Source: a virus. From it: a stretch of DNA of 31,027 bases. The translations under genes and the position numbers were made by a program. Shown one piece after another: positions 1-31,027 of the stretch (positions within the stretch are counted from its first letter, which is position 1; each line of letters begins with the position of its first letter). The DNA lies in the IMG/VR virus record IMGVR_UViG_3300049491_000189, positions 1 through 31,027 of that record. The stretch is one strand, 5' to 3'. The notes under the pieces are model-generated. The model made no database searches. It was given only the letters and a program-made list of their open reading frames with translations, and was not told the DNA's origin.

Positions 1-2
1 TG

Positions 3-155
3 GGGCCGTTCCGCTATGCTGTGCTTTATAATGATACTGCAACAAATAAAGAACTCATTGGCTGGTGGGATTATGGCAGTGCTGTAACCCTTGCTGATAC
101 TGAAACATTTACCGTTGACTTTGACCCGTCTGCTGGCGTTTTAACTATTGCATAA
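3..155 (+). CDS. C-terminal end of a phage virion protein (partial)
   Basis: Open from the left edge and ending with TAA; about 50 residues are visible. They include RYAVLYNDT, then LIGWWDYG, then [14 protein letters not shown]. This resembles the end of small structural proteins that often sit beside capsid or tail genes in phages, with a beta-rich fold and a WWDYG segment. The next gene starts 14 bp later on the same strand, so it belongs to the late operon. Its start is outside the window and no exact role can be assigned. Confidence 0.7.
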
Positions 156-169
156 GGATAAATATAACT

Positions 170-532
170 ATGGCATTTAACTATTTTGATAGGGTCAAAG
201 AAACATCTTCCACAACCGGCACTGGCACAATTACGCTTGCAGGTGCTGCTAGTGGGTTTCGGACGTTTGCTGCGGACTATACGGTAGAGGATAGCCTGTA
301 TTACTGCATTACTGACCAGTCAGGAAGCGAGTGGGAAGTGGGCATAGGTAAACTTGCGACATCAAGCACTTTGACGCGGGATGTGGTGTTTGATTCCAGT
401 AATTCTGGCTCATTGGTGAATTTTACAAGCGGTTCATTGTTTGTATTTACCACCATACCAGCATTTGATATTCGTCAAAATATGCGAGCAGGAACAATTA
501 TGCGTACAACACAAGGTAACGCTTTTTACTAG
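170..532 (+). CDS. conserved phage tail/virion protein, 120 aa
   Basis: A 120-residue protein starting MAFNYFDRVKETSSTTGTG. It has a Thr/Gly-rich beta-type composition, a central YYCITDQSGSEWEVGIG segment and a later NSGSLVNF segment. From memory, this RVKETTxTTGTGT...WEVGIG pattern recurs in small proteins beside tail-fibre or capsid genes of many phages; the precise function is not known. It is a soluble virion candidate with no signal peptide or membrane segment. It ends with TAG and is followed 9 bp later by the next late gene, whose upstream AGGAG is clear. It could be a small tail-fibre adaptor or a capsid decoration protein. Confidence 0.75.
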   Translation: MAFNYFDRVKETSSTTGTGTITLAGAASGFRTFAADYTVEDSLYYCITDQSGSEWEVGIGKLATSSTLTRDVVFDSSNSGSLVNFTSGSLFVFTTIPAFDIRQNMRAGTIMRTTQGNAFY

Positions 533-541
533 GAGATAACT

Positions 542-970
542 ATGCCAGCCAATATATATCCTATTTCAATCGGAAAACCAATTACCACTGTAGCGGCATC
601 AACTACATCTGCCAATACTGCTACGGATGGCACTGGTACAGTAATTTTACTTTACACCGCAGATGCTACTTATGGTGGCTATGTTAGAGGTATTAGGGTT
701 AAAGGTTTAGGTACAAACGTGGCCTCTGTTATGCGTGTTTTTATCAATAATGGGGCGACAAATGCTACGGCAACTAACAACACTTTAATTGCTGAATTGG
801 CTCTTACCGCAACTACAGCATCAAATAGCGCGATAATTGGTTCTGATTTTTATTTACCATTAAACCAAGTATTGCAGGCTGCATATAAAATTAACGTGTG
901 TTTTGGTACAGCAGGTGCTGGCGGTTGGCAAGCAAGTGCCGAAGCGGCTGATTTCGTGTTACCAGCATAG
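542..970 (+). CDS. hypothetical virion protein, 142 aa
   Basis: A 142-residue protein rich in Ala, Thr and Asn, with predicted beta structure throughout and no charged linkers, membrane segment or catalytic motif. An AGGAG precedes the ATG by six bases. It sits in a run of small late genes between the first appendage genes and the glycine-rich protein. The segments MRVFINNGATNATATNN and LIAELALTATTAS look like a jelly-roll or immunoglobulin-like decoration domain, but that is inference from composition only. No family was recognised with certainty. Confidence 0.7.
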   Translation: MPANIYPISIGKPITTVAASTTSANTATDGTGTVILLYTADATYGGYVRGIRVKGLGTNVASVMRVFINNGATNATATNNTLIAELALTATTASNSAIIGSDFYLPLNQVLQAAYKINVCFGTAGAGGWQASAEAADFVLPA

Positions 971-978
971 GAGCAACC

Positions 979-1170
979 ATGATATATGTACGCATATCTA
1001 TAAAGGGTGAGTTACAAGCAGAGGGTTATCAGTTAATACAAGCTGAGCCTTACACTGAATTGGCTGGATATAAAGATTTAGAAGGCAATGATTTAATTCT
1101 ACCAATAGGATTAGAATATGAAGTCATGGTTTTAGATAGCAACGCACCTATTCCACCATGGGGTGAATAA
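979..1170 (+). CDS. small hypothetical late protein, 63 aa
   Basis: A 63-residue acidic protein with an AGGAGC ribosome site just upstream. Its stop codon overlaps the next gene's start (TAATG at 1168-1172), so translation is probably coupled to the glycine-rich protein. Segments such as LIQAEPYTELAGYKDLEGNDL look like a compact soluble fold. No motif or family was recognised. Position suggests a minor virion component or a chaperone for the glycine-rich product; that role is a guess from gene order. Confidence 0.6.
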   Translation: MIYVRISIKGELQAEGYQLIQAEPYTELAGYKDLEGNDLILPIGLEYEVMVLDSNAPIPPWGE

Positions 1171-2075
1171 TGTTCCCACAGCAATTATTAGAAAACCCCA
1201 CACAGTTTGATGAGCAGATATTTAAGGCTGCTGGTAGTTCCATACAATGGCAAGTATGGAAAAAGCCTATAGGTAAATCTATGGCCTCTATTATTTGTAT
1301 TGGTGCAGGCGCTGGTGGTGGTGGGGGTGCTTCTGTAAATGTGGGTGGTGGCGGTGGTGGTGGCTCAGGTGCTATTGCCCGTGCTATATTCCCATTGGCT
1401 AACTTGCCTGATAGATTGTATATCAACGTAGGGGTAGGTGGTTCTGGTGGTGCAGCAGCATCAGGTGGGGGGGTGGGCGCTAGGACATTTGTATCTTTAG
1501 TACCATCAGCCACTACGGCAACATTATTTCTTGTATCGGGTAACGCGGCAGCAACAGCAGGCGGCGGTGGTAGTGTATCAGGAGGTACAGCAGGCGCAGC
1601 GGAAACCATAGCAACTGCTGCTAACGCTATATTGATTGCCTCAGCAGTGTCTTATACTTTTCTTGCAGGTGTTATTGGTGTTGTAGGTCCTACGTCAGCA
1701 GCAGGTAATGCTGTTACAGCGCTCGCTAGTAGTATTGTGACAGGCGGTCCCAGTGGAGGCGCAGGTGGTGCTTTTGCTGGTGGTGCTTTAACAGGCGCAG
1801 GGTATTTTTCGACTATTGCCGGAGGTACTGGTGGCGCATCTCCCACAGCAGGAAGTAATGGTATTACATATTATAAAAATCCTGCTTATACTCTATCTTC
1901 TTGTGCAGGCTCAGGAGGAGGTGGCAGCTTAACAGCCTCGACCACGGCTGGCAAAGGCGGTAATGGTGGTATGGGTTGTGGGGGGGCCGGAGGCGGGGCA
2001 TCTTCTGGCGCTAGTGGTGTAGGCGGCGCAGGTGGGCGCGGTGGCGATGGTTTTGTGGGAATCTGGTGCTATTAA
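1170..2075 (+). CDS. glycine-rich phage appendage/adhesin-like protein, 301 aa
   Basis: A 301-residue protein. The N-terminal 35 residues contain the aromatic segment IQWQVWKKP. From about residue 45 to the end there are many poly-glycine tracts (GAGGGGG, VGGGGGGGSG, GCGGAGGG) separated by short beta-like stretches. This WQxWxKP head followed by glycine islands is common in phage tail-tip or adhesin-like proteins and recalls the polyglycine receptor-binding loops of T-even gp38, though no homology to gp38 is claimed. The GC-rich glycine codons explain long antisense proline-rich open frames, which are not genes. It may give a virion surface a sticky or receptor-binding layer. It is translationally coupled to the gene before it. 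Confidence 0.75.
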   Translation: MFPQQLLENPTQFDEQIFKAAGSSIQWQVWKKPIGKSMASIICIGAGAGGGGGASVNVGGGGGGGSGAIARAIFPLANLPDRLYINVGVGGSGGAAASGGGVGARTFVSLVPSATTATLFLVSGNAAATAGGGGSVSGGTAGAAETIATAANAILIASAVSYTFLAGVIGVVGPTSAAGNAVTALASSIVTGGPSGGAGGAFAGGALTGAGYFSTIAGGTGGASPTAGSNGITYYKNPAYTLSSCAGSGGGGSLTASTTAGKGGNGGMGCGGAGGGASSGASGVGGAGGRGGDGFVGIWCY

Positions 2076-2084
2076 GGAGCTAAA

Positions 2085-2813
2085 ATGCTTGGCTTCGAGA
2101 GTATATCAGAAACACCTCTTTCTAGTTTACCACAGGCGGCAACAGGAAGTCCATATACCCTAACCGCAAGCGCAGGCAGTTTTGCGCTAACTGGGCAAGC
2201 GACAGGATTAAAAGCGACTAGAATATTACCGATTACCGCTGGTTCTTTTACCCTCACGGGGCAGGCGGCTGGGCTAAAATACGGGCGCAATATAGGCGCG
2301 GGAGTTGGCTCTTTTACCTTTAACGGGCAAAATGTAAATCTTAGAGTAGATAGAAAGCTGCCAATTAGTGTTGGCACTTTCACACTTGCAGGCCAGAGTG
2401 CGGGACTTGCGAAGGGATACAAGCTACCGATTGCGGTTGGCTCTTTCAACTTAACTGGGCAGAATGCTACGCTTACTTATACCCCAGTCGCAAAAACTCT
2501 TGTTGCAGATTCAGGTGTATTTACATTCTCTGGACAAAATACTGGGCTTAGGGTTGGGCGTAAAGTAGGGTGCGCGGCTGGTAATTTTGCGCTATCAGGG
2601 CAGGATATAGGGCTAAAATCTGCGCGTAATATATCCGTAGGGGCGGGAGTATTTACACTAACTGGGCAGGATGTTAATTTTATTTATACACCTACAGCAC
2701 AAGAAGAACCTGACGATGATTCCTACCCATCACAAAAATCCCGTAAATTACACTTATTGCAATTAGAGGAAGAAGAAATTATAATTAATTACATTTTACC
2801 ATTAGCGGCATGA
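2085..2813 (+). CDS. GSFxLxGQ-repeat virion protein, 242 aa
   Basis: A 242-residue protein with eight copies of a roughly 24-residue unit centred on G-[SVNT]-F-x-[LF]-x-G-Q, for example AGSFTLTGQAAGL, VGTFTLAGQSAGL and AGVFTLTGQDVNF, between residues 25 and 200. Units are joined by short basic linkers such as KxxR. The C-terminal 40 residues are acidic and end in a hydrophobic segment. Such repeats are seen in phage fibre or head-decoration proteins, where each unit probably adds a beta hairpin; here that is inference. An AGGAG lies just upstream and the stop overlaps the next start (ATGA). Repeat number could vary between related phages. Confidence 0.75.
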   Translation: MLGFESISETPLSSLPQAATGSPYTLTASAGSFALTGQATGLKATRILPITAGSFTLTGQAAGLKYGRNIGAGVGSFTFNGQNVNLRVDRKLPISVGTFTLAGQSAGLAKGYKLPIAVGSFNLTGQNATLTYTPVAKTLVADSGVFTFSGQNTGLRVGRKVGCAAGNFALSGQDIGLKSARNISVGAGVFTLTGQDVNFIYTPTAQEEPDDDSYPSQKSRKLHLLQLEEEEIIINYILPLAA

Positions 2814-3100
2814 AGAAACCTTACAATCCTCAGTATAAACCAGACCAACCCGTTGAATATACGCTTGACCAAATGATTGCGTTACAGGCATTGGAGCGTG
2901 GCGATGCAGATGCGCGGTTGCAGAAAATCGCATTATCCTTTATAATTAATGATATTTGTCGTACTTATGATTCTACATACCTTCGCGGAAAGAAGGGAAA
3001 GCGTGATTCAGACTTTGCGTGTGGTAAACGGTTTGTAGGGCTGACGATGGTAAAACTAATAAAATTGAACCCAAAGATAGTGAAAGAAGAAAATAAATGA
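2810..3100 (+). CDS. Bbp19-like small phage protein, 96 aa
   Basis: A 96-residue protein. Its pattern is ALQALERGDADARLQ, then a helix ending in FIINDICRTYD, then a basic turn, then DFACGKRFVGLTMVKLI. This matches my memory of the Bbp19 family, named from Bordetella phage BPP-1, a small helical protein encoded in the head-gene region of podoviruses. Its biochemical role is not established. It overlaps both neighbours by four bases (ATGA junctions), placing it in the same translational unit as the scaffold-like gene. The family call is moderately sure; a head-assembly role is inferred from position. Confidence 0.65.
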   Translation: MKKPYNPQYKPDQPVEYTLDQMIALQALERGDADARLQKIALSFIINDICRTYDSTYLRGKKGKRDSDFACGKRFVGLTMVKLIKLNPKIVKEENK

Positions 3101-3987
3101 CGGATGAACTTGATACAGGCGGAACACCAGCACCACAGCCAGCCCCCGCACCGGCGGATACACCTGCCCCTCAACCTGCACCTGCACCAGCCGCACAGGA
3201 TTGGCCTGATGATTGGCGCGTTAAGTTGGCTGATGGCGATGAAAAGAAAGCTAAGTCATGGGAAAAATATAATAGCCCCAAAGATGTAGCCCATGCTTAT
3301 AAATCGCTTGAGCAGCAGCTTTCCAGCGGTGAGTATGTAAAGCGCCTTCCCAAAGATGCAAAGCCTGAGCAAGTGGCAGAATGGCGCAAGAATAATGGTA
3401 TTCCTGAATCCGCAGATAAATATGACTTTAACCTACCTGATGGCCTTGTTCTTGGTGAGGAAGACCTTACGGTTGCTCGTGACTTTGCTACTGCAATGCA
3501 CGGTGTTAATGCAGACCAGAAAACGGTGCAGACCGCACTTACATGGTGGACTAAAAACCAGCAAGTAGCGATGCAAGCTATGCAGGAACGTGATGCAGAA
3601 CAATCTAAAAAAACTGAGGATGTTTTACGCGCTGAATGGGGCGGTGAATACCGTATGAATGAGGCGGCTATTGGTAATGCCTTGGCTGGTATGCCAGAGG
3701 ATTTAAGTGCTGCTGTTCGTGAGGCTCGTGCGCCTGATAGCACAAGGTTATTTGATAATCCTAATTTTCGTTCATATCTTCTAAAACAGGCGTACCTTGA
3801 AAATCCCGCGAGGATGGTAGTACCGGGTGGTGACGGAAACTCGATTGATAACATCAATCAGCAGTTGGAAGAAATTAAGCGTATATCCCAGACCGAGCCA
3901 CAGAGGTATATGAAAGATACTGCTATGCAAGAACGCAGGCAGAAATTGTTACAGGCACAATCAGTATTACAGAAACGGGCAGGTTAG
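3097..3987 (+). CDS. scaffolding / capsid-assembly-like protein, 296 aa
   Basis: A 296-residue hydrophilic protein. The first 35 residues are a Pro/Ala linker with a repeated PAPQPAPAPA motif. Next come a WPDDWR segment, then KYNSPKDVAHAYKSLEQQL, then EWRKNNGIPESADKYDF, and a long charged helical C-terminus. This order (acidic or proline N-terminus, xNxPxDxAKAYxxL, WRKxNGIPExxxxY) is the one seen in phage head scaffolding or capsid-assembly proteins of T7-like and related phages. Such proteins act inside the procapsid and are then expelled. Unusually, no major capsid gene follows; the next product has only 147 residues. Alternatives are a minor head protein with the same motif. Confidence 0.7.
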   Translation: MTDELDTGGTPAPQPAPAPADTPAPQPAPAPAAQDWPDDWRVKLADGDEKKAKSWEKYNSPKDVAHAYKSLEQQLSSGEYVKRLPKDAKPEQVAEWRKNNGIPESADKYDFNLPDGLVLGEEDLTVARDFATAMHGVNADQKTVQTALTWWTKNQQVAMQAMQERDAEQSKKTEDVLRAEWGGEYRMNEAAIGNALAGMPEDLSAAVREARAPDSTRLFDNPNFRSYLLKQAYLENPARMVVPGGDGNSIDNINQQLEEIKRISQTEPQRYMKDTAMQERRQKLLQAQSVLQKRAG

Positions 3988-3996
3988 GAATAGTAT

Positions 3997-4440
3997 ATGG
4001 CAGATGCAAAGAAATTAAATCCCCCCATTCCAGCGCAGAATTTCACTATGTTACAGCAGGTGTCGCTTGATTTTGCGGCAACTCCTCGCGCTGGTGCAAC
4101 GATTGACGATGTGATGGAACCATCCTATTGGATGACTATTGCTCACATGCTGAAAGTTGGTAGTGAGATTCGCGTTATTCCTGAAGATAATTCTTGGTAT
4201 GCGCGGCTGCTTATTATCTCAGTGGATAAAATATCAGCAACTATGGGGCTGATTATGTACTCTGATTTAAAAAAGCGCAGTACGGTTTCTGAGGAGCAAT
4301 TTGAAATTCGCACTACGCATAATAACACTAAATACGGCGTATTTCGTAAATCTGACGGAGTAGCAGTTAAACAAGGGCTTGCGACTGAAAAACAGGCAGA
4401 AGATTACCTGTCAAACTATGTAAGGACAATGGTGGCATAA
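3997..4440 (+). CDS. conserved phage late protein, 147 aa
   Basis: A 147-residue protein. An N-terminal tail is followed by DVMEPSYWMTIAHMLKVGSEIRV, then EDNSWYARLLI, and a C-terminal part reading YGVFRKSDGVAVKQGLATEKQAEDYL. The [DE]VLxPxYWxxxAxxLxxxDxIxVxxEDxxWYA pattern is one I associate with small conserved proteins lying between head and tail genes of podoviruses; no function is established. The end looks like a short domain that reads an aromatic core with added sequence variation. It is too small to be a major capsid protein. An AGGAAT precedes the ATG. Confidence 0.65.
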   Translation: MADAKKLNPPIPAQNFTMLQQVSLDFAATPRAGATIDDVMEPSYWMTIAHMLKVGSEIRVIPEDNSWYARLLIISVDKISATMGLIMYSDLKKRSTVSEEQFEIRTTHNNTKYGVFRKSDGVAVKQGLATEKQAEDYLSNYVRTMVA

Positions 4441-4441
4441 C

Positions 4442-5095
4442 ATGGTGGATTTAGCCATAAAGCTAACGATATACAACGAAGCCCTAAGTGATTTTCTTGG
4501 AGAGAGGATTCTTAATTCTCTCTCAGAATCACGCAAGCCCCGCCGTGTGTTGGATGCTATATGGAACGCAGGAGCAATGGACTATTGCCTTGAACGCGCT
4601 GATTGGAATTGGGCGATACGCTCGGTACAAGCAGATGCTTCACCCTCCATAGACCCTGATTTTGGTTTCCGTTACGGGTTTGACAAGCCTGATGATTGGC
4701 TTCGTACCAGTGCTGTTTCATTGGATGAGTATTTTAAATCCCCGTTGTTAAATTATTCTGATGAAAACGGTTACTGGTACGCAGACGTTGACCAGATATA
4801 TATACGCTACGTTTCCAAAGACGATAACTATGGCTACGATATGTCTAAATGGACGCAAGCATTTAGAAAGTATGTTGCTTCGTATCTGGCATTTAAGGCT
4901 GGTAAATCCATAATGGGAACAATGTCTGATTCTGGTGGCTTAGAAATGCAAATGAAAAAAGCACTTTATGCCGCTAAATCGCATGACGCATTGGGACAAC
5001 CGCCTTCGTTCCAGCCTACAGGCTCATGGGTTAAATCTCGCACAGGAAGCCCTAGCCGCATGAATCGTGGTGCTGGCGGATATACGGGGTATTAA
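4442..5095 (+). CDS. head-tail connector, T7 gp11-like (tail tubular protein A), 217 aa
   Basis: A 217-residue protein. The N-terminal AIKLTIYNEALSDFLGERI segment and the RADWNWAIRS aromatic motif, followed by YGFDKPDDWLRT, are typical of gp11/TTPA-type adaptor proteins. In T7-like phages twelve copies of these join the portal to the tail nozzle. The mixed helical core is followed by a flexible Gly/Ser-rich tail. It sits immediately before the nozzle gene, the expected order. Its end overlaps or abuts the next gene, and it starts one base after the previous stop. The family call rests on motif and order rather than alignment. Confidence 0.75.
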   Translation: MVDLAIKLTIYNEALSDFLGERILNSLSESRKPRRVLDAIWNAGAMDYCLERADWNWAIRSVQADASPSIDPDFGFRYGFDKPDDWLRTSAVSLDEYFKSPLLNYSDENGYWYADVDQIYIRYVSKDDNYGYDMSKWTQAFRKYVASYLAFKAGKSIMGTMSDSGGLEMQMKKALYAAKSHDALGQPPSFQPTGSWVKSRTGSPSRMNRGAGGYTGY

Positions 5096-5096
5096 T

Positions 5097-7811
5097 GTGG
5101 CTGGTGTACGCGGTTTCAATCCTAAAAGCATAAATGCGATATTAGCTTTTAATCGTGGAATCGTAAGTAAACTTGCGCTTGGTAGGATTGACTTACAAAC
5201 CAAACTTCCTTGGGGCGCAGAAATACAGAAGAACTGGATGCCCCGCGCCCTTGGTTCAATGATGCTGCGTCCCGGACTAGAATATACGGGCAGTACTCAT
5301 AATAACGCTTACGCGGTTCATATTCCGTTTGTACGGGCAACAGATGATACTGCGATTATCGAATTAACCGATAATGTTATGCGTGTGAAAATTGATGAAA
5401 CTCCTATCACCCGCCCTACAGTAACATCAACCATAGCCAATGGCAGCTTCACAAGCGATGTTACAAGTTGGACAGATGCAGATGAATCTGGCGCAACATC
5501 GCAATGGAATGCTGCGGGGTATCTTCAATTAACTGGCACTGGCTTTAATTCAGCTATCCGTTACCAGCAAATAACGGTTTCTGGTGGTAATATAGGCGTA
5601 GAACATGCGCTGAATATAGTTATTGTTGGCGCTCCTGTGACTTTACGTGTTGGCAGCACATCCATTGGTGATAATTATATTAATGAGATTGAGTTAGGAG
5701 TTGGCAATCATTCGCTTTCATTAACACCAAGCGGTGATTTTTATATCCAGTTTTCTAATAAGAAAAAATACGCGGCTTACGTTGATTCTGTGGCGATTGC
5801 GTCATCTGGTATTATGACAATTACCACCCCTTGGGATGAAACAAATTTAGATTCAGTTACATGGGATGAGTCTATTGATGTATTATATGTTGGGTGCAAT
5901 GGAATAAAGCCCTATAAAATTCAACGCATAGGAAATGCTCGTTCATGGTCTGTGGTGGAATACAGGCCAAATGACGGCCCGTTTAGGTCTATCAATATCT
6001 CCAATATCAGCCTTACTCCTAGCGCATTAATAGGTGATATTACACTCACTGCAAGTAAAGCGCTGTTTTATAGTACCCATGTCGGCGCATTATTCAAGAT
6101 AGCCTCTATCGGGCAGCGCACCACCGTTTCGGCTTCAGGTGCAAACCAATGGACAAGTGAAGTTCGCGTAATAGGTGTTGGAAGCACAAGGTTGATTGCC
6201 TACAATTTAACCGGAACATGGTCTGCAACGGTTACCCTGCAACGGTCTGTTGGTGAAGTTGGAAGTTGGGTAGATGTTGAAACAAGAACCGTAAATGGAA
6301 ATTATACCTATAATGATGGTCTAGATAATCAGATTGTTTATTATCGTGTTGGTATAGACACAGGTGATTATACGTCTGGCACTGCTGTAATCGAATTGGT
6401 GTATGCTACTGGAAGCATTACAGGCAAGGTTCGTATTACAGGTTATACAAACAGCACTACTGTTTCAGCACAAGTTTTGGAAGATTTGGGCGAATCATCT
6501 GCCTCTACAAATTGGAATGAAGGACTATGGTCTGATTATCGTGGATGGCCTATGGCAGTGGCGTTGCATGAGGGGCGTATCTGGTGGGCGGGGGGGCTTT
6601 ATTATTCTGGCAGTGTTTCTGGCTCATACGAGAGTTTTGACGATGATACTGAGGGTGACTCCGCGCCTATCATAAAAACTATTCCTTACGGCCCTGCTGA
6701 CCAAGTAAACTGGCTTATTGCGTTGCGCTCACTGCTTATGGGTACTGCATCGCTTGAATGGTCTGTTCGTACCGGCACACAAGAAGAAGTAATGACTGCG
6801 GCAAACACAAGGGCAGTTAGCACATCCTCACAGGGCAGTATCCCTGTTGAGGTGCTGAAAGAAGATAATATCGCAATCTTTGTGCAGCAATCAGGGTATA
6901 AATTATATTCATCAGGTTACGACCCTATCAAGGAAAACTATATCACGGATGATTTAACTAAATTTGTGCCTGAGATTGGTTATCCGGGTATTGTCCGTAT
7001 TGATATTCAGAGGCAGCCTGATACTCGTATTCATGCAATTCGCAGTGATGGAACGGTTGCTATTCTGGTTGCAGATAACACAGAGGAAGTGCGTTGCTGG
7101 ATTGAGTTGGAAACCGATGGCGAGGTAGAAGATGTTATCGTAATGCCTAGCGATGGTACAGGTGAGAATAAAGTTTACTATTGTGTGAAGCGCACGATAA
7201 ACGGCTCTACCAAGCGTTACCTTGAGCGTTGGGCATTAGAGAGTGAGTGTGTTGGTGGAACACTGAATAAGCAAGCTGATTGTTTCTATGAGTATAGCGG
7301 CGCATCAACGCCAACGATTACAGGGCTTGGGCATCTTGAAGGTGAAGAAGTGATTGTATGGGCAAATGGCGTTGATTTCAGCGAAGGCTATGATGATGAC
7401 CAAGTAACCTATACCGTTACATCTGGCAGCATTACCTTACCAAGTGCCGTGACAAGCGCAATTATCGGCTTGCCCTATAGTGCAACATACAAAAGCACGA
7501 AGCTGGCTTACAACGGCGCATTTGGGACGGCTCTAAACCAGCGCAAGAAAGTTGACCATATTGGCCTGATTCTGGCTGATACACACGCTATGGGATTACG
7601 TTATGGCCCTGATTTTGATAACCTAGACCCCATGCCAGAGATTGAAGTTGCTACGGCTGTGGGTGCAGATACGGTGCATGATTCTTATGATGAAGAAATG
7701 ATAGAATTTGACGGTGATTGGGATACGGATAGTCGTATATGCCTTAAAGCCCAAGCCCCGCGCCCTTGTACGGTGCTGGCTCTAACGGTGCAGATGAACA
7801 CCACATCGTAA
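5097..7811 (+). CDS. tail nozzle, T7 gp12-like (tail tubular protein B), about 904 aa
   Basis: A very large beta-rich protein. The N-terminus contains AILAFNRGIVSKLALGRIDL and then a conserved KNWMPRALGSMMLRPGLEY segment, the hallmark arrangement of podovirus nozzle proteins that form the tube through which DNA leaves. Later comes an aromatic YRGWPMAVALHEGRIWWAGG blade-like motif, as in beta-propeller nozzle domains. The frame is open from a GTG at 5067. I prefer the GTG at 5097, because it starts one base after the connector stop, has a GGGG site seven bases upstream, and gives an N-terminus (AGVRGFNPK) like typical homologues. The protein ends two bases before the next ATG. Confidence 0.8.
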   Translation: MAGVRGFNPKSINAILAFNRGIVSKLALGRIDLQTKLPWGAEIQKNWMPRALGSMMLRPGLEYTGSTHNNAYAVHIPFVRATDDTAIIELTDNVMRVKIDETPITRPTVTSTIANGSFTSDVTSWTDADESGATSQWNAAGYLQLTGTGFNSAIRYQQITVSGGNIGVEHALNIVIVGAPVTLRVGSTSIGDNYINEIELGVGNHSLSLTPSGDFYIQFSNKKKYAAYVDSVAIASSGIMTITTPWDETNLDSVTWDESIDVLYVGCNGIKPYKIQRIGNARSWSVVEYRPNDGPFRSINISNISLTPSALIGDITLTASKALFYSTHVGALFKIASIGQRTTVSASGANQWTSEVRVIGVGSTRLIAYNLTGTWSATVTLQRSVGEVGSWVDVETRTVNGNYTYNDGLDNQIVYYRVGIDTGDYTSGTAVIELVYATGSITGKVRITGYTNSTTVSAQVLEDLGESSASTNWNEGLWSDYRGWPMAVALHEGRIWWAGGLYYSGSVSGSYESFDDDTEGDSAPIIKTIPYGPADQVNWLIALRSLLMGTASLEWSVRTGTQEEVMTAANTRAVSTSSQGSIPVEVLKEDNIAIFVQQSGYKLYSSGYDPIKENYITDDLTKFVPEIGYPGIVRIDIQRQPDTRIHAIRSDGTVAILVADNTEEVRCWIELETDGEVEDVIVMPSDGTGENKVYYCVKRTINGSTKRYLERWALESECVGGTLNKQADCFYEYSGASTPTITGLGHLEGEEVIVWANGVDFSEGYDDDQVTYTVTSGSITLPSAVTSAIIGLPYSATYKSTKLAYNGAFGTALNQRKKVDHIGLILADTHAMGLRYGPDFDNLDPMPEIEVATAVGADTVHDSYDEEMIEFDGDWDTDSRICLKAQAPRPCTVLALTVQMNTTS

Positions 7812-7812
7812 T

Positions 7813-8199
7813 ATGGATGATGTAGTAATACGTTACACAGTGCGGGAAGATTTTATAACACTATGCCGCAAGCCGCCGCCTGTTACCAGTATAGCCTACA
7901 CCATTGAATATAAAGGTAAACCAGTAGTTATTGCTGGTATAATCCCTATTCCAAAAGGCGGGATTGCCTATATGCAGATGGCGGATGGTATTGATGCACC
8001 AAAGAAAAAGTTTATTCGACACGCCAGAGAAGTATTAAGAATAATTGCACAAAATTATAATGTAGTATATGCTGGCGTAGGTAAGGAATATCCTAACTCC
8101 GCGAAATTTCTGCGTTTACTGGGATTTGAGTTTTATAATTACGATGCTGAAGGAAATGAGGTTGTAAAATGGCAGACCCCTTCTCATGGGCAGCAATAG
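7813..8199 (+). CDS. GNAT-fold acetyltransferase-like protein, T7 gp13 position, 128 aa
   Basis: A 128-residue protein with an acetyltransferase-like outline. An N-terminal helix-strand segment is followed by a beta hairpin (YKGKPVVIAGIIPI), a long helix (KKFIRHAREVLRIIAQNY) and a final NSAKFLRLLGFEFYN motif, as in the end of GNAT domains. Similar proteins occur in phages between the nozzle and internal virion proteins, where T7 places gp13. Whether it is enzymatically active is unknown; the acetyl-CoA binding loop (Q/RxxGxG/A) is not obvious here, so it may be a structural relic used in morphogenesis. Its last 31 bases overlap the next gene. Confidence 0.65.
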   Translation: MDDVVIRYTVREDFITLCRKPPPVTSIAYTIEYKGKPVVIAGIIPIPKGGIAYMQMADGIDAPKKKFIRHAREVLRIIAQNYNVVYAGVGKEYPNSAKFLRLLGFEFYNYDAEGNEVVKWQTPSHGQQ

Positions 8200-8741
8200 C
8201 GGCAACAGTGGCAGGCACTGGTATGTCGGTTGTTGGAAGCCTTAATCAAGGCAAGGCAGCGCAACAGGCCGCTAACTACAAAGCGCAACAGATGGAAGTC
8301 AATGCGGGACAGGAACGTGCTGCATCGCAACGTGCTGCAATCGAACAACAGCGTAAATCTCGCCTAATTCAATCCCGCGCTCAGGCTGTGGGTGCATCAA
8401 GTGGTTCAGTGCTAGACCCATCAACGGTTAATATCATGAGTGGGCTTGCTGAAGAAGGCGAATTAGGTGCACTTACTGCGCTTTATCAGGGTGAATCACG
8501 CGCTCGTGGGTATGAGTCTGAGGCATCTATATCAAGGTATGAGGGCAAGCAAGCTAAGAAAGCAGGACAAATGGCGGCATTTGGTGCGGGTTTAAGTGGG
8601 TTGGCAGCGCTTGGCTCGTTCTATGGGAAGTATGGCTCTCCTATGGCAGCGCATGAGGTTGGTACTACACTGCCCGGCATGGGCAATCCTCTCATGGCAG
8701 ACGCAAGTCTTCCGTGGTCAGCAGCGTATGGGTTAAAATAA
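8169..8741 (+). CDS. internal virion / DNA-ejection protein, T7 gp14-like, 190 aa
   Basis: A 190-residue protein. A hydrophobic, glycine-rich N-terminus (about residues 7-25) is followed by a long Ala/Gln/Arg-rich helix containing NAGQERAASQRAAIEQQRKSR, then the conserved GASSGSVLDPST turn, then another Ala-rich hydrophobic stretch near residue 140. This is the usual form of gp14-type ejection proteins, which leave the head with the DNA and form a pore in the outer membrane. It starts within the end of the previous gene, with GAGG seven bases before the ATG. Its stop overlaps the next start (TAATG at 8739-8743). Confidence 0.8.
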   Translation: MADPFSWAAIAATVAGTGMSVVGSLNQGKAAQQAANYKAQQMEVNAGQERAASQRAAIEQQRKSRLIQSRAQAVGASSGSVLDPSTVNIMSGLAEEGELGALTALYQGESRARGYESEASISRYEGKQAKKAGQMAAFGAGLSGLAALGSFYGKYGSPMAAHEVGTTLPGMGNPLMADASLPWSAAYGLK

Positions 8742-11011
8742 TGGCACGTTTACCAGTAGCAGCAGATTTTGACAGGCTCACACCAACGGCGGCTGTGACA
8801 AATGCAACCTATACGCCGCGTGGTGGTGACGCACAAGTGGCTATGGGTAAGGCTCTTGGCGGTGTTGCTGATATGCTAACGGCAGAAGTAGATAAACAGC
8901 AAAAAGAGCAGGATGATATTGAGTCGGCGCATGTAAATACCGAGATGACGCTTGGCTATGCGAACATGATGAATGAATTGCAAAACGACCCAGATTATAA
9001 AAACATTCCTGATAAATACATAAAGAATAGTGATAAGCTAATTAATACACTGGTTTCGCAAGTAAGTCCTCGCAATCAGCAAAAAACAGAGGCGCGGCTT
9101 AGGCAGTTGCAAGCATCTAGTTATGATAATGTGTTAAACATTCAGCGTACAAAACATAATGATTATCTCAATCTTGATTTTGCTCGTTCTGCTGATGAAT
9201 TAGGAAAAAAGGCGGAGTCAGTAAAAAGTAAAGCAGATTTTGATTTGTATTTTAAGCCTTTGGAAGAAAAAGCATTGGCGGCAACTAATGTTGGCGCAAT
9301 GAAGCAAGAAGAAGCCTACAAGCAATTGCAAATGAGAAAAAGTAATGCGGCAGAAAATTGGGCAATAAATAATCCTGATAAAGCAATTGCAGCATTAACG
9401 CAGCAGAATAAGAATAACTCTCCAAATCAAACGATTACTGTAGGCCAAGCTATTTCGGCACAAGAATCAGGTAATAATCCTAATATTGGTAAAAGCATAG
9501 ATGGTGCTATTGGGAAATGGCAGATAATGCCTGATACCTTTAAAAGGTTCGCTATTGCTGGTGAGGATATAAATAACCCAAAAGACAATGAAGCTGTTGG
9601 CAATCGTATAATTGCTGAGTTTAATAAAAAGTATAACAATGACCCTGCGCGTGTTGCTGTGGCTTATTTTTCAGGCGAGGGGAATGTTGCGCCAGAAGGC
9701 AGCCCTACACCTTGGAAGGAAGATAGGAAAGATGGGAATGGCAAGTCTGTATCTTCTTATGTAGGTGATGTTATTAATCGCATGGGGGGCAATACACTGT
9801 CATCAAACTCACCACTTGATTATGTTAGCCCCGATAAATTAAAGAGTATTATCAATTCTCCAAAAATACAGGATTACAAAACAAGAACCTTAGCTGATTC
9901 TGTTTTGAATAAGTATCAAACTAATACACAAGATGAATCGCGCTTAAATTATTTAGCTAAAAATTATTCTAATATAATACAAAGCGCCAAAGATGCGGCT
10001 CAGTTATCTAATCCTGATGATATAGTATTTGCAGATAAAGTTGTATCAAGGGTAGAGCAATATATAAATCAGGAAATGAAAGCAGAAGAATTTGCACACA
10101 AGGCAGATGGTAATTTGGTAATGCAGGCATATAATGGGACATTATCAAATGGGCAAAAACCATACGATATTGAAAGCCTGCGTAAAATAAGCCCAGAAGT
10201 TTCAAAGGCATGGGATAGATTGATAATAAACAACCCAAAGGCCGCTGAAGTTATAGAGAATAAAATCTTAACCGCTAATTCAAAAGAAACAGACAAAGAT
10301 ATAAAAGAAGGCGGTGACAAATTCTATGATTTTTACAAAAGGGCAATATTGCCAATAGGCGACCCTAAACGTCCGTCTGTATTAGATGTGCAGCAGGCGG
10401 TTGGTGATGGATTAACACTAAAGGGGCATAAAGAAATATTGTCTGTGTTGGATTCCAAAGATGATGGCAATGAGAAACTTATTAACAATGCCGTTGATTT
10501 TATGAAATCTAGAATAGTAGGTTTAGGTATGGCTAATTCGCCTGAGAATCAGCAGGCATTATCAAAAGCAACACTTGATATGCGTGTAGCGTATCAGCAA
10601 GGAATTGCAGCAGGAAAAAAGCCAGAATCTCTTACAGACCCTACTAGCAAGGATTTTATAGGGTTGGTAGCAAAAAATCTTGTTTTGTCAGATGAAAAAA
10701 TTGTTGATTCTATACTCTATGAGAAGAAGCCAGAAGTGAGTAGTGTATTTGGTTTTCCTTTACCATTAGTTACATTTTTTGGAAACACAGTAACTATTGG
10801 AGAACCGTATACATCCAAAGATTGGTTTGAAAATAATTTTGAAAAAGCGGTTAAAGATGGAAATATAGATTCATCAAACGGATGGAAGGCTTTAAATGAA
10901 GCGGTAAAAACCAATACTATAAGTAAAGATGTGGCTATTAAATTAAGGAAAAAATATAATTATAGTAGGCCATCGGACGCAATGTTTGTTATGCCTAATG
11001 GTAATAATTAA
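8741..11011 (+). CDS. internal virion protein with lytic transglycosylase domain, about 756 aa
   Basis: A large, mostly helical and charged protein. From about residue 232 there is an SLT-type lytic transglycosylase domain: AISAQESGNNP carries the catalytic Glu (about residue 242), followed by GAIGKWQIMP, a conserved helix and RVAVAYFSGEGN. This cuts peptidoglycan locally during DNA injection, as T7 gp16 does. The rest is likely a helical tube. The reading frame extends upstream to a GTG at 8714. The ATG at 8741 is preferred, because it overlaps the preceding TAA (TAATG) and gives an N-terminus MARLPVAADFD. The coding sequence is more AT-rich than the tail genes. Confidence 0.85.
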   Translation: MARLPVAADFDRLTPTAAVTNATYTPRGGDAQVAMGKALGGVADMLTAEVDKQQKEQDDIESAHVNTEMTLGYANMMNELQNDPDYKNIPDKYIKNSDKLINTLVSQVSPRNQQKTEARLRQLQASSYDNVLNIQRTKHNDYLNLDFARSADELGKKAESVKSKADFDLYFKPLEEKALAATNVGAMKQEEAYKQLQMRKSNAAENWAINNPDKAIAALTQQNKNNSPNQTITVGQAISAQESGNNPNIGKSIDGAIGKWQIMPDTFKRFAIAGEDINNPKDNEAVGNRIIAEFNKKYNNDPARVAVAYFSGEGNVAPEGSPTPWKEDRKDGNGKSVSSYVGDVINRMGGNTLSSNSPLDYVSPDKLKSIINSPKIQDYKTRTLADSVLNKYQTNTQDESRLNYLAKNYSNIIQSAKDAAQLSNPDDIVFADKVVSRVEQYINQEMKAEEFAHKADGNLVMQAYNGTLSNGQKPYDIESLRKISPEVSKAWDRLIINNPKAAEVIENKILTANSKETDKDIKEGGDKFYDFYKRAILPIGDPKRPSVLDVQQAVGDGLTLKGHKEILSVLDSKDDGNEKLINNAVDFMKSRIVGLGMANSPENQQALSKATLDMRVAYQQGIAAGKKPESLTDPTSKDFIGLVAKNLVLSDEKIVDSILYEKKPEVSSVFGFPLPLVTFFGNTVTIGEPYTSKDWFENNFEKAVKDGNIDSSNGWKALNEAVKTNTISKDVAIKLRKKYNYSRPSDAMFVMPNGNN

Positions 11012-14000
11012 TGGAACAGCAAACAATTTTATCTAACGCTAATGATGATTTTGATGCCCCTGTAAAAAAATCAGATGATGATTTTGATTTACCATCAAAT
11101 GATAATGAATTTGACAATTCATTAATGGCACATACCACAAAATCTTTTATATCTTCTTTTTCGGATGTTGTGAAAGAGCGTGCTATAAAAGATGTAATCA
11201 CTACTGGCGAAGTACCCAGTATTATGGGGTACATGAAAAAAGCGGCAACTATCGCTGGCAAAAGTGTTTACGATGCTATTGAAGGCGGCGTTACAGGTGT
11301 TGCTCAATTAGAGGCTGCCGCTGTTTCTAACTTCTTAACTAATGAGCAGTTAGTAGAAGCAAATAAAAATAACCCTGAGTTGTTTCCTACAGAAGTTCAG
11401 CAATTTCCTGTTGCGGAACATTTAAGAAAAGTTCAAGCGGGTATTGAGCCATTAAGTGAAGGAGAGACACCTGAAAATTTAATGGTTAGGGTTGCAGCCG
11501 AAAGAGTAAATAGTGGTGTTATAGGCCAAACTGGTGCGGCGGCAATGGGTGCGTTTACCATGCGCCAGCCTGTATTGGCAATACTTTCTCCAATGCTTGA
11601 ATTTGGAGAAGATGTATACCGCAAGATGCAAAAACCAGAAAACGCGCCATTAAATATAAGTTTAGATGGCGAGAATAAAGCTGATTTTAATACGGAAGCA
11701 AAAATAGATTCATTTCACGCTTTGTTAAATATAACAGGATTTCTTGGTATGCCAATGGCATTCAAGGAGAAAGTTGTGGCAATAAAAGAAGGCGTTGCTT
11801 TTCCTGAAGCTGTATTCCTTGAATCAAAAAAACCTACAACTCAGCAACTTGATGTAATAACTAATGCGGATAATATTCTCGCACCAGAAACAATTGTTAA
11901 TCAGCCCGCAATCACTCCATCAGTTGTAAAGGCAGAGCCAGTTAAGCCTAAAGATATTCATGAAATAGTGCGTGAGGATAATCCAATTTTATTTGGAGAG
12001 TATGACGCATTAATGACACGTAGAGATTCTTATATAAAGTATTTTGATGATTTATTGGAAAGCCGCAAAGAATCAATAAGGCAAGAATCGCCATACAACA
12101 CTGAGATTGAGGTATTAAAAATAAAAATTGATTCAGCAAATAAACGTAAATCTAAAATTTATCAAGATAGGCTGGATGAATTAAACTCATTAAATGATGC
12201 GTATATTAATGAACAAATGCACCCACTCAATTTCCCTAATGATATTAAAAATATCAGGTACGAATTATCAAAGGTTACTCAGCGCATTGGCGAGATGGGG
12301 GCAGAAATAAGAACCGCGTATGATGCCTCAAAACCCAAAATAAAAGATGTTGAAATTATAAAAGCGCCATTAGCTGTTGATGCTCCTATAGTTAAGGAGG
12401 TGCAATCAGCATCAAATGCACTTGCTAAATCTCAAGAAAATACACAAATTATAGAAAAAGAGAATGTAATATCTATTAAAGACGAAGTGCAAAAACAATT
12501 GAAGGCTATAGGCCGTAATGACCCGGAAGCACAAGCGCAGGGGGTTATTGTAGAAACTTTCTTTAACTCTATGGCGGAAATGTACCAAGGAAAAAAGGGG
12601 AATGCTGCGGATTGGTATATCAAAGAAGGTGCTAATATTCGGCAAGGAAAAACTGTTCTTGGTGCAAAAGGCGGTGATAAAGGGAAAATCAAATTATCTT
12701 CGGATAATGCGAAGGCAATGATTACCTTGTTTGATAGGGCAGATGCTTCAACATTTATGCACGAATCTGCTCATAACTTCCTTGATATTATGGATAGGTA
12801 TTCACGGTTGCCTGATGCCCCCGTATTGTTAAAAAAGCAAGTGAAAGAAATTCGCAAATGGATGAATATAGATGAGTCTATTAATTTTCGTGATAAGGCC
12901 GCATCAAGACTACACGAAAGGTTTGCTAGAGCGTTTGAACGCTATCTCATGGAGGGCATTGCTCCTACAAAAGAATTGGCCTCGGTGTTCGCAAAATTTA
13001 AGAAGTGGCTTATAGATATTTATACTGGCGTAAAATCAATGAACAGGCCACTAGAGCCTGAAATTAAAGCTGTCTTTGATGTGATTATGGGTAAGACACC
13101 AGAAGATATTATTATTACAAAAGAAAGAATCGAGCACGAAATAAAAAAACAAGAAACAGAAACGGATATTACCGCTAATATTCCAGAAGAAAAACTTGTT
13201 AATCTTGTTAATTTGGCTCTTATCGAAAATGGCAAAGAACCTGTAATTCAACCATCAACGGGTTTTGGTAAAAAACCTATTGAGAAATCTAAAATAGCAC
13301 CAGATGGTAAATTTGTTAAACCTGAAAAAGTTATAGATGAAAACGGGAATGTGCGTGATGATTTAATTGAGAAGCGCATTGAGAAACTTGCTGTTGATGA
13401 AGATATACAAAGTTTTATCAGGAAAATGGCAGAGGAAAACAATGATTATACTACTGCTAGGCGTGGTGTTGTGCCTCAAGCACAAACAATTGCCGTTGCA
13501 GAGTCAATGGGTATTAATTTTGATTTATTAAATAATAGGAAATTAGGCGATACTTTTAATGCTGTAGAAATGAAGATTGCTGAAGCAACATTTAAAAAAC
13601 TAGCTAAAGATGCTTATGATGCTTCAAAACTACCAAAGACAGTAGAGAATATCGCTGCATTTGAAATAGCTATACAAAGGTTTAATGGCGCTGCATCAGG
13701 ATTTCTTGGCGCTGCATCTGAAGCTGGTAGGGCATTGAATATTCTTCGCACTATGTCTGGTGAAATAAAAGTTGCAAAAGATATGCAAGAGTTATTTCAG
13801 CGCACATTGGGTAAAAGCCCAAAAGATATAGCAGCGCAAATGGACGCGATGAGTAAAATGGAATCGCCTGAGCAAGCGGCTAAGTTTGCAAGGTCGCTTC
13901 GCAAGGCTGGCACAATAGATAAAATTGTAGAGTATATGATTAACTCTATGCTTTCAGGGCCAAGAACGCATTTAACAAACATAACCTCAAATTTACTTGT

Positions 14001-15576
14001 ATCTGTTTTAAGTGTCCCAGAAATATATATTGCACATAAAGTAGGAAAAATTCTTGGTTCAAAAGATGGAGTCACCGCTGGTGAGGCTCAAGCAAGGTTA
14101 TACGGGCTTATTCATGGCGGGATTGATGGCATAAAATTAGCCTACAAAATTATGAAAGACGCTGAAGATATTACACCAGAGGCGCAAGGAAAAATAGAAT
14201 CGCACTTAACACAAGCAATTTCTGGGAAAAAGGGAGAGATAATCAGGATTCCAACAAAATTACTTCGTGCTGAAGATGAGGCATTTAAGTTGATAGCACA
14301 AAGGCAGAAATTAAGGCAGTTGGCTATGCGCGATGCTAATAAAAAAGGCTTAACCGATAGAATTGATATTGCTGCTCATATTACAAAGGTTCTTGAAGAA
14401 CCCCCCGTAGCATGGTTAGAGGAAGCAAAGAAAGCGGCTGATGAACAGACATTCACTAAAGAATTGGGGGCTGCTGGTAATGCTATTCTTGCATTTTCAA
14501 ACACTCATCCTTCAATGAAGTTTATAATCCCGTTTGTACGCACCTCTATTAATATCTTAAAGTATGCTGGTGAACGTACACCGCTTGGGTTATTTTCTAA
14601 AGAAGTACGCGACAATGTATTGGGGAAAAATGGCGAAGTGGCAAGAGATACACAAATATCTCGCATAGCATTAGGTAGCTCTATTGCATTAAGTACCGCG
14701 TTTTTAGTATACAATGGATTAATTACTGGTGGCGGGCCTAAAGACCCTGCTGCTCGTGCTTTATGGTTACTGAATCACCAGCCTTATAGTATTAATATAG
14801 GCGGGATGTGGTTTCAGTATAGTCGCCTAGAGCCGTTTGGAACTATCATGGGGGTGGCTGCCGATTTTGGTGAAATCTCTGGCAGTCTGTCCGAATTAGA
14901 GAAAGAGAAAATACCATCATTAATATTAGCTTCAATAGTTAAAAACATTACTAGTAAAACATGGTTGCAAGGGCCTTCAAATCTTATGGAGGCATTAACT
15001 GACCCAGAGCGCTATGGGGAATTTTATTTGTCTGGCTTTGCAGGGGCTTTTTATCCAAATCTCATAGCTCAATCTAATCAATTAATAGACCCATATATCC
15101 GTGATGCTCATGGTATTATCGAAACTATAAAATCAAAAATCCCTTTTGCGTCTTATTCTATCCCAGAAAAAATTGATGTGTGGGGTAATGAGATTACTCG
15201 TAATTATCGTATCAACGCTGTAAATTCGATAGCAGCGAAGCCTGTAGGAAATGATGCACTAACTGAGAAATTACTAAAAATTGGACAATATCCATCAAAA
15301 GTTAGTAGGGATATTTACACAGTAGAATTAACAAGTGAGCAATATAATGAATATGCCCGTGTTGCTGGAAAAATGAGACGTGAAACTATTGGTAGGGTTG
15401 TAATGGGAGAAAATTTTGATTCTTTACCAAAAGGTATTCAGCAGAAACTTGTACGCAAGGCTAATTCTGATGCTTTGGAAGCAGCTAGAACGGTTATAAA
15501 ATCAAAATATCCTTCAATTGTTCAACAAGCTATAAAAAATAAGCAAATGATATATCAGCCACTAAAAGAAGATTAA
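11011..15576 (+). CDS. large polyvalent ejection protein with HExxH protease-like segment, 1521 aa
   Basis: A 1521-residue protein starting on the last base of the previous stop. The acidic N-terminus carries a repeated DDFD motif. About residues 578-645 form a metallopeptidase-like segment: STFMHESAHNF has HExxH at 584-588, and HERFARAFERYL supplies a candidate third ligand, Glu643. Near residue 1217-1240 is a hydrophobic stretch, followed by GGGPKDPAARALW, QPYSI and FQYSRLEPFGT. This set matches the C-terminal domain I know as large polyvalent protein-associated domain LPD38. Such proteins are injected with phage DNA and may process host or virion targets. It is longer than most single-domain ejection proteins and takes the place of T7 gp15/16. 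Confidence 0.75.
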   Translation: MEQQTILSNANDDFDAPVKKSDDDFDLPSNDNEFDNSLMAHTTKSFISSFSDVVKERAIKDVITTGEVPSIMGYMKKAATIAGKSVYDAIEGGVTGVAQLEAAAVSNFLTNEQLVEANKNNPELFPTEVQQFPVAEHLRKVQAGIEPLSEGETPENLMVRVAAERVNSGVIGQTGAAAMGAFTMRQPVLAILSPMLEFGEDVYRKMQKPENAPLNISLDGENKADFNTEAKIDSFHALLNITGFLGMPMAFKEKVVAIKEGVAFPEAVFLESKKPTTQQLDVITNADNILAPETIVNQPAITPSVVKAEPVKPKDIHEIVREDNPILFGEYDALMTRRDSYIKYFDDLLESRKESIRQESPYNTEIEVLKIKIDSANKRKSKIYQDRLDELNSLNDAYINEQMHPLNFPNDIKNIRYELSKVTQRIGEMGAEIRTAYDASKPKIKDVEIIKAPLAVDAPIVKEVQSASNALAKSQENTQIIEKENVISIKDEVQKQLKAIGRNDPEAQAQGVIVETFFNSMAEMYQGKKGNAADWYIKEGANIRQGKTVLGAKGGDKGKIKLSSDNAKAMITLFDRADASTFMHESAHNFLDIMDRYSRLPDAPVLLKKQVKEIRKWMNIDESINFRDKAASRLHERFARAFERYLMEGIAPTKELASVFAKFKKWLIDIYTGVKSMNRPLEPEIKAVFDVIMGKTPEDIIITKERIEHEIKKQETETDITANIPEEKLVNLVNLALIENGKEPVIQPSTGFGKKPIEKSKIAPDGKFVKPEKVIDENGNVRDDLIEKRIEKLAVDEDIQSFIRKMAEENNDYTTARRGVVPQAQTIAVAESMGINFDLLNNRKLGDTFNAVEMKIAEATFKKLAKDAYDASKLPKTVENIAAFEIAIQRFNGAASGFLGAASEAGRALNILRTMSGEIKVAKDMQELFQRTLGKSPKDIAAQMDAMSKMESPEQAAKFARSLRKAGTIDKIVEYMINSMLSGPRTHLTNITSNLLVSVLSVPEIYIAHKVGKILGSKDGVTAGEAQARLYGLIHGGIDGIKLAYKIMKDAEDITPEAQGKIESHLTQAISGKKGEIIRIPTKLLRAEDEAFKLIAQRQKLRQLAMRDANKKGLTDRIDIAAHITKVLEEPPVAWLEEAKKAADEQTFTKELGAAGNAILAFSNTHPSMKFIIPFVRTSINILKYAGERTPLGLFSKEVRDNVLGKNGEVARDTQISRIALGSSIALSTAFLVYNGLITGGGPKDPAARALWLLNHQPYSINIGGMWFQYSRLEPFGTIMGVAADFGEISGSLSELEKEKIPSLILASIVKNITSKTWLQGPSNLMEALTDPERYGEFYLSGFAGAFYPNLIAQSNQLIDPYIRDAHGIIETIKSKIPFASYSIPEKIDVWGNEITRNYRINAVNSIAAKPVGNDALTEKLLKIGQYPSKVSRDIYTVELTSEQYNEYARVAGKMRRETIGRVVMGENFDSLPKGIQQKLVRKANSDALEAARTVIKSKYPSIVQQAIKNKQMIYQPLKED

Positions 15577-15588
15577 GGAGTAACCCAC

Positions 15589-17202
15589 ATGGCAGCAACG
15601 TATGAAGATAGGCTAAAGGGCGCGGTAATGAGCGCGGCATATAAAGCGCCTGTGCGTGTGGCTACTACTGCGAATATTACGTTATCTGGGGAGCAGACGA
15701 TTGACGGTGTTGCTGTAGTTGCGGATGACAGGGTGTTAGTTAAAAGCCAGATTGCGGCATTAGAGAACGGCATTTACGTTGCATCTGCATCGGCGTGGGA
15801 ACGTGCGACTGATTTTAATGGTGCGCGTGATGTGGTTACTGGAACGCTGGTATATGTGAATAGCGGCACTCTGAATGGTGGTTACACGTTTCGCTGCACT
15901 AACACTAATCCTGTAGATATTGGCAATGACAGCCTTACGTTTGTGAGGCATGGCAGTTCGCTTGGTTCTAGCGCGGATAACTACCTTGCATTGGCGGGTT
16001 CGGCTACGGGCAGCAATCCGCAGTATGTGACGATTCAGGCGGTAGGTGCGACAAATACGAGTGTTGGCATAAACCATAACGCGATTGGCACTACTACGGT
16101 TGGCTATCAGTATAATGGGCTTCTGAATGGTGTTGCTGGTTCACCGACAACTGGACGGCAGATATTCAATATTGCCGCAAAGCCTGTGCTGCATTTGACG
16201 GATACTTACTGGAATCCCGATGCTGTTTATAATGGCACATATTATGGCTATCCTGTTATTTCCAGCGGCTTTGGGACTACTGCGCTAACAACGGACATGA
16301 TTGCGGGGGTTATCTCTGTAGAATCTCCGTATTATGGCGCAACTGGCAAGAATGGCTTAACCGTTGATGGCCTCACGCTGATGATTGGGGCAAAAGGTAC
16401 TACGGGTTCGGTTCATTTCCTAACCAATGGCGTACTTGCCCATGTTAATATTGCGGCTGTTGGCAATTCGGTTGGCACTGATAAATATCAAACTGCTGAA
16501 TCGCAGTTATGGTTCTATGGTTGCCAGACAGGTGGTGGTACTGGCGCTGTAATTGCAACACAAGGCGGCACATCGTATGGCACTAAATTCTATGATTCTG
16601 GCACTGGTGGCTATGAGTTTTTATCTGATAACACATCCAGCCGCATGTTGCGCCTTACCCGCAGAGCAAGCGGTGTAAATGGTATTGATATTATTTCTGC
16701 GGCAACGACCCAAGACCCGACAATCGCTCCCTACGGCTCTGATACTGATATTGGGCTTTTGATTAAAACCAAAGGCGCAACAAATCAGAATATATCGTTT
16801 TATGATGCGAGTGCTATTCAGTTTCAAGTAGGCGGCAGCAGCTCAGCCACAAGTTTCTTAGCTGTTACGGGAGGGGTTAACACTACCGCAATAAGCGCTC
16901 AGGGTGGTAGTAACCCTTCAATAGTAGTTTATACCATTGGCACAGGTGGAATAGATTTTAAAACAAGCAATACAACCAATACAATTCTGCAACTCAAAGA
17001 CAGCTTTGATGTGGTAATTGGTAATGGCTCTCAAACAACAAGCGCAACTGCTGGTTTCTTATTCATACCATCATGTGCAGGTGCGCCCACTGGTGTTCCT
17101 GCCAGCATACCTAGCAATCGCATTGCGCTGATGTATGACCGTACAAATAATAAACTCTATGCTTATAATGGCGCATGGAAATCAACAGCGGCATTGACAT
17201 AG
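15589..17202 (+). CDS. tail fibre protein, 537 aa
   Basis: A 537-residue protein with AAGGAG nine bases before the ATG. The first 120 residues form the phage fibre attachment module: VRVATTANITLSG, VADDRVLVKSQ, ENGIYVASASAWERATDFNG and GTLVYVNSGT. The middle is a long beta-rich Thr/Gly/Asn region with no coiled coil, probably a trimeric shaft. The C-terminus contains IALMYDRTNNKLYAYNGAWK, a tip module repeated across many phage fibres. It likely binds a surface receptor. It is the last gene before a cluster of tiny genes and its stop lies inside a candidate promoter. Confidence 0.85.
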   Translation: MAATYEDRLKGAVMSAAYKAPVRVATTANITLSGEQTIDGVAVVADDRVLVKSQIAALENGIYVASASAWERATDFNGARDVVTGTLVYVNSGTLNGGYTFRCTNTNPVDIGNDSLTFVRHGSSLGSSADNYLALAGSATGSNPQYVTIQAVGATNTSVGINHNAIGTTTVGYQYNGLLNGVAGSPTTGRQIFNIAAKPVLHLTDTYWNPDAVYNGTYYGYPVISSGFGTTALTTDMIAGVISVESPYYGATGKNGLTVDGLTLMIGAKGTTGSVHFLTNGVLAHVNIAAVGNSVGTDKYQTAESQLWFYGCQTGGGTGAVIATQGGTSYGTKFYDSGTGGYEFLSDNTSSRMLRLTRRASGVNGIDIISAATTQDPTIAPYGSDTDIGLLIKTKGATNQNISFYDASAIQFQVGGSSSATSFLAVTGGVNTTAISAQGGSNPSIVVYTIGTGGIDFKTSNTTNTILQLKDSFDVVIGNGSQTTSATAGFLFIPSCAGAPTGVPASIPSNRIALMYDRTNNKLYAYNGAWKSTAALT

Positions 17203-17220
17203 CGAACACGATATTATAAT
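17194..17220 (+). promoter_or_regulatory. candidate sigma70-type promoter at the tail-fibre stop
   Basis: TTGACA (17194-17199) and TATAAT (17215-17220) are both perfect hexamers, but the spacer is 15 bp rather than the usual 17. The -35 includes the end of the fibre gene (GAC ATAG). It would start transcripts near 17227 for the three tiny genes, the tailspike and the lysis genes. The short spacer lowers confidence. Confidence 0.35.
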
Positions 17221-17244
17221 AGTAATGCACTCAACAACAAAACA

Positions 17245-17367
17245 ATGGATGTTTATATGGAGCCTACACCAACACCTGCACCAGTGCCAGAAATTGAAGA
17301 AGAAGTTGCAAAGCGCCCAGAAGAAGTGCCTGTTCCAACACCAGCCCCTACCCCCGCGCCTGTATGA
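17245..17367 (+). CDS. tiny Pro/Glu-rich protein, 40 aa
   Basis: A 40-residue frame starting MDVYMEPTPTPAPVPE and ending EEVPVPTPAPTPAPV, with a second in-frame ATG at 17257. No convincing ribosome site precedes either start. The sequence is low complexity and disordered, with PTPAP motifs. Its TGA overlaps the ATG of the next small gene (ATGA at 17364-17367), which supports real coupled translation. The final 43 bases before the stop are duplicated exactly in the next gene. It may be a flexible linker peptide or a decaying fragment of a duplicated gene. Function is unknown. Confidence 0.4.
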   Translation: MDVYMEPTPTPAPVPEIEEEVAKRPEEVPVPTPAPTPAPV

Positions 17368-17508
17368 AACTGATACCAAATGAGGTAGTAGAGGGGTTGC
17401 TGCGGTATTTACTCACGCGCCCTATGGTTGAGATTGAAAACGCGGTACATGCGCTGCGTAGCCTTGAAGAAGTGCCTGTTCCAACACCAGCCCCTACCCC
17501 CGCGCCTG
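17320..17508 (+). repeat. 43-bp exact direct repeat (17320-17362 and 17466-17508)
   Basis: The 43 bases from GAAGAAGTGCC to CGCGCCTG occur twice, with starts 146 bp apart. Both copies are read in frame as EEVPVPTPAPTPAP, the first in the 40-residue gene and the second in the 59-residue gene. The identity at third codon positions points to a recent duplication or gene conversion, not to convergent low-complexity sequence. Confidence 0.9.
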
Positions 17509-17543
17509 AACCCAAGAAGGAAGCAGAAGATGGGAAAAGCTAA
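17364..17543 (+). CDS. small protein with duplicated PTPAP segment, 59 aa
   Basis: A 59-residue frame. A helical N-terminus (KLIPNEVVEGLLRYLLTRPMVEIENAV, shown only in part here as positions 2-28) is followed by EEVPVPTPAPTPAP and a charged tail ending EDGKS. The helical part could associate with a membrane or a partner. The proline segment is encoded by an exact copy of a 43-bp sequence from the preceding gene, in the same frame. It overlaps the preceding stop by four bases, and the next gene starts inside its end. It resembles small proteins found before lysis or tailspike genes, but no family was recognised. Confidence 0.5.
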   Translation: MKLIPNEVVEGLLRYLLTRPMVEIENAVHALRSLEEVPVPTPAPTPAPEPKKEAEDGKS

Positions 17544-17631
17544 AGACCGTCCAGCCAAAGAGAAGAAAAAGCCGAAATCGGATAAACAAAAGGTTAAATC
17601 CGACTACAAATCGGCCTATTCCAAGAAATAA
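17530..17631 (+). CDS. tiny lysine-rich basic protein, 33 aa
   Basis: A 33-residue protein starting MGKAKDRPAKEKKKPKSDKQ and ending in SDYKSAYSKK, about 40 percent lysine. A strong AAGGAAG site lies about six bases before the ATG, inside the end of the 59-residue gene, so the two overlap by 14 bases in different frames. The charge suggests nucleic-acid or polyanion binding. Small Lys-rich proteins like this are seen in phages, but no function can be given. The same frame stays open upstream to 17428, but the RBS-supported ATG is preferred. Confidence 0.5.
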   Translation: MGKAKDRPAKEKKKPKSDKQKVKSDYKSAYSKK

Positions 17632-17653
17632 CACATTCCACACGTTTGGTTTG

Positions 17654-17688
17654 TATAATTCACGTTTATATGCTATAGCGTGAATATA
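17654..17688. promoter_or_regulatory. inverted repeat before the tailspike gene
   Basis: TATAATTCACG (17654-17664) faces CGTGAATATA (17679-17688), an almost perfect inverted repeat (one extra base on the left) around a 14-base AT-rich centre. It lies in the 67-bp gap before the tailspike gene, and the left arm includes a TATAAT. It may be an operator or an mRNA hairpin. No T-tract follows, so it is not a normal terminator. Confidence 0.35.
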
Positions 17689-17710
17689 CATATCATTTAT
17701 GGAGAGCGCT

Positions 17711-19768
17711 GTGTTTTTAGATATTTTTAATAAGGATGCACATCCGTTTGGTGATGTAATCTCTGGCCAGAATTATCTTGGCCTCTCGCCTTCCTATTTT
17801 TTCAATGCTCTGGGTGACTCTATAAGTTCAATCAATCAATATCAGCCTACTACGCTTCCATCTTATGCTGCATCGGTTCAGTGGCTTCCTAACACAGTGT
17901 ATATTACCAATAATGTGGTAGTTAATAACGGACTCTATTACCGCTGCGCGACAGGAGGGACATCGGCTGGCTCTGGTGGCCCTACTGGGGTTGCAACTTC
18001 TGTTTCCGATAATACAGTGACTTGGGCTTACATGATGCCAAAGGCAATTAAAAGTTGCCGTGATTATCTGATGTGGGTAGAGGCTTTCTCGCTTGGCTTG
18101 ATGCAGTTTGATATGAATACGGGTTATTCAGGCTCAAACTATGGCGCAATTAAAGTTATTGTTACGAATGGCGGAAGCGGCTACACCAGCGCCCCTACAG
18201 TAACTTCACCCGGCAGTGGCATGAGTTTCACCGCTACGGTTTCAGGTGAGAAAGTAACGGGTGTTACTATTACCAATCCCGGATATTTAGTCGGAACATC
18301 GGCGCAAATTACATTTTCTGGTGGAGGCGGCTCTGGTGCTGCGGCAACGCTTGTGGCATTTGGTTCTGGCACATTTGCTGGAAGTGGATGGCAAACCAAG
18401 GACATGGTAGCGGCTATACCTGATATTGTGGCATCAAAAGCTCAGATTATTGTGGTGCATGGTGGCACAAACGATATTACCAACAATATCGCTTACAGCA
18501 CAATTATTTCCAACCTTAAAATATGCTATGAAGGATTGATTGCAGGCGGTAAAAATGTGATTGCCATGGCTATATTGCCGCGTGACACATCCCTCACCAC
18601 TGTAAACCAGCGCAAAACCTTAAAGCGTGTAAATGCGTGGATACGGGCTTATGTGCGCTCTCAGGCGTATGCTAATCCGTCCTATGCCCGTATTGCTCTG
18701 GTAGATGTAACCCGTTATTTTGCAGATGGAACCAGTACAACTGGCAGCCCGATAGGTGGCGCAGGCTCAGCGGCAGGCGCTATGACCATTGACGGGTTGC
18801 ATCCCAGCCCGCGTGGTGCGCAGTATATTGCGCTTGAGATTATTAAGGCGGCATCTATCTGGACGGGTAACGTAGCAGATACATCATCCCGCGTAGCGGA
18901 TATGGATGATGGCTACCAAGTAAGTTATGCGCCTGCTGGCAACATCCTTGAAGGCTATCCTTGGCAGGCATCAACTGCCTATGTGATTGGTGATAAGGTT
19001 ATTAATGACTCTGGCAAAGTATATGTTTGTGACCAAGCAGGCACGTCTGCATCATCTGGCGGCCCCACTGGAATAGGAAGCAATATTGCTGATGGCACAT
19101 CACGATGGGATTATTGGAATCCGCAAGGTTTAAGTGTATTCGCTCAGACTTTTGGTGTTACGCCTTCAGTAGCTACAGGTGTGGTTTACACCGGAAGCGC
19201 ACCTGATGGATGGGTGTTTGGGCGCAGCGGTGGCACTGCTTCTGGCACTGTCACAATCAGCAAAGAAACACCGTGGAGTGATGGGCAGATAGGTCAACGC
19301 GCCTCGTTTGCGTTCTCGCTTGGCTCTGGCTCTAATGTGGAGCAATGGCAAATTTATATTAACAAGTTTGGTGCTTCTGCTCTTGGCATTGAATCAGCCG
19401 CGCTTGGCGTGGATAGCTTCTATGTTGAAGCTGAAATCCAGCTTTCTAGTGTTGCCAATCTCACGCAGTTAATCTGGCAATTTGGCGATAACTTTGCCAA
19501 TAACGGAACATTTGAAACCACATGGGGGCTTAATGCTACGCAAGGCTCCGGCACTAATTATGGCTTGATGACTACATCTGGCGAGATGCTCAGTTATCCT
19601 AATAACGGCACAATTTTGATGCGTTCGCAGCCGATTGTTATTCCCACAAATGCAACTACCCCAGTCCTTATATTACGTCCTTGCTTCAATGCTTCAGGTG
19701 GCGCTGGCTCTGCTACAGCAACTATTAAGATTAATTATATAGCGTTACGCAAAGCATATACGTCGTGA
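17711..19768 (+). CDS. SGNH/GDSL-hydrolase tailspike with inserted carbohydrate-binding-like modules, about 685 aa
   Basis: A likely receptor-polysaccharide esterase or deacetylase. SGNH blocks are visible (numbering from the upstream ATG at 17699): block I FNALGDSIS with Ser41, block III HGGTND near residue 256, and block V DGLHPSPRG with Asp365 and His368. Two domains are inserted between blocks I and III: a WxPxTxY...YYRCATGGTSAGSGGPTG module near residues 60-115, and a beta-sandwich VTNGGSGYTSAPTVTSPGSG module near 150-220. A second copy of the first module (YVCDQAGTSASSGGPTG) follows the hydrolase, then a beta-rich C-terminal domain. An ATG at 17699 has no ribosome site; GGAG seven bases before the GTG at 17711 favours that start. 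Confidence 0.8.
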   Translation: MFLDIFNKDAHPFGDVISGQNYLGLSPSYFFNALGDSISSINQYQPTTLPSYAASVQWLPNTVYITNNVVVNNGLYYRCATGGTSAGSGGPTGVATSVSDNTVTWAYMMPKAIKSCRDYLMWVEAFSLGLMQFDMNTGYSGSNYGAIKVIVTNGGSGYTSAPTVTSPGSGMSFTATVSGEKVTGVTITNPGYLVGTSAQITFSGGGGSGAAATLVAFGSGTFAGSGWQTKDMVAAIPDIVASKAQIIVVHGGTNDITNNIAYSTIISNLKICYEGLIAGGKNVIAMAILPRDTSLTTVNQRKTLKRVNAWIRAYVRSQAYANPSYARIALVDVTRYFADGTSTTGSPIGGAGSAAGAMTIDGLHPSPRGAQYIALEIIKAASIWTGNVADTSSRVADMDDGYQVSYAPAGNILEGYPWQASTAYVIGDKVINDSGKVYVCDQAGTSASSGGPTGIGSNIADGTSRWDYWNPQGLSVFAQTFGVTPSVATGVVYTGSAPDGWVFGRSGGTASGTVTISKETPWSDGQIGQRASFAFSLGSGSNVEQWQIYINKFGASALGIESAALGVDSFYVEAEIQLSSVANLTQLIWQFGDNFANNGTFETTWGLNATQGSGTNYGLMTTSGEMLSYPNNGTILMRSQPIVIPTNATTPVLILRPCFNASGGAGSATATIKINYIALRKAYTS

Positions 19769-19778
19769 GGAATAGAAA

Positions 19779-20021
19779 GTGCAAATTGACGACAACAACA
19801 TTTTTGATTGGATTGTAGGAGCATTTATGGGTTTAATTTCATTGATTGCACATAAACAAATAAGGCTTAATGAGCGTAATCATGAAGATTTGCAGGCACA
19901 CAAGCTACATGTTTCAGACCATTATATAAAGAAAGATGTTGTTGATAGGATACATGAGAGAATTGATGATATGTCTAAAGATATTAAAACGTTAATAGGT
20001 AATGTAGGCGGGAAAAAATGA
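19779..20021 (+). CDS. small membrane protein with coiled coil, lysis cassette, 80 aa
   Basis: An 80-residue protein with a GTG start and GAGG upstream. An N-terminal hydrophobic segment (about residues 8-25, DWIVGAFMGLISLIAH) is followed by a charged helix predicted to form a coiled coil (about residues 28-75, with KDVVDRIHERIDDMSKDI). Such small membrane-anchored helical proteins occur next to phage endolysins. It could be an inner-membrane spanin-like or holin-accessory protein. Its end overlaps the endolysin start by four bases. The role is inferred only from topology and position. Confidence 0.65.
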   Translation: MQIDDNNIFDWIVGAFMGLISLIAHKQIRLNERNHEDLQAHKLHVSDHYIKKDVVDRIHERIDDMSKDIKTLIGNVGGKK

Positions 20022-20413
20022 GCCGTGACCTTAACCACCTGCACCCTAACCTTAGGCCGCTTTGTGAAGCGTTTATACAGCAGTGCAGTGATGACGGTAT
20101 CGAAGTCCTAATCACCTTCACATACCGCTCTAATAGAGACCAAGACATTTTATATGCAAAAGGTAGAACCGTCAAAGGAAGGAAAGTTACCAATGCAAAA
20201 GGCGGACAGTCAAAACACAATTTCACCATTGATGGCAAACCAGCGTCAAAAGCGTTTGATTTTGTTATCACTGACCCTAAAACAGACAAACCTGTGTGGC
20301 AAACAACAGATGTACGGTGGATACGTGCAGTCGCAATTGGAAAGCACCTTGGCCTTACTTCTGGCGCAGATTTCAAAACCTTAAAAGATTTTGGTCACAT
20401 GGAGATTAAATAA
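20018..20413 (+). CDS. endolysin, M15 family (VanY-like) peptidase, 131 aa
   Basis: A 131-residue protein of usual size for single-domain phage M15 endolysins, which cut the L-Ala-D-Glu bond in the peptidoglycan stem peptide. Zinc-site residues are visible: GGQSKHNFTIDGKPASKAFDF (longer than usual between ligands) gives His67 and Asp81, and DFGHMEIK gives His127. YRSNRDQDILYAKGRT is the conserved N-terminal arginine segment. There is no signal peptide, so it needs the holin to reach the wall. It overlaps both neighbours by a few bases. Confidence 0.9.
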   Translation: MSRDLNHLHPNLRPLCEAFIQQCSDDGIEVLITFTYRSNRDQDILYAKGRTVKGRKVTNAKGGQSKHNFTIDGKPASKAFDFVITDPKTDKPVWQTTDVRWIRAVAIGKHLGLTSGADFKTLKDFGHMEIK

Positions 20414-20664
20414 TGGAAAATGAAACACCAAAAAGCGCGTGGGACTCTACCACAATCAAAGCGGCACTATCTGCTATTGTGATTAATGTGTTAACTCTAG
20501 TAGCTGTATTCACTGGCAAAACATTTGATATTGCTACGATACAGGCGGGGATAGATTACGGCGTTCCCCTGATTGTTAATATGGTTTCCGCCTATCTTGG
20601 CTATAAGGCTTTGGTAGGCAGGATGAACGCAACGCAACCCATAGCAAAAAAGGATAAGCCATGA
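20413..20664 (+). CDS. holin-like protein, 83 aa
   Basis: An 83-residue protein with two predicted membrane helices, about residues 18-36 (AALSAIVINVLTLVAVFTG) and 50-67 (VPLIVNMVSAYLGYKALVG), between a charged N-terminus and a basic C-terminus ending KKDKP. This size and layout fit a two-helix holin, which lets the adjacent endolysin out at the end of infection. Its ATG overlaps the endolysin stop and its end overlaps the lipoprotein gene, a compact lysis operon. Topology alone does not separate a holin from other small membrane proteins. Confidence 0.7.
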   Translation: MENETPKSAWDSTTIKAALSAIVINVLTLVAVFTGKTFDIATIQAGIDYGVPLIVNMVSAYLGYKALVGRMNATQPIAKKDKP

Positions 20665-21002
20665 AATACGCAATCTCTGCACTATTCCTGCTCACGGCCT
20701 GCCATGTGCCACAAACCCCATCAGAACGCATTGTAACGCTGGCTAAACTTACCACGGCATCAGCAAACCTTGCTTTGACTTATACCAAAAACTGCAAGCA
20801 AAAGGCGTTTGATGACCCATGTCGCGATAACTTGCCGAAGATAAATAAGGCAGCAGACTTGATAGAAACTACTCTGGAACAGGCCAAAAGTGTGTTTTTA
20901 ACTGAAGATGCTCGTTACTATGACCTATCAGAAACGGTGGTTAAAAACGCCGTGAAAGAACTGGAATCACTCACAGGGGAGAAGATAGATGCAACTGAAT
21001 GA
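20661..21002 (+). CDS. small lipoprotein, lysis cassette, 113 aa
   Basis: A 113-residue protein with an N-terminal signal ending in a lipobox LLTAC (Cys14), predicted to be lipid-anchored after processing. The mature part is helical and charged, with a KNCKQKAFDDPC segment that could form a disulphide. Position right after holin and endolysin suggests an outer-membrane spanin, but no embedded i-spanin gene is seen, and 99 mature residues is on the long side for an o-spanin. It might instead be a lysis regulator or an adhesin. It overlaps both neighbours. Confidence 0.6.
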   Translation: MKYAISALFLLTACHVPQTPSERIVTLAKLTTASANLALTYTKNCKQKAFDDPCRDNLPKINKAADLIETTLEQAKSVFLTEDARYYDLSETVVKNAVKELESLTGEKIDATE

Positions 21003-21231
21003 AACACAGAAAACGATTCTTTTGAATGTAATACCAAAGATAATTATCGCAATCCTTGAGAAGATTCCGCAGACTGAGGAACTTGCCAAGACAGTGAAGA
21101 ACCCGCTTCAGGCCGTGTTGGATTTGCTTAATGCACTGTCTAAGGACACAGCAGTTACGGAAGAAGAGGCCAACGCAGCAGTGGATGAAGCCCTTGCAGT
21201 ATTGGCGCAGTTGAAGGCAGAAACCGCGTGA
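20989..21231 (+). CDS. hypothetical helical protein after the lysis genes, 80 aa
   Basis: An 80-residue, all-helical, acidic protein with segments ILLNVIPKIIIAILEKIP and AVLDLLNALSKDTAV. The first is amphipathic or hydrophobic but interrupted by lysines, so a membrane insertion is uncertain. The N-terminal 14 bases overlap the lipoprotein gene. No family was recognised. It may be a peripheral partner of the lysis proteins; that is inferred from position only. Confidence 0.6.
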   Translation: MQLNETQKTILLNVIPKIIIAILEKIPQTEELAKTVKNPLQAVLDLLNALSKDTAVTEEEANAAVDEALAVLAQLKAETA

Positions 21232-21371
21232 TACTCATCATAATTGGTATACTTATGATGTTCTATGGCCTTTGGAAAGATGATTCAAAGCTATGCCATA
21301 GTTTTTACACATACACTTATCTAGCTGGATTCGCCGTTATGTGCTTTGGCATCATGTGGTATGTGAGTTAG
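21228..21371 (+). CDS. tiny two-helix membrane protein, 47 aa
   Basis: A 47-residue frame starting with a GTG that overlaps the preceding TGA (GTGA at 21228-21231). It is almost wholly hydrophobic: residues 1-15 (MILIIIGILMMFYGL) and 30-46 (YLAGFAVMCFGIMWYV) are probable membrane helices joined by a short polar turn (KDDSKLCHS). Coupling to the gene before and the clean two-helix pattern support a real gene. It is the last gene of the late block, ends at 21371 and directly abuts the end of the minus-strand gene. It could be a second holin or antiholin. Confidence 0.55.
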   Translation: MILIIIGILMMFYGLWKDDSKLCHSFYTYTYLAGFAVMCFGIMWYVS

Positions 21372-21554
21372 CTACTCTCCAATCTGGTCTGGCTGGCGGG
21401 GTTCTTTTGGCTCCGCAATCTCAATCATACGCAATAGCTGCGTAATTTCATCATCAATTGGCTTGCATTTTTCAAGGTGGCGCGTGGTATATTCTTCGCG
21501 TTTTGCTTTGAGTTTCTCTACGCGGTTTTTAAGTGAGTCAATGTGTTTAGCCAT
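21372..21554 (-). CDS. small coiled-coil protein, 60 aa
   Basis: A 60-residue, highly charged protein with an AGGAGT site six bases before the ATG. Heptad-like residues (IDSLKNRVEKLKAKREEY and DDEITQLLRMIEIAE) point to a coiled coil. The Pro/Gln tail is probably disordered. It is the last gene of the minus-strand operon. Its stop codon begins at 21374 and ends at 21372, immediately next to the end of the late block. No function was recognised. Confidence 0.6.
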   Translation of the reverse strand: MAKHIDSLKNRVEKLKAKREEYTTRHLEKCKPIDDEITQLLRMIEIAEPKEPRQPDQIGE

Positions 21555-21575
21555 AAATACTCCTGTAGGGTTAAA

Positions 21576-21617
21576 GGCAGAGGCGTTTTCACCGTGAAAG
21601 TATGCACCGCCTCTGCC
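21576..21617. other. nested inverted repeat between two minus-strand genes
   Basis: GGCAGAGGCG (21576-21585) pairs perfectly with CGCCTCTGCC (21608-21617), and the 22-base loop itself holds TTTCA-CCG-TGAAA, a second small stem. It lies in the 104-bp gap between the GapR-like gene and the 60-residue gene, the longest gap in this otherwise overlapped operon. In the direction of transcription only a weak TTT follows, so it fits a regulatory or RNA-stability hairpin better than a strong terminator. Confidence 0.45.
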
Positions 21618-21658
21618 AAGTTGTGCATCAGTGTCGTAGCCAGAAAGGGAATAACGGG

Positions 21659-21904
21659 CTACGAATCCAGTTCAGGCAGCAAACCTAGCGCCCGTTTATA
21701 GGTATCGAGGATGTGTTCTTCTTCCTCGCGTTCAGAAGCATCCTTTGCACGGAGTTTGATAATGGCGCGGATTGCTGCGGGGATATAGCCGTTACCTTTG
21801 CTTTCTGCGTAAATATCACGAATATCAGAAGCTATGGCATTCTTCTCCACAGTCAAACGCTCAATGCGCTCCACAATGGATTTTAGTTGGTCGGATTGTA
21901 TCAT
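21659..21904 (-). CDS. GapR-like nucleoid protein (DUF2312), 81 aa
   Basis: An 81-residue protein. QLKSIVERIERLTVEK, then IRDIYAESKGNGY, then IIKLRAKD and HILDTYKRALG closely follow my memory of Caulobacter GapR (QLKSIIDRVERL, VYAEAKGNG, ILDLY). GapR is a small helical protein that encircles overtwisted AT-rich DNA ahead of replication and transcription forks. Most of the conserved helical core is present. A phage copy could organise phage DNA or compete with the host protein. AAGGAG lies about ten bases before the ATG; the start overlaps the previous gene's stop by four bases. The family is found mainly in Alphaproteobacteria and their phages, so it is the best host clue here. Confidence 0.85.
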   Translation of the reverse strand: MIQSDQLKSIVERIERLTVEKNAIASDIRDIYAESKGNGYIPAAIRAIIKLRAKDASEREEEEHILDTYKRALGLLPELDS

Positions 21905-22446
21905 ACCGTTGGTTCTCCTTTAGTTATTGAATCTACTTTAGCCGCCGCCTCTTTCAACGCTGGTAACTTATCCTTTAGCGCGGCTTTGTCTGCGCTTGAT
22001 AGCGTGTTCCAGTGCGCTTCGAGTTTAGCCTTACCACCTGATGCGGCGGCTTCGGCTACGGGTAGGGGCCAGATGGTATATACTTTCTTGCTTTTCTTGG
22101 TAGCGGTTAGAGCAAGGGTAACAGGTTCTTTCATGTCGCTCATGTGCGACACGCGAATACCCCCTACCTCTGCCCCTGCATAAACCACTTTAGGGTCACG
22201 GTAGAGCGTCATAGAACGCCCAACGTAGTCTGCGCCATTCTTGCCCCATATACCCACCAGAATGCGCCTAACAGTCTTGCAGGGCTTAAACGGCTTTCCA
22301 TTATCGCCTTCATATCCCAAGCTGATAGGTTGCTCGCCTACTACAGCAGATACTTTGGTGATTTTAATAGTCAGACTTCCCCCTAAAAGGTCGTCACTAT
22401 TGAGTTGGTCGCTCTTAGCCTCAATTGTCTTTGTCATATCCGTCAT
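21901..22446 (-). CDS. conserved recombination-module protein, 181 aa
   Basis: A 181-residue protein. The central region LTIKITKVSAVVGEQ, DNGKPFKPCKTVRRILV, WGKNGADYVGRSMTLYRDPKV and GGIRVSHMSDMKEPVTLALTATK is a set I recognise from conserved phage proteins next to YqaJ/exonuclease and single-strand annealing genes. Its beta-rich core resembles a nucleic-acid-binding fold but no function is proven. The C-terminal Ala/Lys-rich helical tail (SSADKAALKDKLPALKEA) is probably a separate small domain. It overlaps the exonuclease gene upstream and the GapR-like gene downstream by four bases each. A partner role for the exonuclease is inferred from this pairing. Confidence 0.7.
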   Translation of the reverse strand: MTDMTKTIEAKSDQLNSDDLLGGSLTIKITKVSAVVGEQPISLGYEGDNGKPFKPCKTVRRILVGIWGKNGADYVGRSMTLYRDPKVVYAGAEVGGIRVSHMSDMKEPVTLALTATKKSKKVYTIWPLPVAEAAASGGKAKLEAHWNTLSSADKAALKDKLPALKEAAAKVDSITKGEPTV

Positions 22447-23123
22447 AGAATTATATCCCCTTCTGGTTCAATTCTGCGCTCTGTTAATATGAGCGAGGCA
22501 GTCTTAGTTTTGTAGTCGGCAATCGTGCGTTCCAGTTTCTGATGAAACGTAGTAGCTGCTTCAATGATTGCGGCTTGTATCTTTTCATCTGGTAGCACAC
22601 GCTTAACGAATAGGTGCATACCGCCGCAGTAGGATATGAAGTCAATCCATGCGCGGCCTGATACAAGTAGCCCCGTCTGTAGTTGCAGCATGTACTCAGT
22701 AGGCACTTCACCGCTTATAATGGTTTCAAACTGGTATTTCTGTACGCGGGATTTAATCTCAATAAGCCCATCACTTCCGACAAGCGCATCAGGTGAATAG
22801 CCAAGCGTAAAACCCCATTTGTCATTGGTGATAAACCCGCAATCTTCTACTGGCGCATAATGCTTTGCGTAGTATTCCTTTGCAAAAGGTTCATCGCTTT
22901 GCCCACGCAACATTGCATCGCTCCAATACTGCGGCTCAACATAGTTATTGATACGCTGTGCTGCTAGTTCATACAGGTGTGCGCGTTCTTTCTCACTGTT
23001 GGAGTATTGCAATTTAGCGGGGGTGATAATATGCTTCATTTCGGAAGCTGTTAAAATTCCAGTTCTAGCAGATAGCCATTCCGGTGTTCCTTGAACCAAT
23101 GTGCGGTGGTAGGTTATCGTCAT
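22443..23123 (-). CDS. YqaJ-type / lambda-exonuclease-family recombination nuclease, 226 aa
   Basis: A 226-residue protein of normal family length. The N-terminal QGTPEWLSARTGILTASE is the conserved start of YqaJ exonucleases. Glu78 in RGQSDEPFAKEYY, Asp112 in GYSPDALVG, and Glu122-x-Lys124 in GLIEIKS form the PD-(D/E)xK metal site. HLFVKRVLPDE lies near the C-terminus. These enzymes digest one strand of double-stranded ends to leave single-stranded tails for an annealase. No annealase was recognised in this window; the 181-residue neighbour is a candidate partner. It overlaps both neighbours by four bases. Confidence 0.9.
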   Translation of the reverse strand: MTITYHRTLVQGTPEWLSARTGILTASEMKHIITPAKLQYSNSEKERAHLYELAAQRINNYVEPQYWSDAMLRGQSDEPFAKEYYAKHYAPVEDCGFITNDKWGFTLGYSPDALVGSDGLIEIKSRVQKYQFETIISGEVPTEYMLQLQTGLLVSGRAWIDFISYCGGMHLFVKRVLPDEKIQAAIIEAATTFHQKLERTIADYKTKTASLILTERRIEPEGDIIL

Positions 23124-23437
23124 ACTGCCTCCAGATACGCGAAGTTAAAACTATACTCTTGGATGTGGCTATCAAACACAGCGACTAATACACAGTGATG
23201 CAACCCTTCATCATGAATCACTGGTTTGTCATGCACATGGGTAATCATCGCCACTTGTTTATCAGATGGTAAACGATACTTGCTACGCCCTAAGCGGTTT
23301 AGTTTTACATAATCACCTACCTTAAACACCTGATTCTGGTAGCGCATGAAGTCAGCCATAGTTTCCTTCTGCGCTTCAATATCGGGGTATTTAAATTCTT
23401 TTTCTGGTGTGTGTTTTAGTAGTTCGGCTAGGTTCAT
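23120..23437 (-). CDS. hypothetical protein, 105 aa
   Basis: A 105-residue protein. FKVGDYVKLNRLG is followed by a small beta-barrel-like stretch (KQVAMITHVHDKPVI, HHCVLVAVFD), as in the SH3-like modules of some small phage proteins. The N-terminal 30 residues are helical and charged. No catalytic residues were identified. It sits between the exonuclease and a conserved 78-residue gene with four-base overlaps on both sides, so it is made from the same early transcript. Function is unknown. Confidence 0.65.
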   Translation of the reverse strand: MNLAELLKHTPEKEFKYPDIEAQKETMADFMRYQNQVFKVGDYVKLNRLGRSKYRLPSDKQVAMITHVHDKPVIHDEGLHHCVLVAVFDSHIQEYSFNFAYLEAV

Positions 23438-23670
23438 GACTTACTCCTCTCGGCAAGCATTGCGTCTGCCAATTGATAAGCACCATTAACAACTCCTTCT
23501 ATGGTTTCATTATCGCAAAATGCAGAACAACTTGAATCTGCGAGCAACCCCTGCAAAGCATCAGCCGCAAAATAATCGCGTAGCGTCATACCTAGAAGCT
23601 GTGTAGTCCCATCGGGATAAATCATTACTGGCGGATTAAATAACGGCGGATTTTCTAGTTTGTCGCTCAT
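23434..23670 (-). CDS. conserved small phage protein, 78 aa
   Basis: A 78-residue protein containing GMTLRDYFAADALQGLLAD and, near its end, AYQLADAMLAERSKS. This GMTLRDYFAxxALxG...YxxADAMLxER pattern recurs in small proteins of many phages and prophages; no function is established. The N-terminal 20 residues are proline-rich and probably flexible. It overlaps both neighbours by four bases. It looks like an adaptor of one helical domain; nothing more can be claimed. Confidence 0.7.
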   Translation of the reverse strand: MSDKLENPPLFNPPVMIYPDGTTQLLGMTLRDYFAADALQGLLADSSCSAFCDNETIEGVVNGAYQLADAMLAERSKS

Positions 23671-23888
23671 CTCTCATTCCCTTTCATTACCGCAGTTATC
23701 TCATGTTCCCGCAACCACTCGCGGCTGGTGTGGTTTGGGTATTCTTTGGGTGTGCCGTTTAGCAGATACGATACGCCGCGCTTATCCACCCTGATTGCCT
23801 CTACTGTGAACTGCGCTGGTGCATTGCCGTTTGGCGCATCCGGTGCAGTCACAGTATCGTCAATGGCGTATAGGGTGCGGATTAGCAT
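23667..23888 (-). CDS. hypothetical protein, 73 aa
   Basis: A 73-residue protein starting MLIRTLYAIDD. It has a beta-rich middle (QFTVEAIRVDKRGVSYLLNG) and a C-terminal helix with SREWLREHEI. The open frame extends upstream to 23990, but that part lies wholly inside the previous gene in another frame. The ATG at 23888 starts one base after that gene's stop, so it is the preferred start. The end overlaps the next gene by four bases. A short nucleic-acid or protein-binding fold is possible but not supported by a known motif. Confidence 0.6.
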   Translation of the reverse strand: MLIRTLYAIDDTVTAPDAPNGNAPAQFTVEAIRVDKRGVSYLLNGTPKEYPNHTSREWLREHEITAVMKGNER

Positions 23889-23889
23889 G

Positions 23890-24279
23890 TTAGTCTGCAA
23901 CGCGCTGGTATTCTTCCTGAAACGTATATTCATACTGGAAGAATAGCTCATGCGTACCAGCAGGGATTTCAATCGGGTCATGTTCTTCATGAACCAACGG
24001 AGCAGAACGGTTTACCACCAGAAACAGACGTTCTTTTTTGCTATCATTAGCTGGCAGACGGAACATCTTAACATTATCCGTATCGCGGAACGCATGATAA
24101 TGGGCGCGGCTTTCTCCTTGAGCGAGAACAAGCCCCTTCTCTGGGTGATAACCATATGCTTCGCGTTCAGCACTGTTTAACGACTGTGTAACTTCCTGTA
24201 CACCATCAGGCAATGCAGAAATATTCAACAGCGCAATATCACCTTGAAAAGCTAAACCATTTGATTTCCTTAAAGTCAT
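23890..24279 (-). CDS. DUF6745-partner protein, HEEH-motif, 129 aa
   Basis: A 129-residue protein. FQGDIALLNISALP opens the fold. Next come LAQGESRAHYHAF with clustered histidines, PLVHEEHDPIEIPAGTHE, and the ending FQYEYTFQEEYQRVAD. From memory, small bacterial proteins with the order QGDxxLxxV, GExxGHxH, LxHEEHxPIxLPxGxYxVxxQREYxPxxIRRVAD are commonly encoded next to DUF6745 proteins, which is the case here. The conserved histidines could bind metal, but function is unknown. It starts 23 bases after the DUF6745 gene, and AAGGAG precedes the ATG. The pair is probably a transferred module. Confidence 0.7.
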   Translation of the reverse strand: MTLRKSNGLAFQGDIALLNISALPDGVQEVTQSLNSAEREAYGYHPEKGLVLAQGESRAHYHAFRDTDNVKMFRLPANDSKKERLFLVVNRSAPLVHEEHDPIEIPAGTHELFFQYEYTFQEEYQRVAD

Positions 24280-24302
24280 AGTAATTCTCCTTTATGTTAA
24301 AA

Positions 24303-25823
24303 TTAAGAACGGACAGAACGTTTAATAATATCCCATTTATTAGGCATATCTTCAAGCCTTGCCATAAGGTCGGGATAAGTTGATAATACAGCTTGTTCAG
24401 CATTATCATTATCTGCTTTGACAGTTAAAATAAACTCATGCTGTGTACCATCTGGTTCAATCGTACCATTGATAACATGGATAAAACCAAGTGTAATTTC
24501 TTCACCATCTTTATAATGATAATACTTAACAGGTTCACCCCACACTGATTGCTCACTAATTAATTTGGCTTTGCCAGACTTAATAAGCGACTCTCCGAAA
24601 CGCCTAAATCCATAGATTTCAGCCATAACCCTGCGGACTTCCGCATTTTCTTCTTTGAGTATTTCCTCAGGGGTAATCAATTCTTTCTGCATAATTACCC
24701 ATTCTGGAACGCGTACCCCATGATAACTATATAGACTCATCCCATCACGCCATTTGCAAAACGGGCCATTAGCATTGTGTGGCCTATTTTGTTCATCAAC
24801 CATCAGCAATTCTGGCCTATCAGAAATTATGCAAAATTCAGAGTGCATGATACGATAACTTCCGTGCATTGCCGCCATTTCCCAATATTGGTATTTACTA
24901 TAATCAATATCTAGTTTTGCCACATGGCGGAAAAATGAAATAAAAGAATCCCAAGAAGACCAGAAATTACCACCTTGATACATACGATATGATTTTACGG
25001 CACATTCAAATCCAAATTTACCAATATTTAATTTAATACCTGCTAATATGTAACCAGAAACAGAAGAATACCAATTTTTGTTTATGGCCTCACTGGTGGC
25101 AGCATCGGTGGCCTCACGGGTGGCATCATAGGTGGCATCACGGGTGGCATCATCGGTGGCCTCACGGGTGGCAGCATAGGTGGCATCATAGGTGGCATCA
25201 CGGGTGGCATCATCGGTGGCCTCACGGGTGGCATCATAGGTGGCATCATCGGTGGCATCATAGGTGGCCTCACGGGCGGCATCATCGGTGGCAGCATCGG
25301 TGGCAACATCGGTGGCCTCACGGGTGGCAGCATAGGTGGCATCATAGGTGGCCTCACGGGCGGCATCATCGGTGGCCTCACGGGTGGCAGCATAGGTGGC
25401 AACATCGGTGGCCTCACGGGTGGCAGCATCGGTGGCATCATCTATGGCCTCACGGGTGGCAGCATAGGTGGCATCATAGGTGGCAACATAGGTGGCCTGA
25501 CGGGTGGCAACATCGGTGGCCTCACGGGTGGCAGCATAGGTGGCATCATCGGTGGCATTATTTTTGCGTTTACACCAAATAGCCGCAGCAAATCCCCCTG
25601 CAAAACACGCTACCATTGGCGATGGGACAAAGACAATCCTATGCTCAGGAGGTGGCGTTATGCCAGCCGATTCATACAATCCCTTTATGGCAATACGCAT
25701 TTGTGCTCTGTCATGGTCGTCCATAGGCTTTGTGGACATTGCATTAGCAATCCACTTATCACGCCATGCATCGAGTTGTTCTTTATGTTCTGGGTGGTCT
25801 TTGAATGAGTATTTTTTAGACAT
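24303..25823 (-). CDS. DUF6745-family protein with ATxx tetrapeptide repeat region, 506 aa
   Basis: A 506-residue protein in three parts. Residues 1-88 resemble the family N-terminus (GLYESAGITPPPEHRIVFVPSPMVACF in part). Residues about 90-249 are some 40 tetrapeptide units A-T-x-x, mostly ATRE, ATDD, ATYD, ATYA and ATDV. Residues 250-506 match my memory of the DUF6745 core: FCIISDRPELL, RPHNANGPFCKWRDG, YSYHGVRVPEWVI, ENAEVRRVMAEIYGFRRFG. Other family members carry a comparable low-complexity four-residue repeat (xxS[VL] type) at this place. Function is unknown. There are no membrane segments other than one short hydrophobic stretch at 68-83. The uniform repeat codons suggest recent expansion; length variation between strains is likely. 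Confidence 0.75.
   Translation of the reverse strand: MSKKYSFKDHPEHKEQLDAWRDKWIANAMSTKPMDDHDRAQMRIAIKGLYESAGITPPPEHRIVFVPSPMVACFAGGFAAAIWCKRKNNATDDATYAATREATDVATRQATYVATYDATYAATREAIDDATDAATREATDVATYAATREATDDAAREATYDATYAATREATDVATDAATDDAAREATYDATDDATYDATREATDDATRDATYDATYAATREATDDATRDATYDATREATDAATSEAINKNWYSSVSGYILAGIKLNIGKFGFECAVKSYRMYQGGNFWSSWDSFISFFRHVAKLDIDYSKYQYWEMAAMHGSYRIMHSEFCIISDRPELLMVDEQNRPHNANGPFCKWRDGMSLYSYHGVRVPEWVIMQKELITPEEILKEENAEVRRVMAEIYGFRRFGESLIKSGKAKLISEQSVWGEPVKYYHYKDGEEITLGFIHVINGTIEPDGTQHEFILTVKADNDNAEQAVLSTYPDLMARLEDMPNKWDIIKRSVRS
25077..25556 (-). repeat. 12-bp tandem repeat array inside the DUF6745 gene
   Basis: About 40 tandem 12-bp units; on the plus strand each reads GGTGGC followed by six variable bases (ATCATC, CTCACG, AGCATA and others). 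The fixed part encodes Ala-Thr with invariant GCC ACC codons. The variable codons come from small sets: TAT, GAT or CGT, then GAT, GCT, GAG or GTT. All units keep the frame, so gains or losses would not truncate the protein. Confidence 0.9.
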
Positions 25824-25846
25824 AGTAATTTCCCTTTGGTTGGTGG

Positions 25847-26059
25847 TTAGTATGTAATCTTAACGTGCGGCACTTCGCCGTTCGGTGCGTAGGCTTGGTA
25901 TACCGTTAGCAATTGCCGTTTGGTTTCTAACGAGAGTGATTCATGCTCCATAAGCCATATCTGATAATCACCCACTGCGGCGTTGGTAACATAGCGCACC
26001 AACTCTTTAACCTTATCCTGAAACGCAGAAGTTGCGTCTATGGTGGTAATGTCGTTCAT
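25847..26059 (-). CDS. hypothetical early protein, 70 aa
   Basis: A 70-residue mostly helical protein (AFQDKVKELVRYVTNAAVGDY, ESLSLETKRQLLTVYQAY in parts) with GGGA about nine bases before the ATG. It is the first gene of the minus-strand operon that runs to 21372, and the divergent promoter region lies just upstream. The DUF6745 gene follows 23 bases later. No family was recognised. First-gene position makes an early regulator or anti-host factor possible, but no helix-turn-helix pattern is convincing. Confidence 0.6.
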   Translation of the reverse strand: MNDITTIDATSAFQDKVKELVRYVTNAAVGDYQIWLMEHESLSLETKRQLLTVYQAYAPNGEVPHVKITY

Positions 26060-26093
26060 AGTTTAGTTCCCTTGTTATTTGTACACGAACCCT

Positions 26094-26145
26094 AAAACTA
26101 TAAATTCCACTTGTCAAATAGAAAATTATAGTATTTTATAGTTTT
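26094..26145. promoter_or_regulatory. inverted and repeated TTATAGT sites in the divergent control region
   Basis: AAAACTATAAA (26094-26104) is the exact reverse complement of TTTATAGTTTT (26135-26145). A further TTATAGT lies at 26126-26132, inside the minus promoter candidate. Three copies of one heptamer within 50 bp of a divergent promoter are what an operator for a shared repressor could look like; AT-richness makes chance copies possible. A plus-strand -35-like TTGTCA is at 26111-26116. Confidence 0.4.
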
Positions 26146-26153
26146 TATGACAG
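26125..26153 (-). promoter_or_regulatory. candidate promoter for the minus-strand operon
   Basis: On the minus strand, CTGTCA (26153-26148, four of six bases of TTGACA), a 17-bp spacer and a perfect TATAAT (26130-26125) lie 66 bp before the first gene of the operon (ATG at 26059). Predicted start near 26117. The -35 box overlaps the first codons of the divergent helicase gene, so the two directions may compete for polymerase. Confidence 0.5.
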
Positions 26154-27529
26154 ACATCATCCTGCGCGATTACCAGACTGACTTAGTAGAGGCTGTGAGA
26201 GCCAGTTACGGCGCGGGTTATCGCAGTGTGTGTATGGTTGCAAGTACCGGATTCGGAAAAACGGTCTGCTTTATATACATCACCAACAACGCCACACTGA
26301 AGGGCAAACGCACACTTATTATTGCACACAGGCGCAAACTGGTGACGCAAACTGCGGAGTATATCAGTAGTCCGTTTTCCTACATCATGGCAGGGCGTGA
26401 GTATAACCCTGATGTATTGATTCAGGTTGCCAGCATACAAACGCTGGTACGCAGGCTTGATACGCTGGATTTCACCCCTGATTTCATCATTGCAGACGAG
26501 GGGCATCTAGCGGCATCAGATTCATATAAGCGTGTGTATGAGCGTTTTCCACAGGCTAGGCGGCTGATAGTCACCGCAACGCCGGAACTGTTTTCTGGGC
26601 GCGGTATGCGCGAGATATGCGACTCTATGGTGGTTGGCATCGGCATGAAAGAGCTGATACGGCGAGGCAGTTTGGTCAAAACACGCGTTATTGCACCCCC
26701 GATTGTGGACGTATCTGGTGTGGCAACGGTAAACGGTGACTATGATGCAGAGGCAGTGGCAGCGATTATTGAGAGGCCAACGATACACGGGAATATATTG
26801 CAAACGTACCGTGAGTGGGCATTGGATAGGGTTACGCTGGCATTTTGCAACACGGTGGCGGAATCCATACGCATGGCGGCATTATTCAATGCGAACGGCA
26901 TAGCGGCAGAATCACTCGACGCAAACAGTGATGATGATTGGAAGGAAGCGGTATTGGAACGGCTAGAGGGTGGCGATATAGCCGTGCTGTTTAATTGTGC
27001 GCTATACATCGAGGGATTGGATATACCCGCGATAAACTGCATCATAGACTTGGCAGCGACACATCGCGTTACACGGTACTTGCAGAAAATAGGGCGTGGC
27101 ACAAGGCCAGCAGACGGTAAGGTGGATAACCTGTATATTGATACCACTGGTAACTGGCTGCGTCACGGTATGCCAGCGCAAGATAGGGATTGGACGCTTG
27201 ATGGTATGGTGCGCCGTAAGAAAGTGGAAGAACACCCCGATAACCTTACCATAAGGCAATGCCCTGCGTGTTATGCTGTGTTTGAAACAGCCGAGCACTG
27301 CCCTGAATGCGGCGTGATAATTCCCGTGAAACAGCGTAAGATTAAAACAAAAGACGGGTGGCTAACTGAGATAGAAATTGAAGAAATTGATTTAAAAAAG
27401 CGCAATGATAAAATGGAGGAGTGGAAAGCCGTAACAATGGGCGACTGGCTGGCAATAGCCGGGAAACGCGGGTATGCTAAAGGGTGGGCTTACATGAGGT
27501 ATAACTTGAAAAAAGGGAAGAAAAAATGA
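26147..27529 (+). CDS. SF2 DEAD/DEAH-type helicase with C-terminal zinc finger, 460 aa
   Basis: A 460-residue protein starting MTDIILRDYQ (Q motif-like). Walker A is ASTGFGKT (Lys38), motif II is DEGH (117-120, a variant of DEAH), motif III TATP (143-146) and motif VI QKIGRGTR (313-320). A CPxC...CPxCG zinc finger follows (Cys372, 375, 385, 388), then a basic C-terminus. It likely unwinds DNA or branched structures in phage replication or recombination; the class also includes uncharacterised phage helicases with a RecG/UvsW-like outline. There is no ribosome site before the ATG, which is preceded by TTTTT, so the transcript may be leaderless. It overlaps the next gene (ATGA). Confidence 0.9.
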   Translation: MTDIILRDYQTDLVEAVRASYGAGYRSVCMVASTGFGKTVCFIYITNNATLKGKRTLIIAHRRKLVTQTAEYISSPFSYIMAGREYNPDVLIQVASIQTLVRRLDTLDFTPDFIIADEGHLAASDSYKRVYERFPQARRLIVTATPELFSGRGMREICDSMVVGIGMKELIRRGSLVKTRVIAPPIVDVSGVATVNGDYDAEAVAAIIERPTIHGNILQTYREWALDRVTLAFCNTVAESIRMAALFNANGIAAESLDANSDDDWKEAVLERLEGGDIAVLFNCALYIEGLDIPAINCIIDLAATHRVTRYLQKIGRGTRPADGKVDNLYIDTTGNWLRHGMPAQDRDWTLDGMVRRKKVEEHPDNLTIRQCPACYAVFETAEHCPECGVIIPVKQRKIKTKDGWLTEIEIEEIDLKKRNDKMEEWKAVTMGDWLAIAGKRGYAKGWAYMRYNLKKGKKK

Positions 27530-28353
27530 TTAAAGATTTTATTAATGAGAAACGATTCAAAGGTGAGAAATTAGTTCCTTATTTGGGAATTGATGCAACG
27601 GCGGCAAGTCTGCATGTGGGGCATTTAATACCTCTTTTGGCTATATCAAAATATGAAACGCCTTACATTCTGGTGGGGACAGAAACTGCTATGATAGGCG
27701 ACCCGACCGGAAAGACCGAGCAACGTCAAAAACTTGATATGAGTATTGTTTCTTCTAATCGTGATAGCATTATCGCGCAAGTTCGGAAACTTATACCTTC
27801 TGCAAATATCGTGGAAAATTCGCCATTAAACCTTAATGAAATTTCTGATTTTATTTCTATAAATAAATTGATAAAATATCAGATATTTGCTAATCGCTTA
27901 GCTGATGGCAATAATTTATCATTATCTGAAATGATTTATCCTGTGCGCCAAGCAAATGATTTCCTGAATCTTAACCGTAAATATGGTGTTAATCTGCAAG
28001 TTGGTGGTTCCGACCAATACACCAACATACTTGCTGGTATTGATTTAATCCGCGCGATTGATAAGGTTAATGTATTTGGGAAAACAACACATTTATTAAA
28101 TGCAAAATCAGGAAAAAAAATAAGCAAAAGTGAAGGTGGTGCAGTTTATCTAACAGATGACCCATTCAAAGTGTGGCACTTTTTCAGGAACATAAAAGAT
28201 ACAGATTTACCCATTTTTGGTGGAGATATACCTATTGATGCAGAGTTAATTAACCAAACAAAAGTAGAAATTGCTGGAAAAATGGTTTCATGGTATTTTG
28301 GCGAAGATATTGCTACCCAATGTGAGTTAATGGCTAAAATTATTTATAAATGA
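27526..28353 (+). CDS. tyrosyl-tRNA synthetase-like catalytic domain, no anticodon or S4 domain, 275 aa
   Basis: A class I synthetase catalytic domain of TyrRS type. HIGH-box HVGH is at 30-33 within GIDATAASLHVGH, GDPTGKTEQR at 59-67, and KMSKS-like KISKS at 198-202. Residues matching the tyrosine pocket of bacterial TyrRS are all present by my reading: Tyr19 (Tyr34), Tyr138 (Tyr169), Gln142 (Gln173), Asp145 (Asp176), Gln164 (Gln195). A normal bacterial enzyme has about 420 residues; here the protein ends shortly after the catalytic core (at 275), so the anticodon-binding and S4 domains are absent. It may activate tyrosine and pass it to a non-standard acceptor, or be a relic. The gene is much more AT-rich than the helicase it overlaps. 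Confidence 0.85.
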   Translation: MIKDFINEKRFKGEKLVPYLGIDATAASLHVGHLIPLLAISKYETPYILVGTETAMIGDPTGKTEQRQKLDMSIVSSNRDSIIAQVRKLIPSANIVENSPLNLNEISDFISINKLIKYQIFANRLADGNNLSLSEMIYPVRQANDFLNLNRKYGVNLQVGGSDQYTNILAGIDLIRAIDKVNVFGKTTHLLNAKSGKKISKSEGGAVYLTDDPFKVWHFFRNIKDTDLPIFGGDIPIDAELINQTKVEIAGKMVSWYFGEDIATQCELMAKIIYK

Positions 28354-28369
28354 TAAGGAGGCTATTTGA

Positions 28370-28495
28370 ATGCCATACGAAAGACCGCAGCAAACACAAG
28401 AGCAGTTAGAAACCGAGCGACTCACCAACGAGAAGTTGCTTGAGCAGGCAAACATCAACGCACGAGAATTATTGAAGCGGTATGAAAGAAAGTAG
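28370..28495 (+). CDS. small charged helical protein, 41 aa
   Basis: A 41-residue frame with an excellent AAGGAGG site (28355-28361) eight bases before the ATG. The sequence is one long charged helix (QEQLETERLTNEKLLEQAN and ARELLKRYERK). Its last 14 bases overlap the VRR-NUC nuclease start in another frame, so translation of the two may be coupled. Small coiled-coil proteins before phage nucleases are common, but no function is recognised. The strong ribosome site and overlap support it as a real gene. Confidence 0.6.
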   Translation: MPYERPQQTQEQLETERLTNEKLLEQANINARELLKRYERK

Positions 28496-28805
28496 CGTAC
28501 TCAAACGGGTTTGGGTTGAAGCGTCAAAGCAGGGGTATAAGCTATTCCGCAATCAGGTTGGGTTATATAAGTTGGCAGACGGGCGCGTAATACGCTCAGG
28601 TTTGTGTGTCGGCAGTAGTGATTTAATTGGCTGGAAAAAAGTCCGTATCATGCAGGATATGGTTGGTATGGATATATGCCAGTTTGCTGCAATAGAGTGC
28701 AAGTCAGAAAAAGGCCGATTATCCCCAGAACAAGAGAAGTTTTTACACGCTGTATTGCTTGCTGGCGGCATTGGTAAAGTAGTTAAAAGCGTGGATGATT
28801 TGTAA
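28482..28805 (+). CDS. VRR-NUC domain nuclease, 107 aa
   Basis: A 107-residue stand-alone VRR-NUC nuclease of usual length. The PD-(D/E)xK-like site is Asp47 in VGSSDLIGW and Glu72-x-Lys74 in AAIECKSEKGRLSPEQEKFL, followed by the conserved GGIGKVVKSVDD end. Phage members of this family probably cut branched DNA such as Holliday junctions during recombination and packaging. Its gene follows the helicase and the TyrRS-like gene, so a replication/repair function for the cassette is reasonable. It is the last gene on the plus strand here; the stop is at 28803-28805. Confidence 0.85.
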   Translation: MKESSVLKRVWVEASKQGYKLFRNQVGLYKLADGRVIRSGLCVGSSDLIGWKKVRIMQDMVGMDICQFAAIECKSEKGRLSPEQEKFLHAVLLAGGIGKVVKSVDDL

Positions 28806-28999
28806 TCAAAATGTCCGGTTTGGCATGGCAGGGATATGACTAAGCACAGAAGCCCCACCATGCACTAAGCTGTAGGGATTACCTACATCACGCCTTGCGG
28901 CGGTAGTAATAAAGAGGCGGCAATTTTAGCATTGCTAAAAGGCTTGCCGCCTACTATGCCGACTAGGTTCTCCCAGTCCTAAGCGTGGACAGTATAGCA
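28806..28999. other. hairpin-rich non-coding stretch between convergent operons
   Basis: 194 bp with no supported gene. On the plus strand it contains GCATGG/CCATGC (28823-28828 and 28858-28863) with inner GGG/CCC pairing, TGTAGG-GATTA-CCTACA (28871-28887), CGCC-TTGC-GGCG (28891-28902) and the large hairpin 28915-28952. Four stems in under 140 bases is more than expected by chance and suggests a structured RNA or a bidirectional termination region. No tRNA pattern could be fitted. Confidence 0.45.
28915..28952 (-). terminator. strong hairpin, possible minus-strand (or bidirectional) terminator
   Basis: AGGCGGCAA (28915-28923) pairs with TTGCCGCCT (28944-28952), and inside it TTTTAGC-ATT-GCTAAAA (28924-28940) continues the stem with a three-base GGC bulge, giving 16 pairs. 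Downstream in the minus direction the transcript reads CTTTATTAC, a modest U-rich run; in the plus direction no U-run follows. It lies just after the last gene of the right-hand minus block (ends 29000), where a terminator is expected. Confidence 0.4.
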
Positions 29000-29260
29000 T
29001 TAATCGCGTATGACGGCAATTGCTGCTTTCATGCGCTCATAAAGCGGGATAGGCATAGTTGCCTTATCGCTATAAATCACATTGCATCTCATAGTCATGA
29101 GTAGATTCTCTACTTCACTTTCGACAGATTGCTGCTTACACGATTCATAATAGCTAACAAATGTCCGCAGCCTATCCTCATGCTCTTTGTAGAACGGTGA
29201 GTAGGGTGCGTTATCGGCTATAGCCTGTTCAAATGCTTTGTTGTTTGTGAAATCAGTCAT
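29000..29260 (-). CDS. hypothetical protein, 86 aa
   Basis: An 86-residue, charged, mostly helical protein (AFEQAIADNAPYSPFY, VESEVENLLMTMRCNVI, PLYERMKAAIAVIRD). No motif or family was recognised. Its ATG overlaps the stop of the upstream Cys-rich gene by four bases. It is the last gene of the right-hand minus block, ahead of the hairpin-rich stretch. The composition fits a small soluble early protein. Confidence 0.6.
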   Translation of the reverse strand: MTDFTNNKAFEQAIADNAPYSPFYKEHEDRLRTFVSYYESCKQQSVESEVENLLMTMRCNVIYSDKATMPIPLYERMKAAIAVIRD

Positions 29261-29514
29261 GCATTCCCCTCTAGTGCTTGTTTCGCTAATTTGCCCTTAT
29301 CATCTTCAACTGGCGCTTTCTCATAGATTGGGTTGCCCCTATAGCTTGCCTTACAAAAGGATTTATAGTTTTTGTCATCCGCATAAAACTTCAACGCCTC
29401 CCTCAGCCGCTTATTCTCAGCGCGGAGTTTATAAATCTCCGGTATTATGTAGCAAACACACTCCTCTGGTGAGCGAGCGCAACAGGTGCAACCCTGTCCT
29501 TGTATGTAACTCAT
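29257..29514 (-). CDS. small protein with N-terminal Cys cluster, 85 aa
   Basis: An 85-residue protein. The N-terminus GCTCCARSPEECVC carries five cysteines that could bind zinc. A helical segment (KLRAENKRLREALKFYADD) and a conserved-looking tail (VEDDKGKLAKQALEG) follow. The ALKFYAD...DxGKxAxxAL pattern is common in small phage proteins of unknown role. It overlaps the neighbours on both sides by four bases. A DNA- or RNA-binding zinc finger is possible, not shown. Confidence 0.65.
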   Translation of the reverse strand: MSYIQGQGCTCCARSPEECVCYIIPEIYKLRAENKRLREALKFYADDKNYKSFCKASYRGNPIYEKAPVEDDKGKLAKQALEGNA

Positions 29515-29678
29515 AACCCCTCCACCTTCTGCTTGCGCTTCTCTATCTCGTGGGCTTTGGCGGCTTGCCAGCCAGCATCAAAAAGCATGGAAGCATAATT
29601 ACCGTTTGGACAATATTCTATAGGATAAAAATTTTCACGTTTGTGAAATTCCTCAAAAGCCTTTTGCTCGTCAGTCAT
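29511..29678 (-). CDS. small hypothetical protein, 55 aa
   Basis: A 55-residue frame starting MTDEQKAFEEFHKRENFYP, with YCPNGNYASMLFDAGWQAAKA in the middle and a basic end. The ending AGWQAAKAxExE is typical of small phage proteins found in early operons. It overlaps the upstream gene's end by eight bases and the downstream start by four, so it fits the unbroken chain of coupled genes here. Function is unknown. Confidence 0.6.
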   Translation of the reverse strand: MTDEQKAFEEFHKRENFYPIEYCPNGNYASMLFDAGWQAAKAHEIEKRKQKVEGL

Positions 29679-30012
29679 TTTTGATTTTCTCCCATTCTGC
29701 TATTGCGCATTTAAGTGCATATCTCAGTTCATTATCACCGGGCATATAGGTGGTTCTATAAGCCTCTTTTTTGAACATCTTTAAGGATTTCTCCAAACGT
29801 TTTTCATATCCTTTAAAACAGCGTCGCGTGATTTGTGACTTCTGCATGGCCGCGATAGCATCCGGCAAGTCATAGGCAAGAATATCGAGTAAACGTATTT
29901 CCTGTTCTTCTGTTGCCTCTTTATCAGGTATGCGCGCAATAACTTTGCCAGCTAGTTGATAAGCCTCATTTAAAAGAACTTCAGCATTTTTTATAATCTC
30001 AAAATAAGTCAT
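29671..30012 (-). CDS. hypothetical helical protein, 113 aa
   Basis: A 113-residue, all-helical protein. AEVLLNEAYQLAGKVIARIP, then EATEEQEIRLLDILAYDLPDAI, then a basic segment KGYEKRLEKSLKMFKKEAY (partial) and a final helix. No motif was recognised. The first 14 bases overlap the metallophosphoesterase gene, so the two are made together. A structural partner of that enzyme is possible from the gene order only. Confidence 0.6.
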   Translation of the reverse strand: MTYFEIIKNAEVLLNEAYQLAGKVIARIPDKEATEEQEIRLLDILAYDLPDAIAAMQKSQITRRCFKGYEKRLEKSLKMFKKEAYRTTYMPGDNELRYALKCAIAEWEKIKND

Positions 30013-30523
30013 TTGCGTTTGCTCCGTATCGGTTGATGTTGTCCTTCAATTCTTCAATGCTCACTGGCGTTAAATTAATCTGCTCGGCAGATACGCATAT
30101 ATAGCGTTTATCTGGCAGTGTGTCGGTATGCGTATGCCCATGAATATTATATCTCCACCGTTCAAACTGACCTTTATGCACAGGAATGTGTGTAAGGATA
30201 AAATCCTCACCCATACCAATAGCCCCATAGAGCTTTTCAAAATACTTTAAATATTTAGCGGTAGGGTAGGTGTCATGGTTGCCCATAACAAGCTTCTTTC
30301 TGCCATTTAAGCGCCCCGCTATGGCAAGATTACGACTACCAAAGCAGAAATCACCTAAATGCCACACCAAATCCTGCTTACGCACCACGCTATTCCAACG
30401 CTTCACCAGTTCTTCGTCATGCTGTTCAATAGTAGCAAACGGACGAAACACCTTTGTTGCCTCAAAGGTGATGATACCCTTGTGTCCAAAATGTGTATCA
30501 CCAATGAAAAACGTGTTGCTCAT
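29999..30523 (-). CDS. calcineurin-like metallophosphoesterase, 174 aa
   Basis: A 174-residue enzyme with the complete metallophosphoesterase signature: GDTHFGH (Asp9, His11), WHLGDF, GNHD, THIP and GHTH. These bind two metals and hydrolyse phosphoesters; phage members often act on nucleotides or nucleic-acid ends. The frame extends to a GTG at 30538, but the ATG at 30523 is preferred because it starts directly at the motif-bearing strand (MSNTFFIGD) and overlaps the stop of a 15-codon frame (ATGA). It is followed by an unknown helical protein. Substrate is unknown. Confidence 0.85.
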   Translation of the reverse strand: MSNTFFIGDTHFGHKGIITFEATKVFRPFATIEQHDEELVKRWNSVVRKQDLVWHLGDFCFGSRNLAIAGRLNGRKKLVMGNHDTYPTAKYLKYFEKLYGAIGMGEDFILTHIPVHKGQFERWRYNIHGHTHTDTLPDKRYICVSAEQINLTPVSIEELKDNINRYGANANDLF

Positions 30524-30567
30524 ACAACCCACCCGCACGCCCAGAGTAATATGATGAGGCTAATCAT
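30520..30567 (-). CDS. possible 15-residue hydrophobic microprotein
   Basis: A 15-codon frame, MISLIILLWACGWVV, begins at an ATG inside the end of the 57-residue gene and stops on the ATG of the metallophosphoesterase (ATGA). It is entirely hydrophobic. It fills the only gap in this chain of coupled genes. It may be a real microprotein or only a bridge that carries ribosomes to the next start. Length alone makes it weak evidence. Confidence 0.25.
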   Translation of the reverse strand: MISLIILLWACGWVV

Positions 30568-30733
30568 TGGATGTGACTTTCTTTGACTTCGGTATTTTTA
30601 CCGAAACACGCTTCACTATGTGGCCGTCAGGACAAAATTCTTCTGCAAAATTCTTGTGCCAAAACAAATGAACGCGATAATCTATGATGGATAATTCGTC
30701 CCCGTCACATATTGCATAAGCATACTGCGCCAT
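30560..30733 (-). CDS. small hypothetical protein, 57 aa
   Basis: A 57-residue frame starting MAQYAYAICDGDELSIIDYR, with VHLFWHKNFAEEFCPDGHIV and a basic C-terminus. Its ATG overlaps the stop of the pentapeptide-repeat gene (TAATG at 30735-30731), so translation is coupled. The compact mixed sequence with two cysteines looks like a small soluble domain, but no family was recognised. It is too short to show in simple long-frame searches. Confidence 0.55.
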   Translation of the reverse strand: MAQYAYAICDGDELSIIDYRVHLFWHKNFAEEFCPDGHIVKRVSVKIPKSKKVTSND

Positions 30734-31027
30734 TACTCACCGCCCCTGAACACACCGTCATTGAACTCACCGTTATTGAACTCACCGTCATTGAACACAC
30801 CGCCCCTGAACACACCGCCCCTGAACACACCGCCCCTGAACACACCGCCCCTGAACACACCGCCCCTGAACACACCGCCCCAGAACACACCGCCCCAGAA
30901 CACACCGCCCCTGAACTCACCGTCATTGAACTCACCGTCATTGAACTCACCGTCATTGAACACACCGTTATTGAACTCACCGTTATTGAACACACCGCCC
31001 CTGAACACACCGCCCCTGAACACACCG
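30733..31027 (-). CDS. pentapeptide-repeat protein (5' end beyond window)
   Basis: The frame is open to the right edge. All 96 or so visible residues are 19 pentapeptide units F-x-x-G-x: FRGGV, FNDGE, FNNGE and FWGGV types. Pentapeptide-repeat proteins fold into a right-handed square beta-helix with the Phe or Leu side chains in the core; some mimic DNA and inhibit gyrase, but most phage ones have no known role. Here only Phe is used at the core site. The stop overlaps the next gene. The start and any non-repeat domain lie beyond 31027. The alternative frames (such as SGAVC) come from the same repeat and are not favoured. Confidence 0.75.
   Translation of the reverse strand, partial: GVFRGGVFRGGVFNNGEFNNGVFNDGEFNDGEFNDGEFRGGVFWGGVFWGGVFRGGVFRGGVFRGGVFRGGVFRGGVFNDGEFNNGEFNDGVFRGGE
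30741..31027 (-). repeat. 15-bp tandem repeat array
   Basis: About 19 tandem 15-bp units on the plus strand, of the form CACCGCCCCTGAACA or CACCGTCATTGAACT, with GTTATT and CCAGAA variants. The units occur in blocks of like type, which suggests growth by local duplication. The array encodes the pentapeptide repeats and runs off the window edge. Confidence 0.9.

Follow-up and report, generated by a model that had tools for sequence, protein, structure and literature searches.

What might a phage do with a relative of tyrosyl-tRNA synthetase (TyrRS) whose chain ends ahead of the S4 domain? The window that raises this question, meaning the whole stretch of DNA analyzed, is a virus contig of 31,027 bp; it is a 31-kb fragment of a phage genome, and its products include a YqaJ exonuclease and an endolysin as well as podovirus-like proteins of the tail and the virion interior. 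Much as the initial annotation had described, the forward-strand ORF at 27526–28353 encodes a TyrRS-like protein of 275 aa (P0001), the ATG start of which overlaps, as ATGA, the stop codon of a superfamily II helicase gene (26147–27529, forward; PF04851, PF00271, phrog_16), and a VRR-NUC nuclease gene (28482–28805, forward; PF08774 at 36 bits, phrog_93) lies downstream. Between P0001 and the nuclease is a 41-aa ORF (28370–28495, forward), preceded by an AAGGAGG site, with no assigned function and no Pfam or PHROG match. The three motifs originally reported are likewise present in the protein: HVGH as the HIGH motif (residues 30–33; 27613–27624), with both histidines kept; GDPTG (residues 58–62; 27697–27711), in which D59 corresponds to D78 of the B. 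stearothermophilus (Bst) enzyme, a column that is 100% Asp in 141 TyrRSs; and KISKS as the KMSKS motif (residues 198–202; 28117–28131), with both lysine columns at 100%. The reading frame is intact and lies within a tight operon. A frameshift near 28353 that would restore S4 was considered and rejected: reading all three forward frames of 28200–28800 revealed no frameshift, no linker homology, and no S4 domain or remnant, and the downstream frame holds the 41-aa ORF and then the VRR-NUC gene.

P0001 is a relative of bacterial-type TyrRS, with homology far beyond chance. It matches TIGR00234 at 179.8 bits (cut-off 113.8; E = 9e-53; profile positions 26–263 of 406) and PF00579 at 127 bits (E = 1e-36), and its PDB matches are the TyrRSs of E. 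coli and other bacteria. It falls outside the archaeal/eukaryotic-type lineage, scoring 25.9 bits with NF006330 against a cut-off of 220; the structural model described below likewise gives Z scores of 19–20 to that type vs. 27–28 to the bacterial type. Beyond the profile score, P0001 shares with bacterial TyrRSs the tyrosine and ATP site and, in shortened form, the alpha-helical domain; the C-terminal S4 domain of that family is missing, the chain ending ahead of it. Judged from sequence and model, it also resembles aaRS-like proteins of the GluQRS/EpmA kind, in which the core is kept and the tRNA-recognition domain lost, though a reduced helical domain is still there. Cyclodipeptide synthases (CDPSs) have a related, class Ic-like fold and are not known to carry the ATP-site motifs; P0001 is not of this kind, as HVGH and KISKS are intact. 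A PADLOC search for defense systems returned no match to P0001.

An AlphaFold2 model of P0001 (alignment of 37; pLDDT 88.9, pTM 0.87) places three helices after the catalytic fold (residues 225–231, 239–258, and 260–274). Superposition with VIA-align matched model residues 1–270 to Bst TyrRS 12–319 (2ts1; Z = 27.6) and model residues 1–275 to E. coli TyrRS 15–329; with the solved structure of the deletion mutant 4ts1, the Z score was 27.3. Because this confident model superposes on Bst TyrRS 12–319, a shortened helical domain is present, and P0001 comprises the catalytic domain and a reduced alpha-helical (anticodon-side) domain (residues 225–275; 28198–28350, forward), with no linker or S4 after it. 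The initial annotation had instead read the protein as a catalytic domain alone, stopping where the anticodon-binding domain should begin. Alignment and structure overturn that boundary, assigning residues ~225–275 to the shortened helical domain; what survives is that the chain ends before S4, its terminus lying at Bst residue 319, ahead of the linker. The N-terminal helix and CP1 tip are also lost or cut back.

The catalytic site was compared by alignment column with the corresponding positions of 141 full-length TyrRSs, each of phage, viral contig, or bacterial origin. The residues that we take to form the Bst Tyr-AMP site (Y34, T40, H45, H48, D78, K82, R86, N123, Y169, Q173, D176, D194, Q195, K230, and K233, among others) are present in P0001 in this alignment. 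Where columns are conserved in at least 90% of the 141 sequences, P0001 keeps 20/20 of those in the active site and, among the remaining ones that its chain covers, 23/36 (Fisher p = 0.002, an indicative value, as columns are non-independent and the active-site set was picked, ahead of counting, on the basis of the Bst literature). The retained tyrosine pocket noted originally is thus borne out for the tyrosine and ATP residues, including every strongly conserved active-site column. As drift over ~3 changes per site would not spare all 20 of these columns, catalysis has probably been under selection during strong divergence.

Set beside the viral TyrRSs that resemble it most, P0001 is missing ~11 N-terminal residues, 4 residues after the HIGH helix, ~11 residues at the CP1 tip (now residues 98–110; 27817–27855, forward), 3 residues near KMSKS, and everything past the helical domain, namely the linker and S4. 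Substitutions further affect three of five positions that we take to contact tRNA in Bst TyrRS (W126, W196, K208, N146, and R207), an assignment reportedly due to Bedouelle and Winter. In P0001, W126 (Trp in 96% of TyrRSs) is replaced by L101 within the CP1 tip, W196 (Trp in 94%) by Y165, and K208 (Arg or Lys in 97%) by A177; N146 and R207 are kept as N113 and R176. Parts that grip tRNA are prominent among the missing or altered features, and this selective loss favors an acceptor other than ordinary tRNA-Tyr. Some tRNA contact may be left, given the N146 and R207 equivalents and the helical domain.

Searches of viral contig, genome contig, phage, and plasmid collections, which are themselves partial, recovered no close relatives of P0001. 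The nearest TyrRS is 38% identical, the lowest nearest-neighbor identity in the set, and in a tree of 142 sequences P0001 has the longest terminal branch (3.08 changes per site vs. a median of 0.2); the next longest measures only half as much (1.57), which makes the placement of P0001 uncertain. The lineage is known from a single sequence, and no second member of the short form was found. Once entries truncated by a contig end were excluded, all but two of the intact TyrRSs retrieved (from phages, from IMG/VR, and, among the matches listed, from bacteria) were full length, and no short TyrRS occurred among the matches listed for 299 Pseudomonadota genomes, where the shortest open frame was 359 aa. 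The suggested search for phage homologs of similar length therefore yielded no relatives of P0001, only two short forms from unrelated lineages. One of these, L073 (IMGVR_UViG_3300042261_001426, 3872–4732), belongs to the type-2 lineage, sharing 55% identity with a type-2 TyrRS; its 286 aa run only as far as the point where the helical domain begins, no S4 remnant follows downstream in the other frames, and the viral contig that encodes it also carries ten tRNA genes. The other, L056 (IMGVR_UViG_3300049031_000035, 3923–4873), measures 316 aa and breaks off partway through the helical domain; its viral contig, of 39 kb, encodes a DnaD-like/HTH protein and has no tRNA genes. Both were rejected as members of the P0001 class, as they belong to other TyrRS lineages, which indicates that TyrRS has been truncated more than once on viral contigs. 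The Trp equivalent to W126, which follows the conserved Asn, is retained in the two proteins, so they look like younger, separate truncations; L056 also keeps the equivalent of W196.

We judge the chances about even that P0001 is a TyrRS-derived, aaRS-like enzyme that makes tyrosyl-AMP and has given up canonical tRNA-Tyr charging. In such a neofunctionalized TyrRS, the catalytic core and residual helical domain would bind tyrosine and ATP. Formation of tyrosyl-AMP is suggested by the intact site and by experiments on equivalent TyrRS truncations: CYT-18 without its C-terminal domain makes tyrosyl-AMP and cannot charge tRNA, and the S. cerevisiae N-terminal domains (NTDs) adenylate too (PMC4275181). 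Having apparently discarded the features with which bacterial TyrRS grips tRNA-Tyr, P0001 would not charge it; the activated tyrosine would most likely be passed to a non-canonical acceptor, or tyrosyl-AMP might be used otherwise. Such transfer would be analogous to that by GluQRS, EpmA/PoxA, and amino acid:carrier protein ligases, with their own amino acids. A more specific version, in which P0001 is a tRNA-independent phage ligase that attaches tyrosine to a new protein, nucleic acid, or small-molecule acceptor during infection, is tentative and falls somewhat short of an even chance; the neighboring genes point to no acceptor. The initial annotation had anticipated an alternative acceptor, and the intact tyrosine-activating site in a truncated TyrRS and the selective loss of tRNA-binding features fit that proposal; the reduced helical domain does not fit the stand-alone catalytic domain on which it was built.

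An unlikely alternative is that P0001 is a minimal TyrRS that still charges tRNA-Tyr (from the host, or from the phage but encoded off the contig) and lost S4 as genome economy, comparable to archaeal and eukaryotic TyrRSs, which are without S4. The shortened helical domain and the retained N113 (=N146) and R176 (=R207) are in keeping with this, as are the carriage of TyrRS by many large phages and the occurrence of the short L073 protein alongside tRNA genes. However, W126, W196, K208, and the CP1 tip have been lost in P0001, and the window contains no tRNA gene. The Bst deletion Delta319 reportedly cannot charge tRNA. Neither can CYT-18, also bacterial-type, without its C-terminal domain (PMC4275181). 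The window has no Rfam match, including to group I introns, and a group I intron or tRNA partner for P0001 was accordingly rejected within it; a tRNA-Tyr or partner could be encoded in the part of the phage genome outside the contig.

It is rather doubtful that P0001 acts as a partner of host TyrRS, in a heterodimer bridged by tRNA that alters or inhibits the host enzyme or confers resistance to a TyrRS inhibitor. Engineered heterodimers of full-length and Delta319 TyrRS are known, but CP1, which forms the TyrRS dimer interface, is shortened in P0001. TyrRS does act as a dimer, with one tRNA per dimer (PMC4275181). The strong divergence of P0001 (at best 38% identity; branch 3.08) also makes this partnership less likely.

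Improbable, too, is a regulator or sensor of the HisZ kind, to which tyrosine or ATP would bind with no turnover, or a protein that converts tyrosyl-AMP into nucleotide signals, Ap4A for example. Regulators with an aaRS-like fold exist (PMC9437257), and the ligand-binding residues of P0001 are intact. However, HisZ is without adenylation activity (PMC9437257), whereas P0001 keeps the adenylation residues (both HIGH histidines and both KMSKS lysines), which counts against the HisZ-like variant only and not the Ap4A variant. Just as improbable is a decaying gene, captured, shorn of its 3′ end, and drifting: its low GC (0.357) suggests capture, and shortened TyrRS genes do occur on viral contigs, as in L056 and L073, but drift over ~3 changes per site would not spare all 20 active-site columns, and the frame remains intact in a tight operon.

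The preferred reading, a tyrosine-activating enzyme that no longer charges tRNA-Tyr, can be set against known systems. Bacterial TyrRS (TyrS; Bst 2ts1, 4ts1) has the same fold, Tyr-AMP site, HIGH, and KMSKS; P0001 differs in lacking the linker and S4, in its shortened N-terminal helix, post-HIGH loop, and CP1 tip, and in its altered W126, W196, and K208 equivalents. The NTD constructs of CYT-18 and yeast mitochondrial TyrRS match P0001 in domain content (catalytic and helical domains, no C-terminal domain; PMC4275181); those constructs are engineered, whereas P0001 is natural, bacterial-type, and phage-borne, with nothing in the window matching a group I intron. P0001 is thus a natural counterpart of engineered S4-less TyrRSs, and since its domain content matches constructs of known biochemistry, adenylation without charging is directly testable by standard assays. 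GluQRS and EpmA/PoxA likewise keep an aaRS catalytic core with anticodon machinery reduced or lost, but derive from GluRS and LysRS, respectively, rather than from TyrRS. CDPSs such as AlbC have a fold like that of TyrRS and TrpRS and no C-terminal domain for tRNA binding (PMC9437257); in P0001, unlike in these enzymes, the ATP-site residues are intact. The phage TyrRSs examined (GAP32, Eneladusvirus, and others; phrog_9270) are homologous and phage-encoded but full length, at about 420 aa. Proteins of aaRS-like type with non-tRNA roles have emerged from several aaRS families, and the table of paralog functions in a 2022 review names none derived from TyrRS (PMC9437257); we found no report of one in the open-access literature. 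If the preferred reading is correct, the small phage's TyrRS, lacking S4 by nature and with its active site fully preserved, would be a case of this kind and would point to tyrosine addition as an unrecognized phage tool.

No close phage relatives were found by helicase, tail protein, or DNA. The helicase and VRR-NUC genes adjoin each other in other phages as well, making the earlier label of a replication cassette a fair one. The interval between them is empty in Acjo_20; it holds a small ORF with no assigned function in PBb002 and Mwe-JY13, two such ORFs in Alexa, a 211-aa protein with no assigned function in S-LBS1, and a C5 cytosine methyltransferase plus an ORF without assigned function in S-H1. 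Since its content varies among these distantly related phages (L159–L163, L165), the interval is a variable cargo slot, and the TyrRS-like gene sits within it (here 26147–28805). The low GC content of the gene, 0.357 compared with about 0.40–0.47 in neighboring stretches, suggests capture. The DNA-modifying enzyme in the S-H1 slot is at most a hint to the role of P0001. Elsewhere on the contig, 17699–19768 (forward) encodes a protein of the virion region that combines a GDSL lipase domain with CBM_5_12 carbohydrate-binding modules, and 24303–25823 (reverse) a protein of 506 aa in which a long series of ATREATDDATYAAT-type repeats, all nearly identical, precedes a DUF6745 domain. The contig end (30705–31027) is a tandem repeat, the minus-strand frame of which reads as pentapeptide-like repeats (GVFRGGVFRGGEFNDGEF).
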